From Arthrobacter sp. AFG20 (lineage in GTDB: Bacteria; Actinomycetota; Actinomycetes; Actinomycetales; Micrococcaceae), in assembly GCF_002892795.1 (NCBI RefSeq), contig NZ_PJMC01000016.1, positions 1 through 64,000 on the forward strand: DNA of 64,000 nt, read 5' to 3'. The notes beneath the pieces were generated by a model that was given only the letters and a program-made list of their open reading frames with translations, was not told the origin of the DNA and did no database searches. Shown here one piece after another: positions 1 to 64,000 of this stretch. The stretch's first letter is position 1. Every line of letters begins with the position of its first letter. The translations under genes were made by a program, and so were the position numbers.

Positions 1-101
1 CGGCGTCGAGCTACTTCATGAAGTCCCCGCCGGAGCAGTTCAACGACGACCTCGCCCGCGAAAAGGTCGAGGCCTTCATCCGCGGCGACCTCGACCGCTG
101 A
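1..101 (+). CDS. C-terminal fragment of an unidentified protein
   Basis: The third frame is open from the window edge to a TGA at 99-101 and encodes about 32 residues ending FIRGDLDR. The residues are charged and helix-like ([18 protein letters not shown]). Codon use is normal for the region, with G or C in nearly all third positions, so it is probably the real end of a gene that starts outside the window. Too little is visible to name a family. It is followed directly by the first 32-bp repeat array and a strong hairpin. Confidence 0.55.
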
Positions 102-104
102 CCC

Positions 105-216
105 CGGACCCTTCCTCACATCCTGCAGGTTTTGACCGGACCCTTCCTCAGGTCCTGCAGGTTTTGACCGGATCCTTCCTCAGGTCCTGCAGGTTTTTGC
201 GCGATGCTCCCTCACC
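105..216. repeat. 32-bp-period repeat array 1 (3 units plus a partial)
   Basis: The word CTCA recurs at 115, 147, 179 and 211, exactly 32 bases apart. Most of each unit is shared between copies (CTCA-N2-TCCTGCAGGTTTTGACCGG). The fourth unit is partial and forms the left arm of the hairpin at 201-236. 32 is not a multiple of three and no frame stays open, so the array is noncoding. Arrays 2 and 3 have the same period and core. Confidence 0.9.
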
Positions 217-236
217 TTTGGGTGGGGGAGCATCGC
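201..236. terminator. Bidirectional hairpin terminator
   Basis: A 16-bp stem (201-216 with 221-236, one G-T type mismatch) closes a TTTG loop. It lies between the stop of the upstream plus-strand fragment and the stop of the minus-strand MerR gene at 240, so it can serve both. Neither side has a clear T-run. The left arm includes the last CTCA of the repeat array. Confidence 0.7.
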
Positions 237-239
237 CGC

Positions 240-863
240 TTAAGCCTCCGTTTCGTAGCGCCGAATCGCGTGGCTCGCGTGCGCGAGCGCCAGCAGCTTC
301 AGGATCAGCTGGCCATGCAGATGCATTCCGACGGCCGCCGTCATGATCAGCTGATTGACGTCTTCCGGCGCGGTTGTGGCCGAAATATTTACTGTGGCAA
401 TGGCGTCCACTGCCAGGCTGTAGGCGTCGAGCAGGTCATCGGTTACCGGCACGCCGAGACTTTCCATTAGGGCCAGGTGGGCATTGAGGGAGTTTCTGGC
501 ATCGCTCGGTACGTCCGGCCAGTTCCGGAAACGTACGACGGCGTCGCCCGCCGGTGTGCGGACGTCGCCGTGCTCCCTGCCCACGTCGTCGAGGCCCAGC
601 ACCGTGCGCTGGACCGCAGCCAGGAGCTCAAGGCGGGGCACGCCGTCGTCGGCCATCCTGAGCAGGGAACCGATCTGGGCGATATTCAGTCCGACCACGC
701 GCCGCAGCGTCTGGATGAGTTCCAGCCGGCTCACGTGGAGTTCCCCATACTCCGCCCGGGTGGCGCGGACCGAACGGCCCGGGGGCAGCAGCCCCTCGCG
801 CAGGTAGAACTTGATGCTGGCGGGGGAGACTCCCGTCCGCTCGCTGAGTTCCTTCAGCTGCAT
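240..863 (-). CDS. MerR family transcriptional regulator
   Basis: A 207-residue protein. Residues 3-28 form the N-terminal MerR winged helix (LKELSERTGVSPASIKFYLR, then EGLLPPGR), followed by the usual linker helix region. The C-terminal ~100 residues are a non-cysteine effector domain, so a metal sensor is unlikely and a small-molecule or stress sensor is more plausible. A strong Shine-Dalgarno (AAAGGAG) lies 7 bases before the ATG. The gene diverges from a DUF2306-like membrane protein across a 98-bp gap with a perfect palindrome (936-956), the likely operator. The inducer is unknown. Confidence 0.85.
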   Translation of the reverse strand: MQLKELSERTGVSPASIKFYLREGLLPPGRSVRATRAEYGELHVSRLELIQTLRRVVGLNIAQIGSLLRMADDGVPRLELLAAVQRTVLGLDDVGREHGDVRTPAGDAVVRFRNWPDVPSDARNSLNAHLALMESLGVPVTDDLLDAYSLAVDAIATVNISATTAPEDVNQLIMTAAVGMHLHGQLILKLLALAHASHAIRRYETEA

Positions 864-935
864 GCCCGCTCCTTTCTCGGCGGATGGCAGCCGGTTGGAT
901 AGCTGCTGCCGCGCTGGCTATCTTGATTTACACAA

Positions 936-956
936 TAGGATAGTGCTCCTATCCTA
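936..956. promoter_or_regulatory. Palindromic operator between merR and the DUF2306 gene
   Basis: TAGGATAG (936-943) and CTATCCTA (949-956) are perfect inverted repeats separated by TGCTC. They overlap a TATCCT -10 box at 950-955 whose expected start of transcription is base 962, the A of the DUF2306 ATG. A TTGATT at 923-928 could be the -35, with an over-long 21-bp spacer. Long spacers with a palindrome in or near them are typical of MerR-activated promoters. Confidence 0.7.
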
Positions 957-961
957 GAGGC

Positions 962-1495
962 ATGGAGCCTTGGAATGTACTGCTTGCCAGCCACGTCATT
1001 GCCGCCCTTTTTGTCCTTGCTATTGGCCCGGTGCAGATCCTTCGGCGCCGCCGGGACCGCATCCACCGGACCATGGGACATCTGTGGGTCGCGGCCATGT
1101 ATTATGTCTGCTTCAGCAGTTTCTGGATCGTCAGTGACGGGCATTTCAGCTGGCTTCACGGGCTCTCCGCGTTCACGATCGTGACGGTCACCCTTGGACT
1201 GATCAGCGCGATTCGCCGGAACATCCCGGCGCACAGGGGGAACATGATCGGCAGCTACATCGGCATTGCTGTGGCGTTCGGCTTCGCCGTCGCGGCTCCG
1301 GGGCGTGCCATTCCTCGCCTCTTGGCCGTGGATCTGCCGACTGCGCTGTACGTTGCCGCGCTGGTGGCGCTCAGCGTCGCCGTCGTCTTCATCTCGCTCA
1401 GGCGCGGTGAGAGCCGTCGCCCTGGCACGATGCGGACTGTGGAGCAGCCCACGGCAGTTGCGTCCCCAGCGGGGAGCACGGCGGGCCGAAAGTAG
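962..1495 (+). CDS. DUF2306-like multi-pass membrane protein
   Basis: A 177-residue protein with about five hydrophobic segments (near 5-23, 40-58, 65-82, 96-116 and 125-146). Polar loops carry RRRRDRIHRTMGHLW and a His-Arg-Gly turn (AHRGNMIG), the pattern of the DUF2306 integral membrane family. It has no assigned biochemical activity. The ATG lies 7 bases after a TATCCT -10 box with no room for a ribosome site, so the mRNA is probably leaderless. The palindrome upstream suggests that it is the target of the divergent MerR regulator. Confidence 0.75.
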   Translation: MEPWNVLLASHVIAALFVLAIGPVQILRRRRDRIHRTMGHLWVAAMYYVCFSSFWIVSDGHFSWLHGLSAFTIVTVTLGLISAIRRNIPAHRGNMIGSYIGIAVAFGFAVAAPGRAIPRLLAVDLPTALYVAALVALSVAVVFISLRRGESRRPGTMRTVEQPTAVASPAGSTAGRK

Positions 1496-1513
1496 TACCC
1501 GCACCCCCAAACG

Positions 1514-1590
1514 CCTCCTCACCTTCCGTCGCTTCAACCCCGACGCTTCCTCACCTTTCGTCGCTTGACGAGGAACCCTTCCTCAGCTGC
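1514..1590. repeat. 32-bp-period repeat array 2
   Basis: CTCA recurs at 1519, 1551 and 1583, exactly 32 bases apart. The first two units share CTCACCTT, then CGTCGCTT, and the rest diverges; the third is truncated. The units match those of array 3 (CTCACCTTTCGTCGTTTCCA) but lie on the opposite strand, so arrays 2 and 3 bracket the gene at 1659-2618 as inverted blocks. No terminator with a T-run is seen in this gap. Confidence 0.85.
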
Positions 1591-1611
1591 TGGTTGGCTC
1601 CTAGCCCTGCC

Positions 1612-1620
1612 TGTGGATAA
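1612..1620 (-). promoter_or_regulatory. Isolated perfect DnaA-box sequence
   Basis: TGTGGATAA is the reverse complement of the consensus DnaA box TTATCCACA. It stands alone, with no cluster of boxes or AT-rich unwinding region, so it is not evidence of an origin. It sits 39 bases before the AbiEi/DUF559-like gene. Confidence 0.4.
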
Positions 1621-1658
1621 CTTCTGCGGGGCGGGGCGGTTTCGAGCAACAATGCCGT

Positions 1659-2618
1659 ATGCAAAAACGAACCGATCTACCTGTCAGCCTGGTGTCTGCC
1701 CCCTTCACCCTGGGATCCGCCAAAGCTTCAGGTGTTCCGCCCAACAGACTCCGACGGGCCGACGTCGCGCATGTAAGTCGTGATCTGTACCGCCCCACTG
1801 CCTGGAGCTTCGAGCTTGAGGCGGCGGCGCGGGCACTCTCTGCGGCATCACCCGGCGCCTGGATCTCGCACGTCACAGCGGCCCGGATTCGAAGGCAGAT
1901 CCTTCCGCCTTGGCTGGCGGACTCGACTGAGCTGCATCTGAGCAAACCCCATTCCCTCCCGGAAGTGCGGCGAAGAGGGGTGATCGGGCACAGCGTGCTG
2001 GCATCGGAAAGTGAGATCGAATTCGTCGACGGCATCCGTATCAGCAGCAGGTCCCGCACCTGGCTCGATATGGCGAGACGGCTGTCGGAGAGCGAACTGG
2101 TCTGCATGGGCGATGAACTGATTCGCGTTCCAAGAGCGGAATTCGAAGACCGCACCCAGCCGTTCGACACGCTTGAGGGATTGCGGTCCCTCGTCGCCCG
2201 CCATCCGAATCTTCAGGGAGTGGTCCGGGCGCGTGCCGCGATCGAGCGGATGCGTGTCGGAGCGGATTCTGCGCCCGAGTCGCTACTCCGCCTCGCGATG
2301 GAGGACGCAGGCCTTCCGGAGCCTCAGCTGCAGGTGCCACTGCGAGAGGACAAGACCATTGGTCCGACTGCCGATCTCGGCTACAGGCATCGGCGACTGG
2401 CCATACAGTACGACGGCGGCCACCACCTCCTCGAGCCCCAAATCTTCAGCGACAAGCGGCGTGACAAAGCATTCGAGGCTGCTGGGTGGACCGTTGTTGT
2501 GTTTGGCAAGAAGGATTTGGCTGACGGCTTCGACCGGGCCATCCGCCAGATCAAGCGTGGAATGCGAAGGAGTCGGCTGGACCATCCTCAGGCGTCGGGA
2601 TTTGCCGATGACGCCTGA
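1659..2618 (+). CDS. AbiEi/DUF559-like protein with Vsr-type nuclease fold
   Basis: A 319-residue protein. The N-terminal half (about 1-170) resembles the winged-helix/linker region of AbiEi-like antitoxin proteins. The C-terminal half (about 225-310) carries the DUF559/Vsr-type signature: ADLGYRHRRLAIQYDGGHH followed by KRRDKAFEAAGWTVVVFG. The expected second acidic residue (ExDG) is Gln here (IQYDG), so catalysis is doubtful. Proteins of this build recur in actinobacterial genomes and their function is not established. It is flanked by oppositely oriented 32-bp repeat arrays and reads as accessory. The start is the ATG after GCCGT; no ribosome site is visible. Confidence 0.65.
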   Translation: MQKRTDLPVSLVSAPFTLGSAKASGVPPNRLRRADVAHVSRDLYRPTAWSFELEAAARALSAASPGAWISHVTAARIRRQILPPWLADSTELHLSKPHSLPEVRRRGVIGHSVLASESEIEFVDGIRISSRSRTWLDMARRLSESELVCMGDELIRVPRAEFEDRTQPFDTLEGLRSLVARHPNLQGVVRARAAIERMRVGADSAPESLLRLAMEDAGLPEPQLQVPLREDKTIGPTADLGYRHRRLAIQYDGGHHLLEPQIFSDKRRDKAFEAAGWTVVVFGKKDLADGFDRAIRQIKRGMRRSRLDHPQASGFADDA

Positions 2619-2757
2619 GGAGGGGTTGGGGTGGAAGCGACGGGACGTGAGGAGGGGTTGGGGTGGAAGCGACGGGACGTGAGGAGAGGTTGGGGTGGAA
2701 GCGACGGGACGTGAGGAGGGGTTGGGGTGGAAACGACGAAAGGTGAGGAGGGGTCTA
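2615..2757. repeat. 32-bp-period repeat array 3 (4 units plus a partial)
   Basis: TGAG recurs at 2616, 2648, 2680, 2712 and 2744, exactly 32 bases apart. On the minus strand the unit reads CTCACGTCCCGTCGCTTCCA followed by CCCCAACCCCTC, and copies differ at only a few positions. The array fills the whole gap between the convergent DUF559-like gene and fhs; its last bases are the fhs stop codon at 2755-2757. Confidence 0.92.
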
Positions 2758-4467
2758 GAAGAGGCCGACCGGGTTGCCGTCGTCGTCCACGTCCATCCGC
2801 ATGGCCGCGGGGACGGCCGGAAGGCCCGGCATGGTCATCACCGCTCCGGTCAGGGCCACGATGAAGCCGGCGCCGGTCTTCGGGATGACGTCGCGGACGT
2901 GGATGGTGAAGCCCTTGGGAGCCCCGAGTCGCGAGGCGTCGTCCGTGAACGAATATTGGGTTTTCACCATGCAGACCGGCAGCCCGGACCAGCCGTTCTT
3001 CTCGATGTCCGCCAGGCGGCGCAGGGCAGGCACCGAAAAGTCCACGCCGTCGGCGCCATAGATTTCCTGGACGATGGTGCGGATCTTGTCCTCTACGGAC
3101 ATGTCCAGCGGGTAGAGATGCCGGAACGACGACGGTCCGTTCACCGCAGCGACAACCTTGGCAGCCAGCTCATCGCCGCCGTCGCCGCCCCCGCCCTTTC
3201 CCCAGATGTCAGCCACCGCGGCCTGGATACCCTCGCCGGCGCACCAGCCGAGTAGCCAGTTGAGCTCCTCCACGCTGTCCGCGGGGAACTTGTTGACCGC
3301 TACCACCGGCGTCACGCCGAACCGCTCCACATTCCGGACATGCCGGCGCAGGTTCACCACGCCCGCGGCCAAGGCCTCGACATTCGGCTCCTTCAGCCGG
3401 TCCTTCCGAACCCCGCCTTGCATCTTGAGTGCGCGAATGGTCGCGACCACCACGACGGCGGCCGGCGCCACATCAGCGATCCGCGCCTTGATGTCCATGA
3501 ACTTTTCCGCGCCGAGGTCGGCCCCGAACCCCGCCTCCGTCACCACGATGTCGGCAAGCCGGCGGGCGGTCTGCGTGGCGATCAGCGAGTTGCAGCCGTG
3601 GGCAATGTTCGCGAACGGGCCGCCATGGACCAGTGCGGGGGTGCCGGCGATGGTCTGGACGAGGTTCGGCTTGATCGCGTCCTTCAACAGCAGCGTCAGT
3701 GCGCCCTGCACGCCCAGGTCCGCCACGGTGACCGGCGTCCGGTCATAGGTGTAGCCGAAGGTGATGCGGCCCAGCCGGTCCCGGAGATCGGCCACGTCGG
3801 TGGCGAGGCAAAAGACCGCCATGATTTCGGAGGCGACGGTGATGTCGAAGCCGTCCTGGCGGGGTACACCCTGTGAAGGCCCGCCGAGACCAATGACCAC
3901 CTCGCGAAGGGAACGGTCGTTCATGTCCAGTACCCGTTTGAACGTCATCCGGCGCGGGTCGATGTTCAGTTCATTGCCCTGGTAGATGTGGTTGTCCACG
4001 AGGGCCATGAGGGCATTGTTGGCGGACGTGACGGCATGGAAGTCGCCGGTGAAGTGCAGATTGATCTCGTCCATGGGCAGCACCTGGGACAGGCCGCCGC
4101 CCGTGGCCCCGCCTTTCATGCCCAGGATCGGCCCGAGCGAGGGCTCCCGCAGCGCGACCATCACCTTGTGGCCAGCCCGCGCAAGCGAATCCGCGAGGCC
4201 CACCGTTATGGTTGATTTTCCTTCTCCTGCGGGCGTCGGCGACATCGCGGAAACCAGGACCACTTTTCCGGCGGGCGCAGGGGCTGACAGCTTTGCGGGG
4301 TCGATCTTGGCTTTGAAGCGGCCATAGGGCTCCACGGCCCCGGCATCGATGCCAGCGGCAGCGGCGATCTCCTCGATCGGCCGGAGCACTGCCCTGCGGG
4401 CAATGTCCAGGTCGCTCAGGGGAGTGCTGCGCTGGCCGGTATCGGTCAGGGGAGTGCTGTCAGACAT
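2755..4467 (-). CDS. fhs: Formate--tetrahydrofolate ligase
   Basis: A 570-residue protein. It makes 10-formyltetrahydrofolate from formate, ATP and tetrahydrofolate in the cytoplasm, feeding purine and formyl-Met synthesis. The phosphate-binding loop PTPAGEGKST is at residues 77-86, followed by the family segments EPSLGPILGMKGGATGGG and VALVDNHIYQGNEL. The length is about 10-15 residues over the usual 555-560 because of an N-terminal Ser/Thr/Pro-rich lead. It lies 21 bp downstream of mshA on the same strand, with a GGAAAGGA ribosome site, so the two may share a transcript. Its stop codon falls within the 32-bp repeat array. Confidence 0.96.
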   Translation of the reverse strand: MSDSTPLTDTGQRSTPLSDLDIARRAVLRPIEEIAAAAGIDAGAVEPYGRFKAKIDPAKLSAPAPAGKVVLVSAMSPTPAGEGKSTITVGLADSLARAGHKVMVALREPSLGPILGMKGGATGGGLSQVLPMDEINLHFTGDFHAVTSANNALMALVDNHIYQGNELNIDPRRMTFKRVLDMNDRSLREVVIGLGGPSQGVPRQDGFDITVASEIMAVFCLATDVADLRDRLGRITFGYTYDRTPVTVADLGVQGALTLLLKDAIKPNLVQTIAGTPALVHGGPFANIAHGCNSLIATQTARRLADIVVTEAGFGADLGAEKFMDIKARIADVAPAAVVVVATIRALKMQGGVRKDRLKEPNVEALAAGVVNLRRHVRNVERFGVTPVVAVNKFPADSVEELNWLLGWCAGEGIQAAVADIWGKGGGGDGGDELAAKVVAAVNGPSSFRHLYPLDMSVEDKIRTIVQEIYGADGVDFSVPALRRLADIEKNGWSGLPVCMVKTQYSFTDDASRLGAPKGFTIHVRDVIPKTGAGFIVALTGAVMTMPGLPAVPAAMRMDVDDDGNPVGLF

Positions 4468-4488
4468 CGTCGTCCTTTCCGAAGGTGG

Positions 4489-5766
4489 TTAGCCGGTGAG
4501 CCGTGACCCGTAGACGGCGGCCATGGGGTGGCTGGAGGCATATTCGTCGACGGCGGCGTGGTAGCTGTCGAGGGTGATGGCGGCGGTGCGTTGCCAGCCG
4601 GAGTTTGCTGCGTGGATGGCGGCGGCGGTGCCCATGTGGTGTCGGGTGGCGGGGTCGTCGTGGAGGGCTTCGAGGGCGTCGGCCCAGTCTGATGCCCGGT
4701 GGCCGTCCACCAGAAGCCCGGTGCGGCCGTGGCTGACTGCGCGGGCGAGTCCGCCGACGCGCGTGGCGACGACGGGGGTGCCGCAGGCCTGGGCTTCCAG
4801 CGCCACGAGGCCGAAGGATTCGCTGTAGGAGGGCATGACGACGACGTCGGCTGCCCGGTACCAGGCGGCGAGTTCCGGTGCGCCGACCGGCGGGTGGTGG
4901 GTGACGGCGTCGTCCAGTCCTGCGGCGCTGACGAGGGTTTTGAGGTTGAAGTCCTTGGCGCCGCTGAGCGCGCCAAGGATGGTGAGTTTAAGGTCGATGT
5001 CGGGGCGCCGTTGGCGGAGCAGGGCGGCGGCCTTGAGCAGGATCTGCGGGCCTTTGAGCCGTTGGATACGGCCGGCGAAGAGCAGGTGGAAGGTGCCGGG
5101 TGCGATGCTGTGCTCGGTCCGGGAACGGGTCCGGAAGGCAGGGGTGAAGACGGAGAGGTCGACGCCGGGGGGCGCGACATCGATGTGGTCGAAGTCGGCG
5201 CCGTAGTGGGAGACGAGTTCGGCGGCTTCGGCGGTGGTGTTGGCGATGAGCCGCGTGGCGCCGTCGACGATGCGGTGTTCGCCGTCTTCCCGGCGGCGGG
5301 GTTCGGGTTGTTCACCGGAGTTCAGGAGGAGGTTCTTGACTTTGGCCATGGTGTGCATGGTGTGCACGAGCGGGATGTTCCACAGGCCGGAGAGCTCGAG
5401 GCCGGCGACGCCGGAGACCCAGTAGTGGGTGTGGATGAGGTCGTAGCGGCCGTGGGGCTGCCGGGCGCGGATGCGTTCGATTTCGGCGACCATGCTGTGC
5501 AGCAGTTCGGGGAGTTCTTCTTTGGGGAGTTTGCGGGGCGGTCCGGCCATCACGTTGTGGACGCAGACGCCGGGGTCGGGGTGTTCGACGGCGGGCTGGC
5601 CGGCGGCGGTGGAGCGGGTGAAGATTTCCACTTCGATGCCGGTTTCGGCCAGGGCGGAGGCGAGGCCCCGGATGTAGACGTTCATGCCGCCGGCATCCCC
5701 GGAACCGGGCTGTTCCATCGGGGAGGTGTGCAGCGACAGGAATGCCACTCGCTTGATCACAGACAT
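4489..5766 (-). CDS. mshA: D-inositol-3-phosphate glycosyltransferase, mycothiol biosynthesis
   Basis: A 425-residue GT4 glycosyltransferase that joins N-acetylglucosamine from UDP-GlcNAc to 1L-myo-inositol-1-phosphate, the first step of mycothiol synthesis. Visible MshA features are GDAGGMNVY near residue 24, HTHYWVSG, the donor-site segment LFAGRIQRLKGP, and the E-x7-E motif in SESFGLVALEAQACGTP. The chosen ATG at 5764-5766 follows GGAGG with good spacing. A longer frame to 5835 exists, but its extra 23 residues are unlike the family. Mycothiol is the actinobacterial glutathione substitute, which supports the taxonomic call. A leader of about 200 bp separates it from the GH4 gene upstream. 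Confidence 0.95.
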   Translation of the reverse strand: MSVIKRVAFLSLHTSPMEQPGSGDAGGMNVYIRGLASALAETGIEVEIFTRSTAAGQPAVEHPDPGVCVHNVMAGPPRKLPKEELPELLHSMVAEIERIRARQPHGRYDLIHTHYWVSGVAGLELSGLWNIPLVHTMHTMAKVKNLLLNSGEQPEPRRREDGEHRIVDGATRLIANTTAEAAELVSHYGADFDHIDVAPPGVDLSVFTPAFRTRSRTEHSIAPGTFHLLFAGRIQRLKGPQILLKAAALLRQRRPDIDLKLTILGALSGAKDFNLKTLVSAAGLDDAVTHHPPVGAPELAAWYRAADVVVMPSYSESFGLVALEAQACGTPVVATRVGGLARAVSHGRTGLLVDGHRASDWADALEALHDDPATRHHMGTAAAIHAANSGWQRTAAITLDSYHAAVDEYASSHPMAAVYGSRLTG

Positions 5767-5967
5767 GAGCCTCCCTCCTCTCCGTACTGCTGGAACTGCA
5801 TCGGATAAAACACTACTCCTGAACAGTCCCGGCAACGGCGGCGTTTCAAGTGCTTCATACGTGGTGTTTCACACGCCAACCAGTGCGGCCGGCGGATGTA
5901 GCACGGTGCTGCTAAGACCACTCCGGTGTCCTGCCACCAACCGGTGAGAGTCAACCAGTGCGCGCCT

Positions 5968-7398
5968 TCAGCGGCGCCATAACCCGGGCAACTCCGGAAA
6001 CGCGCTTTCGTAGCCGGTGAGCAGCGCGTTGGCCAGCGCCGCCGAGCCGACCAGCGGATGTTCGGCGAAGGCTTCCAGTGCCGCTTCGCGGTCGCCAGCA
6101 GAAGCCGCACGCACAGTGAGCAGCTCCACCTTCTTGACCTGCTGCAGAAGGCCGAGTTGCTGCTCGGCGGGCCGGGCCTGCGGAATGGGTACTGCCCCCT
6201 CCGGCGTAACCTTGCAGGGAACTTCGACGACGGCGTCCGCCGGCAGCCCGGGAATCGCGCCCTGGGGACCGCCCCCCAGGGCGAGGGACTGTCCAGCCGA
6301 GTTGGGTGTGTTGAGGATCAGCTCGGTGGCGCCGGCACCGCCGGCCAACGCCCGCATCACCGCCAGCGCCACCTGCTCGTAACCGCCGCCGGCGAGGTCC
6401 TCGGGGTTCCGCGACTCGCCGCCGGCCCTGGCCTCGGCCAGGTACCCCTCCTCGCGGGACCGCCGCGCGGCCTCCCACAGGCCGTACGCTTCGTCGCCGG
6501 CGGTGGCCAGCCGCGGATACAGCTCCGTCTGCTGGCCGTGGATCGACTCACCGCGGGTCCTGGCCATGGCCCGCATGCCAGCCGCCGCGCGCGCCGCCTC
6601 GTAGTAGTAGAACAGGTACTCGTTCGGCAGCAGTCCCAGATCGCGCAGGAACGGCTGCGGAAACAGCCTGCCCTCCTCGAAGCCGGACATGGCATCCGCG
6701 TCGGCCAGCAGGTCGGGGAGGACATCCCGGCCGGCGCTCTCCAGCCGGTACAGCCAGCCGAGATGGTTCAGCCCGTAGTAGCCCACGCCGTCGAGCCTTC
6801 CCGCCGGCAGCGGCACCCCAGCCGCCCGGGCGGCTCGGTGTACCAGGGCGCTGGCGGAATCGCAGATGCCGATCACCTTCCGGCCCAGAACAGGAACCAG
6901 CGCCTCGGTGACCATCCCGGCCGGGTTGGTGAAGTTGATCAGCCAGGCGTCCGGGCAGTGCGTCCGCATGCTGGCGGCCAGCTCCAACATGGCAGGGATG
7001 GACCGGAGCGCGTAGGAGATGCCGCCCGCGCCGGTGGTTTCCTGACCGAGCAGCCCGAGGTCCTGGGCCACCCGTTCGTCGGCAACCCTGCCGGCCGTTC
7101 CGCCCGGGCGGATGGCGGCGAACACAATGTCCGTCCCGTTGAGGGCGTGGGGGAGGGACGTCGTGGACGTCACGGCGGGCAGGCGCCAGCAGGAACGTCC
7201 GACGGCGGGACTTCCGTCCGGAGCGCCCCCCACGTCCGAGGACATGGACCTCAGTACAGCCTCGATGGCGGCCAGCCGGCCGCCGTCGACGTCGAACAGC
7301 ACCACCTCGCTGACCAGGCCTGAATAGGGCCCGGAACACAGGGCACGGTAAACGAGGGGAACCCGGAATCCGCCGCCGCCGGCGATCATGAGCCGCAT
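5968..7398 (-). CDS. Glycoside hydrolase family 4, 6-phospho-beta-glucosidase type
   Basis: A 476-residue protein of the NAD- and metal-dependent GH4 family, which cleaves phosphorylated disaccharides by an oxidation-elimination route. An N-terminal Rossmann loop (MRLMIAGGGG), IRPGG near 96-100, FTNPAG at 156-161, the metal-binding Cys in ICDS (Cys179) and His in NHLGW (His212) are all present. The exact sugar cannot be read; the LicH/CelF-like 6-phospho-beta-glucosidase branch fits best. It diverges from a PfkB kinase across 125 bp. No PTS permease is adjacent to make its phosphorylated substrate. Confidence 0.88.
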   Translation of the reverse strand: MRLMIAGGGGFRVPLVYRALCSGPYSGLVSEVVLFDVDGGRLAAIEAVLRSMSSDVGGAPDGSPAVGRSCWRLPAVTSTTSLPHALNGTDIVFAAIRPGGTAGRVADERVAQDLGLLGQETTGAGGISYALRSIPAMLELAASMRTHCPDAWLINFTNPAGMVTEALVPVLGRKVIGICDSASALVHRAARAAGVPLPAGRLDGVGYYGLNHLGWLYRLESAGRDVLPDLLADADAMSGFEEGRLFPQPFLRDLGLLPNEYLFYYYEAARAAAGMRAMARTRGESIHGQQTELYPRLATAGDEAYGLWEAARRSREEGYLAEARAGGESRNPEDLAGGGYEQVALAVMRALAGGAGATELILNTPNSAGQSLALGGGPQGAIPGLPADAVVEVPCKVTPEGAVPIPQARPAEQQLGLLQQVKKVELLTVRAASAGDREAALEAFAEHPLVGSAALANALLTGYESAFPELPGLWRR

Positions 7399-7510
7399 GG
7401 CAGGAGTCTATGCGCAGCGGCCGACAACATGGCCTGACCTGCGGCGCCGGAGTCCCGCCGTCGCACTCCAACCCCCACATCGCGGGGTTTCAACGCCAAG
7501 GTACACAGCG

Positions 7511-7516
7511 TAATGT
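7511..7516 (+). promoter_or_regulatory. -10 box of the PfkB gene (leaderless)
   Basis: TAATGT ends 7 bases before the ATG at 7524, and no ribosome site lies between them. It fits the leaderless pattern seen at many starts in this window. The -35 is weak (TTTCAA near 7490). Confidence 0.5.
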
Positions 7517-7523
7517 GCCGAAC

Positions 7524-8615
7524 ATGGAGGCGAATCCCGCACGCCGTTTCGACCCGCTTGCGGCCGTCCGTACCCAGGCGGCCGGAGAGCTCGACCTGCT
7601 GCTGGCCGGGACCGTTTTTCAGGACATCATCTTCACCGGGTTGCCGCACGCGCCCGAGCCTGGAACCGAAATCTGGAGCGAGGGGATGGGCAGTTGCCCG
7701 GGTGGCGTGGCCAACCAGGCCATCGCGGCCGCGCGCCTCGGCTTGCGGACCGGGCTGGCTGCGGCCTTCGGCGACGACGGCTACGGCGACTACAACTGGA
7801 AAGTCCTGGACCGGCAGGAGCACGTGGACCTGTCCCTGTCCCGCCGGATCCCGGGCTGGCATTCGCCGGTGACCGTATCACTCAGCGTGGACCACGACCG
7901 CTCGATGGTCACGCACGGGCACCCGGCGCCGGTGACCTCCTCCGAGCTGATTGGGAATCCGCCCCGCGCGCTGGCTGCTGTGGCGGACCTCGGCCATGAA
8001 CTGGAGCCGTGGGCGCTCGCGGCGCACAAGGAGGGAGTGAAACTGTTCGGCGACGTCGGCTGGGACCCCACCGGCGAATGGTCCCACGCGCGGCTTGCCA
8101 ACCTGCAGTACTTCCATGCCTTCATGCCCAACCAGCGCGAGGCCATGGCCTTCACCGGCAAGGACGATCCCTGGGCCGCGCTGTACTCCCTGGCGGACCG
8201 GGTGCCGGTGGCGGTGGTGACCCTGGGGGCGCAGGGGGCCATGGCAGTGGACTCGGAAACCGGCGAGGAGGAGTGGGTACCCTCCCTGCCGGTGGCCGCC
8301 TTCGATCCGACCGGTGCCGGGGACTGTTTCGGGGCCGCGTTCATCGTCGGGAGCCTTGCGGGGTGGCCCCTCAGCGACCGGCTGCGGTTCGCCAATCTCT
8401 GCGCCGCGCTGGCAGTCCAGGAAGTGGGCGGGTCCCTCGCGGCGCCGGGCTGGGGCGACATCGCCGACTGGTGGAAGCGCGCCAACGCCCGGCCGGAACG
8501 CCGCGGCAGCCAGTGGCTGCGCCGCTACTCCTTCCTCGCCGACATCGTCCGGGATGTTCCTCTTCAGGCGCAGCGGCGCGCGGCCGCCACCATCGCGCAC
8601 CTCTCGGACGCCTGA
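7524..8615 (+). CDS. PfkB family carbohydrate kinase
   Basis: A 363-residue ribokinase-fold kinase. The N-terminal PfkB signature is represented by CPGGVANQAIAAARLG (59-74). The C-terminal signature DPTGAGDCFGAAF starts at residue 261, with Asp267 as the catalytic base. The substrate is not determinable; the length and the C-terminal tail rich in Arg and Trp are unlike fructokinase or ribokinase. It diverges from the GH4 glycosidase, suggesting joint use in the catabolism of a sugar or glycoside. The start at 7524 is chosen from the -10 spacing and the family N-terminus; an upstream in-frame start at 7410 would lie within the GH4 promoter region. Confidence 0.8.
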   Translation: MEANPARRFDPLAAVRTQAAGELDLLLAGTVFQDIIFTGLPHAPEPGTEIWSEGMGSCPGGVANQAIAAARLGLRTGLAAAFGDDGYGDYNWKVLDRQEHVDLSLSRRIPGWHSPVTVSLSVDHDRSMVTHGHPAPVTSSELIGNPPRALAAVADLGHELEPWALAAHKEGVKLFGDVGWDPTGEWSHARLANLQYFHAFMPNQREAMAFTGKDDPWAALYSLADRVPVAVVTLGAQGAMAVDSETGEEEWVPSLPVAAFDPTGAGDCFGAAFIVGSLAGWPLSDRLRFANLCAALAVQEVGGSLAAPGWGDIADWWKRANARPERRGSQWLRRYSFLADIVRDVPLQAQRRAAATIAHLSDA

Positions 8616-8666
8616 GTCCCCGGCACGCCGCCGGCCCGGCAATTATTCGGCCCGAAGCGCCAGCAC

Positions 8667-8672
8667 TAGAAT
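8667..8672 (+). promoter_or_regulatory. -10 box of alr (leaderless GTG)
   Basis: TAGAAT ends 7 bases before the GTG at 8680. The first transcribed base should be at or one base before the start codon. Confidence 0.6.
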
Positions 8673-8679
8673 CAGTAGC

Positions 8680-9918
8680 GTGATTTATCCAGCAGCAACA
8701 GGAGACCGCCCGGCAGCACCGGGCCCGGTCGGGACGGCCCACGGTTACAACCGGACGGCCCATGAACGCTCCGCCGTGATCGACCTCGCGGCCATCCGGC
8801 ACAACGTCCGCCGGCTCGCCGCGGCCGCCGAACCGGCCAAGGTTATGGCGGTCGTCAAGGCCGACGCCTACGGACACGGCGCCGTGCCGGTGGCGCGTGC
8901 GGCCCTCGAGGCGGGCGCCAGCTGGCTGGGCGTCGCGCACATCTCCGAAGCGCTGGCACTGCGCGCGGCAGGCATCGAAGCCCCGCTGCTCGCCTGGCTG
9001 CACACCCCGGAAAGCAACTTCGGCGCGGCGGTGGCGGCCGGCGTCGACATCGGGTGTTCCGGCTGGGAGCTGGAACAGATCGTGGCCGCGGCCCGGGAAC
9101 AGGAACGGCCAGCGCGTGTCCATCTGAAGGTGGACACGGGGCTGGGCCGCAACGGCGCCACCGTCGAGGTGTGGGACCGGCTGGTGGGCGAAGCCGTGGA
9201 GTACCAGGACCAGGGGCTGCTGCGCGTGGTGGGCATCTTCTCCCACCTTGCCGTGGCCGACGAGCCGGAACGCCCGGAGACCGATGACCAGCTCGCCGCG
9301 TTCCGCGAGGTCCTGGCCATCGCGGAAGACGCCGGTGTGGACCCCGAAGTACGCCACCTGGCCAACACCCCGGCCACGCTGTCCCGGCCGGACACGCACT
9401 TCGACCTGGTCCGCGTGGGGCTGGGAGTCTACGGCCTCTCGCCCTTCGAGGGGCAGAACTCCGCGGAACTCGGCCTCCGCCCCGCGATGACCCTGCGCAC
9501 CGTCGTGTCCCACTGCAAGGATGTGCACTCCGGCCAGGGCGTCTCCTACGGCTTCAACTACTACACCGCCGGGGAGAGCACGCTGGGGCTCATCCCGCTC
9601 GGCTATGCCGACGGCGTTCCCCGCGTCGCCACCGGCGGACCCGTCCGCGTGGAGGGCGTCACCTACCCCGTGGTGGGACGGATCGCGATGGACCAGATGG
9701 TGATCGATCTCGGCCCGTTGGACGTGACCCGGGGCGGCCACAGCGTCCTCGGGGCAGAGGCCGTACTCTTTGGCGACGGTGCCGACGGCGGCCCCACAGC
9801 GGACGACTGGGCCCGCGCCGCCGGCACCAACAACTACGAGATTGTCACCCGCATCAGCCCCCGCGTGCCCCGCACGTACATCAACGAATCGCCCAGCAGC
9901 GAAGCGCCGGCGCCGTGA
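8680..9918 (+). CDS. alr: Alanine racemase
   Basis: A 412-residue, PLP-dependent enzyme that converts L-alanine to D-alanine for peptidoglycan. The PLP lysine is Lys60 in VVKADAYGHG. The opposing catalytic tyrosine is Tyr290 in VSYGFNYY. The conserved RIAMDQMVIDL and the barrel strands HLKVDTGLGRNG are present. The GTG start is chosen because a TAGAAT box sits just upstream and the N-terminal region (YNRTAHERSAVIDLAAI) then has family length plus about 30 residues. It heads an operon whose next gene overlaps it by 4 bases (GTGA), tying cell-wall D-alanine to t6A genes as in many actinobacteria. Confidence 0.95.
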   Translation: MIYPAATGDRPAAPGPVGTAHGYNRTAHERSAVIDLAAIRHNVRRLAAAAEPAKVMAVVKADAYGHGAVPVARAALEAGASWLGVAHISEALALRAAGIEAPLLAWLHTPESNFGAAVAAGVDIGCSGWELEQIVAAAREQERPARVHLKVDTGLGRNGATVEVWDRLVGEAVEYQDQGLLRVVGIFSHLAVADEPERPETDDQLAAFREVLAIAEDAGVDPEVRHLANTPATLSRPDTHFDLVRVGLGVYGLSPFEGQNSAELGLRPAMTLRTVVSHCKDVHSGQGVSYGFNYYTAGESTLGLIPLGYADGVPRVATGGPVRVEGVTYPVVGRIAMDQMVIDLGPLDVTRGGHSVLGAEAVLFGDGADGGPTADDWARAAGTNNYEIVTRISPRVPRTYINESPSSEAPAP

Positions 9919-10499
9919 GTATCCCGGAAACCGTCAACGCTCCGCTGTGGGTCCGGACCCTGACGGTCACGACGGCGGACCAGACCCACGCCCTCGGCGC
10001 GGCTCTGGCAGAGGTGCTCCGGGCGGGGGACCTCCTGGTGCTCACGGGCGAACTGGGCGCCGGCAAGACAACCTTCACGCAGGGCCTCGGCGAGGGCCTG
10101 GGCGTCCGCGAGGGCATCATTTCGCCGACCTTCGTGCTGGTGCGCATTCACCCCAACCTCCCCGACGGGCCGCGCCCGGGCGGGCCGGACCTGGTGCACG
10201 TGGACGCCTACCGGCTGGGATCGGCGTCGGAAATCGACGACATTGACCTGGAGAACACCCTGGACTCCGCCGTGACCGTGGTGGAGTGGGGCCGGGACCG
10301 CGTGGAGCACCTGACCGAGAGCCGGCTCGAGGTGGAACTGCACCGCCAGCTGGGCGGCGCCACCGCGGCCCACCAAACCGGTAACGGCGCCCTGGACTTC
10401 GAGTCCGAGGACGACGACGAACCCCGCACCATCATCATCCGCGGCTTCGGGCCGCGCTGGGCCGAACAGCCCGTTCTCGCCGCGGAAGGAATCTCCTGA
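9915..10499 (+). CDS. tsaE: tRNA t6A biosynthesis ATPase TsaE
   Basis: A 194-residue P-loop ATPase that powers the TsaBD complex making N6-threonylcarbamoyladenosine at A37 of ANN-decoding tRNAs. Walker A is GELGAGKTT at 45-53, followed by SPTFVL and the Asp/Trp motif VVEWG. The C-terminus carries an acidic insert (FESEDDDE) that makes it about 30-40 residues longer than the minimal family. The GTG start overlaps the alr stop (GTGA), so it is translationally coupled. Confidence 0.95.
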   Translation: MSIPETVNAPLWVRTLTVTTADQTHALGAALAEVLRAGDLLVLTGELGAGKTTFTQGLGEGLGVREGIISPTFVLVRIHPNLPDGPRPGGPDLVHVDAYRLGSASEIDDIDLENTLDSAVTVVEWGRDRVEHLTESRLEVELHRQLGGATAAHQTGNGALDFESEDDDEPRTIIIRGFGPRWAEQPVLAAEGIS

Positions 10500-11170
10500 T
10501 GCTCATTCTCGCCATTGACACATCCGCCGTGGCCAGCGCCGCGCTGGTGTCCGACGACGCCCTGGAAGGCGTGGTGGGCAGCTTCTCCACCGAGGACACG
10601 AGGAGCCACGCCGAGGTCCTTGCGCCGGGAATCGAACGGCTGCTGGCAGACGCCGAGGTGACCGGGGCCGACATTGACGCGATCGTGGTGGGCGTTGGTC
10701 CCGGTCCCTTCACAGGGCTCCGGTCCGGCATTGCGACGGCGCGTACCCTCGCCTTTGTTTGGAACACACCATTGCACGGCATGATGAGCCTCGACGCCGT
10801 CGCCCTCGAGGTGGCAGAATCCACCGATGCGCCGGCCGAGTTCCTCGTGGCCACCGACGCCCGGCGCAAAGAGGTCTACTGGGCCCGCTACACCCTGGCC
10901 GCGGGACAGCTGCCGAAGCTCACGGACGGGCCGCACGTGGGCTTCGCCGCGGACCTTCCCGAGCTCCCGGCCTACGGCGCGGGCGCAGGGCTCTACCCGG
11001 AGGCCCTCCGCGCGGATCCGGACTTCAGCACCGAACAGCCGGACGCGCTGTACCTGGGCCAGTTTGCGCTGGCGAGACTGGAAGCGGGCGAGGAGCTCCT
11101 GGACTCCACGCCGCTCTACCTCCGTGAATCCGACGCGCAGGTCCCCGGCCCCCGAAAGCGTGCCCTGTGA
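10499..11170 (+). CDS. tsaB: tRNA t6A biosynthesis protein TsaB
   Basis: A 223-residue ASKHA-fold partner of TsaD, a scaffold without catalysis of its own. The N-terminal MLILAIDTSA and the glycine-rich GVGPGPFTGLRSG (66-78) are diagnostic. TGATG overlap with tsaE couples their translation. The C-terminal half (LPAYGAGAGLYPEALR) is normal for the family. Confidence 0.95.
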   Translation: MLILAIDTSAVASAALVSDDALEGVVGSFSTEDTRSHAEVLAPGIERLLADAEVTGADIDAIVVGVGPGPFTGLRSGIATARTLAFVWNTPLHGMMSLDAVALEVAESTDAPAEFLVATDARRKEVYWARYTLAAGQLPKLTDGPHVGFAADLPELPAYGAGAGLYPEALRADPDFSTEQPDALYLGQFALARLEAGEELLDSTPLYLRESDAQVPGPRKRAL

Positions 11171-11826
11171 ACCTGCTGCCCGAATCATCCGGCAACCCCA
11201 CACCCGGTGCTTCCGGCACGCCCGGCAACCCCACACCCGGTAACGCGCCCGTCCTGCGCCAGCTGGACTCGGGCGTGACCATTCGCGACATGCTTCCTGC
11301 GGACATCCCTGCCGTCCACGAGCTGGAGGTCCGGCTGTTCCCGGTGGACGCATGGCCGCTGCAGATGTTCTGGGACGAACTGATGCAGCCGGAAACCCGC
11401 CGCTACTTCGTGGCCGAGGCTCCGGATGGCATCGTCGGCTATGCGGGACTGATGTGCGTGGAGCCGATCGCCGACGTCCAGACCATCGCCGTGGTTCCCC
11501 AATATGAGGGCAGGGGAATCGGCACGGCGCTCCTCACCGACCTGATCGCCGAGGGGCGGCGCCGCGGCGCAGCCGACATCCTGCTCGAGGTCCGGGCTGA
11601 CAACCCGCGCGCCCAGCAGTTGTACATCCGTTTCGGGTTCGAACAGATCCACGTGCGGAAAAAGTACTACCGCGACGGCGTCGACGCCCTGATCATGCGG
11701 CTTCAGCTGGAGGAAGTGCTCGCTGTGCACCAGGACATCGTGCACGACGCCGAACCCGAGCCTGCGCAGACTGATGAAGCCGGCCGCGCCGGCGAGACCG
11801 CTCCCACGGAGGCAGACCAGAAATGA
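11167..11826 (+). CDS. rimI: Ribosomal-protein-alanine N-acetyltransferase RimI
   Basis: A 219-residue GNAT acetyltransferase. The acetyl-CoA loop [15 protein letters not shown] is at 109-123, followed by the classic [12 protein letters not shown]-type segment ([14 protein letters not shown]). It acetylates the N-terminus of ribosomal S18 in enterics, but broader targets are known. Two odd parts flank the core: a 36-residue N-terminal lead containing two copies of GNPTPG, encoded by a 19-bp direct repeat (11190-11208 and 11223-11241), and a Glu/Thr-rich tail after residue 180. It overlaps tsaB (GTGA) and tsaD (ATGA) by 4 bases each. Confidence 0.9.
11190..11241 (+). repeat. 19-bp direct repeat within rimI
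   Basis: CGGCAACCCCACACCCGGT occurs at 11190-11208 and 11223-11241, 33 bases apart, so it is in frame and duplicates the peptide GNPTPG. It looks like a recent in-frame duplication in the disordered N-terminus of RimI. Confidence 0.85.
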
Positions 11827-12974
11827 ACCGCTCGCAGCCGCTTGTACTCGGCATTGAGTCATCGTGCGACGAAACGGGCGTAGGCATCGTCCGCGGCACC
11901 GACCTCCTGACCAACACGGTGTCCTCGTCCATGGAAGAGCACGTCCGGTTTGGCGGCGTCATCCCCGAAATCGCCTCGCGCGCCCACCTGGACGCCTTCG
12001 TTCCAGCCCTGCAGGCGGCCCTCGCCGAGGCGGACGTGACGCTGGACGAGATCGACGCCATCGCGGTGACGTCCGGTCCGGGGCTGGCGGGTGCCCTGAT
12101 GGTTGGAGTGTGCGCCGCCAAGGCGCTCGCCGTCGCCACGGGCAAGCCGCTCTATGCCATCAACCATCTGGTGGCCCATGTGGGGGTCGGCCTGCTCAAC
12201 CCGCGCGCCGCCGGCAACACGGGCAACACCGGCGGCGTCGGTGCCTACAACCCCATACTTCCCGACAACCTCGGCGCCCTGCTGGTTTCCGGCGGGCACA
12301 CCGAGATTTTGCGGATCCGCAGCATCACGGACGACGTCGAGCTGCTCGGTTCGACGATCGACGACGCCGCCGGCGAGGCGTACGACAAGGTCGCCAGGAT
12401 CCTCGGCCTGGGCTACCCCGGCGGCCCGGCCATTGACCGGCTGGCGCGCGAAGGAAACGCCAAGGCCATCCGGTTCCCGCGCGGACTGACGCAGCCCAAG
12501 TACATGGGCACCGCGGAGGAGCCCGGCCGTCACCGGTACGATTGGTCCTTCAGTGGACTGAAGACTGCGGTGGCCAGGTGCGTGGAGCAGTTCGAAGCCG
12601 CGGGTGATCCCGTGCCGGTGGCTGACATAGCCGCAGCCTTCCAGGAAGCCGTGGTGGATGTCATCACGTCCAAGGCGGTCCTGGCCTGCCGGGAGCGTGG
12701 CATTACGGATGTGCTGCTGGGCGGGGGAGTGGCCGCCAATTCGCGGCTGCGGCAGCTGACAGAACAGCGCTGCTCGGCCGCCGGCATCACGCTGCACGTT
12801 CCGCCGCTGGACCTGTGCACGGACAACGGCGCGATGGTGGCCGCGCTCGGAGCGCAGCTGGTCATGGCCGGGATTGAACCGAGCGGCATAGCTTTCGCGC
12901 CGGACTCATCCATGCCGGTGACCACGGTCTCGGCGCCCGCCACGTACACGGCGCCCGCCAGCGCGGGCGCCTGA
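11823..12974 (+). CDS. tsaD: tRNA N6-adenosine threonylcarbamoyltransferase TsaD
   Basis: A 383-residue catalytic subunit that transfers the threonylcarbamoyl group from TC-AMP to A37. The N-terminal [15 protein letters not shown], the metal-binding histidines in HLVAH (His115, His119), SGGHTEIL and [11 protein letters not shown] are intact. A Gly/Asn/Thr-rich insertion ([12 protein letters not shown], about 131-142) follows the metal site and is absent from the minimal family. The C-terminal ~25 residues are Ala/Pro/Ser-rich. The ATG overlaps the rimI stop. Confidence 0.96.
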
Positions 12975-13009
12975 GGCCAGACGGTCCGGCTCGGCGCGGA
13001 GGCGTCGGG

Positions 13010-14161
13010 TTACGCCGTCGGGCCGTTCCGCATCTGCTTCACGAGATCGAGGACCACGGCCTGGAGGTTGCCGCCGCTTTCGGCGGCCACACGCCGCTGG
13101 CGCTGGTACCCCGCGCCGCGGCTGATGATCTTTTCGACGTCGGCCAGCTCATCCGGGCAGCCCAGCTTCGCGGCGATCGGTTCGAGCCGGTTGAGCGTCT
13201 CCAGCAGGTGGTCGGTGACGAGCCGCTCGTTACCCTCGGCGTCGAGGATGATGATCGCGTCCATGCCGTAGCGGGCGGCCCGCCACTTGTTCTCCTGGAC
13301 GTGCCACGGCGGCATGGTGGGGATGCTGCCGCCGGCGTCCAGGATGTCGGAGAATTCGTGGACCAGGCACTGGGTCAGGGCCGCCACGGCGCCCACCTCC
13401 TCCAGCGTGGCCAGGCCGTCGCAGATGCGCATCTCAATAGTGCCGAGGGCCGGCACCGGGCGGATGTCCCAGCGGATCTCCGAGATGGCGTCGATCACGC
13501 CGGTGGTAAACATGTCCTGGACGTAGGACTCGTACTCTTCCCAGCTGGCGAACTGGAAAGGCAGTCCCGCCGTCGGCAGCTGCTGGAACATGAGGGCCCG
13601 GTGCGAGGCGTAGCCGGTGTCCTCGCCGCCCCAGAACGGGCTGGACGCCGACAGGGCCTGGAAATGCGGGAAGTAGTTGACCAGGCCATCGAGCACGGGA
13701 AGGACCTTGCTGCGCCGGTCCAGTCCAACATGGACGTGTACGCCGTAGATCACCATCTGCCGGCCCCACCACTGCGTGCGGTCGATCAGCTTGGCGTAGC
13801 GTTCCTTGTCCGTGACCGGCTGCAGCTGCGGCGGGCTGAACGGGTGGCTTCCGGCGCAGAACACCTCCACGCCCATCGGGTCCGTGACTTCACGAAGGGC
13901 GGCCAGGGAGCGGGCGAGGTCTTCCTTCGCTTCCGCGGCGGTCTCGCAGATCCCGGTAACCAGCTCCACGGTATTGAGGAGCAGCTCCTGCTTGATGTGG
14001 GGATGCTCGTCGTCCTCGTTCAGCTCGGGATGCCGTGCCACGACCCCGCGCAGGACCTCGTTGGCCACCGACGACAGTTCACCGGTCTGCGCATCCACCA
14101 GCGCGAGTTCCCATTCCACACCGAGAGTTGATTGCCTGGATGAAGCGAAATCAATCTTCAT
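13010..14161 (-). CDS. YbdK-type carboxylate-amine ligase (GCS2 family)
   Basis: A 383-residue protein of the glutamate-cysteine ligase type 2 family. Visible motifs are LGVEWELALVD at the N-terminus, the ATP/substrate segments MVIYGVHVHVGLD and HVQENKWRAARYG, and TIEMRICDG. E. coli YbdK has weak glutamate-cysteine ligase activity; in mycothiol-making actinobacteria the physiological product is unclear. The ATG at 14159-14161 follows GAGGAA. A longer frame to 14245 would enter the upstream divergent promoter region. It is convergent with the t6A operon, leaving only 35 bp. Confidence 0.85.
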   Translation of the reverse strand: MKIDFASSRQSTLGVEWELALVDAQTGELSSVANEVLRGVVARHPELNEDDEHPHIKQELLLNTVELVTGICETAAEAKEDLARSLAALREVTDPMGVEVFCAGSHPFSPPQLQPVTDKERYAKLIDRTQWWGRQMVIYGVHVHVGLDRRSKVLPVLDGLVNYFPHFQALSASSPFWGGEDTGYASHRALMFQQLPTAGLPFQFASWEEYESYVQDMFTTGVIDAISEIRWDIRPVPALGTIEMRICDGLATLEEVGAVAALTQCLVHEFSDILDAGGSIPTMPPWHVQENKWRAARYGMDAIIILDAEGNERLVTDHLLETLNRLEPIAAKLGCPDELADVEKIISRGAGYQRQRRVAAESGGNLQAVVLDLVKQMRNGPTA

Positions 14162-14263
14162 GTGTTCCTCGCTGTGTGCTGGCCTAATGACACCGGGTCC
14201 GGTCGCCGTCCGTTCCTGGCGAACGGCTGGCAGGGGAACGGTCATCCAAGTCTAGTGCAGGGG

Positions 14264-14269
14264 TAGCAT
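14264..14269 (+). promoter_or_regulatory. -10 box of the GH3 lipoprotein gene
   Basis: TAGCAT ends 7 bases before the ATG at 14277, consistent with a leaderless transcript. Confidence 0.5.
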
Positions 14270-14276
14270 CGAAGTG

Positions 14277-16088
14277 ATGGCTTGGCTACACAGGGCGCGT
14301 GAGAGTGTTCACACCACCAGCCGCCCCAATTTCCCCAGGGTACGTCCCGGCATTGCACCTGCGCGCAACGCACCGGCGGCGTCTGCGGCAGCGCTCGCGG
14401 CGCTGTTCGCGGTTGCGTCGTGCACGCCGGCGGCACCCGAACCAGGACAGGGTACGACGACGGCGCCCGCGGCTTCCGCTTCCGGCTCACCGCAGGGGGC
14501 AGAGAGGTCTTCACCGCACTCCGGTTCACCCCAGACAAATACACAGAGTCCGGCCCCGCCCGCGGCGGCGCCCGCACCGAAGGACAGGGCGGCGCTGGGC
14601 TGGGGCCCGCAGCAGCGGGACGCCGACGCCGCCGCCTCGGCGGTGGCCAAAATGACCCTGGAGGAGAAGGCCGGGCAGGTGCTCCTGCCCTTCTACACCG
14701 GCCTTGACCATGAAGCGCAGGCCGCCGCGGTGGAACGGCTCCACCTTGCCGGCTCCATGATCATGGCCGACAACGTGCCCGGAACAGCCACCGGCCTGGT
14801 GGACATCCCGGCGCTGGCCGGGGCGACGCGGCGGCTGGACGAGGCGTCCCGCTCCGGGGGCCGCACCTGGCCCGGCCTGATCGGCGTTGACCAGGAAGGC
14901 GGAGCAGTGAGCCGCGTCGGCGCACCGCTGACCCGCTGGCCCACTCCGATGAGCTACGGCGCCGCCGGCAGCGTGCCCCTCGCCGCCGAGGCCGGCACCG
15001 GGCTGGCAGCGGAACTCGCGCCGCTGGGCTTCACCGTGGACTTCGCCCCCGCGGCCGACGTCACAATGGGTCCCGCCGATCCCACCATCGGCGCGCGGTC
15101 CATGTCCGCTGACGCCCGTGCCGCGGCTTCGCTGAGTGCCGGCTTTGCCACAGGCATGCTGGCCGGCGGCGTGCTGCCCACCGTCAAGCATTTTCCCGGG
15201 CACGGTTCGGTGACCACCGATTCCCACAAGGGGCTTCCCGTCCAAAACGCCACCCTTGGGCAGTTGAAGGCGCGGGACTGGAAGCCGTTCCAGTCCGCGG
15301 TCAAGGCAGGAGCGCCGATGATCATGACCGGCCACATCGCAGTGCAGGCCCTTGACCCGGGCGTGCCCGCGTCCCTTTCGAAGGCGACCTACACGGCGCT
15401 CCGCGGCCTTGGCTTCAAGGGCGTGGCGGTCACGGACGGGCTGAACATGGGCGCGGTGACAGACCGCTATCCTCACGGTTCCGCAGCGCCGGCCGCGTTG
15501 GCAGCCGGGGCAGACCTGCTGCTGATGCCGGCGGATGCCGCTGCCGCGCATGCCGCCGTCGTCGGGGCGGTTACCGGCGGGAAGCTCCCACTGTCGCGCC
15601 TCGAGGAGGCGGCCCGCCGGGTGGTCACCATGATGATCTGGCGCGGACGGACCGCACAGCCGAAGCCCCCGGCGGCACCGGGGAGCGGCGAGGCGCTATC
15701 CGCGAAAATTTCGGCGCGGGCCATCACCGTGGTGGCCGGCCGGTGCAAGGGTGCGTCCGTGGCCGGCCACATGCGGGTGGCAGGGGGCACGCCAGTGGAC
15801 CGGGCCCGCTTCGCCGCCGCGGCCAAGGAGGCGGGGATCGCGCTCGGAACGGGGCCGCTGGTCACGCTGATCGGTTACGGCGGCGGGCCCGTGAAGGGCG
15901 ATATTGCGGTGGCCCTGGATGCGCCGTGGTCCTTGGCGCAGTCCGTCGCGCCCACGAAGATCGCCCTCTACGGGCGCACGCCCGGAGCGTACAAGGCGCT
16001 GCTTGCCGTCCTGGTGGGGAAGGCCGCCGCCCCCGGGAAGCTGCCGGCCGCCGTCGGACCCTACCGGCCCGGCACGGGCTGCAACTAA
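14277..16088 (+). CDS. GH3 beta-N-acetylhexosaminidase-like lipoprotein (NagZ type)
   Basis: A 603-residue secreted glycosidase. The signal ends in AVASC, a likely lipobox with Cys49 as the lipidated residue, followed by a ~45-residue Thr/Ser/Pro/Ala linker. The GH3 catalytic domain spans roughly 110-440, with the NagZ-type His loop KHFPGHG (Lys304-Gly310) followed by DSHKGLP, and the nucleophile Asp387 in TDGLNMGAV. The C-terminal ~150 residues form a poorly recognised domain. It probably removes GlcNAc from peptidoglycan or chitin fragments outside the membrane. The ATG at 14277 rather than the GTG at 14274 is a choice of one codon. Confidence 0.88.
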   Translation: MAWLHRARESVHTTSRPNFPRVRPGIAPARNAPAASAAALAALFAVASCTPAAPEPGQGTTTAPAASASGSPQGAERSSPHSGSPQTNTQSPAPPAAAPAPKDRAALGWGPQQRDADAAASAVAKMTLEEKAGQVLLPFYTGLDHEAQAAAVERLHLAGSMIMADNVPGTATGLVDIPALAGATRRLDEASRSGGRTWPGLIGVDQEGGAVSRVGAPLTRWPTPMSYGAAGSVPLAAEAGTGLAAELAPLGFTVDFAPAADVTMGPADPTIGARSMSADARAAASLSAGFATGMLAGGVLPTVKHFPGHGSVTTDSHKGLPVQNATLGQLKARDWKPFQSAVKAGAPMIMTGHIAVQALDPGVPASLSKATYTALRGLGFKGVAVTDGLNMGAVTDRYPHGSAAPAALAAGADLLLMPADAAAAHAAVVGAVTGGKLPLSRLEEAARRVVTMMIWRGRTAQPKPPAAPGSGEALSAKISARAITVVAGRCKGASVAGHMRVAGGTPVDRARFAAAAKEAGIALGTGPLVTLIGYGGGPVKGDIAVALDAPWSLAQSVAPTKIALYGRTPGAYKALLAVLVGKAAAPGKLPAAVGPYRPGTGCN

Positions 16089-16122
16089 CAACCTGCTTCA
16101 GGTAATAAAGCCGGCCCCGCCG

Positions 16123-16128
16123 TTTAAT
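16123..16128 (+). promoter_or_regulatory. -10 box of the SDH-like gene
   Basis: TTTAAT ends 6 bases before the GTG at 16135. The purine stretch GGAGGG between them is too close to the GTG to act as a ribosome site. Confidence 0.5.
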
Positions 16129-16134
16129 GGAGGG

Positions 16135-16962
16135 GTGCCGATTCTCAATAAAGACATGACCTTGTGCATTTCCCTCTCGGCCCGGCCGAGCAACAACGGG
16201 ACCCGCTTCCACAACCACCTGTACGATCAGCTGGGCCTGAACTGGATCTACAAGGCCTTCGCCCCCACCGACCTGGCCCAGGCGATCGCGGGCGTCCGCG
16301 GCCTGGGGATCCGGGGCTGCGCCGTCTCGATGCCCTACAAGGAGGACGTGATCGCCCTGGTGGACGCCATGGACCCGTCCGCCAAGGCCATCGATTCCGT
16401 CAACACCATCGTCAATGACGGCGGGCGGCTGACCGCGTACAACACTGACTACACGGCGATCGAGCAGCTGCTGCAAAGCAACGCCGTTCCTGCCGGGTCG
16501 TCGGTGCTGCTCAAGGGCGCCGGCGGCATGGCCAAGGCCACGGCCGCGGCCCTGCGCGACGCGGGGTTCAAGGACGTGACCATCATCGCCCGCAACGAAG
16601 CAACCGGCCGTGCGCTCGCCGATCTGTACGGCTTTGCCTGGCGCGGAGAGCTCGGCAGCGGCCCGGAGGCCTCCGCGGACATGGTCATCAACGTCACGCC
16701 GGTGGGGATGGCCGGGGGTCCGGAAGCCGATTCGCTGTCCTTCCCCGCCGAAACCATCGAGGCCGCCAAGATCGTCTTCGACGTCGTGGCACTGCCGGCG
16801 GAAACGCCACTCATCAAGGCGGCGCGGGCGGCCGGCAAGCAGGTCATCACCGGAGCTGAGGTTGCCACGATCCAGGCGCTGGAGCAGTTTGTGCTGTACA
16901 CGGGAATCCGCCCCACCGAGGAGCAGGTCCGGGACGCCGAGGCGTTCGTCCGCGCCCAGTAG
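16135..16962 (+). CDS. Shikimate 5-dehydrogenase-like protein (SDH-L clade)
   Basis: A 275-residue AroE-fold oxidoreductase. It keeps the shikimate-type serines (CISLSARPSNNGTRFHN, Ser13/Ser15), the catalytic Lys69 in MPYKED, Asp105 in NTDYTAI and the nucleotide loop KGAGGMAKA. The ARPSN-x-GT-x-FHN lead and YKAF are features of the SDH-like group represented by Haemophilus HI0607, whose in vivo substrate is unsettled. The housekeeping AroE is therefore probably elsewhere. The GTG at 16135 is preferred to the ATG at 16156 because of the -10 spacing and the family N-terminus. Confidence 0.82.
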   Translation: MPILNKDMTLCISLSARPSNNGTRFHNHLYDQLGLNWIYKAFAPTDLAQAIAGVRGLGIRGCAVSMPYKEDVIALVDAMDPSAKAIDSVNTIVNDGGRLTAYNTDYTAIEQLLQSNAVPAGSSVLLKGAGGMAKATAAALRDAGFKDVTIIARNEATGRALADLYGFAWRGELGSGPEASADMVINVTPVGMAGGPEADSLSFPAETIEAAKIVFDVVALPAETPLIKAARAAGKQVITGAEVATIQALEQFVLYTGIRPTEEQVRDAEAFVRAQ

Positions 16963-16980
16963 GGGCTGTAGCAACCAGCG

Positions 16981-18210
16981 TTACACGGGCTCCACCGAGA
17001 CAGCCACTCTTTCCTCCCCGATCCGGGTGAGGACCAGGGTGGCTGTCTTTTTGCCTGCGCCCTTGCCTGCGGCTTTACCCCCAGCCAGCAGCTGCTTGCG
17101 CAGCTCCTCCGGGGTGACGGAGGTGCCGCGCTTCTTGATGTCCAGCACGCCGACGCCGTTCTCCCGGACCCAGGCCTTGAGCGCCTTGACGTTGTACGGC
17201 ATGACTTCCAGGACCCGGTAGGCCCGGGCGTACGGGGTGTCCACCAGCTCCGGGGCGCAGATGTAGGCGATGTGCTCGTCCACGAGGTGGCCGCCCAGGT
17301 CGAGGGCGAGGTCGGCCACGAGCCCGGCTCGGATGACGGCGCCGTCCGGCTCGTACAGGAAGCCCTCCACCGGGCCAACAGGGGCCACGGGTCCGGCGTC
17401 GAACTCCTCCCCGCTGGTGAGTTCGGCGGCGCCTTCGGGACCGATGACCAGGGCGGCCCGGCGGATTCCCGGGCGGGCCACGGCGTTGAACCAGAGCGTG
17501 ACTTCCGTGACGTCGCCGCCTACCGAGACCCACTGCGCCTCGCAGCCGGCAGGCACCGACTCGTGCGGCATGCCGGGGCCCATCTTGACGCCGACGGCGC
17601 GCCCCGCGGCGGCCAGCGACTCCACGAAGGACAGCGGCGGAGAGAACGCCTCGGGGTCCCAGATCCGCTTGGTGCCGGACGTGCTGGTGGTGCGCCGGGC
17701 GGGGTCCAGCCAGACGCCGGCCCCCTCCTCCAGCTCCACCGACGTCGCGTCCGAGTGGACCACCGTGGCGTGCGGAAAGGGAATGAGGTTGATCGTGGCG
17801 CAGGCGGCCGTGGTCTCGTCGACCTCCACCGCGGTCACAGCGATGTCCAGCGACGCCAGGGCCATGGCATCCGCGCCGAGGCCGCAGCCGAGGTCGGCAA
17901 CGTGGCCGACGCCCGCCTGGGCAAAGCGCTGGGCGTGCCGGGCCGCCACGTTGAGCCGGGTGGCCTGCTCCAGGCCGGCCTGGGTGAAGAGCATCTGCCG
18001 GGCAAACTCACCGAACTTGGCCTCGGCCCTGGTCCGGAGCCGTGACTGCGTCAGGACTGCGGACACGAGTTCGGGGGAGTGGCCGGCCTTGCGGAGGCTT
18101 GAGCTGAGGGTGAAGGAGCGGTCCTCCCGGTAGGGTCCGAGCGAGGCCAGCAGCTCCCATCCTTCTTCTGTGAGGAGCGGGGCGATCTGGTCCTGCGGTG
18201 CTTCAGACAT
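16981..18210 (-). CDS. Class I SAM-dependent methyltransferase with THUMP-like domain
   Basis: A 409-residue protein. An N-terminal helical part (1-100) precedes the SAM-binding motif ADLGCGLGADAMALA (105-119), the acidic strand VTAVEVDE, and WLDPARR, which takes the place of the catalytic NPPY-type motif. The C-terminal ~100 residues (RAYRVLEVMPYNVKALKAWV, DIKKRGT) resemble the THUMP-like domain of predicted RNA methyltransferases. The tail is Lys/Gly/Ala-rich (GGKAAGKGAGKK), which suits nucleic-acid binding. The target is unknown. It is convergent with the SDH-like gene with an 18-bp gap. Confidence 0.82.
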   Translation of the reverse strand: MSEAPQDQIAPLLTEEGWELLASLGPYREDRSFTLSSSLRKAGHSPELVSAVLTQSRLRTRAEAKFGEFARQMLFTQAGLEQATRLNVAARHAQRFAQAGVGHVADLGCGLGADAMALASLDIAVTAVEVDETTAACATINLIPFPHATVVHSDATSVELEEGAGVWLDPARRTTSTSGTKRIWDPEAFSPPLSFVESLAAAGRAVGVKMGPGMPHESVPAGCEAQWVSVGGDVTEVTLWFNAVARPGIRRAALVIGPEGAAELTSGEEFDAGPVAPVGPVEGFLYEPDGAVIRAGLVADLALDLGGHLVDEHIAYICAPELVDTPYARAYRVLEVMPYNVKALKAWVRENGVGVLDIKKRGTSVTPEELRKQLLAGGKAAGKGAGKKTATLVLTRIGEERVAVSVEPV

Positions 18211-18252
18211 GGGATCAAGCCTAGTGGAGCGGCCGCCCCAAGCTCTTCCCGA

Positions 18253-18258
18253 TAGTGT
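18253..18258 (+). promoter_or_regulatory. -10 box of the 133-aa membrane protein gene
   Basis: TAGTGT ends 7 bases before the ATG at 18266, fitting the leaderless pattern. Confidence 0.5.
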
Positions 18259-18265
18259 GGTCTGA

Positions 18266-18667
18266 ATGGAATCCAGCGAAACGCCAGCCCCCGATCAGCC
18301 CGAAAGCACCAGCCCCCGTCCGGCACAGCATAGCCGCCTGGTCCGGTACGCACGCCCGGTGCTGATCGCCGGAGCCGTTGTCGCCGTCGTCTGTCTTGTC
18401 CTGCTGGTGATCATCTTCCTGCTGGACTCCTTCAATTCCACCGTCTACTCGGTGGGCGGCAAGAACATCAGTGACGCCACCGAGGAAGCCCGGCAGATCC
18501 GGGACCTGTACCTGGGGGCGCGTGTCGGCGGCATCGTGGTGCTCATCGTGTCGGTCGTGACCGCGGCGGCGGCCGCCGCCGTGCTTGTCCGCGAACAGCG
18601 GAAAGCGGGCGACCAAGACGCCGACGGCGGCGAGGACCTTGGGTTCGACGACCTCGCCGGGCGCTGA
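18266..18667 (+). CDS. Small two-TM membrane protein, unknown function
   Basis: A 133-residue protein with a Pro/Ser-rich cytoplasmic lead, a first membrane helix near 31-54 (VLIAGAVVAVVCLVLLVIIF), an external ~30-residue loop and a second helix near 84-107 ending in REQRK. The tail is acidic (DQDADGGEDLGFDD). No family is recognised. It diverges from the methyltransferase gene across 55 bp and lies just before the groES control region. Confidence 0.7.
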   Translation: MESSETPAPDQPESTSPRPAQHSRLVRYARPVLIAGAVVAVVCLVLLVIIFLLDSFNSTVYSVGGKNISDATEEARQIRDLYLGARVGGIVVLIVSVVTAAAAAAVLVREQRKAGDQDADGGEDLGFDDLAGR

Positions 18668-18702
18668 ACGAAGGGTCCGCGCGGGTTACGGCGGATGAAT
18701 TT

Positions 18703-18729
18703 CTGGCACTCGCCTTGACCGAGTGCTAA
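18703..18729. promoter_or_regulatory. CIRCE element 1 (HrcA operator), overlapping the -35
   Basis: CTGGCACTC (18703-18711), 9 bases, then GAGTGCTAA (18721-18729). The right arm is perfect and the left arm differs at two positions from TTAGCACTC. The -35 hexamer TTGACC (18715-18720) lies wholly within the 9-base spacer, so HrcA bound here would cover the promoter. Confidence 0.85.
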
Positions 18730-18744
18730 CCCCTTACATAGAGT
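18715..18744 (+). promoter_or_regulatory. groES-groL promoter
   Basis: TTGACC (18715-18720) and TAGAGT (18739-18744) are separated by 18 bp. Transcription would begin near 18751, in the left arm of the second CIRCE. Confidence 0.7.
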
Positions 18745-18749
18745 CATCA

Positions 18750-18776
18750 TTAGCACTCTCCCTAGGAGGGTGCTAA
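18750..18776. promoter_or_regulatory. CIRCE element 2 (HrcA operator)
   Basis: TTAGCACTC (18750-18758), 9 bases, GGGTGCTAA (18768-18776). It has one mismatch to the consensus TTAGCACTC-N9-GAGTGCTAA. It lies at the expected transcription start. Confidence 0.93.
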
Positions 18777-18884
18777 CACACGAAGAGCTGCCAGCCTGGC
18801 TGCTGCCGGCACCGCGACGACGGTCTGCCGCCAAGGCGCAACGGCTTTACTGTCCATGAATTTTGACGAAAAGGAGAGGTCCGA

Positions 18885-19178
18885 GTGTCGGTCTCTATTA
18901 AGCCTCTTGAGGATCGTATTGTTGTCCGCCCGCTCGAAGCCGAGCAGACCACGGCTTCCGGCCTGGTTATCCCGGACTCCGCCCAGGAGAAGCCGCAGGA
19001 AGGCGAAGTTGTTGCAGTAGGCCCCGGCCGCTTCGAAGACGGCAACCGCGTACCGGTTGACGTAGCCGTTGGCGACGTCGTCATCTACTCCAAGTACGGC
19101 GGAACGGAAGTCAAGACTGGCGGCACCGAGTACCTCGTGCTCTCCGCCCGCGACGTTCTGGCGATCGTCGTAAAGTAA
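18885..19178 (+). CDS. groES: Co-chaperonin GroES
   Basis: A 97-residue heptameric lid of the chaperonin. Typical segments are [20 protein letters not shown], the mobile loop region around [10 protein letters not shown], and [15 protein letters not shown]. The GTG start follows GGAGAGG at normal spacing, so this mRNA has a ~130-base leader, unlike many neighbours. It is the first gene of the operon with groL, 85 bp apart. Confidence 0.97.
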
Positions 19179-19251
19179 CTCTTTGGATCCCCGTGCCGCC
19201 GTCCGTGTCTGATTCTGTCTGACCGGTCGGCTGCACGGGGTTCTGTCTTGA

Positions 19252-20874
<1,623 letters not shown>

Positions 20875-20903
20875 GCTGCAGCCTGCTCTTGCGGTTCCTC
20901 AGA

Positions 20904-20938
20904 GGAGGCCCGGTCCAGCTGTTGCTGGCCGGGTCTCC
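20904..20938 (+). terminator. groES-groL terminator
   Basis: GGAGGCCCGG and CCGGGTCTCC form a stem, with an inner CCAGC/GCTGG pairing around a TGTT loop, followed by TTTG. It lies 30 bases after the groL stop. Confidence 0.8.
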
Positions 20939-20972
20939 TTTGCGCTTCCTGGCGTCCGGCTTTTAGCGCCCG

Positions 20973-21959
20973 CTACCTCCGGGTGCGAATGGCCTGCCGG
21001 CGCAGTCGCAGCGCGACGCCGTCGGGAAGCCGTTTGGTGACCAGCCGGTAAAAGTACAGGACCGCGACGGCGGCGGCCACGATGCCGCCGAGGTTCACCA
21101 GCAGTTGCAGGGCCGAGCCGGCCGCCTTGCTGAACTCGCCGAGGACCAGCGCCACGGCAACAAAGCCTCCCGCCGGCACGGTGGTTACTGAAATAAAGAC
21201 GCCGATCAGGGCGGCCGAGCGCCCGCTGATCACGGAAAGCATCCCGGCGGCGCCGGCGAGGACAGCCACGATCAGCGAAAACGGTCCCGGGTGGTAGATG
21301 AACTCGGCCGCCGGGGCGCGGTCCAGCACATCACGCGGAAAGAGGTCCGCGGGCAGCGCAAGCCAGGTGATCAGCGCGGTGCTGAGCATCGCGATGGGGA
21401 AGCCCACACCGAGGGCAAGCGCCGCGCGCCCGCCGAGCTGCCAGTTTCCCCGCACCACAGCCACAGCCAGCGCCGCCAGCGGCCCGAACTCCGGACCCAC
21501 GGCCATGGCACCGACGATCGCGATGGTGGAGTCGGTGACGATGCCGATGGCCGCAAGCAGGGTGGCAAGCACAAGGAACGACAGGAAAGTCCAGCTGAGC
21601 CGGGACTCTTCACCGGTCTGCCGCGACAACTCGTCCCAGATCACCGTGTCGGCGCCTTCTCCGGGCGCCGCTTCCTCAGCCTTGTCGGCCCTGTCGGAGA
21701 GAACCAGGTCCGGAGCTGTAAGGGCGATCGAACCGAGACTCTCAATCTTCAGGGCCCGGAGCTTCTCCATCAGCTCCTCCACCGATTCCCGGGCAACGTG
21801 CACTAGAATCACGTCGCCTTTGGGAAGGATCGAGGCGCCGGTATGCAGGGCAACCTCGGCCGTGCCGGCCTGCTGCTGGCACAGGTCAGCCACGAGAGCT
21901 GTCAGTTCGGCCGGAACGCAAATGCGCATCTGCACAATCACGGGGCTCTCCAATCCCAC
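20973..21959 (-). CDS. DUF389 family membrane protein
   Basis: A 328-residue protein. Residues 1-80 form a small cytoplasmic alpha/beta domain (MRICVPAELTALVADLCQQQ, then VEELMEKLRALKIESLGS). About six membrane helices follow from residue 120, including TDSTIAIVGAMAVGPEFGPLA and VISGRSAALIGVFISVTTVPA, the core signature of DUF389 (TIGR00341). The transported substrate, if any, is unknown. The first codon is GTG at 21959; an ATG at 21929 is possible. TATAGA on the minus strand (21984-21989) could be the -10. It is convergent with groL. Confidence 0.85.
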   Translation of the reverse strand: MGLESPVIVQMRICVPAELTALVADLCQQQAGTAEVALHTGASILPKGDVILVHVARESVEELMEKLRALKIESLGSIALTAPDLVLSDRADKAEEAAPGEGADTVIWDELSRQTGEESRLSWTFLSFLVLATLLAAIGIVTDSTIAIVGAMAVGPEFGPLAALAVAVVRGNWQLGGRAALALGVGFPIAMLSTALITWLALPADLFPRDVLDRAPAAEFIYHPGPFSLIVAVLAGAAGMLSVISGRSAALIGVFISVTTVPAGGFVAVALVLGEFSKAAGSALQLLVNLGGIVAAAVAVLYFYRLVTKRLPDGVALRLRRQAIRTRR

Positions 21960-22045
21960 GCCGCTAAATTCCCTTAGGGCGACTCTATAGTGCCCATGAA
22001 ACAGGTATCTGCCCTGCCGAGACGCGGGTCACATGCCGCGCGTTT

Positions 22046-22069
22046 GATTCGTCTCGAATATCACGAATC
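22046..22069. promoter_or_regulatory. Inverted repeat upstream of the acyltransferase
   Basis: GATTCGT (22046-22052) and ACGAATC (22063-22069) are perfect inverted repeats with a 10-bp spacer, so the arm centres are 17 bp apart. The element precedes a possible -10 box TAACAT (22072-22077), the position of a repressor or activator site. Confidence 0.5.
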
Positions 22070-22086
22070 GGTAACATGGGTACTTT

Positions 22087-24216
22087 GTGCTGCCGTTTGA
22101 GGGGTTATCTGTGCCAGAAGCGAGATCGACTGACCCGCTGAGAAGCATGCCGCGCGAGGAGCCGGCAGGGGGACAAAATCAAGCGCCGCGGGCTGCCCGG
22201 CTGAAGGCCAAACCGGGCTACCGGCCCGAGGTCCAGGGCCTTCGTGCCCTCGCGGTGCTCATGGTGGTCACGTACCACGTGTGGCTTGGCCGGGTTTCCG
22301 GCGGCGTGGATATTTTCCTCCTCATCTCGGCGTTCCTGCTGACCATGTCCTTCGTCCGCAAGGTGGAAAAGGGCACGCCGCTGCGCCTCGTGAGTCACTG
22401 GCTGCACCTCTTCAAGCGGCTGATCCCGGCCGCCGTCGTCGTGATTCTCGGTGTGCTGGCCGGAACCTGGCTGGTCCTGCCGCAGAGCCGCTGGCCCGAT
22501 GTCCTCAACGAGGCGTGGGCGTCCCTCCTCTACGGGCAGAACTGGCTGCTGGCCAACAGCGCAGTGGACTACTACGCGCAGGACCACTCGGGAGCCAGCC
22601 CGCTCCAGCACTTCTGGTCGCTGTCCATTCAGGGCCAGGTCTTCATTCTCTGGCCCCTCATCTTCGCCGGCTCCGCCCTGGTGTGGAGGCTGCTGCGGCG
22701 CCGCCGGGACGTCAGCTACCGGACTGTCCTGATGGTTGCCTTCGGCGGCATCTTCATCGCTTCCCTGGTGTTCTCCATCGACCAGACGGCCAGCAACCAG
22801 GCCTATGCCTACTTCGATACGCGGACCCGGCTGTGGGAGTTCGCGCTGGGATCGCTGCTGGCACTGGTGCTGCCCCACCTGAAGCCGGGGAAGGCGCTGC
22901 GCGTTGTGCTGGGCTGGGCCGGGCTGGCCGCCATGCTTTCCTGCGGCCTGCTGCTCACCGTTGACCGGTCCTTCCCGGGCTACATCGCGCTGTGGCCCAC
23001 GCTGGCGGCGGCCGCCATCATCGTCGCCGGGCAGAGCGGCAGCCGGTTCGGCGTGGACCGGCTCCTGATCGCAAAGCCGCTGGTCGCGCTGGGGGACAAC
23101 TCCTACGCCCTGTACCTCTGGCACTGGCCCATCCTTGTCCTGTCGCTTGCAGCCACCGGCATCGAAAAGCCCAATTTGGTCCAGGGCCTCGCCATTGTTG
23201 CCGGTTCCGTGGTCCTGGCCGTGCTCACCACCCGCTTCGTCGAGAAACCGCTGCGCGAATGGCACTGGCCGCAACTGCGGGCCTGGCGCACCGCCGTCGT
23301 GATTGTTGCCTGCGGCGCCCTGCTGGCCGGGCCTGTCGCGGTGTGGCAGACCAAGCTGACCGCAGAGGAAGCGGCAGCAGCCGCGCAGCCGCGCGAGCTG
23401 ACTCCGGGTGCCGCCGCGCTGGCGCCGGAGAACGCCGGCAAGGCGACGCCGGAAGCCACCGTGATCCCGGCACCTGCCGCCATGAAAAACGAGTGGGCGG
23501 ACATCGACGGGCTGTGCACCGGCGAAAACGTCCCCAGCGACCCGCTGCTCAACGGCTGCCTGCAGAACAGCAAGCCGGACAAGGTCACCAAGAGGATCGT
23601 GGTGCTCGGCGATTCCCACGCGCAGCAGTACATGGCCGCGCTCGGCCCCATCGCCAGGGACCACGGCTGGGAGGTGGTCACCCTCCTGAAGGGCAACTGC
23701 CGGTTCGGTGCCGAATCCACGGAGCGCGACGCCGACTGCAACGCCTTCAACAAGGCCAGCGCCGCGTACGTCATGGAGCACAAGCCGGACGCGGTGTTCA
23801 CCGTGGCTTCCCTCACGCGTAAGGAAGCCCCGTTCGAAACCGCTGTGCCCGGCTACCTGGAGGGCATCAAGCCATTCACCGACGCAGGGATCGACGTGGT
23901 GGGGGTCCGGGACAACCCCCGCTTCGCCACCAACATGCCCGAATGCGTCCAGAAGTACGGCACCGACGCTCCGGAGTGCAACCCGCCGCTGGGCGAATCA
24001 CTGGCCGCCAAGTCCCCGCTGGACGCGTACCGGGGCAAGGTGGACGGGCTGCACCTGATGGACATGAGCGACTTCATCTGCGCGGGCGGCATCTGCCCGG
24101 CCGTGGTGGGCAACGTGTACGTCTACAAGGACGACAACCACCTCACCAAGACCTACGTCCAGTCCATGATTCCGATGTTCGAGAAGCGGCTGCTGAAGGC
24201 GACCGACTGGAAATAG
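22087..24216 (+). CDS. OatA-like acyltransferase (acyltransferase-3 plus SGNH domain)
   Basis: A 709-residue membrane protein. Residues about 45-410 form the acyltransferase-3 domain with ~11 helices (YRPEVQGLRALAVLMVVTYH, LYLWHWPILVL, RFVEKPLREW). A linker leads to an external SGNH hydrolase-like domain (about 480-709) with block I GDSHAQQ (Asp509-Ser510) and the catalytic DDNH (Asp682-His685). It probably O-acetylates or acylates a cell-wall polymer such as peptidoglycan or an envelope glycan. The first codon is uncertain: GTG at 22087 or GTG at 22111; neither has a clear ribosome site. Confidence 0.88.
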   Translation: MLPFEGLSVPEARSTDPLRSMPREEPAGGQNQAPRAARLKAKPGYRPEVQGLRALAVLMVVTYHVWLGRVSGGVDIFLLISAFLLTMSFVRKVEKGTPLRLVSHWLHLFKRLIPAAVVVILGVLAGTWLVLPQSRWPDVLNEAWASLLYGQNWLLANSAVDYYAQDHSGASPLQHFWSLSIQGQVFILWPLIFAGSALVWRLLRRRRDVSYRTVLMVAFGGIFIASLVFSIDQTASNQAYAYFDTRTRLWEFALGSLLALVLPHLKPGKALRVVLGWAGLAAMLSCGLLLTVDRSFPGYIALWPTLAAAAIIVAGQSGSRFGVDRLLIAKPLVALGDNSYALYLWHWPILVLSLAATGIEKPNLVQGLAIVAGSVVLAVLTTRFVEKPLREWHWPQLRAWRTAVVIVACGALLAGPVAVWQTKLTAEEAAAAAQPRELTPGAAALAPENAGKATPEATVIPAPAAMKNEWADIDGLCTGENVPSDPLLNGCLQNSKPDKVTKRIVVLGDSHAQQYMAALGPIARDHGWEVVTLLKGNCRFGAESTERDADCNAFNKASAAYVMEHKPDAVFTVASLTRKEAPFETAVPGYLEGIKPFTDAGIDVVGVRDNPRFATNMPECVQKYGTDAPECNPPLGESLAAKSPLDAYRGKVDGLHLMDMSDFICAGGICPAVVGNVYVYKDDNHLTKTYVQSMIPMFEKRLLKATDWK

Positions 24217-24306
24217 CGCCTCGGTCGTGCCTTTGCTCACAAAGCCGTCCCGGAATATGGGGATCGCCGCAGAGGTTCTAGAATTTATTCAATACTTCTG
24301 CACAGG

Positions 24307-24329
24307 CCAGTCCCGTAATGACGGGCTGG
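24307..24329 (+). promoter_or_regulatory. Hairpin in the guaB leader
   Basis: CCAGTCCCGT and ACGGGCTGG pair around an AATG loop, with one unpaired base. It lies 55 bases before the guaB ATG within a 168-bp leader. There is no T-run. It does not match a riboswitch that I can name; it might be an attenuation or stability element. Confidence 0.35.
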
Positions 24330-24363
24330 TCATCGGCTGCAACCCCTACCCGTGAACCTGTAA

Positions 24364-25896
<1,533 letters not shown>

Positions 25897-25904
25897 CCGC
25901 CGCT

Positions 25905-25938
25905 GACGGGCCGCCGGGATACCTCCCGGCGGCCCGTC
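25905..25938. terminator. guaB terminator hairpin
   Basis: A perfect 15-bp stem (25905-25919 with 25924-25938) closes a TACC loop, 9 bases after the guaB stop. It is GC-rich with no T-run, as is common in actinobacteria. Confidence 0.8.
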
Positions 25939-25975
25939 GTCGATTGCACCGCCTCAGACGTGTCGGTGCCGGGGC

Positions 25976-25981
25976 TAGGCT
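25976..25981 (+). promoter_or_regulatory. -10 box of the ABC exporter gene
   Basis: TAGGCT ends 6 bases before the ATG at 25988, predicting transcription from the A of the start codon. Confidence 0.55.
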
Positions 25982-25987
25982 GGAGCC

Positions 25988-27847
25988 ATGTCCCAACCAC
26001 GCCATCCCGCCGAACTGAACCCAAAAAAGGAACCCCAGCGGCGGCTGGCTCTGAAGCCCTATGCCCGTGCCGTGGCCCAGGTGCTCCGCGTCAGTTTCCA
26101 CGCGTCGCCGGGTGCCGTGCTCATGAAGGTGGCCGGATCGCTGATCTCGGCGGTGCTGCCGCTGGTCACCACGTACTTCGCCGGCCTGACCACCACCGCG
26201 CTGGCCGCAGCCTACAGCGGGGACGCCGCAGCCGGGCAGCAGGCCATCGTGTACGTCATCATCACTGCCGCCCTCGGCCTGTTCTGGGGCGCGTTCGGCA
26301 GCGTGGACCGCTACATCCAGCAGCTCATGAGCTTCAGGGTGGGTGCCATCGTGGGGGACCTGATGTACGAGCGGTTCCTTGCGCTGGACTTCTGGCGGTA
26401 CGACGACAAGGAAACGGTGGACCTCTACGACCGTGCCAAGCGGTTCTCCGACTCGTACGCCAGGGTCCTGGACCGGATCGCGGCCATCTTCACGCAGCTG
26501 GTGTCGGTGATTTTGGCCATCGGCGCGCTCCTGCTGGTGAGCTGGTGGATCGCCGTGATCGTGCTCGTCGCGATCGTCCCCAGCGTCTACCTGCAGTTCA
26601 AGCTGTCCCGCGAGCAGATCGCGCACTGGAACACCCAGGTGGATTCGCGCCGGCAGCGGCGGATGATCGAGACCAACCTGCTCCGGCCCCAGCACATCGC
26701 CGAGATGCGTCTGTACGGGATCGTCGGGTACCTCATGGGGCTGCGCTCCCGGCTCCGGGACGCGGACGAGAAGCGCCGGCTGGACTTCCAGAAGCGGTAC
26801 ATCCCCAAGCAGTTGGCCGCCGACGCCCTGCAGTACGCCGCGGAGGTTGTCTCGCTCATTTGGGTGGTCGGCCAGATCATCGCCCGCGCCCAGCCGGTCG
26901 GGCAGTTCCTCTACGTCCAGCAGATCGTCAGCCGGGCTCTGTCCACGGCGAACAGCCTGGTGTCCTCGCTCAGCTCGATCGACGAGGACCTCGCCAACCT
27001 CAAGGACTACGAACTGTTCATGGCACTGCCCGTGCACTCCAGCCATGCACCGCCGCTGCTGGAGGCGCCAAAGACGGTTGAGCTGCGGGACATCCGCTTC
27101 ACGTACACCGGCAGCGACATCGAAGTGATCCGCGGCATCAGCATGACCATCCGCGAGGGCCAGCACATCGCCATCGTGGGGGAGAACGGCGCCGGAAAGT
27201 CCACGCTGATCCGCATCCTGGCCGGGCTCTACCGCCCGGATTCCGGCCAGGTGATGCTCGACGGCGTGGACCTCGCCGCCGTCGACGTCACCTCCTGGCA
27301 CCGCCACCTGGCGGTGCTCAGCCAGGAATTCCTCAAGTACGAGTTCGCCACCGCGGCCGAAAACATCCTTTTCGGTGACGTCGACTCGCCCCGCGACGAT
27401 GCGCGGGTCAGCCGTGCGGCCGCCGATGCAGAGGCGCTGGAATTCATCAACAAGCTGCCGAACGGCCTGGACAACCACGTCAGCAACTGGATGGAGGATC
27501 CGCGCGGCCGGAAGGGGAGTGGACTGAGCGGCGGGCAGTGGCAGCGGCTGGCCATGGCCCGGAATTTCTACCGGAACGCCTCCTTCATGGTCATGGACGA
27601 GCCCACTTCAGCCATCGACGCGCTGGCGGAGCACCGAATCTTCACCCGGCTGTTCGCCGAGCGCAGCAGCACCATCATCGCCATCAGCCACCGGCTCGCC
27701 ACGATCGAGAAGGCAGACATCGTGTACATGCTGGAGGACGGCCGGATCGTGGAGCAGGGCACGCACCGGGAACTGGTTGCGCTCCGCGGCCGCTACTTCC
27801 GGATGTTCGAGTCCCAGCTCAGTGTTGAGGAGGCCGGGGGGATCTAG
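25988..27847 (+). CDS. ABC transporter, fused permease and ATPase (exporter type)
   Basis: A 619-residue half-exporter. About six membrane helices span residues 35-330. The ATPase domain follows: Walker A GENGAGKST (398-406), signature LSGGQWQR (near 513), Walker B SFMVMDEPTSAID and the switch region AISHRLATIEKAD. The substrate is unknown. It probably works as a homodimer because no partner half is next to it. The last 29 bases overlap the convergent gene at 27819-28448. Confidence 0.88.
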   Translation: MSQPRHPAELNPKKEPQRRLALKPYARAVAQVLRVSFHASPGAVLMKVAGSLISAVLPLVTTYFAGLTTTALAAAYSGDAAAGQQAIVYVIITAALGLFWGAFGSVDRYIQQLMSFRVGAIVGDLMYERFLALDFWRYDDKETVDLYDRAKRFSDSYARVLDRIAAIFTQLVSVILAIGALLLVSWWIAVIVLVAIVPSVYLQFKLSREQIAHWNTQVDSRRQRRMIETNLLRPQHIAEMRLYGIVGYLMGLRSRLRDADEKRRLDFQKRYIPKQLAADALQYAAEVVSLIWVVGQIIARAQPVGQFLYVQQIVSRALSTANSLVSSLSSIDEDLANLKDYELFMALPVHSSHAPPLLEAPKTVELRDIRFTYTGSDIEVIRGISMTIREGQHIAIVGENGAGKSTLIRILAGLYRPDSGQVMLDGVDLAAVDVTSWHRHLAVLSQEFLKYEFATAAENILFGDVDSPRDDARVSRAAADAEALEFINKLPNGLDNHVSNWMEDPRGRKGSGLSGGQWQRLAMARNFYRNASFMVMDEPTSAIDALAEHRIFTRLFAERSSTIIAISHRLATIEKADIVYMLEDGRIVEQGTHRELVALRGRYFRMFESQLSVEEAGGI

Positions 27848-28448
27848 CTTCCGCCACCGTGGTCCGGACCCGGGCGAGGCTGGGCCGCGGCGGGACGCTG
27901 CTGAACCCGAAAGTTACCGGCGGGCTGATGGAGGACAGCGGTCCGGCGTCCGTGCCCTCCCAGCTGACGACGGCGGAGCTGACGTGGTGCAGGTCGCTCA
28001 CCCCGTAATACTCCAGCCTGCCGTTCCCCGCCGTGCCGAAGGTCCTTGTTCCGGGGCTGGCTGCGGTCACGAGCGGGCTGACGGCGGTCAGCCAGCGGGT
28101 GTTCACGGCAACGGGCCGGGGGACCGCCCGCAGCAGAGAGCCCAGGAGGGCCCTGCCGCCGACAGTGGCCCGGAGAGCCAAGGGACCGGCGTCGACCGTC
28201 AACGACTGCCCGGCCAGCACGGCAGAGACGTCGACGACGCGGACCTCCTCGAAGCTGTAGGTGGCGGCGATGAACTCAGCCACCTCCTCCGCCGGAGCCA
28301 GCAGTATCCGCCGCGCCGACGGCAACTGCACCATCGCATCCGCGAACGGACCGAAGGGCGATTCCTGCCAGATCCCGACCACCGCGCGCAGGCCGGAGCC
28401 GGTCCCGATCCCTGCGATGTGGCCGTCGAAGACCCAGCGTCCGCCCAT
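27819..28448 (-). CDS. Conserved hypothetical protein, about 209 aa
   Basis: A 209-residue soluble protein beginning MGGRWVFDGHIAGIGTGSG, with GIWQESPFGPFADAMVQ and a C-terminal FGFSSVPPRPSLARV. The N-terminal pattern recurs in actinobacterial hypothetical proteins; no fold or function is recognised with confidence. It starts 31 bp from guaB3 on the opposite strand. On the minus strand TACAGT ends 6 bases before its ATG, so it appears leaderless. Its 3' end runs 29 bases into the ABC exporter gene, and a shorter reading would not avoid this because the stop codon lies inside. Confidence 0.65.
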   Translation of the reverse strand: MGGRWVFDGHIAGIGTGSGLRAVVGIWQESPFGPFADAMVQLPSARRILLAPAEEVAEFIAATYSFEEVRVVDVSAVLAGQSLTVDAGPLALRATVGGRALLGSLLRAVPRPVAVNTRWLTAVSPLVTAASPGTRTFGTAGNGRLEYYGVSDLHHVSSAVVSWEGTDAGPLSSISPPVTFGFSSVPPRPSLARVRTTVAEARSPRPPQH

Positions 28449-28454
28449 TCGGCC

Positions 28455-28473
28455 ACTGTAGCTGGGATAACCT
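28455..28473. promoter_or_regulatory. Back-to-back -10 boxes, hypothetical gene and guaB3
   Basis: On the minus strand TACAGT (28455-28460) ends 6 bases before the ATG at 28448. On the plus strand TAACCT (28468-28473) ends 6 bases before the GTG at 28480. With 31 bp between the two start codons, each promoter's -35 region falls in or near the other gene's coding sequence. Confidence 0.55.
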
Positions 28474-28479
28474 AGAGCA

Positions 28480-29616
28480 GTGACTTACGAGATTGAGATT
28501 GGCCGTGGCAAGCGTGGGCGTCGTGCCTACTCCCTGGATGACATTGCGATCGTCCCCAACCGTCGCACCCGTGACCCCAAGGACGTCTCCGTCTCGTGGC
28601 AGATCGATGCCTACAAGTTCGACATGCCGGTTATCGCGGCCCCAATGGATTCCGCCATGTCCCCGGCTACAGCCATCGCGCTCGGCAAGCTCGGCGGCCT
28701 GGGCGTCCTGGACCTTGAAGGCCTCTGGACCCGGTACGAGGACCCGCAGCCTGTGCTGGACGAGATCGGCGAGCTTGCGGACGAAACCAACAGCCCCGCC
28801 GTCACACGCAGGATGCAGGAGCTCTACAAGGCACCCATCCAGCCTGAGCTGATCACCTCGCGCCTGGCCGAAATCCGCGCCGCAGGCATCACCGTGGCCG
28901 GCTCACTGACCCCGCAGCGCACCCAGGAACACTACAAAACCGTGGTGGCCGCCGGCGTCGACATTTTTGTGATCCGTGGAACCACGGTGTCCGCCGAGCA
29001 CGTCTCCAAGGACCATGAGCCGCTGAACCTGAAGCAGTTCATCTACGAACTCGACGTCCCCGTCATCGTGGGCGGCGCCGCGGGCTACACGCCCGCGCTG
29101 CACCTCATGCGCACCGGCGCGGCCGGCGTCCTGGTCGGGTTCGGCGGCGGTGCCACCACCACCACGCGGCGCGCCTTGGGCATCCACTCGCCCATGGCCT
29201 CCGCCATCTCCGACGTGACCGCCGCCCGCCGCGACTACATGGACGAATCCGGCGGACGCTACGTCCACGTGATTGCCGACGGCGGCATGGGCACCTCGGG
29301 CGACATCGTCAAGGCCATCGCCGTGGGCGCCGACGCCGTCATGCTCGGCACCGCCCTCGCCCGGGCGGAAGAGGCCCCCGGAAAGGGCTGGCACTGGGGC
29401 CAGGAAGCGCACCACCTTGAACTGCCCCGCGGCGACAGGGTCAACATCGGGACTGTCGGTCCGCTGGAAGAGGTGCTCTTCGGGCCGGGCCACCACACCG
29501 ACGGAACCTCCAACCTGATCGGCGCGCTCCGCCGCTCCATGGCCACCACCGGCTACTCGGACCTCAAGGAGTTCCAGCGGGTCGACGTCGTGGTTTCGCC
29601 CTACGCCGGAAACTGA
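28480..29616 (+). CDS. guaB3: GuaB3 family IMP dehydrogenase-related protein
   Basis: A 378-residue TIM-barrel protein of the GuaB3 subfamily, without CBS domains. It shares the N-terminal barrel signature (AYSLDDIAIVPNRRTRDPKD, FDMPVIAAPMDSAM) and IADGGMGTSGDIVKAI with IMPDH. In the loop where IMPDH has GPGSICTT, this protein reads GFGGGATTTTRR, so the catalytic cysteine is absent. A redox role like that of IMPDH or GMP reductase is therefore not assured. The GTG start is 6 bases after TAACCT. It lies between guaB and guaA, each separately promoted. Confidence 0.9.
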   Translation: MTYEIEIGRGKRGRRAYSLDDIAIVPNRRTRDPKDVSVSWQIDAYKFDMPVIAAPMDSAMSPATAIALGKLGGLGVLDLEGLWTRYEDPQPVLDEIGELADETNSPAVTRRMQELYKAPIQPELITSRLAEIRAAGITVAGSLTPQRTQEHYKTVVAAGVDIFVIRGTTVSAEHVSKDHEPLNLKQFIYELDVPVIVGGAAGYTPALHLMRTGAAGVLVGFGGGATTTTRRALGIHSPMASAISDVTAARRDYMDESGGRYVHVIADGGMGTSGDIVKAIAVGADAVMLGTALARAEEAPGKGWHWGQEAHHLELPRGDRVNIGTVGPLEEVLFGPGHHTDGTSNLIGALRRSMATTGYSDLKEFQRVDVVVSPYAGN

Positions 29617-29679
29617 CCTGCGGCCGCGGCAACACAGTCCGCGGCCCTGCCCATCGGCAGGCGTACGAAGTAGTCTGGT

Positions 29680-29693
29680 GAACTACAACGTTC
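29680..29693. promoter_or_regulatory. Short inverted repeat before glpD
   Basis: GAAC (29680-29683) and GTTC (29690-29693) flank TACAAC. It lies 20 bases before the glpD ATG and just after a TAGTCT-like -10 candidate, where an operator would sit. The arms are short, so this is tentative. Confidence 0.3.
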
Positions 29694-29713
29694 GATGAGG
29701 ATGGAGGCCTGTC

Positions 29714-31465
29714 ATGACCGGTTTCGGTGAACGTCCGCCGGCGACTAGGGGAGCCTTGGGACCCGAGGCGCGGGAGTCCGCACTGGCGGCGCTCAAGGCT
29801 TCAACGGAGCCGGGCAAGGAACTGGACATCCTCATCGTCGGCGGCGGCATCGTCGGCACCGGGGTGGCCCTCGACGCCGTCACCCGCGGCCTGAGCGTCG
29901 GCATCGTGGAAGCCAGCGACTGGGCCGCCGGGACCTCATCCCGGTCCTCCAAGCTCATCCACGGCGGCCTCCGTTACCTCGAAATGCTCGACTTCGCCCT
30001 GGTGAAGGAGGCGCTGCAGGAACGGGGGCTGCTGCTTTCCGAGCTGGCGCCGCACCTGGCCCGGCCGGTGCCTTTCCTGTACCCGCTGACCAAACACTTC
30101 GTCGAGCGGCCGTACATCGGCGCCGGCATCGCGCTGTACGACGCCATGTCCATTTCCGGCGGGCACAAGCGCGGCGTGCCGTTCCACAAGCACCTGTCGC
30201 GCCGCGGCACTCTGCGCGCCGCCCCGAGCCTGAAAGACGACGCCTTCGTCGGCTCGATCCGCTACTACGACGGACAGGTGGACGACGCCAAGTACGTGGC
30301 CAACCTGGTGCGGACCGCCGCCTACTACGGCGCGCACGCGGTCAACCAGACCGCCGTCGTCGATTTCCTGCGCGAAGGCGAACGTGTGGTGGGCGCCAAG
30401 GTGGTGAACCGCGAGGACGGCTCCAACTTCAACATCCGCGCCAAGCAGGTCATCAACGCCACCGGGGTCTGGACCGACGAAACACAGGCCATGGTCACGG
30501 ACCGCGGCCAGCTGAAGGTGCGCGCGTCCAAGGGCATCCATCTGGTGGTGCCGCGGGACCGCTTCCAGTCAACGGTCGGGCTGATCCTGCGGACGGAGAA
30601 GTCCGTGCTGTTCGTCATCCCGTGGGGGCGGCACTGGATCATCGGCACCACGGACACCGACTGGCACTTGGACAAGGCCCACCCCGCGGCGTCCAGCAAG
30701 GACATCGACTACATCCTGGAGCACGTCAACACGGTCCTCAAGCGGCCCCTCACCCGGGAAGACGTGGAAGGTGTCTACGCCGGGCTGCGGCCGCTGCTGG
30801 CCGGAGAAAGCGACTCCACGGCCAAGCTTTCCCGCGAGCACATCGTGGCCCACCCCGTGCCCGGCCTGGTGGTGGTGGCCGGCGGCAAATGGACCACCTA
30901 CCGCGTCATGGCCAAGGACGCCGTGGACGAAGCCGTCCGCAGCATGGACGAGCGCGTGCCCCCGAGCTGCACCGAGACCATTCCGCTGCTCGGAGCCAGC
31001 GGGTTCAGGGCCGCCTGGAACCGCCGGAACCGGACCGCCGAGGAATCAGGGGTGCACGTCGCACGCGTGGAGCACCTGCTGAACCGCTACGGATCCATGA
31101 CCTCTGAGGTGCTGGCCATCATCCAGGACCGGCCCGAACTGGCCGAGCCGCTGCCCGGCGCCGACGACTACCTGCAGGCCGAGGCAGTCTACGCGGCAAC
31201 CCATGAGGGCGCCCGGCATGTGCATGACGTCCTGACCCGGCGCACCCGGATTTCCATCGAGGCGTGGGACCGCGGTGTGTCTGCCGTCCCGGTAGTCGCT
31301 AAGCTTATGGGAGAAATTCTTGGCTGGAGCGATGCGCAGCGGGAAAGCGAAATCAAGCACTACCTGGCGCGGGTGGAAGCCGAACGGCTCAGCCAGCAGC
31401 AGCCCGATGATGAATCGGCCGACGCTGCCCGGCTGGGCGCGGAGGACATCGTCCCGCTGCGCTGA
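29714..31465 (+). CDS. glpD: Aerobic glycerol-3-phosphate dehydrogenase
   Basis: A 583-residue FAD enzyme that oxidises glycerol-3-phosphate to dihydroxyacetone phosphate and passes electrons to quinone at the membrane. The FAD loop IVGGGIVGTG is at 41-50, then AAGTSSRSSKLIHGGLRYLE, TDTDW and GGKWTTYRVMAKD. The C-terminal DAO domain (about 420-550) is present. A GGAGG site precedes the ATG. It is followed within 50 bp by a PTS IIA gene rather than glpK or glpF. Confidence 0.95.
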   Translation: MTGFGERPPATRGALGPEARESALAALKASTEPGKELDILIVGGGIVGTGVALDAVTRGLSVGIVEASDWAAGTSSRSSKLIHGGLRYLEMLDFALVKEALQERGLLLSELAPHLARPVPFLYPLTKHFVERPYIGAGIALYDAMSISGGHKRGVPFHKHLSRRGTLRAAPSLKDDAFVGSIRYYDGQVDDAKYVANLVRTAAYYGAHAVNQTAVVDFLREGERVVGAKVVNREDGSNFNIRAKQVINATGVWTDETQAMVTDRGQLKVRASKGIHLVVPRDRFQSTVGLILRTEKSVLFVIPWGRHWIIGTTDTDWHLDKAHPAASSKDIDYILEHVNTVLKRPLTREDVEGVYAGLRPLLAGESDSTAKLSREHIVAHPVPGLVVVAGGKWTTYRVMAKDAVDEAVRSMDERVPPSCTETIPLLGASGFRAAWNRRNRTAEESGVHVARVEHLLNRYGSMTSEVLAIIQDRPELAEPLPGADDYLQAEAVYAATHEGARHVHDVLTRRTRISIEAWDRGVSAVPVVAKLMGEILGWSDAQRESEIKHYLARVEAERLSQQQPDDESADAARLGAEDIVPLR

Positions 31466-31515
31466 GATCGCAGACCGCCGCCGGACGGGCCCCGGCCTCA
31501 CTGAAGGGACACCAC

Positions 31516-32004
31516 TTGGCGGAACCACTGGACCGTTACGATGCCGAGCTCACCACACCGGACATGGTGATCCTCGAAATGGACGCCGAGGACAAGGTGG
31601 ACGCAGCCAGCCAGCTGGCCCGGAAGCTGTTCGACGCCGGCCGCGTCTCAGACCTCGAGGGTTTCCTGGCACACGTTAACGCCCGTGAGCACCAGCTCGC
31701 CACCGGCCTGCCGGGGGGAGTGGGCCTGCCGCACGCCCGCAGCGAGTTTGTCTCCGAGACCTCGATCGCCGTCGGAATCACCAAGTACGGCAAGGCCCTG
31801 GACTTTGGGGCCGCGGACGGACCGGCCACCGTGGTCCTGCTCATCGCCACGCCGGCGAGCTCGTTCTCCGATCACCTCGAGGTCCTCGCCACCCTGGCGC
31901 GTTCCCTGTCCAAGGAATCGTTCCGCGAGTCGCTGCGCCGGGCCTACGATGCGGACATCATCGCAGAGCTCATCAACTCAAGCCTGGTCTTCTTCGACCA
32001 TTGA
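31516..32004 (+). CDS. PTS fructose-type IIA domain protein (orphan)
   Basis: A 162-residue single-domain EIIA of the mannitol/fructose (PtsN-like) family. The phosphorylated histidine is His73 in GVGLPHARS. No IIB or IIC partner is in the window, so it may be a regulatory phosphocarrier or serve a permease elsewhere. Its start is TTG, preceded by GAAGGGA at slightly long spacing. Its position 50 bp behind glpD suggests co-transcription and a link between PTS state and glycerol-3-phosphate use, which is inference only. Confidence 0.85.
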   Translation: MAEPLDRYDAELTTPDMVILEMDAEDKVDAASQLARKLFDAGRVSDLEGFLAHVNAREHQLATGLPGGVGLPHARSEFVSETSIAVGITKYGKALDFGAADGPATVVLLIATPASSFSDHLEVLATLARSLSKESFRESLRRAYDADIIAELINSSLVFFDH

Positions 32005-32018
32005 CGATTGGAGGCAGG

Positions 32019-32036
32019 CTGCCCCGCCCTGGGCAG
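32019..32036 (+). terminator. Possible terminator after the PTS IIA gene
   Basis: CTGCCC (32019-32024) pairs with GGGCAG (32031-32036) across six bases, followed by a T-rich GCGTTTCGTTGTT. It lies 15 bases after the stop. Confidence 0.4.
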
Positions 32037-32065
32037 GCGTTTCGTTGTTCTACACACGGACGAAG

Positions 32066-32071
32066 TAACGT
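32066..32071 (+). promoter_or_regulatory. -10 box of the SURF1 gene
   Basis: TAACGT ends 6 bases before the GTG at 32078, so the transcript should start at the start codon. Confidence 0.55.
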
Positions 32072-32077
32072 TAAGGG

Positions 32078-32941
32078 GTGTGGAAAACAGCCCTCCAGCC
32101 CCGGTGGATCGCAGGCCTGGTCTTTGCGATCGCCGTTTCGGGTGTCTTTGTGCTCCTGAGCCAATGGCAGTTCGGCCGTTCCACACAGCCTGAAGTGCCG
32201 GTCAGCCCCACCACGGAGCAGGTCCAGGCCCTGACAAAAACCCTGCAGCCCGGCGACTTCTTCCGCGGCTCGGTGGCGGACCAGATGGTCACGGCATCCG
32301 GCGCCTACGATCCGGCCAAGCAGGTCCTGGTTCCGGGCCGCCTCAAGGACGGCAAGACCGGCTACTGGGTGGTTACGGCCTTCGCGGTGGCAGACGCCCC
32401 GCTACTCAAGGGCGCGGCAGTCTCACCGAAAACCTACATACCGGTGGCCCGCGGCTGGATCGCCGATCCCGCCGACGCCAGCGCCCCGCCGTCGGGCGTA
32501 ATCCGGCTGACCGGACGGCTGCTGCCGTCCGAGGCCCCGGTGCCCAACACGGCCCCTGAACCCGGCCGGGCGACGGCCGTGTCCGTGGCCGAACTCATCA
32601 ACGCCTGGAACGTCAGCAGCTACCCGGCCTTCGTTTCGGCCACGGCGGAAAAGTCGGGAACGGCCGACGTCGGTGCTGCCGCCGGCAGCGGCCTGGAGCC
32701 GCTCAGCATCGCCGCCCAGCCCCCGGCCGCGAAGGTCAACTGGCTGAACCTGTTCTACTCCGTGGAGTGGATCGTTTTCGCCGGCTTCGCCCTGTTCATC
32801 TGGTGGCGGCTGGTCAAGGACGACTACCGCAGGAGCCTCGAGGACGCTGAGGATTCCGCCAGCGGGGACAACGACGCCGGTGGCAGCGGCAGACCAGAAC
32901 CTACCCAACCCAACGAGATCCAACAAAAGGTACAGCCATGA
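32078..32941 (+). CDS. SURF1 family cytochrome oxidase assembly protein
   Basis: A 287-residue membrane protein with helices at both ends (12-27 and about 226-245). Family marks are the N-terminal WIAGLVFAIAVSGVFVLLSQWQFGR, the external PVARGWI and GRLLPSE, and the terminal VEWIVFAGFALFIWWRLVKDDY. SURF1 assists heme insertion into cytochrome c oxidase subunit I. The ~40-residue C-terminal tail is acidic and Gly-rich. The next gene overlaps by 4 bases. Confidence 0.88.
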   Translation: MWKTALQPRWIAGLVFAIAVSGVFVLLSQWQFGRSTQPEVPVSPTTEQVQALTKTLQPGDFFRGSVADQMVTASGAYDPAKQVLVPGRLKDGKTGYWVVTAFAVADAPLLKGAAVSPKTYIPVARGWIADPADASAPPSGVIRLTGRLLPSEAPVPNTAPEPGRATAVSVAELINAWNVSSYPAFVSATAEKSGTADVGAAAGSGLEPLSIAAQPPAAKVNWLNLFYSVEWIVFAGFALFIWWRLVKDDYRRSLEDAEDSASGDNDAGGSGRPEPTQPNEIQQKVQP

Positions 32942-33438
32942 TCGAACCCAAGCCGGCCGTCCAGCCCTCGAACCCTACCGGGGCGCCGAAGAAGCGACGC
33001 TTTGGCGGCACGGAGGCGCAGATCCGCTCCGCCCTGAAGTTCTACAAGGTCATGGCCTACCTCACGGGTGCCATGCTGCTGCTGCTGTGCGCGGAGCTGG
33101 TGGCCCGCTACGGCTTCGGCCAGTACCTCTTCGCCGGGGGAACGGACGCCCTGACCGGCCAGCCGTTCGGCTTCGGCTTCGCCCAGGCGGAACCGAAGGG
33201 CGTCCTCGGCGGATTCAACGTGTCCGTGACCGTGCTCATCGTCCACGGCTGGATGTACGTCGTGTATCTGATGTCCAACTTCCGCCTGTGGACACTGATG
33301 CGGTGGCCGTTCGGCAAGATGATCCTGCTGGCACTCGGCGGCGTGGTCCCGCTGCTGTCCTTCATCGTGGAGAAGAAGTTCCACGCCGAGGTTGAGGCTG
33401 AACTGGCCGCCAACCCCCAGGCCGCCAGCCGCTACTGA
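32938..33438 (+). CDS. DUF3817 domain membrane protein
   Basis: A 166-residue protein with a basic, Pro-rich lead and three membrane helices: near 37-57, 99-117 (VTVLIVHGWMYVVYLMSNFR) and 122-146 (WPFGKMILLALGGVVPLLSF). The VHG-x2-Y-x2-Y segment and FxVEKK end are DUF3817 marks. The ATGA overlap with SURF1 argues for joint expression and a possible role at the respiratory membrane. Confidence 0.85.
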   Translation: MIEPKPAVQPSNPTGAPKKRRFGGTEAQIRSALKFYKVMAYLTGAMLLLLCAELVARYGFGQYLFAGGTDALTGQPFGFGFAQAEPKGVLGGFNVSVTVLIVHGWMYVVYLMSNFRLWTLMRWPFGKMILLALGGVVPLLSFIVEKKFHAEVEAELAANPQAASRY

Positions 33439-33497
33439 TCCGCGTTCCGTGCGTCACAGCGGGCCCCCTCAAGATGCGTCGGGGCAAGCGCGCAAAG

Positions 33498-33503
33498 TAG
33501 GCT
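33498..33503 (+). promoter_or_regulatory. -10 box of guaA
   Basis: TAGGCT ends 6 bases before the GTG at 33510, predicting a leaderless guaA mRNA. Confidence 0.55.
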
Positions 33504-33509
33504 AGTACG

Positions 33510-35099
33510 GTGACTACTCCCACTGCATCCCAGACTTCCCAGAAGCCGGTGCTGGTTGTTGACTACGGTGCCCAGTACGCGCAGCTGATTGCCCGCCGCG
33601 TCCGGGAAGCGAATGTGTATTCGGAAGTGGTTCCGCATACCCACAGCACTGAGCAGCTCCTGGCCAAGAACCCTGCCGCCATCATCCTCTCCGGCGGCCC
33701 CGCCAGCGTGTACGCGGATGGCGCCCCGAGCGTCGGTGCCGACCTTTTCGAGGCCGGCGTCCCGGTCTTCGGCATCTGCTACGGCTTCCAGGCCATGGCC
33801 AACGCCCTCGGCGGCAAGGTGGACAAGACCGGCCTGCGGGAGTACGGCTCCACCCAGACCACCATCCTGGGCGAAGGCCGTTCCGTCCTGGACGGAATGC
33901 CCCAGCACCAGAACACCTGGATGAGCCACGGTGACTCCGTCCACGAGGCTCCCGAGGGCTTCGAGGTGCTGGCCACTACGGCGGGTGCGGAAGTTGCCGC
34001 TTTCGCCAACGAGGAGAAGTGCCTGTACGGCGTGCAGTGGCACCCCGAGGTGAAGCACTCCGCCTACGGCCAGCAGGTGCTGGAAAACTTCCTCTTCAAG
34101 GGCGCCAAGCTGGAACCGAACTGGACCACGGGCAACATCCTTGAGGAGCAGGTGGATCGCATCCGGAAGCAGATCGGCGATGCCCGGGTTATCTGCGGCC
34201 TCTCCGGCGGTGTGGACTCGGCCGTTGCCGCAGCCCTCGTCCAGCGTGCCGTCGGTGACCAGCTGACCTGTGTCTTTGTCGATCACGGGCTGCTGCGCGA
34301 AGGAGAGGCCGAGCAGGTGGAGCGCGACTTCGTTGCCGCCACCGGCGTGAACCTCTACGTGGCCAACGAGCAGGAGCGGTTCCAGGCGGCGCTGGCAGGC
34401 GTCAGCGACCCTGAAACCAAGCGCAAAATCATCGGCCGCGAATTCATCAGGGCCTTCGAAGAGGCCGAGCGCGCGATCATCGCCGACGCCGCAGCGCACG
34501 GCGAAAAGATCAAGTTCCTCGTGCAGGGCACCCTGTACCCGGACGTCGTCGAATCCGGCGGCGGCGAGGGTGCAGCGAACATCAAGAGCCACCATAACGT
34601 GGGCGGCCTGCCGGAGGACCTGCAGTTCGAGCTCGTCGAGCCGCTGCGTGCCCTGTTCAAGGACGAGGTGCGTGCCGTGGGCGCCCAGCTCGGCCTGCCG
34701 CAGGAAATCGTCGGCCGCCAGCCCTTCCCCGGCCCCGGCCTGGGAATCCGCATCGTCGGCGAAGTCACCAAGGAGCGCCTGGACCTGCTGCGCAAGGCAG
34801 ACGCCATCGCCCGCGCTGAACTGACCGCTGCCGGACTCGACAACGACGTCTGGCAGATGCCCGTGGTGCTGCTCGCTGACGTCCGCAGCGTCGGCGTCCA
34901 GGGCGACGGCCGCACGTACGGCCACCCGATCGTGCTGCGCCCCGTCTCCTCCGAGGACGCCATGACGGCCGACTGGTCGCGGCTTCCGTACGACCTGCTG
35001 GCCCGGATCTCCAACCGGATCACCAATGAGGTGGACGGCGTCAACCGGGTGGTGCTCGACGTCACCAGCAAGCCGCCGGGAACCATCGAGTGGGAATAG
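33510..35099 (+). CDS. guaA: GMP synthase (glutamine-hydrolysing)
   Basis: A 529-residue enzyme that aminates XMP to GMP. The N-terminal class I glutaminase has its nucleophile Cys90 in GICYG and the His/Glu of [11 protein letters not shown]. The PP-loop SGGVDS is near 232. The C-terminal dimerisation domain ends in [13 protein letters not shown]. The GTG is 6 bases after a TAGGCT box. A strong terminator follows. With guaB it completes IMP to GMP. Confidence 0.97.
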
Positions 35100-35106
35100 C
35101 GTTGTG

Positions 35107-35142
35107 AAAATGGCCGGCCTCCGCAGGGAGGCCGGCCATTTT
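35107..35142 (+). terminator. guaA terminator
   Basis: A perfect 16-bp stem (35107-35122 with 35127-35142) closes a GCAG loop. The stem begins AAAATGG and ends CCATTTT, so it provides its own T-rich end. Confidence 0.9.
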
Positions 35143-35309
35143 GCATCCCCGGGTATCGCGTCCGGGACGGCCGCCAACTGTGCGAAATGCGCCGCAACTT
35201 GGACCGTCCCAGTGTTGCGGTCTCTCAACCGCGGCGGTTTCCGGCTACGCTCGAAACTATGCCCGTATGGTCCAAGGCGTCACGCGCAAGCACAGAAAAG
35301 AAGGCAGCA

Positions 35310-38300
35310 GTGTCAGTAGGTCAGGTCGACTCCGAGGGTTCGGAGGAGCTCAGGAAGTGGCTGTCCGGGCTCAAGCCCGTAACGGGGGCAGACACCATGC
35401 TGCGCTTCACCAAGACGCCCGAGGGTTCCATCGACCTCACGCACGCGCACCCTTCGGGCCTGGCGCAGCTCATGGCCGGGCGCCGCACGAGGCTTTCCAC
35501 GCTGATCCGTGACCAGCAGCAGTACGTCGTGGCTGCGCGGGCCTCCCGGAACCTGCGCTCCAAGATCTTCGAACTGGCCAATGACCGTGGCATAGAGGCC
35601 GGGTACTTCTCGGCCGGCACCGTGGTCTGGACCTCGGCCGTCGGGGGCAAACCGCAGCGCGTCTCGGCACCGGTGATGCTGACCGCCATGTCGCTCACCA
35701 TCCGCCCCGGGGAAGACGACTATGAACTGCAGCTCACGGAACAGGCGCGGATAAACCCGGCCCTGGTCCGCCACCTGAAAACCATCCACGGGATCGTGTT
35801 CGACGTCAACGCGGTGACACGGATGGCTTACAGCACCGCGCGGTTCGACCCCCTGCCCGTGCTGGACCGTATCAGCACCCTGGTCAAGCCGATCCACGGG
35901 GCCGACGTGGAGCACAACCTGCTCGTCTCCACCTTCGCGGACCTTTCCGGGAACCTCGACGATCCGTGGATCAACGGTCAGAACGAACTGGTGGCCTCGC
36001 TGGCCAAGACAGCGTCGGGCGAGATCGTCGACGTGCCCGCGCTCCAGCCCGGGCGCTTTCCCAGCGTGGACGAGCGGGACCCGGCGGAAGAGCTGCTGCT
36101 CCTCGACGCCGACGCCGACCAGCAGTATGTGATTGACGCCGTCCGTGCAGGGGACTCGCTGCTGGTGAGCAGCCCGCCCGGCACCGGCCAGACCCAGACG
36201 GCGATCAACACGATCGGTGCGCTCGTGGACGAAGGCAAGACCGTCCTGGTGGTGGGGGACCGGCGTGCCAGCCTCAGCGAGGTAGCCGGCCGCCTCGAGG
36301 ACCTGGGCCTGGACTCCATCCTTTTCCAGTTGTCCGGAAACGCAACGCCGCAGCAGCTCAAGGGCCAGTTGGTGCGCGCCATCGTGCGTAACGAGAAGGC
36401 CCAGGAGCCGCAGCTCGGCGGCCTGCACAAGACTCTCACCGAGCACCGCCATGCCCTCCTGGACCACGTTGCGTCGCTGCACAACGTCCGGCAGCGGTGG
36501 GGCTGCTCTCCCTACCAGGCGATGCAGTCGCTCGCGGAACTGACGTCCATCCAGCCCGCCCCGGCCACCACCGTCCGCCTGAAGCGCAGCGTCCTGGACA
36601 GCATCCGCGACCGCGAGGAGCTCGCCGGACGGCTGAAGCGCGCCGCCGAACTCGGTGCGTTCAGCAGGGCGTCGACCACCAGCCCCTGGCACGGTGCGCG
36701 GCTGGTCACGCGCAAGGAAACCGAGGAAGCGCAGGAGCTGGCACGTGCGGTGGCGAAAAAGCTGCCGCTGCTCCAGGAACGGATGAAGGACGTGGCCAGC
36801 CACGCAGAAATCCGCCTGGGCACCACCTTCGCTGAATGGGGCTCGCAGCTCAAGCTCCTGGTGGCCGTCCGCGAAAGCCTGGACAAGTTCACCCCCGATA
36901 TCTTTGACCGGCCCGTTACCGACCTGATTTCCGCGACGGCGTCCTCGTCCTGGCGCAGGGAGCGAGGCATCGACATGGCCTCGATGCAGCGGTCCCGCCT
37001 GCGGCGGGTGGCCAAGGAGTACGTCCGCCCGGGAGTCCATATCGCCGATCTGCACAGTTCGCTGGTGCTGGTCCAGGAACAGCGTGCCCAGTGGGCCGGA
37101 TACGCCACCACGCAGCGGCATCCAGCGGTGCCGTCCGGCCTGGCGGAGATCAGCATCATGCACCGCGGACTGACCCGCGAGATGAAGATGCTGGGCGATG
37201 CCCTGCGGCATACGGCCGCCGGCGGTTCGCTGGAAAACATTCCCTACCCGGAGCTCATGGAGCGACTGGAACGGCTGGTCGCGGACACGCAGACGCTGCA
37301 GACCTTGCCCGAGCGCACGCTGCTCATCGAGAACATGCGCGAGCACGGGCTGGGGGAGCTGCTGGCAGACCTCTCCGAACGCGAGGTCGGGGCCGGGTCC
37401 GTCGCGGCCGAACTTGACCTGGCCTGGTGGCAGTCGGCGCTCGAAGCGATGATCAGCGGAGACGACTACCTTGCCATGTCCGACGGAGACGCGCTGCGCC
37501 AGCTTGAGGCGGAGTACCGGCTCGCGGACAACGCGCACATCGCCAGCGGCGCCGGACGGTTGCGATGGAAGCTGGCCGAGCGCTGGCGCGCGGGCATCGA
37601 GGAGCATGCCCGCCAGGCGGACCTGCTCCGGAGCCTGCTCAAGGACGGCCGCGTCACGCTGGCTGCGCTGACGGCGCAGGCGCCCGGGCTGGTTCCCATG
37701 CTGGTACCCGTCTGGTCGGTCAGCCCTTACCTCATGACCGGGCTCCTCCCGGCCGAGCAGAAGTTTGACGCCGTGGTGATCCTGGATGCCGAGGCGACGT
37801 CGCTGCAGGCGGTGCTTCCGGCCGTCGCCCGCGCCCGGCAGGTGATCGCCTTCGGCGACGACAGGATCGCCAGCCCACGCACCTTTACGGTCGCGGTGGA
37901 GCGTCTTGCCGCCGGCGAACAGTCGCACCAGAGTGTCGAAAGCGCGTTCACCGCGCTTTCGGCCGTGCTGCCGACGGCGCCGCTGCGCTCCGTATACCGC
38001 GCTGTGGACGAGGACCTGGTGCTGCAGCTCAGCAAAAACTTCTACGACGGCGGCCTCCGCCGGCTGCCGGAGGGCCAGTCGGCCACCGGGCTGGACCGTG
38101 CGCTGACGGTGGAGTACCTGCCCGACGGCACCGGCCTGCCCAGCGCGGACCATGAGGGCGTCGAATCGGTGGTGGCCGAAGTCAACCGGGTGGTTGAACT
38201 CGTGTTCGAACACGCGCGGCTCCGGCCCCGGACCTCGCTGGCCGTGGTGACCGCTAGCCTCCGGCACGCGGCACGCATCGGCGAGTCCATCCGGCTGCAG

Positions 38301-39419
38301 CTGCCCAACCATCCCTCGCTGTCCGGGTTCTTCACGGCAGGTGAAGAATCCTTCAGGGTTGTGGACCTGGAACGCGCCCAGGGGCTGGTCCGCGATCGTG
38401 TGATCTTCTCGCCGGGCTACGGGCGGACGCCGCACGGCCGGGCCCTGCACAGCTTCGGTCCGCTGTCCGCCGAGGGCGGCCGGGCCAAGTTCGCGCTGGC
38501 CATGACCCGGGCACGGCAGTCGCTGCACGTACTGACGTGCTTCAAGCCGGAGGACCTTGACCGGACGCGGCTGGCCCACGGCGCCGTCGATCTCTTCGAA
38601 CTTCTGGACCGCGAGATCTCCGGCAACACCGATCTGGGGACTCCCGCATCCCGGGCAGCGGCAAGTGAACAGGCGCTGGGGGCCGATCCTCTGGTTGCAG
38701 ATCTCGGTGACCGGCTCCGGGCCCGGGGTGCCCGCGTATGGCACCAGTACGACGGCGCCATCGATGTGGTGGCCGCGGCGGACCCGCTCAGCACCATGGG
38801 CCAGGACGACGCCGACATTCCGCGGCCGGTTGCCATCGAATCGGACGGCACCGAGCAGTACCGGCAGATGACAGTCCGGGAACGCAGCCGGCTGCGGCCC
38901 CAGCTGCTGGAGCGGCTCGGCTGGCGGTACATGCCGCTGTGGACCATCGAGGTCTTCACCGATCCCTCGGCGTGCGCCGACAGGATCGGCGGATACCTCG
39001 GGCTTGAGAAGCCTTCGCCCTCGGTGCGCTCGGTTGGCGCACCGGGATTCTTCCTGGATGACGACGTCAGTACCCTCGCGGTGGGTGACCTCGAGCCAGA
39101 GCCGGGGCAGGAGACCGCGTACGAGAACTTGGATGACCGTTTCGGCGACGAGCTGAGCCGTGACGACGCGGACGAGTCGGACGCGGATCAGCGGAACGCG
39201 GCTTCGTCGGGCGCGGATCAGACCGGCACCGATCGGACCGACCGAGATCAGACTGACATGGACCAGCTTGAGATTGATCAGACCGGTCCCGATCACGTGG
39301 CCGTTGACCAGCCGGATCACGACACTTCCGGTTACGACGCCGCGGGCGCCGGAGTAGGCTTCGGTTCTGAGGCTAGCCCGGACGGGCCGGCCACGGAATG
39401 GAAGGAGGGCCCGCTGTGA
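35310..39419 (+). CDS. Very large SF1-helicase-like protein with C-terminal nuclease-like domain; degenerate ATPase motifs
   Basis: A 1369-residue protein. The middle resembles SF1 (DNA2/Upf1-like) helicases, but the P-loop reads PPGTGQTQT (Gln294 in place of the essential Lys) and the motif II position reads LDAEAT (825-830) instead of DEAS. A late MTRARQSL matches motif VI. The C-terminal ~170 residues fit an MTES_1575-type PD-(D/E)xK domain: YDGAIDVV (Asp1152), IESDGTEQY (Glu1177, Asp1179) and RPQLLERLGWRYMPLW. The last ~110 residues are acidic and DQ-rich. The GTG at 35310 follows AGAAGG; an ATG at 35259, 7 bases after TACGCT, is the main alternative and adds 17 residues. Confidence 0.72.
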   Translation: MSVGQVDSEGSEELRKWLSGLKPVTGADTMLRFTKTPEGSIDLTHAHPSGLAQLMAGRRTRLSTLIRDQQQYVVAARASRNLRSKIFELANDRGIEAGYFSAGTVVWTSAVGGKPQRVSAPVMLTAMSLTIRPGEDDYELQLTEQARINPALVRHLKTIHGIVFDVNAVTRMAYSTARFDPLPVLDRISTLVKPIHGADVEHNLLVSTFADLSGNLDDPWINGQNELVASLAKTASGEIVDVPALQPGRFPSVDERDPAEELLLLDADADQQYVIDAVRAGDSLLVSSPPGTGQTQTAINTIGALVDEGKTVLVVGDRRASLSEVAGRLEDLGLDSILFQLSGNATPQQLKGQLVRAIVRNEKAQEPQLGGLHKTLTEHRHALLDHVASLHNVRQRWGCSPYQAMQSLAELTSIQPAPATTVRLKRSVLDSIRDREELAGRLKRAAELGAFSRASTTSPWHGARLVTRKETEEAQELARAVAKKLPLLQERMKDVASHAEIRLGTTFAEWGSQLKLLVAVRESLDKFTPDIFDRPVTDLISATASSSWRRERGIDMASMQRSRLRRVAKEYVRPGVHIADLHSSLVLVQEQRAQWAGYATTQRHPAVPSGLAEISIMHRGLTREMKMLGDALRHTAAGGSLENIPYPELMERLERLVADTQTLQTLPERTLLIENMREHGLGELLADLSEREVGAGSVAAELDLAWWQSALEAMISGDDYLAMSDGDALRQLEAEYRLADNAHIASGAGRLRWKLAERWRAGIEEHARQADLLRSLLKDGRVTLAALTAQAPGLVPMLVPVWSVSPYLMTGLLPAEQKFDAVVILDAEATSLQAVLPAVARARQVIAFGDDRIASPRTFTVAVERLAAGEQSHQSVESAFTALSAVLPTAPLRSVYRAVDEDLVLQLSKNFYDGGLRRLPEGQSATGLDRALTVEYLPDGTGLPSADHEGVESVVAEVNRVVELVFEHARLRPRTSLAVVTASLRHAARIGESIRLQLPNHPSLSGFFTAGEESFRVVDLERAQGLVRDRVIFSPGYGRTPHGRALHSFGPLSAEGGRAKFALAMTRARQSLHVLTCFKPEDLDRTRLAHGAVDLFELLDREISGNTDLGTPASRAAASEQALGADPLVADLGDRLRARGARVWHQYDGAIDVVAAADPLSTMGQDDADIPRPVAIESDGTEQYRQMTVRERSRLRPQLLERLGWRYMPLWTIEVFTDPSACADRIGGYLGLEKPSPSVRSVGAPGFFLDDDVSTLAVGDLEPEPGQETAYENLDDRFGDELSRDDADESDADQRNAASSGADQTGTDRTDRDQTDMDQLEIDQTGPDHVAVDQPDHDTSGYDAAGAGVGFGSEASPDGPATEWKEGPL
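39160..39330 (+). repeat. Degenerate GATCAG-rich repeat coding an Asp/Gln tail
   Basis: Imperfect units such as GATCAGACC and GACCAG recur, encoding DQTGTDRTDRDQTDMDQ and similar stretches at the end of the large protein. The variable unit length and the in-frame nature suggest slippage or expansion in a disordered tail. Confidence 0.6.
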
Positions 39420-39649
39420 CATCCGCCGGCGGGGCTGAACGCAAGGACGGGACCGAGGGCAAGGATGTGCAAGCCACGGCGGGGGAGAAGCCCGCACGGG
39501 TGCGCCCCAGCAAAAGCCGCGGACAGCAGCGGACAGGCGTGGTCCCCAAAAGGGCTGCCGAGGACGATCCGCGCACCTGGGGCGATGCAGAATCCGGCAA
39601 CGACCACGACGCTTGGCTGAAAGAGCAGAAGCCCCCGCACTGGGGCTGA
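39416..39649 (+). CDS. 77-aa protein coupled to the helicase-like gene
   Basis: The GTG start overlaps the upstream TGA (GTGA), and AAGGAGG sits 8 bases before it. The first 50 residues are basic and disordered (KPARVRPSKSRGQQR, VPKRAAE). The C-terminus DDPRTWGDAE, then NDHDAWLKEQKPPHWG, is a recognisable short motif at the ends of several actinobacterial small proteins. No enzymatic fold is present. Coupling to the large protein suggests a partner or regulator in 1:1 supply. Confidence 0.7.
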   Translation: MTSAGGAERKDGTEGKDVQATAGEKPARVRPSKSRGQQRTGVVPKRAAEDDPRTWGDAESGNDHDAWLKEQKPPHWG

Positions 39650-39721
39650 GCAATCGGGCAAACATACCGCGGATTCGTGCGGAGCCAAGGCTCCTGGGGC
39701 CGAGGATGCGCACTGGGAGGC

Positions 39722-40468
39722 TCACCGGGCGCCAGACCGCACGAGCACGAAAAACAGCTTTCCCTGGGTTGACGCGCCCGCCAGGGCACTGGCCTGCGCA
39801 GGGGTGGCGGCCACGACCAGGAGCCCGTCCGAATCCCCGGCAGCAAGCCACTGGCCGCTTTGGGCTTCCTGACCGGAGGTCCACAGGACCGGCACTGACT
39901 TGGCGAGTACCTTCGAGGCAGATGCCTGCTCATAGCCGTTGCCGCTTGTCAGGACCACGTTCACGAGTTGTCCGGGAGATACCAGCTGGATGGATGACGG
40001 GTCCGCCATCCGCAGCGGCACTGCAGCGGACCCGGGCGGCGCTCCCGTCAGCAGGCCTGGACCCACCAGTTGAGCATCGGTGAGGAGCTGGCCCTTGCGG
40101 AGCGGCGCTGCCAGCTGCTTGCCGTCCGCTCTGGAGCTATCAGCGAAGGTCCCGTCCGGCACCATGGCCGGCGGAACGCTGACGGTCTTGACATCACTGC
40201 CGTTGAGGTTTGCCCCGGCCGGAAGGTCACGGGCGGCGGCCAGGACGCTCACAGTCCGGGCAGGGGCAGGAGTCAGCTGGTGAACGGCGATCCCCGCGGC
40301 CGCGCAGAGGAGCAGTGCCACGGCAAGGCGCCGGTTACGGTTCAGCCATCCCGCAAAGCGCCGTCGGCGGGGACGCGGACGGGCGGCGGAACCAGGCAGT
40401 GCGTTGCGGCGCCCGGGACGAACGGCCGGGCGGCCTGCCCTGGCGGGGAAAACTCCGGTAGCTGGCAT
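39722..40468 (-). CDS. SAF domain protein, CpaB/RcpC-like
   Basis: A 248-residue protein with an Arg-rich cytoplasmic lead, one membrane helix (about 47-65, RLAVALLLCAAAGIAVHQL), then an SAF domain (VSVLAAARDLPAGANLNGSDV, PLRKGQLLTDAQL). The family includes the Flp-pilus assembly protein CpaB. No tad/flp pilus genes are in the window, so the link to pili is unproven. It is convergent with the 77-aa gene. The first codon is ATG at 40468. Confidence 0.78.
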   Translation of the reverse strand: MPATGVFPARAGRPAVRPGRRNALPGSAARPRPRRRRFAGWLNRNRRLAVALLLCAAAGIAVHQLTPAPARTVSVLAAARDLPAGANLNGSDVKTVSVPPAMVPDGTFADSSRADGKQLAAPLRKGQLLTDAQLVGPGLLTGAPPGSAAVPLRMADPSSIQLVSPGQLVNVVLTSGNGYEQASASKVLAKSVPVLWTSGQEAQSGQWLAAGDSDGLLVVAATPAQASALAGASTQGKLFFVLVRSGAR

Positions 40469-40519
40469 GCCGCCACGCTACGGGCCCCCGCTGGCCGACG
40501 ACAGGCACCGGCAGCCGTA

Positions 40520-40528
40520 TGTGGATAA
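40520..40528 (-). promoter_or_regulatory. Isolated perfect DnaA-box sequence
   Basis: TGTGGATAA, the reverse complement of TTATCCACA, stands alone upstream of the SAF gene. It is the second isolated copy in the window and does not mark an origin. Confidence 0.35.
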
Positions 40529-40607
40529 GCCACTCACGAAACGCATCAAGGACTTGCTTGCAAGCGCGAACAGACACTGAGACCCAGGAATACCCGCACA
40601 AAGCAAA

Positions 40608-40637
40608 GAGTCCGGCCGGGTAAACCCGGGCGGACTC
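40608..40637 (-). terminator. Terminator of the FmdB-type gene
   Basis: A 13-bp stem with one mismatch (40608-40620 with 40625-40637) closes a TAAA loop. Read on the minus strand it is followed by CTTTGCTTTG, a T-rich end. It lies 37 bases after the FmdB stop. Confidence 0.8.
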
Positions 40638-40674
40638 TCGTAGCTTGAAGGCGGCACGTGCCGCGGGAACCCGC

Positions 40675-40962
40675 CTAGCTCGCGGCTGCAGCCGCCGGGG
40701 CAGCGGATGATGCAGACGAGGAGGTGGCGGCCGGGGCAGCCGGTGCTGACGCAGCGGGGGAGGGTGAGACGGTGCTTCCCTTGGAATCGCGCGAATCAGT
40801 CCGGTAGAAGCCGGAGCCCTTGAAGACCACGCCGACGCTGTTGAACTTCTTACGAAGCGTCCCCTGGCATTCGGGGCAGGACGTCAGAGTGCTGTCGGTG
40901 AAAGACTGCACGATGTCGAAGGCATGGCTGCAATCTTTGCAGGCATAGGCATACGTGGGCAC
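40675..40962 (-). CDS. FmdB family zinc ribbon protein
   Basis: A 95-residue protein. Residues 1-50 are a zinc ribbon with two CxxC pairs (Cys8/Cys11, Cys29/Cys32) and the family segment FNSVGVVFKGSGFYRTD. The C-terminal 35 residues are Ala/Ser/Pro low complexity. The family is thought to be regulatory, first named from formamidase operons. The GTG start follows GAGGAGG. Confidence 0.88.
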   Translation of the reverse strand: MPTYAYACKDCSHAFDIVQSFTDSTLTSCPECQGTLRKKFNSVGVVFKGSGFYRTDSRDSKGSTVSPSPAASAPAAPAATSSSASSAAPAAAAAS

Positions 40963-41091
40963 TATAGATCCTCCTCTTGGACAAACGGCAGGTCCCGTGC
41001 TGCCTGGTTCATTTGCCGGATTCTCCTTGACGGATCACCGCGGCGGAAATGACTCCATTAGCAGTCGCAGGGCCTGAGTGCCAATTCTATC

Positions 41092-41109
41092 ACCCCGCCC
41101 GGGCGGGGT
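41092..41109 (-). terminator. Hairpin at the end of the 5-FCL gene
   Basis: ACCCCGCCCGGGCGGGGT is a perfect 18-bp palindrome that starts at the last base of the 5-FCL stop codon. It may act as a terminator or processing hairpin before the fmdB-type gene. Confidence 0.5.
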
Positions 41110-41720
41110 CACGCGAAGGCTACCAGCCCGGAGGGCGTGAGTACTGCTTCGACGGGGCGGTCGAAGTCTTCAGCCGGAATGGTCTGTGCGGGCAGGAGTT
41201 CGGAGTCGTAGATGATGGCGGCCTTCGGAAGGTGCAGGCCGCCGGCGTTGGCTGCGGCCAGGAACTTGTCGTAGTAGCCGCCGCCCTGCCCGATCCTGTT
41301 GCCGCTGCGGTCCACGGCCGTCGCCGGCATGAACATCCCGGCCGCAGTCCGCACCGTGTCCAGGCCGTGGCGCTCACCGGCCGGCTCCTGGATGGGCGCA
41401 TACCGGCTGCGGACGAACTCGCTGTCCGGCGTCCAGAAGACCCAGCTGAGCTCGCGGTCAGGCTCGCAGACCGGGAGCAGGATACTGTGGCCGGCCTCAT
41501 GCAGGGCGTGCAGCAGGGGAAGGGTGGGCGGTTCGAAATCGACGCCGAGGTAGGCGGTGAACGTGGCCGGGTTGCCCGCAGCGATGGACTCGGCCCAGGG
41601 CAGGCCATGGGAGGCGATGCCGTCGCCGGCACTGGAGAGGTCCGCCGCCGTCATCGTGGCCCGGAGTTGCCGGTGCCGGGAGCGGATAACGTCCTTCGAA
41701 GGCATGGTCCCTGTTGGCAT
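41109..41720 (-). CDS. 5-formyltetrahydrofolate cyclo-ligase
   Basis: A 203-residue enzyme that converts 5-formyl-THF to 5,10-methenyl-THF with ATP, recycling the inhibitory folate. N-terminal basic KDVIRSRHRQLR and the C-terminal GQGGGYYDKFLA loop are diagnostic. The ATG at 41718-41720 follows AAAGGAAA; the longer frame to 41771 is rejected. It diverges from galU across 87 bp, the same arrangement as in mycobacteria (Rv0992c/galU). Confidence 0.93.
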   Translation of the reverse strand: MPTGTMPSKDVIRSRHRQLRATMTAADLSSAGDGIASHGLPWAESIAAGNPATFTAYLGVDFEPPTLPLLHALHEAGHSILLPVCEPDRELSWVFWTPDSEFVRSRYAPIQEPAGERHGLDTVRTAAGMFMPATAVDRSGNRIGQGGGYYDKFLAAANAGGLHLPKAAIIYDSELLPAQTIPAEDFDRPVEAVLTPSGLVAFA

Positions 41721-41795
41721 GGGTGTTTTCCTTTGTCGCAGCGGCAGCGGCCGGGCCTCTGCCGGAAGCATTTACCGTATGAATGTTCCCTCGGA

Positions 41796-41801
41796 TAGAT
41801 T
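41796..41801 (+). promoter_or_regulatory. -10 box of galU
   Basis: TAGATT ends 6 bases before the GTG at 41808, predicting a leaderless mRNA. Confidence 0.6.
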
Positions 41802-41807
41802 AGACGA

Positions 41808-42713
41808 GTGACTTCCACTAATTGTTCAGTCCGCAAGGCCGTAATCCCCGCTGCCGGGCTCGGCACCAGGTTCCTGCCAGCCACCAAGGCCATGCCTAAG
41901 GAGATGCTGCCGGTGGTTGACAAGCCGGCCATCCAGTACGTCGTTGAGGAGGCCGTCAAGGTCGGCCTGAGCGACGTCCTGATGATCACCGGCCGCAACA
42001 AGCGCGCGCTCGAGGACCACTTCGACCGCGTTCCGACACTGGAAGCGACGCTGGAGGCCAAGGGCGACACCGCCAAGCTGGAGTCGATCCAGGCCGCGAG
42101 CAACCTGGGCGACATCCACTACGTCCGCCAGGGTGACCCCAAGGGCCTTGGCCACGCGGTGTTGCGCGCACGCCAGCACGTGGGCCATGAGCCGTTTGCC
42201 GTTCTCCTCGGCGACGACCTCATCGATGCCCGCGACGATCTCCTCAGCATCATGATCGACGTGCAGGCGAAGACCGGCGGTTCGGTCGTGGCCCTCATCG
42301 AGGTGGAACCGTCCCAGATCAGTGCCTACGGGTGTGCGGATATCTCGGAGATTGACGGCGAAGGCTTCGTTAAGATCAACAAGCTGGTGGAGAAGCCGGA
42401 CGTCGACGACGCGCCCTCCAACCTGGCCGTCATCGGCCGCTATGTGCTCCACCCCGATGTCTTCGACGTGCTGGAAAAGACCGAACCCGGCCGCGGCGGC
42501 GAAATCCAGCTGACGGACGCCCTGCAGGAACTGGCCAGCAGGGACGGTGAAGGCGGCGGCGTGTACGGCGTGATCTTCCGCGGCCGCCGTTACGACACCG
42601 GGGACAAGCTCAGCTACCTCAAGGCCTGCGTCGAGCTCGCCATCGACAGCGACGACCTCGGACCAGGTCTGCGTGCCTGGCTTCCGCAAATTGCCGCCCG
42701 TTTGTCCGAGTAA
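41808..42713 (+). CDS. galU: UTP--glucose-1-phosphate uridylyltransferase
   Basis: A 301-residue enzyme that makes UDP-glucose for envelope glycans and trehalose. The nucleotide loop AAGLGTRFLPATKAMPKEM (15-33), VDKPAIQYVVEEA, and the C-terminal FRGRRYDTGDKLSYLKA are canonical. The next gene begins 6 bases after its stop, so they are in one operon. Confidence 0.96.
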   Translation: MTSTNCSVRKAVIPAAGLGTRFLPATKAMPKEMLPVVDKPAIQYVVEEAVKVGLSDVLMITGRNKRALEDHFDRVPTLEATLEAKGDTAKLESIQAASNLGDIHYVRQGDPKGLGHAVLRARQHVGHEPFAVLLGDDLIDARDDLLSIMIDVQAKTGGSVVALIEVEPSQISAYGCADISEIDGEGFVKINKLVEKPDVDDAPSNLAVIGRYVLHPDVFDVLEKTEPGRGGEIQLTDALQELASRDGEGGGVYGVIFRGRRYDTGDKLSYLKACVELAIDSDDLGPGLRAWLPQIAARLSE

Positions 42714-42719
42714 CCTTTC

Positions 42720-43340
42720 ATGAGGGTCAGCCACATCTGGCCGGTCACGCTGGAGTGCGGGGATATCGTCCTGCGGCCCATCAGATACCGTGACCGGAAG
42801 GAATGGACCGAGGTCCGTTCGCGCAACAGCGACTGGCTGGCGCCCTGGGAGGCCTCCAACCCGATCCCGGGCGGGGCGCTGCCCGATTACCGGCAGATGG
42901 TCAGGTCCCTGAACACCCAGGCGGCCCAGGCCACGGCTCTGCCGTTTGTGATCGCGGAGCGGACACCCGGATTCCGTGACCCTGTCATTGTGGGGCAGCT
43001 GACCGTCTCCTCCATTGTGTGGGGATCCGCCCTGATGGCGACCCTCGGCTACTGGGTGGACCAGGCCCGGGCCGGACATGGCATCGCTCCTACAGCGGTG
43101 GCGATGGCAACCGACCATTGTTTCCGGACCCTTGGCCTGCACCGGATGGAAATCAACATCCGTCCGGAAAACAGCCCAAGCCTGCGCGTCGTGGAAAAGC
43201 TCGGTTTCAGGGACGAGGGCTACCGCCCGCGTTATCTGCACATCAACGGTGAATGGGCCGACCACCGCGCGTTCGCACTGACGTCAGAGGAAATTCCAGA
43301 AGGACTCCTCAACCGGTGGCTGCGGGTCAGGCCCGCCTGA
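42720..43340 (+). CDS. RimJ-like GNAT N-acetyltransferase
   Basis: A 206-residue GNAT protein with LRPIRYRDRKEW at the N-terminus, GYWVDQARAGHGIAPTAVA as the acyl-CoA loop, and HRMEINIRPENSPSLRVVEKLGF. This is the RimJ/RimL subfamily that acetylates protein N-termini. The galU-rimJ order is conserved in actinobacteria, where moeA often lies between them; here moeA is missing. Confidence 0.88.
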   Translation: MRVSHIWPVTLECGDIVLRPIRYRDRKEWTEVRSRNSDWLAPWEASNPIPGGALPDYRQMVRSLNTQAAQATALPFVIAERTPGFRDPVIVGQLTVSSIVWGSALMATLGYWVDQARAGHGIAPTAVAMATDHCFRTLGLHRMEINIRPENSPSLRVVEKLGFRDEGYRPRYLHINGEWADHRAFALTSEEIPEGLLNRWLRVRPA

Positions 43341-43454
43341 CCTGCAGCCTGGCAGAGCCGCTGGTCAGAGCGGGGTTCCACGGATAAGTCCATTGATTTG
43401 AAGCTCGGCCGCGACACACCGAGACGAATGCCACAAGAGCCCCAACATTCCTCA

Positions 43455-43460
43455 TACGGT
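43455..43460 (+). promoter_or_regulatory. -10 box of the 329-aa membrane protein gene
   Basis: TACGGT ends 7 bases before the GTG at 43468. Confidence 0.45.
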
Positions 43461-43467
43461 TTTGTGT

Positions 43468-44457
43468 GTGGACTTCCCCCTTAGCAGCTCAGTCATCCTT
43501 GTGGCTGCTGTTGCGCTCTGGATCGTTTGGGTCGCCCCTTACGTGCTCCGCAACGGCCGGCATCAGTTCCAGACTGCCGGTGACCTGACGCTGGACAGCG
43601 TCGACGCCGAAACTGCAAACCCGCAAGCCGGGACGGTTGTGTATATGGCCGCCCAGCAGGAGAAACGCATGGACACCAGGAAGAGCAGCGAACCAGCAAC
43701 AGGCCTTACCCCGGTTCCGTCCGGCAGCAGGCCTGCCGCCCTGGGGGCCGGCGCTTTTCGGATCCGGTACGGACGGACGGCAATCGCATTCGTTGGGCTG
43801 TTGTCCTTCCTGACGGCGATCATTGCCGGTCTCCTGCGTCTCTTCGGGATTGGTAACCCCTGGGTTCCGGTAGTGGCGCTCCTGACCGGTGTTGCCGCCG
43901 TCGTGGTTTTGCGGCGGCTTGCCGTCCGTGACCGACGCAGGAAAGTCAGCGCTGCCTTCAGGGCAGCCATGGGCTCGCCCTCCGACCGGACGCACGACCG
44001 GGTACCGGTCGCCGAGCGCCTCCCGGAGGCGGCGCCCGCGTCGGAGCCCGAGAAGCCCCGTGAAAGTGCGCTCTTCGATGCCCAGGCCGAAGCGCCGAAG
44101 CCCAAGCCCCTCACCGCAATCGAACTTCGCGAGGCTGCACTGGCAGTTGCCCTTGCGGCCGGCGATGAAAGCGCCGCAGCCCCGGTGCAGGGCCCGGCGG
44201 CCCCGCCTGAATCCAGCTGGGAACCGGTGGAGGTTCCCAAGCCGACCTACGTCGAGGCGCCCAAAGCCGAGCGTCCGGCACCCGAGCCGCTGGCGCTGCC
44301 CGAGGCTCCGAAGTCCGTGGGCAAGCCTTCACTCAAGCAGGGTCCGGCCGCCGCACCTCCTGTAGCCTCTCCGAATGCAGCGCCCGCCAAGCCGCTGACC
44401 AAGGCCCAGAGCGCGCTGAGCAACCTTGATGACGTCCTGCAGCGCCGCCGCGCGTAG
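43468..44457 (+). CDS. Conserved membrane protein of the galU-rimJ neighbourhood
   Basis: A 329-residue protein. One N-terminal helix (about 5-26, SSVILVAAVALWIVWVAPYV) precedes a ~75-residue loop, a second pair of helices lies near 102-150, and the rest is a long Pro/Ala/Glu-rich cytoplasmic tail (EVPKPTYVEAPKAERPAPEP) ending DDVLQRRRA. It matches by position and build the mycobacterial Rv0996-type membrane protein found after rimJ. The function is unknown. The GTG at 43468 is preferred to a TTG at 43462 by -10 spacing. Confidence 0.7.
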   Translation: MDFPLSSSVILVAAVALWIVWVAPYVLRNGRHQFQTAGDLTLDSVDAETANPQAGTVVYMAAQQEKRMDTRKSSEPATGLTPVPSGSRPAALGAGAFRIRYGRTAIAFVGLLSFLTAIIAGLLRLFGIGNPWVPVVALLTGVAAVVVLRRLAVRDRRRKVSAAFRAAMGSPSDRTHDRVPVAERLPEAAPASEPEKPRESALFDAQAEAPKPKPLTAIELREAALAVALAAGDESAAAPVQGPAAPPESSWEPVEVPKPTYVEAPKAERPAPEPLALPEAPKSVGKPSLKQGPAAAPPVASPNAAPAKPLTKAQSALSNLDDVLQRRRA

Positions 44458-44490
44458 CCTGGCGTCCGTGCAGCATCAGGTGTCACAGTA

Positions 44491-45291
44491 GTGGTTCGCA
44501 TCTGCGTTGCCGGCGGTACTGGCGAAGCCGGCCGTGAAGTGGTGCGCCAGGCCCTTGGTCTGGGGCACGCCGTCGCCGTCCTGACCCGGAACCCGCCGCC
44601 ACCGGGTGCCCGGGAGTATTACGACGGCGCCGCCTACTTCCGTGCGGACGTCACCACCGGAGAAGGGTTGGCGGAAGCGCTGGCGGGCGCCGACGTCGTC
44701 GTCGATTGCCTCGAAGCGCGGACCGGCAAGGCACTCAGGCACTATGCGGCCGGCGGCGCACTGCTGCTGGGCGAGGCCAAGGCGGCCGGCGTGGCCCGGG
44801 CCGTGCAGCTTTCCATCGTGAACTGCGACCAGAGCGCCCTCGCCTACTACCGGTCCAAGGCGGACAAGGAACGCGTGTATGCGAGATCGCCGCTCGAAAC
44901 CCGGACGGTGCGGGCAACGCAGTTCCACAGCCTGGTGGCGGGGATTTTCGGTGCGGGTTCCCGTGTCGGCGTGGTGCCGGTGATCAAAGGTGCCCGGTTC
45001 CAGCCGATCTCGCCGGCCGACGTGGCGTCTGCGCTATTGGAAGCCGGACTGGGACCGCCGTCAGGTGATTCCCACGAGGTGCAGACGGTCGGAGGCCCGG
45101 CGGTGCTGGGCATGGGGTCGCTGGCCAGCACTTGGAAGCGGATAACCGGAGCCAGGGGCCTCGTGACAGAACTGCCGCTGCCCGGATCGACAGGCAGATT
45201 TCTGCGCGAAGGAAAGAACCTTGCGCCTGATCAGCGTTACGGACACGCTACATTTGAGGTCTGGTTGGCAAACCGGCAGGAAAATTTGTAG
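44491..45291 (+). CDS. NAD(P)-binding atypical SDR / NmrA-like protein
   Basis: A 266-residue Rossmann protein. The N-terminal VRICVAGGTGEAGREVVRQAL is the atypical-SDR nucleotide loop, followed by GADVVVDCLEA and a Tyr-x3-Lys candidate (YYRSKADKE). The C-terminal half (RFQPISPADVASALLEA) is NmrA-like substrate region. No substrate can be named. It begins 33 bp after the previous gene and ends 44 bp before the tRNA. Confidence 0.8.
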   Translation: MVRICVAGGTGEAGREVVRQALGLGHAVAVLTRNPPPPGAREYYDGAAYFRADVTTGEGLAEALAGADVVVDCLEARTGKALRHYAAGGALLLGEAKAAGVARAVQLSIVNCDQSALAYYRSKADKERVYARSPLETRTVRATQFHSLVAGIFGAGSRVGVVPVIKGARFQPISPADVASALLEAGLGPPSGDSHEVQTVGGPAVLGMGSLASTWKRITGARGLVTELPLPGSTGRFLREGKNLAPDQRYGHATFEVWLANRQENL

Positions 45292-45335
45292 CCTAGGGAA
45301 ACCGGCGTTGAAGTTCCTCAGGGAAACGGCGCCAC

Positions 45336-45408
45336 GGGGTTATAGCTCAGTTGGTAGAGCGCTTCGTTCGCATCGAAGAGGTCAGGGGTTCGAATCCCCT
45401 TAGCTCCA
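45336..45408 (+). tRNA. tRNA-Ala (anticodon CGC)
   Basis: A complete cloverleaf: acceptor GGGGTTA/TAGCTCC, D arm GCTCAGTTGGTAGAGC, anticodon arm CTTCG-TTCGCAT-CGAAG with CGC, and T arm AGGGG-TTCGAAT-CCCCT. Discriminator A is present and CCA is not encoded. It decodes GCG alanine codons, frequent in this GC-rich genome. A terminator follows within 6 bases. Confidence 0.93.
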
Positions 45409-45413
45409 CAGTT

Positions 45414-45443
45414 ACACCCCGGTCTTCGGACGGGGGTGTTTTT
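45414..45443 (+). terminator. tRNA-Ala terminator
   Basis: ACACCCC (45414-45420) pairs with GGGGTGT (45433-45439), with an inner GTC-TTCG-GAC, followed by TTTT. Confidence 0.85.
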
Positions 45444-45560
45444 GTTGGCGCGTGCTCCACCCTTGTCGGAAAGATATTGCCGATTTGTTTGATTCGCCCG
45501 CTGCGGGAACTGCGCTTCCGCAGTGCCGAGTTCGCCGCGTGACCACGGCACGGTTGAACG

Positions 45561-45962
45561 TCAGGACTCTGCAGAACCGTGGGATTTGGGCGGGAGGTGG
45601 CCGCGCCGGGACGCTTCACGGACTACCTGCCGGATGTTCGCGAACAGCACGGCCTTTACTGCTGTCATGTCAGGGGAATGGCCGTGCTTCAGTGCGCTCT
45701 CGAGACTGGCGCAGTAGGATTCAAGGCGCCGCGCTCCGGCCATCCCGGAGCTGACCCTCAGGCTGATGATCGCCTCCAGAGTCGTCTCGGTATCGCCGCG
45801 CGTGAGGCCCTTGAAGATCTTGGCCGCCCGCACGGGGAGCATCACCAGATACTCCTCCATGAACTTCTGCGCCGCATCGTCGCCGGCTTCGTCTCTGAGG
45901 TCCTGCAGCGCCGCGTCATCCAGGACCGGAAGGTCCTGGCCCGCGTCCGGGTCCTCCGCCAT
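45561..45962 (-). CDS. HPt-like protein lacking the phosphoacceptor histidine
   Basis: A 133-residue all-helical protein. Residues 30-110 fit the HPt four-helix pattern: FMEEYLVMLPVRAAKIFKGL, then AIISLRVSSGMAGARRLESY, then CASLESAL. In a working HPt the motif is A-x-H-(S/T)-L-K-x-S-S; here the His position is Ile66 and the Lys is Arg69. It therefore cannot relay phosphate by the usual residue. It could act as a decoy or binding partner for a receiver or kinase. No two-component genes are adjacent. GAGGTG precedes the ATG. Confidence 0.6.
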   Translation of the reverse strand: MAEDPDAGQDLPVLDDAALQDLRDEAGDDAAQKFMEEYLVMLPVRAAKIFKGLTRGDTETTLEAIISLRVSSGMAGARRLESYCASLESALKHGHSPDMTAVKAVLFANIRQVVREASRRGHLPPKSHGSAES

Positions 45963-46370
45963 GCAGCCACCTCATCCAGTTGTCCACGCCGTCCTGTGAT
46001 TCTCATTGAAATGGTCCCGGACACAGCTCAAGAACCTGCCACCGTCATCGCAGGTTCGGATCAAGAGTTCGTCAGTATCCATCCAGGGAGCGGAGTCCGG
46101 CCCCGCATGCGGCAAGCTCCGGCGGCCCTTGGCCGCCCATGTAATTGTCCGCCGGGTCCGGGGTACATCGGGGGGAATGCGTTCCGGACCCGGCGTTCTG
46201 AAGCAATGGTTCGCGGCTACCTTCTGCTTCAGGGACAGGAACAGTCTGCGGCCTGAACATTATGAAATGCGGGTGCTACCTGATAGTCGGGCTTCGTTTT
46301 TACCCCCTGCGGGAGGGGTTTCGACGCCGCATGCCCGAGGTTTTCCCAAGCTTCGCCTAGTATCGCTCTC
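45963..46370. other. 408-bp noncoding gap with two perfect inverted repeats
   Basis: No frame with convincing codon use spans this gap. It holds GAACCTGC/GCAGGTTC (46032-46039 with 46050-46057) and CCGGGTCCGG/CCGGACCCGG (46152-46161 with 46184-46193). A third CCCCC/GGGG hairpin follows a T5 run near 46300. It contains the promoters of both divergent flanking genes and might hold a small RNA. Confidence 0.5.
46358..46363 (+). promoter_or_regulatory. -10 box of the 181-aa membrane protein gene
   Basis: TAGTAT ends 7 bases before the ATG at 46371. Confidence 0.5.
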
Positions 46371-46916
46371 ATGAAAAGATGGGCCGCAGAGCACCCCTTC
46401 CGGGTAGCCGCCATGGCTGTGGTGCTTGGATGGGGCGCGGTGGTAGCCGTGGACATGATCCGCGGGCGTCCACTTGAGGATGCCCTTTTCAACGCGTCAT
46501 TTTGGATGGCCGCCGTCGCCGTGATCGGGTATTTCACCTGGAAGCGCAGCAGGAAGACGGCGGACAGACTCTCGCAGCGCGGGCAGATACTGCTTTACCT
46601 CCGCTACCCGGACGCCCGCCCCGGGTCCTTGAGTGGAATCTGGAACATGGGTGTCGCCACCCTGGAGCAGGGAAGGATCGAGTTTCAGCCCGCCGTCTAC
46701 GACACCCTGGAACCTTCCGGCCGCAGCACAGCCCTCACGGGAATTGAAGCACTATCCGTTCCGCGGCTGCTCAGCCGGCAGGACGCAAAATATGTGAGTC
46801 AACGCCTGTTCCAGGTCGTGACCTTTGCGTCGGACGTCGGCCGCATTGAAATCGCGGCCAGCCCTGGCTCGTTTCAAACCATTCGGGAGACTGTCTTGAC
46901 GAATCCCAGCGAATGA
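46371..46916 (+). CDS. Two-TM protein with PH-like soluble domain, unknown function
   Basis: A 181-residue protein with two closely spaced membrane helices (about 12-28 and 43-60) and a soluble beta-rich region (WNMGVATLEQGRIEFQPAVY, QVVTFASDVGRIEIAASP) that reads like a small membrane-linked PH-type domain. The fold call is inference from the strand pattern. It is leaderless by its -10 spacing and convergent with a lipoprotein gene. Confidence 0.65.
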   Translation: MKRWAAEHPFRVAAMAVVLGWGAVVAVDMIRGRPLEDALFNASFWMAAVAVIGYFTWKRSRKTADRLSQRGQILLYLRYPDARPGSLSGIWNMGVATLEQGRIEFQPAVYDTLEPSGRSTALTGIEALSVPRLLSRQDAKYVSQRLFQVVTFASDVGRIEIAASPGSFQTIRETVLTNPSE

Positions 46917-46982
46917 GGCGCTGCGAGACTTGCGTTTGCCCAGCGTGAGCGCAGGGGCGGCCTCGTCTTTGCCGACGCGAAA

Positions 46983-47022
46983 GGCGGCCACGGGCAGGAG
47001 GAGTGCCCCGCCCGTGGCCGCC
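46983..47022. terminator. Bidirectional terminator hairpin
   Basis: A perfect 13-bp stem (46983-46995 with 47010-47022) and a 14-base loop lie between two convergent genes. Confidence 0.8.
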
Positions 47023-47041
47023 AGCGTGTAAGAGATGCGGG

Positions 47042-47383
47042 CTACTGGCCGCCGCAGAACCTGCTGTAGGTGCTGCCGGCCTGCTCGTAGCCGGTCTTCA
47101 GGCCGGTGAGCTTCGCCTCGTCCGGGGTTTCCTTCGCGGACTCGTCCGTGTATTCCAGGATGGCCTGCAGCGCGGGCCGCAGCTCGTCGGAGGACACTGC
47201 CTCGATGGGACGGATCTGGTTGGCCAGGCGGGTCATGCCGGTCTTGCCGACGGAGTTCGCGGGGTTCGAGACAACCGTCCGGATACGGTCGCACGTCTGT
47301 GCGGTTGTGAGCTGCGGTGCGGCGCAGGCGGAAGCGGAGAGGACGAACCCGGCGGCAAGCAGGGCAGTGGTGAGTTTCTTCAT
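47042..47383 (-). CDS. Small secreted lipoprotein, unknown function
   Basis: A 113-residue protein. The signal MKKLTTALLAAGFVLSASAC ends in a lipobox with the lipidated Cys at 20. The mature part has two further cysteines (TCDRI and SRFCGG) that could form a disulfide. It resembles short actinobacterial lipoproteins of unknown role. The ATG at 47381-47383 follows GAGGGAA; eight extra upstream residues of the longer frame are rejected. Confidence 0.75.
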   Translation of the reverse strand: MKKLTTALLAAGFVLSASACAAPQLTTAQTCDRIRTVVSNPANSVGKTGMTRLANQIRPIEAVSSDELRPALQAILEYTDESAKETPDEAKLTGLKTGYEQAGSTYSRFCGGQ

Positions 47384-47458
47384 GTTTCCCTCAGTAGTTG
47401 ATGTCAATCGATTGTAAGCAGACGCAACCGGCTCAGGACGGACGGGTTACGGCTGTTG

Positions 47459-47965
47459 CTAGCATCCGCCGGACTGCTCATCGGGCAACTGTTCGTCCGA
47501 CTCGATCCGGCGAAGCCCGGACAGCCGCTCTCCGATGCGTGACAGGATGGCGGCCAGTTCCATGGGGACGCTGCCCTCCGGCGCACCAAAGGGATCGCCA
47601 TGCCGTGACGGGGCGATGAGGAACGGAGTGATGTCCCGCTCGTGGAGGACATCCAGCAAATCCAGGAACCGCTGCCAGTCGGCCGGGCCGGCTGCGGACT
47701 CCGCCGAAGGTGAAGGGATGCCGTCCACTACCCACGCGGGGAACCTCCCCGCCAGCAGAACATAGTCCGCAGTCGCCCGGCCCCCGCCGCACAGCTCGGC
47801 GAAGCTGGCCCACAGGATGTCCGGGTCGGCGCCCTTCACTGGCAGCGGACCGGTGGGCAGTGCCAGAACGTCCTGCTGGGAAGCTGAGGGCCTGAACAGC
47901 CCGTAGGCGCCCAGCTGCCGTTCCGTGCCGGGCGTGATGAGCAGGCCCTGACCATAACCGGCCAC
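47459..47965 (-). CDS. Orphan ZapE/AFG1 C-terminal-like domain, lacking the P-loop ATPase
   Basis: A 168-residue protein. LWASFAELCGGGRATADY (51-68), RFPAWVVDGIPSP and QRFLDLLDVLHERDI (98-112) match the C-terminal half of ZapE/AFG1-type ATPases, where the pattern is WFDFAELC, DY, VP, RF-x2-LIDVLYD. The Walker A and B half is absent. It is either a degraded paralogue or a domain reused alone. The GTG start overlaps the corA stop (TAGTG), so it is translationally coupled to the Mg transporter. Confidence 0.65.
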   Translation of the reverse strand: MAGYGQGLLITPGTERQLGAYGLFRPSASQQDVLALPTGPLPVKGADPDILWASFAELCGGGRATADYVLLAGRFPAWVVDGIPSPSAESAAGPADWQRFLDLLDVLHERDITPFLIAPSRHGDPFGAPEGSVPMELAAILSRIGERLSGLRRIESDEQLPDEQSGGC

Positions 47966-48960
47966 TAGAGCCAGCCCTTCCGCTTGAAGATGAGATACAT
48001 CAGTGCGGCGGTGGCGGCCATCAGCAGCATCGCCATGGGATAGCCGTAGGCCCAGTGCAGCTCCGGCATATGGTCAAAGTTCATGCCGTACACGCCGGCC
48101 ACAAAGGACGGGGCGAAGAAGATGGCCGCCCAGGACGAGATCTTCTTTACCTGCTCGTTCTGCTGCGCGCTGGCTTCGTTCTGCCGGTTGGCCGTGAGCG
48201 TGCCGTCCAGGGTCAGCGCGTTCTGCAGGAGGTCACGGAAGGAATCGGCGCGCGAAATCACCCGCTCCACATGGTCCTCGACGTCCCGAAGATTGTGCTG
48301 GAGCTCCGCGTCGGCAGCGAAGTCGTCGAATCCCTCGTTGAGCTGCTGCATGATGGCCGGCAGCGGATGGATGGCCCGCTGGAACTGGATGACCTCGCGT
48401 GCGAGTTCATAGATGCGGCGGGAAACCGCGGAGTCGCCGGAGAAGAGCTGGTCCTCGATTTCGTCGATGTCGTTCTCCAGCCCGGCCACCACGGGAGCGT
48501 AGTCGTCCACCACCTGGTCCAGCAGCCCGTACAGTACTGCCGGCGGTCCGTGGCGGAGGAGATCCGGCCTGGACTCGAGGCGGCGGCGTACCTGTCCGAC
48601 ACCGGACATTTCTGCATGCCGAACGGTCACCACGAAGTTCCTGCCAACGAAAATATGGAGCTCGCCGAATTCCACGGTTTCGGTGTCGTCGCGGTACCGG
48701 GCCGGCCTCAGAACGGTGAAGAGGTTGTCACCGTAGCGCTCCAGCTTCGGCCGTTGGTGGGCCGAGATGGCGTCCTCCACGGCCAGGTCGTGCAGTCCAA
48801 ACTCCTCCGCGACGGCGGCCATCTCGGCTTTCGAAGGACGGTACAGGCCTATCCAGGCCATGCCGCCGTGGCTGTCAAGCGTTTCAAACGTCTGTTCCAG
48901 GTTTCCGGGCTCCGCTGTGCGGACGCCGTCGACGTAAACGGCGTTGTCAATGATGGTCAC
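47965..48960 (-). CDS. corA: CorA family magnesium/cobalt transporter
   Basis: A 331-residue protein with a large cytoplasmic domain (1-265), two C-terminal membrane helices and the pore motif YGMNFDHMPEL between them. The cytoplasmic end is basic (KRKGWL). It forms a pentameric Mg2+ channel. The first codon is GTG, ACCATCATT following. The next gene overlaps its stop. Confidence 0.93.
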   Translation of the reverse strand: MTIIDNAVYVDGVRTAEPGNLEQTFETLDSHGGMAWIGLYRPSKAEMAAVAEEFGLHDLAVEDAISAHQRPKLERYGDNLFTVLRPARYRDDTETVEFGELHIFVGRNFVVTVRHAEMSGVGQVRRRLESRPDLLRHGPPAVLYGLLDQVVDDYAPVVAGLENDIDEIEDQLFSGDSAVSRRIYELAREVIQFQRAIHPLPAIMQQLNEGFDDFAADAELQHNLRDVEDHVERVISRADSFRDLLQNALTLDGTLTANRQNEASAQQNEQVKKISSWAAIFFAPSFVAGVYGMNFDHMPELHWAYGYPMAMLLMAATAALMYLIFKRKGWL

Positions 48961-48985
48961 AGTCTGCAGGTCTCCGTCTGTTGGG

Positions 48986-49411
48986 TCAGGACATCGCGCC
49001 GATGATCACTCCCGCTGCGGTCACAGCGAGGACATCATGGCCGGAGTCGATGAGCGTCACGGCAACAGGACGTCCGGCGAAACCGTTGTGGATTACGTGG
49101 CCTCCCACCCGGAACACCACGGCCAGCACAAAAGCGAACCATCCGCCGGCCAGTGCGGTGTTGAGTCCAAGCTTGCTGATCAGCACTGCGAGGAGGATGG
49201 CTGTCAGGGCTGCGGCCGCCATCATGGGCACCCAGACCGCGGCGCCGCCCTCCGAGTTCCTGAGGTCCGCTTCCGTCTTGCGCACGGCCGCCATCCAACG
49301 CTTGCCGAGCACGGCTGGCAGATACCAGACGAAGCCGATGGCCATGCTCGCAATGAAGGCAAGAAGCACCGCAAGCCAGTTGACCTGAAAGAAGTAAGAG
49401 AGCCAGTCCAT
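48986..49411 (-). CDS. DUF1761 membrane protein
   Basis: A 141-residue protein with four membrane helices (MDWLSYFFQVNWLAVLLAF, FVWYLP, MMAAAALTAILLAVLISKLG, VTAAGVIIGAMS). The WYLPAVLGKRWM segment is a DUF1761 mark. On the minus strand TAGGAT (49418-49423) ends 6 bases before the ATG and overlaps the stop of the Lrp-type gene. The function is unknown. Confidence 0.83.
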   Translation of the reverse strand: MDWLSYFFQVNWLAVLLAFIASMAIGFVWYLPAVLGKRWMAAVRKTEADLRNSEGGAAVWVPMMAAAALTAILLAVLISKLGLNTALAGGWFAFVLAVVFRVGGHVIHNGFAGRPVAVTLIDSGHDVLAVTAAGVIIGAMS

Positions 49412-49420
49412 CCTCGAATC

Positions 49421-49927
49421 CTATTCCGACTCTGCCCCGGCAGACTGCACGAGGCGGCTGATCAGCGGCTCGGTCCGGTAAGGGATGTGCGTGTGGAGGG
49501 CCAGTACTGTTTCGGTGCGGATCACGCCCTTGATACGCAGGATCGAACGCAGCGCGGCCTGGAGATTTTGTGTGTCCGTGGCCACCACGCGGCACCAGAC
49601 GTCACCCCTGCCAGAGATCTCGTGTACTTCAAGGACCTGGGCAATCAGCCGCAAAGCAGCGATCACGCCGTCGAGCTCCCGGTGGGTCACCTCAATGGTC
49701 ACAAAGGCGACGACGTCGTATCCCACCGCCTCGAGGTCGATCTCGCGTCCGCCGTCGTGCAGGATCCCGGAGCGCAGCATCCGGCGTACGCGGGACTGGG
49801 CAGTGTTCCGCGCGATGCCCAGTTTCTCGCTCAGCTCGCCGATCTGGACCCGGGGGTCGCGGATCAGCTCGAGCAGGATCTTCAGATCCGTGGGGTCCAA
49901 CGTGTTCAAATCGTCACTCCGGTTCAT
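49421..49927 (-). CDS. Lrp/AsnC family transcriptional regulator 1
   Basis: A 168-residue regulator with an N-terminal HTH (LDPTDLKILLELIRDPRVQI, LSEKLGIARNTAQSRVRRML) and a RAM ligand domain (VTHRELDGVIAALRLIAQVLE). It probably senses an amino acid. It diverges from an MFS transporter, a natural target. The ATG at 49925-49927 is used; a TTG at 49939 is possible. Confidence 0.9.
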   Translation of the reverse strand: MNRSDDLNTLDPTDLKILLELIRDPRVQIGELSEKLGIARNTAQSRVRRMLRSGILHDGGREIDLEAVGYDVVAFVTIEVTHRELDGVIAALRLIAQVLEVHEISGRGDVWCRVVATDTQNLQAALRSILRIKGVIRTETVLALHTHIPYRTEPLISRLVQSAGAESE

Positions 49928-50082
49928 GAATCCGGCCAAAGATTGATGGTTTTGCTCAATAATCCCACAAAATCACGCACTGGGTACGCAGTCCTGCCGC
50001 ATTCTTTAGGTACACGATTCCATCCGTGCGAGCAGCCCCCACAAGGGGCCGGTTCCACGGACACACAGGCAAGGGCACGGGC

Positions 50083-51318
50083 ATGACTGTCTTTAGCGAA
50101 CTTCGGATGCGTCCGGCCCCAGCTACCCGCTGGGGCTGGGATGCGTCCACCACCTCACGGCTGGCCATGGCCGGCGTCGTCATTTTCACGCTCCTGGTGG
50201 GAGCAAACCTGGCGACCCCGCTGTACCCGCTGCTGCAGGTGCGGCTCGGCATCAGTTCCCTTGGCATCACCGTCGCGTTCGCCGCTTATGTCCTGGCGCT
50301 CGTGGCAACGCTCATGCTCGCGGGGCACTGGTCCGACCACATCGGACGCCGTGCGGCCCTCCTCCTTGCCGTGCTGACGGGGCTCGCGGGCGGCCTGCTC
50401 TTTGCGAACGCGGACAGTCTGGCCGGGCTGTGCGGCGGCCGTGCGCTGCAGGGCGTTGCCGTCGCACTGGCCACGGGGGCGAGCTCGGCAGCACTGCGCG
50501 AGCTGCTGCCGGAGCGCCCGGAGTGGGCCTCCCGCTTCACGCTGCTGGCCTCGGCGGGGGGAGTGGCGGCGGGCCCCGCGATCGGCGGGATCCTCTCCCT
50601 CCTGCCCGGCGCCACCACCACGCCGTACTTCATCCATTCGCTCGTCCTGGCCGCCCTGCTGATTCCGCTGTACCTGCTGCGCGCCCGTCCCGCCATCAAA
50701 CCTGCTGCCGGCTCCCGCCCGCTGAAGGCCCTGGCGCCGCGACGGCCGACGGTGTCCCGGGAAGCCCGTGGTGCATTCTGGCTGGCGGCGGCCGTCGGCT
50801 TCCTCAGCTTTGCCGTTTTCGGTTTTTGCCTGTCCCTCGCGCCAAGTTACTTCGCGACGATTCTCGGCACCGATTCGCGGCCACTGATCGGCCTGCTGGC
50901 CGGGCTCACCCTGGGCGCCTCCGCCCTGAGCCAGCTGATCGCCGTCCGCAGCAGGTTCGCAGTACCGGCGGGTCTGGCGGTGCTGGCCGGCTCGGTTGCA
51001 CTCCTCGCTGCCGCGGCTGCCGCAGGCAACCCGTGGCTGCTGGTTGCGGCGAGCCTGGCCGCAGGCGCCGGGCAGGGAGTCGCCTTCCGGACCGTCTTCA
51101 ACGACGTGGCGGGCAAGGTGGAGGCGTCCCGGCACGCACAGATCGTCAGCACCGTTTATGTGATCACCTACCTCGGAAGTGCCGTGCCGGTGGTGGGGCT
51201 GGGGCTCGCGACCGCGGCCTACGGCCTCGACGCGGCCGTCGCTGGATTCGTGACTGCGTGCGCCTGTGCGGCGGGGCTGCTGGCCGCGATCACGTGGCGC
51301 CGCAGTCTCGGCCGGTAA
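50083..51318 (+). CDS. MFS transporter 1
   Basis: A 411-residue, 12-helix transporter. The loop 2-3 signature is GHWSDHIGRRAALLL, with PLYPLLQVRLG in helix 1. A central basic loop (ARPAIKPAAGSRPLKALAPR) splits the halves. It is in the drug/small-molecule exporter range, substrate unknown. The ATG at 50083 follows AAGGG; a GTG at 50026 would add 19 residues. It diverges from the Lrp/AsnC regulator. Confidence 0.85.
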   Translation: MTVFSELRMRPAPATRWGWDASTTSRLAMAGVVIFTLLVGANLATPLYPLLQVRLGISSLGITVAFAAYVLALVATLMLAGHWSDHIGRRAALLLAVLTGLAGGLLFANADSLAGLCGGRALQGVAVALATGASSAALRELLPERPEWASRFTLLASAGGVAAGPAIGGILSLLPGATTTPYFIHSLVLAALLIPLYLLRARPAIKPAAGSRPLKALAPRRPTVSREARGAFWLAAAVGFLSFAVFGFCLSLAPSYFATILGTDSRPLIGLLAGLTLGASALSQLIAVRSRFAVPAGLAVLAGSVALLAAAAAAGNPWLLVAASLAAGAGQGVAFRTVFNDVAGKVEASRHAQIVSTVYVITYLGSAVPVVGLGLATAAYGLDAAVAGFVTACACAAGLLAAITWRRSLGR

Positions 51319-51388
51319 CAGCGCTTCCCTCGGCGCCGCGGCCTCCGCCGGCAGCAGCGAAGGGAGGGACCGCCGTCGCTCAGGGAGA

Positions 51389-51450
51389 CTGCAAAGAAAG
51401 AGTTGCAAAGAACCGATTGCAAAGAAATGATTGCAAAGAAATCTTTGCAA
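51389..51450. promoter_or_regulatory. Operator array: four 14-bp-phased TTGCAAAGAA repeats ending in a palindrome
   Basis: (C/T)TGCAAAGAA occurs at 51389, 51403, 51417 and 51431, exactly 14 bp apart. The last copy also forms a perfect palindrome TTGCAAAGA-AA-TCTTTGCAA (51431-51450). The array is AT-rich against GC-rich surroundings. Its last TTGCAA (51431-51436) doubles as a -35, 17 bp before TAGCCT. It is probably the autoregulatory site of the downstream HTH protein. Confidence 0.88.
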
Positions 51451-51459
51451 GCGTAGCCT
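51431..51459 (+). promoter_or_regulatory. Promoter of the ArsR-type regulator
   Basis: TTGCAA (51431-51436), a 17-bp spacer that contains the palindrome, and TAGCCT (51454-51459). The predicted start of transcription is base 51466, the A of the ATG, giving a leaderless mRNA. Confidence 0.75.
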
Positions 51460-51465
51460 TGCGGT

Positions 51466-52197
51466 ATGGCCACTAAGCCGAACACCGAAACCCCCGGCGT
51501 GCAGGATCTGCCGTACCCCGTCCGCAAGATGGACCCGGCCTCTCTCAAGGCCCTGGCACATCCGTTGCGCGTCCAGATCCTGGAGATGCTGTCCCGGTAC
51601 GGCGCACAAACGGCGTGCAGCCTCGGCGAGCTGCTGGGGGAGTCCAGCGGCTCCACGAGTTATCACCTGCGCCAGCTAGCGAAGCACGACTTCGTCCGGG
51701 AAGTCGAGGGAAAAGGCACGGCACGTGAGCGGTGGTGGGAGCGGCCGCGCGGCGCCATTGAGGTCTCGTCACCGGAGCTTGCAAGTTCCCCCGCCACCCA
51801 GGAAGCATCACGGCTGGTCAACCGGGAGTTCGAACACCGCCGCCAGGCCGTGCTGGCCGATTTCATGGCCCACGGGGCGGCCACCCTGGACCGCGCGTGG
51901 CTGGAAGCGGCCATCGTCAGCACCGCCAACGTGCGAATGAACGAAGAACAGCTGGCTGCCTATACACGGGCGATGGACGCCTACTCCTACCGCCTGCTGG
52001 AGGAGATCCGGGGTGAGGACGAGCAGGAAGGCGCCCGGCCGGTCCAGATCCACTTCAACGCCTTCCCCATCCTCGGCGTCCCCGCGTCCGCCGGCACCCG
52101 CGGCCAGGGTAGGACCCAGACCGCGGAGCACAACACCGCCCAGGCGGAATCCATCAGCACCAAACAGTCAATGAGCCTCGAAAGGAAAGAGCCATGA
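51466..52197 (+). CDS. ArsR-type winged-helix transcriptional regulator
   Basis: A 243-residue regulator. Residues 25-95 form a winged helix of the ArsR/HTH_20 type (LKALAHPLRVQILEMLSRYG, LLGESSGSTSYHLRQLAKHD), with no metal-binding ELCVCD motif, so it is not a metal sensor. The C-terminal domain (about 110-200) has NREFEHRRQAVLADFM and an aromatic helix. It is preceded by a dense operator array and probably represses itself, perhaps the MFS gene too. ATGA overlap links it to the next small gene. Confidence 0.88.
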   Translation: MATKPNTETPGVQDLPYPVRKMDPASLKALAHPLRVQILEMLSRYGAQTACSLGELLGESSGSTSYHLRQLAKHDFVREVEGKGTARERWWERPRGAIEVSSPELASSPATQEASRLVNREFEHRRQAVLADFMAHGAATLDRAWLEAAIVSTANVRMNEEQLAAYTRAMDAYSYRLLEEIRGEDEQEGARPVQIHFNAFPILGVPASAGTRGQGRTQTAEHNTAQAESISTKQSMSLERKEP

Positions 52198-52430
52198 GCG
52201 CTCTATCGGTCAACCAGTCCGTCCCCGGCTACCGCCGTGCCTCCGTGCTGGAGGTCGTGGCGGTCCGTATCGGCGCCGGCCTGGTGGAATGGGCGGAGCG
52301 GCGCCGGCTTGTTCCGGAGGAAACCGTCCGGTTGCAGCGGGACGCCGCGCGGCGCCGGGATGAACTGAGCCTTCTCCGCGGCGACCTTCTCGGCGCAGCC
52401 CACTCGGGCCTGCTGCTTTCGCGCCGCTAG
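52194..52430 (+). CDS. 78-aa hypothetical protein coupled to the ArsR-type gene
   Basis: The ATG overlaps the regulator stop (ATGA) with GAAAGGA upstream. It encodes a basic, helix-rich protein (WAERRRLVPEETVRLQRDAA, RRRDELSLLRGDLLGAAHSG). No family is recognised. Its size and coupling suggest a helper or anti-regulator of the upstream protein. Confidence 0.6.
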   Translation: MSALSVNQSVPGYRRASVLEVVAVRIGAGLVEWAERRRLVPEETVRLQRDAARRRDELSLLRGDLLGAAHSGLLLSRR

Positions 52431-52478
52431 GTCGCCTCGGACGGGTTGTCCCGGTGCCGGCTCGGTCCTCGTGCCCGC

Positions 52479-52988
52479 TCAGTCCTGGTCCGGCAGTGGC
52501 CCGTGGTTGCCTGGCATGTGCTCGAACACCAGCGTGGTTTCGGTGTGGCCCACTACGGGATCGGTGGCAAGGTTGTCCAGAACCCAGTCCCGCAGGTCCT
52601 CGGTGGTGGCGACGGCAATGTGCAGCAGATAGTCGACCGAGCCCGACGTGTGGAAGGTCGACAGCACGGCGGGCAGCTTGGGGACGCGGGAGGTGAACCG
52701 GTCGATCTGCTCCCGGTCGTGGGCGCGGAGCCGGACGGCGATGAGGGCCTGCACTGACCGGCCAATCGCGGAAAGGCTCAGTTTCGCCTCAAACCCCTGG
52801 ATGATGCCCCGGTCTGAGAGCGCGCGGGTGCGCATGAGGGCGGTGGAGGGGGCGATGCCCACCAGTTCAGCAAGTTGCTTGTTGGATATCCGGGCGTCGT
52901 CCACGAGGGCCGCCAGAAGCCGCTCGTCGATGGCGTCGAGGGGTTCGTGCCCCGCCGCCGGGCGAATATTCTTCGCGTTGCTGCTCAC
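52479..52988 (-). CDS. Lrp/AsnC family transcriptional regulator 2
   Basis: A 169-residue regulator: HTH LDAIDERLLAALVDDARISN, LAELVGIAPSTALMRTRALS, then a RAM domain (VLSTFHTSGSVDYLLHIAVA). The GTG follows AGGAGG. A palindrome at 53029-53045 lies just upstream. It is 117 bp behind the MFS gene on the same strand. Confidence 0.9.
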   Translation of the reverse strand: MSSNAKNIRPAAGHEPLDAIDERLLAALVDDARISNKQLAELVGIAPSTALMRTRALSDRGIIQGFEAKLSLSAIGRSVQALIAVRLRAHDREQIDRFTSRVPKLPAVLSTFHTSGSVDYLLHIAVATTEDLRDWVLDNLATDPVVGHTETTLVFEHMPGNHGPLPDQD

Positions 52989-53020
52989 GGATCCTCCTGA
53001 TGTGTTCTCCGTTCATCTTA

Positions 53021-53059
53021 GCGGCGCGAATGTTGGCGAGACATTCCCCTGCGCGCCGC
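53021..53059. promoter_or_regulatory. Nested palindromes upstream of the second Lrp gene
   Basis: AATGT (53029-53033) and ACATT (53041-53045) flank seven bases, and GCGGCGCG (53021-53028) and CGCGCCGC (53052-53059) lie outside them. This could be a regulator site or the MFS terminator; the outer arms are GC-rich. Confidence 0.45.
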
Positions 53060-53105
53060 ACTTCCGAACATGTGCAGGTTTCCTGGTCCGTTGGGCGGCG
53101 ATAAT

Positions 53106-54377
53106 TCAGGAACGCTGCAGGCTCGCCTTGTCCTGATGCCGCTGCCGCCGCTGGCGCCCGGGGGCGGGGTGCACGACGGCGGTGATCACCGCCGTCGTGC
53201 ACCCCAGGATGATGACGGCAGCGGCCAGCGCCTGCCAGCCGAGGGCCTGGAACACCAGTCCTCCTGCCCAGCCCAGGATGCTGGAGCCGAGGTAGTACGC
53301 GAGGTTGTACAGCGATGCCGCCTGTGCCCGGCCTGTCTGGGCAATGGCGCCGGTCCAGCCCGCGCCGATGCTGTGGGCGGCGAAGAAGCCGCCCGTGAAG
53401 ATGACGAGCCCGGCCAGTATTAGCGCCAGCACCTGCGTGAGTGTGAGGGCCAGGCCCGCCGCCATGACCGCAATGCCGGCCAGCAGTACCGTGCGGCGGC
53501 CGAAGCGCTGTGTCAGGGTACCGGCCCAGCGCGAGGTCGCAGTGCCCGACAGATAGGCCAGGAAGATGAGGCTGATGAGCGTGGCGGGAAGGCTGAACGG
53601 CTCGCCGGAGAGCCGGAACCCGAGATAGTTGTAGACGGCCACGAAGCCGCCCATCAGCAGGAAGGCCTGGACGTAGAGTGCCAGCAGCCTCGGGTTGGCC
53701 AGATGGCCGGACAGGGTCCTGGCCGCACCGCGGAGGCCGATGCCCCGGGCCGGGCTGAAGCCGCGGGCCTTGGGGATGAGGACCAGGAAGAGCACGGCGG
53801 CCACGGTGGCCAGGACGGAGACCGCGAGCGCGGCGGCGCGCCATCCCCATAATTCCCCGGCCGGTCCGGCGACGAGCCTTCCGGCCAGGCCGCCCAGGGT
53901 GGTGCCGGCGACGTAGCTGCCCGCGGCCACGGCGGCGTGTGCCCGGTCGATTTCCTCGTTGAGGTAGGCGATGGCGATGGCAGGAATGCCGCCCAGAGCC
54001 ATGCCCTCCAGCATCCGAAGGCCCAGCAGGACGGGGAAGGACGTGGCCAGCGGCACCATCAGGCCCAGCGCCGTGGCCAGGCAGATTCCCCAGGTCATGG
54101 CCTTCACCCGCCCGATCCGGTCTGCGAGGAACGACCAGGGAATGACGGTGACGGCGAGGCCGACGGTGGCCAGCGAAATGGTCAGTGCGGCTTCCGCCGC
54201 GGTCACCCTGAGCTCGGCGGCCATCACGGGGAGCACGGCCTGGGTGGAATAGAGCTGTGCGAAGGTGGCCACGCCGGCGAACGCGAGGCCGGCCAGGATC
54301 CTGCCGTAGGCCTGGGAACCTTTCGGGTGCCCGTTCCACTCCAGGTTTCCGCGGGCGTGCTTGTGGGGCGTTGGCAT
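53106..54377 (-). CDS. MFS transporter 2 (YnfM/AraJ-like)
   Basis: A 423-residue, 12-helix transporter with the signature PWSFLADRIGRVKAMTWG in loop 2-3 and AIAYLNEEIDRAHAAVAAGSY. The AYLNEE segment is typical of the YnfM-type efflux group divergent from a LysR regulator. The C-terminus is Arg/Gln/His-rich (PAPGRQRRQRHQDKASLQRS). The substrate is unknown. Confidence 0.88.
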   Translation of the reverse strand: MPTPHKHARGNLEWNGHPKGSQAYGRILAGLAFAGVATFAQLYSTQAVLPVMAAELRVTAAEAALTISLATVGLAVTVIPWSFLADRIGRVKAMTWGICLATALGLMVPLATSFPVLLGLRMLEGMALGGIPAIAIAYLNEEIDRAHAAVAAGSYVAGTTLGGLAGRLVAGPAGELWGWRAAALAVSVLATVAAVLFLVLIPKARGFSPARGIGLRGAARTLSGHLANPRLLALYVQAFLLMGGFVAVYNYLGFRLSGEPFSLPATLISLIFLAYLSGTATSRWAGTLTQRFGRRTVLLAGIAVMAAGLALTLTQVLALILAGLVIFTGGFFAAHSIGAGWTGAIAQTGRAQAASLYNLAYYLGSSILGWAGGLVFQALGWQALAAAVIILGCTTAVITAVVHPAPGRQRRQRHQDKASLQRS

Positions 54378-54414
54378 GCCTTCAGCGTAGATCTATGCTG
54401 ACCTAGTATCCAAT

Positions 54415-54438
54415 GCATGATTCGTCTCTAATTCATGC
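54415..54438. promoter_or_regulatory. LysR-type operator in the MFS/LysR divergent promoter
   Basis: GCATGA (54415-54420) and TCATGC (54433-54438) are inverted arms 12 bp apart. The arms contain the T-N11-A-like symmetry of LysR sites and lie between the two start codons. Confidence 0.55.
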
Positions 54439-54468
54439 TGGAACGGATTGAATGACGGAGGAAAACCA

Positions 54469-55455
54469 GTGGATATCGAGCACAGGCAGCTGGTGCAGCT
54501 GCTTCCGATTCTGCCGCTGCTGGCGGAGCTTGGGCGGACGCAGCACATCACCGAAACCGCTGAGCTGCTCGGCGTTCCGCAGTCGACGGTCAGCCGTGCG
54601 CTGGCGCGCGCCAGCGCCGTGGTGGGAACCGAGCTGCTGGTCAGGGACGGCAGGGGAGTCCGGCTGACACCTGCCGCGACGACGTTGCTGCCCTATGTGG
54701 AATCGGCGCTCGCCGAGTTCCGTGCGGGCCTGGACCTTGTCCGGCACGAATCGGAGGTGGTGCGCGGCCGGGTCGCCGTGACCTTCCAGCACACATTCGG
54801 CGAGGCGACGCTGCCCCTGCTCATCAGCGCATTCCGGAGCCGCTATCCGCAGACGGAGTTCGACCTCCGCCAGGGCTCCCGCGACAGCTGCCTTGCCGAA
54901 CTTTCCTCCGGCGCCGCCGATCTCGCCCTGACCGCACCCGTGGCGCCAGCCAGCAGGACCATCGGCTCAGCCGCGCTGTACCGGGAGCCGCTGCGGCTCG
55001 TGGTGCACCACCGGCACGCGCTGGCCAACCGGAAATCGGTGGCCATGGCCGAGATCCGGAAAGATCCCTTCGTTGCGCTCGGATCCGGTTACGGACTGCG
55101 CTCCCTGTCGGAGGCCCTGTTCCGGGAGGCCGGTTTCAGGCCACGGATCGCCTTTGAAAGCCAGGATTCACACACCGCGCGAGGTCTGGTGTCTGCCGGG
55201 TTGGGTGTCAGCATCCTCCCTCCGGAGGGAGGCAGCGGGCCGGGCTTCGGCGTCACGGCGGACACCGGCGACCTGGGCTGGGTCGAAGTTGCGCTGGAAT
55301 CGGAACTGGCGTACCGCGAGATCGGCCTGGCCTGGCGGGAGCGCCGCAGCATGCGGGAGAGCGAACCTGACGCCGTCAGGCTCTTCCGGGAGCTGGTGCT
55401 GGAGGAGGGGCCAGGGCTTCTGGCGGGGCTGGTCCGGGCCCGCTCAGGTGCCTGA
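54469..55455 (+). CDS. LysR family transcriptional regulator
   Basis: A 328-residue regulator with N-terminal HTH (LVQLLPILPLLAELGRTQHI, TAELLGVPQSTVSRALARAS) and the two-lobed effector domain (VAVTFQHTFGEATLPLLISA, GSGYGLRSLSEALFREAGF). The GTG at 54469 follows GGAGGA; an upstream TTG at 54448 is rejected. It diverges from MFS transporter 2, its likely target. Confidence 0.9.
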   Translation: MDIEHRQLVQLLPILPLLAELGRTQHITETAELLGVPQSTVSRALARASAVVGTELLVRDGRGVRLTPAATTLLPYVESALAEFRAGLDLVRHESEVVRGRVAVTFQHTFGEATLPLLISAFRSRYPQTEFDLRQGSRDSCLAELSSGAADLALTAPVAPASRTIGSAALYREPLRLVVHHRHALANRKSVAMAEIRKDPFVALGSGYGLRSLSEALFREAGFRPRIAFESQDSHTARGLVSAGLGVSILPPEGGSGPGFGVTADTGDLGWVEVALESELAYREIGLAWRERRSMRESEPDAVRLFRELVLEEGPGLLAGLVRARSGA

Positions 55456-55475
55456 GCGGCCGCCTGGCGCCAGGC
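55442..55475. terminator. Paired hairpins between LysR and NMO genes
   Basis: GCTCAGG-TG-CCTGAGC (55442-55457) includes the LysR stop codon, and GCCTGGCGCCAGGC (55462-55475) follows. They lie between convergent genes; no T-run is seen. Confidence 0.5.
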
Positions 55476-55493
55476 CCAAACCGGCGCCGGGCG

Positions 55494-56525
55494 CTAACCG
55501 TCCAGGAGTGCGCCCACGGCCTCGGCCACGCGTCCCGTCCTCGCCGAGCGCCAGCCCTTACCCGCCCAGAGGTTCAGCCGTTGCTGGTCACCGGCAGCGG
55601 CTGCTGCCGCGCGGATGGGGGCGGTCAGATGGTGGATGGCGGGGTAGCCCTCGGGGGCGTCCCCATGGTCGCGGACAAAGTCATTGACCAGCGCCCGTGC
55701 GTAACGGCCGGTGAACGCGCGGGTGGGTATTGTCTCGGTGAAGCGGTCATCGCCCAGGGCATCCTTGTGCAGCTGGCGTGCGCCGCTTTCGTCCGTCCGC
55801 AGCAGCGCCGTTCCCACCTGCGCGGCCACCGCCCCGGCGGCGATGACCGACCTGACAGCGGCGGCGTCGGACACCGCGCCGGCGGCGATCAGCGGCAGGT
55901 CGACGGCGGCCGCCACCTCCCGGATCAGGTCAGCCGTCGACGGCGGCATGCCGCCCGGTTTGGCCGCGGGCAGGAACGCGCCGGAATGGGCGCCGGCGCT
56001 GCTGTGCTGGACGACGAGGGCGTCGAATCCGCGGTCCGCCGCCAGCCCGGCCTCCGCGCGGCTGGTGACTGTGGCGAGGACCGTCGACCCCGCCTTCCGA
56101 AGCGCCTCGACCACTGCCGAATCGGGCAGCCCGAACGCGAAGCTGACCAGTTCAACCGGGTGCTGCAGCAGGAGGTCGATCTTCGACTGCCAGGCATCGT
56201 CGTCGTCAAGCACCAGGGTCGGCACGCTCACGCCGTAGCGCCCGGCGTCCCGGTCGAGGCTGCTCCGGTACTGCTCCAGCCTTGCCACTGCGTCGGGGGA
56301 GGGGTTCAGCTGTGCATGGTCCGGCACAAAAACGTTGACCCCGAACCGGACGCCGGCGTCCCGGCAGGCCCGGATCTCCGCACTGACCGCGTCCGCACTC
56401 TTGTACCCCGCGGCGAGAAAGCCCAGCCCGCCGGCGCGGTGGACGGCCTGGACGAAGCCCGGCGTGGACGTCCCGCCTGCCATGGGCGCTGCAATGATGC
56501 GGGAATCAATCTCGGCGTGGGGCAT
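55494..56525 (-). CDS. Nitronate monooxygenase-type flavoprotein
   Basis: A 343-residue FMN TIM-barrel protein. It has IIAAPMAGGTSTPGFVQAVH, GGLGFLAAGYKS, and GVNVFVP, with the His of VVQHSSAGAHSG at the place of the catalytic histidine. It would detoxify nitronates such as propionate-3-nitronate; class I versus other FMN oxidoreductases is uncertain. AAGGAG precedes the ATG. It is convergent with LysR and divergent from the sugar kinase. Confidence 0.85.
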   Translation of the reverse strand: MPHAEIDSRIIAAPMAGGTSTPGFVQAVHRAGGLGFLAAGYKSADAVSAEIRACRDAGVRFGVNVFVPDHAQLNPSPDAVARLEQYRSSLDRDAGRYGVSVPTLVLDDDDAWQSKIDLLLQHPVELVSFAFGLPDSAVVEALRKAGSTVLATVTSRAEAGLAADRGFDALVVQHSSAGAHSGAFLPAAKPGGMPPSTADLIREVAAAVDLPLIAAGAVSDAAAVRSVIAAGAVAAQVGTALLRTDESGARQLHKDALGDDRFTETIPTRAFTGRYARALVNDFVRDHGDAPEGYPAIHHLTAPIRAAAAAAGDQQRLNLWAGKGWRSARTGRVAEAVGALLDG

Positions 56526-56549
56526 GGCCGGCTCCTTGGGGCTAATCAG

Positions 56550-56555
56550 TAATCT
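56550..56555 (+). promoter_or_regulatory. -10 box of the GlcNAc-type kinase gene
   Basis: TAATCT ends 6 bases before the GTG at 56562. Confidence 0.6.
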
Positions 56556-56561
56556 GTTCAG

Positions 56562-57548
56562 GTGACTAACTCTGACAACCTATCCGGTGCGGCCCCTGCT
56601 TCGTCCAGCGCTGTCCCGTCCAATGCTGTTTCGCCCGGCACGCTCCCGTCCGGTACCGCCCGAGCCAGCGACGTCGTGATCGGCCTCGACATCGGCGGCA
56701 CCAAGACGAGGGGAGTCCGCTTCGAGCGCGGGGAACCGGTAGCCGACCAGAGCGTGGGAAGCGCCAACGTCCAGAACGTAAGCCGTGCGGAAGCCGCGGC
56801 GCACCTTGCGGAGCTTTTTGCGAAAATCGGCAGGGGGCCGGTGGCGCAGGTCTACGCCGGCGCCGGCGGGATCGACACCGATGAGGACGCCGCCGCCCTG
56901 GCCGCCCTCATCGAGCCGCACGCCCCGGGGGCCCGGATTACCGTGGTCCACGACTCCCGGCTCCTGCTCGCGGCCGGCGGCGCCAGCACCGGCGTCGCAG
57001 TCATCGCGGGCACCGGCTCGGCGGCCTGGGGCGCGAACGGGGACGGTGACGAGGCACGGGCGGGCGGCTGGGGCTACCTCCTGGGCGACGAAGGCAGCGG
57101 TTACTGGCTGGGCCGCGAGGCGGTCCGGCACAGCCTGCGGCGCATGAACCAGGGGCAGGAACCGGACGAGCTGACGCGGGCACTCCTGGATTCCTGCAAC
57201 ACCGATGACCCGAACAGGCTGATCGCGCTCTTCCACTCCCCGGACACCGGACGGCGCTTCTGGGCGCAGCAGGCCCGGCTGGTGGTGGAGGCGGCCGACG
57301 CCGGCCACAGCGTCAGCCGTGACCTGATTGACCAGGCGGGCAAGGACCTGGCGGAGATGGCCGCCCAGGTCCTGAAGCAGCTGGGGCTGGACGGTCCGGT
57401 CATCCTGGGCAGCGGCCTGGGCATGAACGTTGGCCGGCTTCAGGAATCGTTCCGGCAGCACCTGGCCGCAGCAGGAGTCAGCGACGTGCGGATCCTGGCA
57501 CAGGACCCCGTTTTCGGTGTCCCGCTGCTGGTCCGCGACCAGCCCTGA
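56562..57548 (+). CDS. BadF/BadG-type sugar kinase, probable N-acetylglucosamine kinase
   Basis: A 328-residue ASKHA kinase. The phosphate-1 loop is GLDIGGTKTRG (41-51), then VHDSRLLLAAGG, VIAGTGSAAWG and GGWGYLLGDEGSGYWLGREA, the typical GlcNAc-kinase series. It would phosphorylate GlcNAc from peptidoglycan or chitin and may pair with the GH3 NagZ-like enzyme at a distance. The first 36 residues are a Ser/Pro/Ala-rich lead that is not part of the fold. The GTG start fits a leaderless mRNA. Confidence 0.85.
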   Translation: MTNSDNLSGAAPASSSAVPSNAVSPGTLPSGTARASDVVIGLDIGGTKTRGVRFERGEPVADQSVGSANVQNVSRAEAAAHLAELFAKIGRGPVAQVYAGAGGIDTDEDAAALAALIEPHAPGARITVVHDSRLLLAAGGASTGVAVIAGTGSAAWGANGDGDEARAGGWGYLLGDEGSGYWLGREAVRHSLRRMNQGQEPDELTRALLDSCNTDDPNRLIALFHSPDTGRRFWAQQARLVVEAADAGHSVSRDLIDQAGKDLAEMAAQVLKQLGLDGPVILGSGLGMNVGRLQESFRQHLAAAGVSDVRILAQDPVFGVPLLVRDQP

Positions 57549-57558
57549 CCCAGGGCCC

Positions 57559-58599
57559 CTAGGAACGGGTCCGCGGCCTGAGCTGCACTCCGGGCAAGGG
57601 CGGCGCGGGGATCCTTCCTGCCTCGCGGCCCGCATCCGGCCCATGGCCGCGGACCAGCCCGAAGCGGGCACCTTCCGCGGCCGGGTCGGACAGCTCTGCC
57701 TGGGCCTCCCAGTCCGCCCGCGCCTGGGCGACCTCCTCATGGGTCCTGCCCACGAAGTTCCACCACATCAGCAGCTCCTCCTGGAGCGGCTCACCGCCGA
57801 TCAGGACGAACCGGGTCTCCGGCAGGGCGTTCACGGCCAGGACCTCACGCCCGGCCCCCAGGTAGCCCAGCGGTCCCGGTTCGATCGCCCGCCCGTCCAC
57901 CGTCAGGCCGCCGTCGAGCACCAGGACGGCGTGCTCGAACGCCGGGTCGAGCGGGAAAGCGGCGACGCCGCCGCAGCGGACGTCCGCGCCGACGATCGGC
58001 GTGTACATCGTGGCGGGCGAGGAAGCGCCGGCGAAGGATCCCACCATCACGGTGGCGGTGAAGCCCGGGCCATGGACCGTGGGCAGGTCACGGTGCTGTT
58101 CGAAGGCCGGAGGCCTGTCCCGCTCCCCGTCCGGCAACGCAACCCACAGCTGCAGCCCGCGCTGCAGCGGAAGCCCTGCACCGCCGTCGTCCGTGCCGTC
58201 GTCCGTCGCCGGCAGCACGGCAAACTCGGAGTGCGAGACGCCGTGGCCCGCGGTCATGATGTTCAGCTCTCCCGGGCGGACAATGACGTCGCTGCCCACG
58301 CTGTCCCGGTGCCTGATCTGCCCGGCTAGCGGCCACGTCACGGTCTGCAGCCCGGTATGCGGGTGCGGGAGCACTGACATCGCCGTCCGGTCGGGACCGA
58401 AGCTGTCCAGGAAGCACCAGGCACCCACCGTCGGCAGGCCGCGCTGGGGCAGTGTGCGAAGCACCGACATCGCGCGGACCCCGCCGAGCGGCACTTCGCG
58501 TGCCGGCCACAGCTGCAGGCAGGGCCCCGCTCCCGTCCCTGTTTCCGGGCCGGCGGGCGGGCAGGTTTCCTCCTGCGGGAGAAGCTCCAGATTCGTCAC
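57559..58599 (-). CDS. Pirin family protein
   Basis: A 346-residue bicupin protein. The metal-binding HPHTGLQTVTW with the following GHGVSHSE are pirin marks. Family members include quercetin dioxygenases and transcription cofactors; the role here is unknown. On the minus strand TAGAGT (58606-58611) ends 6 bases before the GTG, so it is probably leaderless. It is convergent with the kinase gene, 10 bp apart. Confidence 0.88.
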   Translation of the reverse strand: MTNLELLPQEETCPPAGPETGTGAGPCLQLWPAREVPLGGVRAMSVLRTLPQRGLPTVGAWCFLDSFGPDRTAMSVLPHPHTGLQTVTWPLAGQIRHRDSVGSDVIVRPGELNIMTAGHGVSHSEFAVLPATDDGTDDGGAGLPLQRGLQLWVALPDGERDRPPAFEQHRDLPTVHGPGFTATVMVGSFAGASSPATMYTPIVGADVRCGGVAAFPLDPAFEHAVLVLDGGLTVDGRAIEPGPLGYLGAGREVLAVNALPETRFVLIGGEPLQEELLMWWNFVGRTHEEVAQARADWEAQAELSDPAAEGARFGLVRGHGPDAGREAGRIPAPPLPGVQLRPRTRS

Positions 58600-58605
58600 A
58601 GTCCC

Positions 58606-58649
58606 ACTCTAGGACGGCAGCCTGCACGCGGATAGCGCGGGGCTACGCT
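58606..58649. promoter_or_regulatory. Divergent -10 boxes of pirin and NUDIX genes
   Basis: Minus-strand TAGAGT (58606-58611) serves pirin and plus-strand TACGCT (58644-58649) ends 6 bases before the NUDIX ATG at 58656. The two genes are 56 bp apart. Confidence 0.55.
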
Positions 58650-58655
58650 GGAGCC

Positions 58656-59117
58656 ATGAGCGTTCTCTTCGACACCCGCCCCGCCGCCTATGCAGTCATC
58701 ATCCGCGACGGCGCCATCCTTCTGGCGTACTGGAAGCAAGACGGCAAGGAAGGCTGGACACTGCCCGGCGGCGGGCTGGACCTGGCCGAGCACCCCGTGG
58801 ACGGCTGCATCCGTGAGGTCTTCGAGGAGACGGGGTACCACGCCGAAATCGGCGGGATGCTCGGGATCGACGTCGGCCATTGGCCGGCGGATTCGCGGCT
58901 GGACGGGGCGGACCGCGACTTCCAGGCGCTCCGCCTGGTCTACGAGGCGAGGGTCACGGGCGGGGAGCTCACCCACGAAACGAACGGCACCACCACGCAC
59001 GCCGCGTGGATTCCGCTGCGGGACGTCGACTCGCTCAACAGGGTGTCCCTGGTGGACGCCGCGCTGCGGCTTTTCTCGGAGCGGCCGGTCAACGGCAAGC
59101 TTGAGTCACTGGACTGA
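58656..59117 (+). CDS. NUDIX hydrolase
   Basis: A 153-residue protein with the complete Nudix box G-x5-E-x7-REVFEETGY (GGLDLAEHPV, then REVFEETGY), residues about 40-62. It hydrolyses a nucleoside-diphosphate-linked substrate that cannot be deduced. The ATG at 58656 is chosen over a long upstream frame because of the TACGCT spacing and the normal NUDIX N-terminus (AAYAVIIRDGAILL). Confidence 0.9.
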   Translation: MSVLFDTRPAAYAVIIRDGAILLAYWKQDGKEGWTLPGGGLDLAEHPVDGCIREVFEETGYHAEIGGMLGIDVGHWPADSRLDGADRDFQALRLVYEARVTGGELTHETNGTTTHAAWIPLRDVDSLNRVSLVDAALRLFSERPVNGKLESLD

Positions 59118-59194
59118 GATTCCTGGACTGATTTCCGGGCGCAGCCCAGTTGCCCTAGCCAGCCGGTGCCCCGCTGGCTATTCTGGGGGAGTCC

Positions 59195-59212
59195 CCGGAC
59201 CTTTTTGTCCGG
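59195..59212 (+). terminator. Hairpin after the NUDIX gene
   Basis: CCGGAC and GTCCGG pair around a CTTTTT loop, 78 bases after the NUDIX stop. The T-run is in the loop rather than after the stem, so it may be part of the rsgA leader instead. Confidence 0.4.
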
Positions 59213-59257
59213 CGGCGGCCAGTCCGGCATGAACTTCGTACGGGGGAGGTGGACCTG

Positions 59258-59338
59258 ATGATTGCAGAATCCGTGCGCGCTCCGCGCCTTCTCGAAATCA
59301 CCTTCATTACTCCTGCCCCTGCTGCTGCCCACTCTTAG
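59258..59338 (+). CDS. Possible 26-aa leader peptide upstream of rsgA
   Basis: An ATG 7 bases after GGGGGAGGT, the strongest ribosome site in the local gap, opens a 26-codon frame (MIAESVRAPRLLEITFITPA, then PAAAHS) ending in TAG at 59336-59338. It stops 68 bases before the rsgA GTG. It may be a regulatory upstream ORF; no attenuator with T-run is clear. Too short for codon statistics to prove. Confidence 0.4.
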   Translation: MIAESVRAPRLLEITFITPAPAAAHS

Positions 59339-59406
59339 CCAGCCCAGCGCGCACAGCGCACTTCTTTGCCGGCCGGCGGCGCTTCGGGGCCAACCCGAGG
59401 TTCACA

Positions 59407-60564
59407 GTGAAAAATTCTTCCGGCACTCGTGCCAACCAGCTTCAAAACCAAACCCCTAACCCGGCCCCTCTCACAAAGACTGATCTCATGAACACCGGGC
59501 CCGTGCCCGGCCCAAGCCAGTACGGCTTCACGGAGGCCAAGGCGGAGCACTTCGCGGCCCATCCGGCCGGCGGCGCCGAGGCTGCCGCCCGCGTCGTCCG
59601 GGTGGACCGCAACCGGATCGTCGCGGCCACGGCCGGCGGACTGGTGCACCTGCCGTATCCCCCCGGTACCGTGCCGGCCACCGGCGACTGGGTCTGGCTC
59701 GGCCGCAACCGGGCGGCGGAACCGGCCGTCGTCGGCGTTCTTCCGCGCACGTCGGAGCTCAGCCGTAAACGTGCGTTCGACCCGTCCACGGAGGGGCAGG
59801 TCCTCGCCGCGAACATCGACATGGTGGGCGTGGTTGTTCCCGTGGACCGTCCGCTGAGCCACAACAGGCTCGAACGGACCCTGGTGGCCGTCTGGGATTC
59901 CGGCGCCACCCCGTTGGTGATCATCACGAAGGCGGACCTGGCGGACATCGCTGACGACGTCGTCGGGAAGGTGATCCTGCAGGCCGCCGGCGTGGATGTG
60001 GTGACCACCTCGGCGGAGCACGGAGACGGCATCGACGAACTGCTCTCCAGGGTGCAGCCGGGGTGGACGCTCGCCCTGCTGGGCCCCTCCGGCGCCGGGA
60101 AGTCCACCCTCATCAACGCTCTCGTGGGGCACCACGTCCAGTCCACCGGGGACGTGCGGGCCACCGACGGCAGGGGGCGGCACACCACGACATCGCGGGA
60201 GCTGGTGCCGCTGCCCAATGGCGCCGTGCTGATGGACACTCCCGGTGTCCGCGGCTTCGGCCTGTTCGACGCCGAGGACGGCATGGAAGAGATGTTCGGC
60301 GACCTGCAGGTGCTCTTTGAGCAGTGCCGCTTCTCCGACTGCGCCCATGACCGGGAACCAGGGTGCGCCGTCCGGGCGGCGCTCGACGACGGATCCCTCA
60401 AGGAGCGGCGGTGGGCCAGCTACCTCAAGCTCCAGCGCGAACTCGCCGCCCTGGCACGGCGCCACGACGCTGCGGCGAGAAGGGCGTACCAGCGGGAATG
60501 GCACCAGAAGGTGGTGGTGGCCGGGCGCAGCCAGCGGGCCGCCGAACGCTACCGCCATTCGTGA
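59407..60564 (+). CDS. rsgA: Ribosome small-subunit-dependent GTPase RsgA
   Basis: A 385-residue circularly permuted GTPase that checks 30S maturation. An OB-like domain (about 60-110) leads, then G4 TKADL, G1 GPSGAGKST (about 226-234), G3 DTPG, and the zinc knuckle CRFSDCAHDREPGC. A basic helical C-terminus follows. The GTG at 59407 gives a 27-residue Asn/Pro/Thr-rich lead; an ATG at 59488 is the likely alternative. It is followed by a perfect inverted repeat. Confidence 0.9.
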   Translation: MKNSSGTRANQLQNQTPNPAPLTKTDLMNTGPVPGPSQYGFTEAKAEHFAAHPAGGAEAAARVVRVDRNRIVAATAGGLVHLPYPPGTVPATGDWVWLGRNRAAEPAVVGVLPRTSELSRKRAFDPSTEGQVLAANIDMVGVVVPVDRPLSHNRLERTLVAVWDSGATPLVIITKADLADIADDVVGKVILQAAGVDVVTTSAEHGDGIDELLSRVQPGWTLALLGPSGAGKSTLINALVGHHVQSTGDVRATDGRGRHTTTSRELVPLPNGAVLMDTPGVRGFGLFDAEDGMEEMFGDLQVLFEQCRFSDCAHDREPGCAVRAALDDGSLKERRWASYLKLQRELAALARRHDAAARRAYQREWHQKVVVAGRSQRAAERYRHS

Positions 60565-60567
60565 ACC

Positions 60568-60632
60568 GGAGTTTTTGTCCAGATAATGGCCGCTCCGGTG
60601 GCATTTGGACCCATTATCTGGACAAAAACTCC
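60568..60632. repeat. Perfect 22-bp inverted repeat with 21-base loop
   Basis: The arms 60568-60589 and 60611-60632 are exact reverse complements. They carry TTTTTGTCCAGATAATGG and are AT-rich (10 G/C of 22) in a ~68% GC region. The element starts 3 bases after the rsgA stop. It can act as a terminator in both directions, but its size and composition also suit a dispersed palindromic mobile repeat. Confidence 0.93.
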
Positions 60633-60830
60633 TCCACCCATCCGGGCCGGAGACGGCACCGAATCAATCGTGTTTGTGTCCGAATGATTACGGTATCCGT
60701 GCCTGCGGCGGTTTTGCTTCAGGCACTGGTTACGCTTGGTCAAGATGCGCTTTACAGCCAAAAACAGCGTGCTTATGATCAATTCGCTTTACCGTCCGAT
60801 GTTGCCGCCCAACAGTAAGGTAAGCCGGGT

Positions 60831-61919
60831 ATGGCCGAAGCCATGATTGAGTTCCAGAGCGTCACCAAGCAGTACCAGAGCGGGCAACCGGCGGTGGACC
60901 AGCTAAGCATGTCCATTGACCGTGGCTCCATCACGGTGTTCGTAGGACCATCAGGCTGCGGCAAGACCACCTCCCTACGCATGATCAACCGGATGGTGGA
61001 GCCCACGTCCGGGACCATCACGGTGGGCGGGCGCGACGTCACTTCCGTGCCTGCAGCCGAGCTCCGGCGCTCCATGGGCTACGTGATGCAGTCGTCGGGC
61101 CTCATGCCGCACCGCTCCGTCGTGGACAACATCGCCACCGTGCCCCGGCTGAACGGCGTCTCGAAAGCCGACGCCCGCAAGCGCGCGGAGGAACTGCTCG
61201 ACGTCGTGGGGCTGGCCCCGTCGCTGGGCAAGCGGTACCCGTCGCAGCTCTCGGGCGGCCAGCAGCAGCGCGTCGGCGTGGCCCGGGCGCTCGCCGCCGA
61301 CCCGCCGGTCCTGCTGATGGACGAGCCCTTCAGCGCCGTGGATCCCGTGGTCCGCGACGAACTCCAGCAGGAACTCCTGCGCCTGCAGCGGGACCTGGCC
61401 AAGACCATCGTGTTTGTCACCCACGACATCGACGAGGCCACCGTGCTGGGGGACAAGGTGGCTGTCTTCGCCGTCGGCGGCAAGCTGGCGCAGTACGCCA
61501 CGCCCGAGGAGATCCTCCGGGCACCGGCCAACGAGTTCGTGGCTTCCTTTGTGGGCCGGGACCGCGGGTTCCGGCACCTCGCGTTCACCACGGCCGACGG
61601 CGTCGCGGTCCACCCCGTTGACACGGTCACCCGGGGCGGGGAGGCCGGTTCACATACGGACAGTTGGCGCCTGGTGGTGGATGACCAGCAACGCCCGCTG
61701 GGCTGGGAAGGCCCCGGCCTCGACTCCCAGCTCATCCCCGGCGGCTCCCTGTTCCGGCCGGGCGACACCCTGCGGCGCGCCCTGGACGCCGCGCTATCCT
61801 CCCCATCGGGGCTCGGCGTCGCGGTGGACGGCGACGGCAAGGTTGCCGGCGTCGTCAAGGGCGCGGAGGTGCTCTCCAGCATCGAGTCCGCACGCCGGAC
61901 CCGGCAGGGCGCCCGCTGA
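60831..61919 (+). CDS. ABC transporter ATPase, betaine/choline (OpuCA/ProV) type
   Basis: A 362-residue ATPase. Walker A is GPSGCGKTT (39-47), with signature QLSGGQQQR, Walker B LLMDEPFSAVD and switch FVTHD. A C-terminal CBS-like region (about 270-345, with DTLRRALDAALSSPSG) is typical of osmotically regulated betaine importers. The following genes overlap in series (TGATG, ATGA, ATGA), forming one operon. A 266-bp gap with the inverted repeat precedes it. Confidence 0.9.
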   Translation: MAEAMIEFQSVTKQYQSGQPAVDQLSMSIDRGSITVFVGPSGCGKTTSLRMINRMVEPTSGTITVGGRDVTSVPAAELRRSMGYVMQSSGLMPHRSVVDNIATVPRLNGVSKADARKRAEELLDVVGLAPSLGKRYPSQLSGGQQQRVGVARALAADPPVLLMDEPFSAVDPVVRDELQQELLRLQRDLAKTIVFVTHDIDEATVLGDKVAVFAVGGKLAQYATPEEILRAPANEFVASFVGRDRGFRHLAFTTADGVAVHPVDTVTRGGEAGSHTDSWRLVVDDQQRPLGWEGPGLDSQLIPGGSLFRPGDTLRRALDAALSSPSGLGVAVDGDGKVAGVVKGAEVLSSIESARRTRQGAR

Positions 61920-62632
61920 TGGAGTGGTTCCTGGCGAACAGCCCCATGGTCTTTGAACGGGCCGGCCAGCACCTGGTCCTGGCCCTGATTCCGATGGTCC
62001 TGGGCCTGGTGATCTCCATTCCACTGGCACAGTTTTCGCGGCGGCACAGCGCACTGCGCCAACTCGTGGCCACCGTGAGCTCCCTGCTCTACACCATTCC
62101 GTCGCTGGCGCTGTTCATCATTCTCCCGCCGCTGCTGGGGACCCGGATCCTTGACCCGCTGAATGTCATCGTCGCCCTGACCATCTACGCCGTGGCGCTG
62201 CTGGTGCGGGCTGCCATGGACGCCTTCGATTCCGTCGATGACGACCTCCGGCAGGCGGCCGTGGCCATGGGCTACAAGCCGGCCGCCCGGTTCCTGCAGA
62301 TCGACCTGCCGCTGTCCCTGCCGGTGATGTTCGCCGGCCTCCGCGTGGTGTCGGTAAGCAACATTTCGCTGGTGAGCGTCGCCGCGCTGCTGGGCGTGGG
62401 AAACCTGGGGATGCTGTTCACGGACGGGCTGCAGCGGAACTTCGTCACCGAAGTGGTGGTGGGGATTGTCGCCATCCTGCTGCTGGCCGTGGTGATGGAC
62501 GCGTTGCTGGTGATCCTGGAACGGGTCCTCACACCGTGGACCAGGGCCGGTTCCGTAAAGACAGACGCGCACGCCCGGTCCGGCGCCGAATTCCTCGCTG
62601 ACGCCAAAGTCCACGCGGGGGCAGGCTCATGA
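61919..62632 (+). CDS. ABC transporter permease 1, betaine/choline type
   Basis: A 237-residue permease with about five helices and the loop VAMGYKPAARFLQIDLPLSL, the EAA-type coupling motif. It overlaps the ATPase stop (TGATG). The ~30-residue polar C-terminus (HARSGAEFLADAKVHAGAGS) is unusual. A partner permease follows, so the channel is a heterodimer. Confidence 0.9.
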   Translation: MEWFLANSPMVFERAGQHLVLALIPMVLGLVISIPLAQFSRRHSALRQLVATVSSLLYTIPSLALFIILPPLLGTRILDPLNVIVALTIYAVALLVRAAMDAFDSVDDDLRQAAVAMGYKPAARFLQIDLPLSLPVMFAGLRVVSVSNISLVSVAALLGVGNLGMLFTDGLQRNFVTEVVVGIVAILLLAVVMDALLVILERVLTPWTRAGSVKTDAHARSGAEFLADAKVHAGAGS

Positions 62633-63372
62633 ACATCTTCACCGAAACGTTCGCCTGGCTCGCCGATCCATTGCACTGGTCGGGTCCGGGCGGGATCCCC
62701 GTCCGCCTGCTCGAACACCTGCAGTACAGCGGCCTGGTCCTGCTCATCGCCGCAGCCATCGCTGTCCCGGTCGGCCTCTATATCGGGCACACCGGAAGGG
62801 GCCGCGTGGTGGCCGTGGCCGTAGCCGGAGCCCTCCGGGCGCTGCCCACGCTCGGGCTCCTGGTGCTGTTCGCCCTCGTCGCGGGAAGCGGCCTCATGCC
62901 GCCGGTGTGGGCCCTGGTCATTCTTACGGTGCCACCGCTGCTGGCCGGCACCTACGCCGGCATTTCCAGCGTGGACCCAAACGTGGTGGACGCCGCCCGC
63001 GCAATGGGCATGAAAGAGCTCCAGGTCCTGTTCGGCGTGGAGGTACCCAACGGGCTTCTGGTGATGTTCGGCGGCATCCGCACCGCCGTGCTGCAGGTGA
63101 TCGCCACGGTGTCGGTGGTGGCCTACCTTCCGCTGGGCGGCCTGGGGCGCTACCTGTTCGACGGGCTGGTGCTCCAGGACTTCCCACGGATGCTGGCAGG
63201 TTCGCTGCTCATCGCGGCGCTGGCGATCGTCGTCGACCTTGTCCTGGCCGCCGTGCAGCGGCTGGTCGTTTCACCGGGACTTTCCGCACGTTCCACAGGC
63301 GGCCGCAAGGCCGCCACCGATCTCTCGGCTGCCGCGCCCGCGGCTGCCGCTGTCCAAGGAGGCACCGCATGA
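62629..63372 (+). CDS. ABC transporter permease 2, betaine/choline type
   Basis: A 247-residue permease with helices near 25-47, 58-80, 85-105, 165-185 and the coupling loop AARAMGMKELQVLFGVEVPN. The basic/Ala-rich tail (RKAATDLSAAAPAAAAVQGG) follows the last helix. It overlaps both neighbours by 4 bases. Confidence 0.9.
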   Translation: MNIFTETFAWLADPLHWSGPGGIPVRLLEHLQYSGLVLLIAAAIAVPVGLYIGHTGRGRVVAVAVAGALRALPTLGLLVLFALVAGSGLMPPVWALVILTVPPLLAGTYAGISSVDPNVVDAARAMGMKELQVLFGVEVPNGLLVMFGGIRTAVLQVIATVSVVAYLPLGGLGRYLFDGLVLQDFPRMLAGSLLIAALAIVVDLVLAAVQRLVVSPGLSARSTGGRKAATDLSAAAPAAAAVQGGTA

Positions 63373-64000
63373 AGCACCCCGTCCGCACGACTCTTACCCG
63401 CCGTGGCCTGGGCGGCCTCGCCGCCGGTGTCGGCGTCGCCCTCGCCTTGTCCGCCTGCAGCAGCGGCAATCCGCTGTCATCCCCCTCCACGAGTGCAACC
63501 GGGGGCGCCACCTCCGGCGGTTCCCTCGTCGTCGGCTCCGCGGACTTCCCGGAGAGCCAGATCATCGCCGAGATCTACGCCGGTGCCCTGAGTGCGGCCG
63601 GAGTCACCGCCACCACCAAGCCGAACATCGGCTCGCGGGAGATTTACTTCAAGGCGGTGCAGGACGGGTCAGTGGACGTCGTTCCGGACTACTCCGGCAA
63701 CCTGCTGTCCCACGTCGACGCGCAGGCTGCGGAGGTCACGCCGGAGGACATCTACAAGGCTCTTCCCGGCAAGCTGCCGCAGGGACTGGCTGTGCTTGAG
63801 CCGTCCAAGGCGGAGGACAAGGATGCCATGGTGGTCACGAAGGCCACCGCCGAAAAGTACCAGCTGAAGTCGATCGAGGATCTGGCCAAGGTCTGCAAGG
63901 ACCTGACCATGGCCGCACCTGCCACGTTTGAAACCCGGTCCTACGGGTTCCCGGGGCTCAAGAAGAACTACAACTGCGAACTCAAGGGGCTGAAGCCCTT
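63369..64000 (+). CDS. Betaine/choline ABC transporter substrate-binding lipoprotein (5' part)
   Basis: The frame runs off the window after about 210 residues. The signal has a twin-arginine-like TRRGLGGLAAG and a lipobox LSAC with Cys30, so it may be a Tat-exported lipoprotein. The mature part begins VGSADFPESQIIAEIYAGAL and has PDYSGNLLS, the OpuAC/ProX-type quaternary-amine binding pattern. ATGA overlap with the permease. Confidence 0.88.
   Translation, partial: MKHPVRTTLTRRGLGGLAAGVGVALALSACSSGNPLSSPSTSATGGATSGGSLVVGSADFPESQIIAEIYAGALSAAGVTATTKPNIGSREIYFKAVQDGSVDVVPDYSGNLLSHVDAQAAEVTPEDIYKALPGKLPQGLAVLEPSKAEDKDAMVVTKATAEKYQLKSIEDLAKVCKDLTMAAPATFETRSYGFPGLKKNYNCELKGLKP

Follow-up and report, generated by a model that had tools for sequence, protein, structure and literature searches.

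Among described proteins, Hhe ('Gao Hhe' in PMC11291487) is a DUF4011-type anti-phage protein, and for the Pseudomonas aeruginosa defence hotspot cDHS1 a DUF4011 gene is reported as a core flank, present in every isolate (PMC10250203). MTES_1575 is a Vsr-like REase fused to an SF1 helicase and also carries HEPN, transglutaminase and wHTH domains (PMC3710099). In RecC and AddB, inactivated SF1 helicase domains are reused to recognise or scan ssDNA, including for Chi, within helicase-nuclease complexes (PMC4824097).

The protein of Arthrobacter sp. AFG20 described here is placed with the DUF4011/Hhe/ProA proteins by sequence homology, below their curated cut-offs. Its strongest matches are ProA (NCBIfam NF058533; 349.2 bits, E 4.8e-104, against a cut-off of 1500 bits) and PDC-S37 of PADLOC (362 bits, E 1.6e-108), and the likeness covers the N-terminal domain, SF1 helicase and REase regions common to both. 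The protein is shorter than the 1903-position ProA profile, and intact relatives from families f17 and f45 also fall under the cut-off, with scores of 778 and 846. Hhe (NCBIfam NF042953) matches at 159.7 bits (E 6.8e-47; cut-off 2000). Unlike ProA and PDC-S37, the Arthrobacter gene is core, sits at a fixed locus and has lost Walker A and Walker B. Eight long homologues at other loci (1690–2433 aa), used here for comparison with the Hhe/ProA type, all carry the Walker lysine and the DE pair, whereas the Arthrobacter protein has Q311 and L842-D843. MTES_1575 has the same REase family and SF1 helicase fusion, but here the nuclease site is incomplete. RecC and AddB share an SF1 fold without catalytic motifs, while motifs III, IV and VI are partly kept here; their domains are UvrD-like and act with active subunits, whereas the Arthrobacter protein best matches UPF1/Dna2-like helicases. 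Dna2, UPF1 and IGHMBP2 share the predicted SF1B fold, from which this bacterial core gene product differs in lacking the ATPase residues and carrying an insert at 401–790. The initial annotation had called the gene a candidate undescribed system. The superfamily is known (Hhe, ProA, PDC-S37); for the dead core branch, our literature search turned up no description.

The window, that is, the whole 64,000-nt stretch analysed, contains a confirmed reading frame for this protein, open by sequence reading; its earliest ATG lies at 35187 and its stop ends at 39419. We number from the ATG at 35259 (1386 aa). Many of the listed orthologue matches start at residue 1 of this version. The alternative start GTG 35310 (1369 aa, same end), preceded by a GAAGG-bearing stretch kept in seven aligned loci, was used in the initial annotation, whose positions plus 17 give those used here. 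GTGQT starts at 308, DAEAT at 843, MTRARQSL at 1082, IDVV at 1168 and IESDG at 1193. A sigma-70 promoter scan of 35000–40000 gave no match. The locus comprises:

33510..35099, forward strand: guaA, which usually lies upstream in this family (all family loci shown but L139 and L179)
35110..35142, forward strand: hairpin rich in G+C, with TTTT after it, in the gap that separates guaA from the gene, read from the sequence
35259..39419, forward strand: the pseudo-helicase gene (P0001), 1386 aa from ATG 35259
35300..35312, forward strand: ribosome-binding-like GAAGG, 5 nt ahead of GTG 35310, read from the sequence
39722..40468, reverse strand: SAF-domain gene, first of the conserved convergent downstream block, product name from the Actinomyces oris record
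41109..41771, reverse strand: 5-formyltetrahydrofolate cyclo-ligase (5-FCL) of the same conserved block, product name from the A. oris record
41808..42713, forward strand: putative galU-like gene, found downstream in some families, named from sequence reading

The hairpin at 35110..35142 is absent from the list of a scan that demands at least five T. Downstream, at least two of MscL, SAF, FmdB and 5-FCL are found in 48 of 60 representative loci, and all four markers are missing in 4 of 60. The 11 ATPase-intact loci of families f5 and f17 (f17 alone has nine intact and two dead rows) carry MscL in every case and at least two markers in nine. No operon partner was recognised, the downstream block being mostly convergent and the hairpin separating guaA, and none of the conserved neighbours was recognised as a helicase or nuclease partner. 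The association with guaA, mscL, the SAF gene and the folate enzyme suggests positional inheritance rather than a pathway. A mobile defence island was rejected for this locus on the strength of the shared chromosomal block.

Within the protein, the following features were placed:

35346..36068, forward strand: N-terminal domain (residues 30–270), DUF4011-like by Pfam matches in relatives
36180..36200, forward strand: degenerate Walker A GTGQTQT (308–314), with Gln311 in place of Lys
36459..37628, forward strand: large, well conserved helical insert (401–790), from near-invariant columns and the model
37764..37799, forward strand: degenerate Walker B FDAVVILDAEAT (836–847), with L842-D843 where relatives have DE
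37854..37859, forward strand: motif III, with Gly866-Asp867 present in all 147 family rows
37995..38000, forward strand: motif IV Tyr913-Arg914, Arg in 147/147 and Tyr in 137/147 family rows
38502..38525, forward strand: motif VI MTRARQSL (1082–1089), Arg1084 in 145/147 and Arg1086 in 147/147 family rows
38676..39008, forward strand: MTES_1575/Vsr-like REase domain (1140–1250) with an incomplete active site, from PF18741 at 32 bits and fold matches
39009..39416, forward strand: variable acidic C-terminal tail (1251–1386), weakly constrained by dN/dS and composition

Motifs were counted over 202 rows, obtained from 227 loci with an ORF after dropping the partial L200–L207, 15 duplicates, and L066 (broken frame) and L075 (ending at a contig edge), the last two left out by choice ahead of the counts. 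The genus-group and family rows are best matches (80 kept of 187, plus 30 loci from each of two further draws) and so lean to close relatives. Set A1 holds 107 of the 202 rows; set A2 has 75, including eight outgroup homologues.

The loss of the P-loop lysine, first reported as Gln294 (Q311 here), is confirmed in the sequence and in the alignment. Because Q311 occurs in 108/108 genus-group rows and a residue other than Lys in all 147 family rows (Gln in 138), sequencing error is ruled out; overall, 190 of the 202 aligned rows lack Lys at this position. The DE pair of motif II is gone as well, as the initial annotation held, but its equation of DAEAT with DEAS is in the wrong register and was dropped. 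In a gap-free alignment anchored on F836-D837, D842-E843-A-S of intact relatives pairs with L842-D843-A-E here, a register that fits the families read, including the intermediate forms DDAS/DDAG in f15 and EDAA/EDAG in f38. By this alignment, the Mg aspartate is replaced by Leu and the catalytic Glu by Asp. Q870 and E1044 of the intact forms are also lost in the Arthrobacter protein. Among residues invariant in ten ATPase-intact rows (L214 and L215 left out), 39 of 47 are kept in the insert and 22 of 27 in the REase, and the motif II–III region keeps fewest (18 of 37). The record of the A. oris orthologue gives its name as 'DNA helicase', although both the Walker lysine and the DE pair are missing from that protein. 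In f38, position 311 has changed from Lys to Arg, and from the sequence residual ATP use there is conceivable.

For the N-terminal domain, DUF4011 scored above the Pfam cut-off in three of five relatives scanned (L170, L175 and L138), and a Pfam scan of the Arthrobacter protein itself gave no DUF4011 match. Within the insert, mostly helical in the predicted model, 43 of 390 columns (11.0%) are near-invariant across 30 family rows, a share like that in the REase (12 of 111).

An AlphaFold2 model (pLDDT 90.5) predicts a UPF1/Dna2-like helicase joined to a Vsr-like REase; as to SF1B membership, the fold is thus present in prediction and the ATP-hydrolysing residues are absent from the sequence. 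The top fold matches are Dna2 (Z 20.5, rmsd 4.8, 475 aligned) and Ighmbp2 (Z 20.4); listed UPF1, Dna2 and Ighmbp2 chains lie at Z 17.2–20.5 and UvrD chains reach Z 17.3. A viral fold library returned SF1-type helicases and polyproteins. Since Ighmbp2, UPF1, senataxin and Aquarius are among its closest matches in structure, the protein could be an RNA-side housekeeping factor of UPF1/IGHMBP2 type acting on RNA, ribosomes or RNA polymerase. We consider this unlikely: the matches reflect a common SF1B fold that also includes Dna2, at the top and tied with Ighmbp2, the fold gives no substrate, and the fused REase resembles the DNA enzymes Vsr and Holliday-junction resolvases, with tRNA-splicing endonucleases lower in its fold list.

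The REase half is itself divergent. PF18741 scores 32 bits, under its gathering cut-off of 38.2; among five relatives, L170 (69.8), L175 (118.7) and L166 (43.8) pass, and L195 (23.3) and L138 (19.9) fail. The modelled domain (pLDDT 89.9) matches NGO0050 (Z 8.8), I-Bth0305I (8.5), Hjc (8.0) and Vsr (7.3), but Foldseek alone gave no match at E ≤ 0.001, so that support for a Vsr-like REase fold is moderate. The site reads V1146, D1169, E1194, D1196, Y1201 and S1210, positions that we take to be catalytic from the alignment and from Vsr/EDxHD enzymes, and D1169, E1194 and D1196 are the three of six kept relative to complete-site relatives. The nuclease function initially proposed finds no support in these residues, D1169 being Asn in 15/108 genus-group rows and E1194 lost in 18/39 other family rows. 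A gated nuclease, in which the ATPase is dead, the REase still cuts upon a nucleotide or nucleic-acid signal and the pseudo-helicase only positions the substrate, would account for the low REase dN/dS (0.000–0.060 in 13 comparisons; 0.014–0.060 in L004–L008, L020 and L026), for the fold matches to NGO0050, I-Bth0305I and Vsr, and for E1194 and D1196 in 108/108 and D1169 in 93/108 genus-group rows. It is rather unlikely, given V, Y and S at three of the six positions, the D1169 and E1194 losses above, and Pro at 1169 in sampled f3, f4, f8, f9 and f13 rows that still keep the gene. Weak or altered nuclease activity is conceivable from the sequence, as most genus-group rows retain D1169, E1194 and D1196.

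The gene is close to universal in its order. Matches occur in 197 of 198 genomes of the same genus, in 245 of 245 from the family draw and in 243 of 248 from the order draw (the draws overlap); when the order draw is restricted to genomes with completeness of 90% or more and contamination of 5% or less, 231 of 233 have one. The gene is also retained in three small genomes of 0.8, 0.9 and 1.1 Mb, where the frames measure 1205, 1221 and 1289 aa; the two smallest genomes are without a RecN match, which four others searched alongside had. Outside the order presence is patchy, with a match at E ≤ 1e-30 in 67/296 genomes of a class-level draw; members of the order are part of this draw, and some of its matches are longer homologues only.

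A decaying relic retained by chance would fit the lost catalytic residues, the weakly constrained acidic tail, the broken frame of L066 and the single stop within the matched span of five listed rows (G053, G086, G096, G215 and G265). It is very improbable, and a decaying allele or pseudogene was rejected: long stop-free frames occur in the great majority of listed rows, core dN/dS is 0.018–0.110 in 13 comparisons, and presence is near-universal. The earlier proposal of a pseudo-helicase in a kept long gene is borne out by this constraint together with the absence of K311 from every family row. Aligning the orthologues shows the loss to be fixed, and the refuting case named in the initial annotation, intact orthologues and a decaying allele in this copy, fails within the family (0/147 with K311).

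Genome defence, also raised in the initial annotation, is doubtful, as near-universal presence, mostly at one locus, and retention in reduced genomes are unlike a patchy defence gene. DNA repair, the other role raised there, is a possible one. Homology to Hhe, ProA and PDC-S37, and the DUF4011 gene reported to flank cDHS1 in P. aeruginosa (PMC10250203), would suit a phage-defence or genome-integrity protein turned core gene, binding foreign or damaged nucleic acid and signalling through an effector. We regard this as quite unlikely in view of the low dN/dS, the distribution, which extends to genomes of 0.8–0.9 Mb, and the phage and plasmid searches. The phage search gave one record, 46% covered at 22% identity. 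The plasmid search gave 328 records, all below 60% identity and three in which a single place spans 80% or more of the query; the best is an A. oris 'plasmid' carrying the same block as chromosomal loci, and six of the other nine among the ten listed matches are annotated DUF4011 or DUF3320.

The reading that we prefer, with about even confidence, is a domesticated, catalytically dead DUF4011-type SF1B helicase with a Vsr-like nuclease domain, serving by analogy with RecC/AddB as an ATP-independent nucleic-acid clamp or scanner. Such a protein probably does an everyday job by binding rather than catalysis. Its UPF1/Dna2-like channel, conserved helical insert and REase surface would still serve to hold ssDNA, RNA or a partner bound to either, with no turnover of ATP. 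The protein would then be a static clamp, scanner or scaffold that serves some housekeeping process of nucleic acids, and not a defence enzyme. The RecC-like channel idea may be weakened, because Q870 and E1044 are also lost. A protein of more than 1200 residues under strong selection in nearly all sampled genomes of a large order marks a gap in core bacterial biology, and the clamp, if true, would represent a novel class of pseudo-enzyme with a core role in chromosome or RNA maintenance.

Intact and dead orthologues at one locus offer a natural experiment in how a defence-superfamily enzyme becomes a housekeeping pseudo-enzyme. Two families at the shared locus keep GKS/GKT and DEAS (f17 in 9/11 rows, f5 in 2/2), and since these intact orthologues belong to different families of the same order, the loss of activity goes back to ancestors. 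Intact motifs at the same site therefore indicate that a working helicase was inactivated where it stood, probably on several occasions; the trees and the long homologues elsewhere support an active ancestor. K311 changed state at least three times on the first tree, where one arrangement implies a regain and the long branches L168 and L198 meet, and at least four times on the second, where f25, f38, f5/f17 and the large clade of dead forms branch in no firm order; both trees are quick, with SH-aLRT support only. An ATPase-competent ancestor may have settled here ahead of the divergence of most families in the order, with a nuclease site that seems to have been damaged by then, and the ATPase would then have been lost in most sampled lineages, including the whole family of Arthrobacter. 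More tentatively, we envisage a defence-type helicase-nuclease domesticated before the order's radiation, losing nuclease and then ATPase, and now a near-universal, possibly essential ATP-independent clamp with active cousins at the same locus.

The C-terminal tail is less constrained than the core, with dN/dS of 0.358–0.726 over residues 1255–1386; 11 of the 13 comparisons yielded a value for this region. No DNA tandem repeats were found in 38900–39500 at score 30; at the protein level, the tail contains recurring D-Q-T words.

The gene product is a fixed, selected helicase that is ATPase-dead by its residues, carries an incomplete nuclease site and sits at an ancestral locus. In the window sequence, its reading frame is open from a first ATG at 35187 to a stop ending at 39419. 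ATG 35259 yields a protein of 1386 residues (P0001, whose numbering is used here), and GTG 35310, with GAAGG 5 nt before it, reproduces the 1369-residue product of the initial annotation, all of whose named motifs are found in the protein. Upstream lies the following element:

35110-35142, G+C-rich hairpin with TTTT in the interval from guaA to the gene, conserved among aligned loci

This hairpin suggests that the gene is transcribed separately from its upstream neighbour guaA. A largely conserved TAnnnT-like -10 sequence, TACGCT (35246-35251), is located just 5′ of ATG 35259; as a -10 it would mean a leaderless start, or a leader of about 50 nt to GTG 35310.

A predicted model of residues 44-1243 (1200 residues, pLDDT 90.5, pTM 0.80) matches the SF1B helicases Dna2 (Z 20.5), Ighmbp2 (20.4), UPF1 (19.4) and senataxin (19.2), whose scores all fall within 1.3 of one another. 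Pfam matches are weak, with MTES_1575 REase at 32 bits against a cut-off of 38.2, AAA_11 at 18 bits against 27, and two still poorer matches beyond these. Two NCBIfam models, ProA at 349 bits and Hhe at 160 bits, score far under their cut-offs, and PADLOC PDC-S37 scores 362 bits.

The Walker A lysine, K311, is missing in 190 of 202 rows, including all 147 rows from the window's family (Q in 138), which are weighted towards close relatives. Our genus group comprises the window, 31 loci from same-genus genomes and 76 loci whose titles name Arthrobacter, Pseudarthrobacter or Paenarthrobacter. Throughout this group (108/108) position 311 is Gln, so the substitution first noted in the window as Gln294 is fixed there. 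The Walker B pair of intact forms, D842-E843, is replaced in the same group: residue 842 is L, I or V, and residue 843 is D, in 108/108. Other helicase residues are retained across the family rows: G866-D867, R914 and R1086 in 147/147, and R1084 in 145/147. The lysine is kept in only 12 rows, from the bacterial families f5 (2/2), f17 (9/11) and f45 (1/1), and GKS and DE are retained by 8/8 long homologues (1690-2433 aa) that lie at other loci.

Quick trees built on columns without the motifs place the intact f5/f17 rows next to a large clade of dead forms (SH-aLRT 100 for one tree and 99 for the other), and K311 requires a minimum of 3 or 4 changes across the two trees. We read this as about four losses, although parsimony alone also allows regain. 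Two ATPase-dead f17 orthologues (L216 and L227), set against nine intact sampled members, are probably independent losses; MscL adjoins both. A second group outside the order, f38 (L177 and L217-L221), has K311 changed to Arg and DE to ED or DD in 6/6 rows, with downstream block markers (MscL, SAF, FmdB or 5-formyltetrahydrofolate cyclo-ligase, 5-FCL, genes).

Modelled alone by AF2 (pLDDT 89.9), the Vsr-like nuclease domain (REase, residues 1140-1250) aligns to NGO0050 (Z 8.8, rmsd 2.2, 85 aligned), I-Bth0305I (Z 8.5), Hjc (8.0) and Vsr (7.3); Foldseek E-values are weak. By active-site equivalences that rest on alignment, E1146, D1169, E1194, D1196 and D1210 are all present in f45 and in four of eight outgroup proteins, three of which share H1201 with f45; the remaining four are without E1194 and H1201. 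The window residues at positions 1146, 1169, 1194, 1196, 1201 and 1210 are V, D, E, D, Y and S, and D1196 is invariant in both alignments (107 and 75 rows). The ten f5/f17 rows of the 75-row alignment have all lost E1146 and H1201, while keeping D1169 and D1210 (10/10) and E1194 (9/10). From these losses, nuclease damage at the locus appears to be earlier than ATPase loss.

Purifying selection covers the folded protein, with dN/dS of 0.018 to 0.110 over residues 30-1250 and 0.000-0.060 over the REase domain (window against 13 genus-group rows). The tail reaches 0.358-0.726 in the 11 rows that allow the calculation, the other two being saturated:

39009-39416, forward strand, C-terminal tail, acidic and variable in length, in which D-Q-T words recur, weakly constrained

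Family tails span 7-259 aa (147 rows) with a median net charge of about -15. Ten intact proteins served to define invariant columns; retention of these in the family is 39/47 for the helical insert (residues 401-790), 22/27 for REase, 32/51 for the N-domain, 32/49 for RecA1, 46/78 for RecA2 and 18/37 for the stretch around motifs II-III. Near-invariant columns in 30 family rows make up 43/390 (11.0%) of the insert and 12/111 (10.8%) of REase, and 4.6-7.7% of other folded regions. By these column counts, erosion hit the ATP site while the insert and REase were retained. Such a protein would bind, without turnover, either nucleic acid or a partner.

In f1, the window's family, the gene usually lies between guaA and a convergent SAF gene with 5-FCL behind it; galU and an acetyltransferase often come next. 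The family loci inspected were all those from L126 onwards and every tenth one before it, and in this set no guaA was found at L139 or L179. Clustering of surrounding genes places at least two block markers downstream in 48 of 60 representative loci; L138 (which retains the acetyltransferase), L165, L176 and the intact f45 locus L175 have none, and L175 may thus be a different locus. MscL is present in other families and absent from the listed f1 loci; it adjoins all 11 ATPase-intact f5 and f17 loci, nine of which have at least two markers and two (L208, L211) one.

Matches at E<=0.001, not all necessarily this orthologue where weak, were found in 197 of 198 same-genus genomes (the sole miss is 63% complete), 245/245 of the family draw and 243/248 of the order draw, or 231/233 at >=90% completeness and <=5% contamination, with overlap between the draws. 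The majority of matches are very strong, and a few are weak or partial (G267 in the family, E 1.6e-6; G452 in the order, E 1.1e-16). A class draw matched 67/296 genomes (profile search, E<=1e-30): near-whole-profile rows belong to the order, to f38, f25 and f45, and to a single f36 genome (G883), and the rest are partial matches, many within longer frames. Three small f4 genomes (0.8, 0.9 and 1.1 Mb; completeness 99-100) retain frames of 1205, 1221 and 1289 aa. RecN had no match in G474 and G592 (0.8-0.9 Mb, rated 99-100% complete), both of which retain the pseudo-helicase, and was matched in the four remaining genomes searched. A defence role would find a parallel in P. aeruginosa, where, according to PMC10250203, a DUF4011 gene flanks a defence hotspot in every isolate. 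However, near-universal prevalence, the shared locus and purifying selection make defence less likely than a housekeeping role.

Orthologues 96% identical sit on contigs named Arthrobacter, which places the window in that genus or a very close relative. Family f3 is probably Actinomycetaceae, given the 65% identity between one of its rows and an Actinomyces oris orthologue; the A. oris record reads 'DNA helicase', small hypothetical, mscL, SAF, 5-FCL, matching the common block. That record, a 415-kb A. oris 'plasmid' (L236, NZ_CP116225.1 373028-392174), carries the pseudo-helicase, mscL, SAF and 5-FCL, the same block seen on chromosomes elsewhere, and may be a chromosome piece or second replicon. 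A 68% identical orthologue on a metagenome-bin contig titled Acidobacteria bacterium (L076, JABBNV010000041.1) shares its identity figures with L127 of f1, and the contig looks mis-binned. The orthologue frame of Arthrobacter sp. Hiyo4 (L066, AP014718.1) is broken near residue 1144 by a frameshift or sequencing error.
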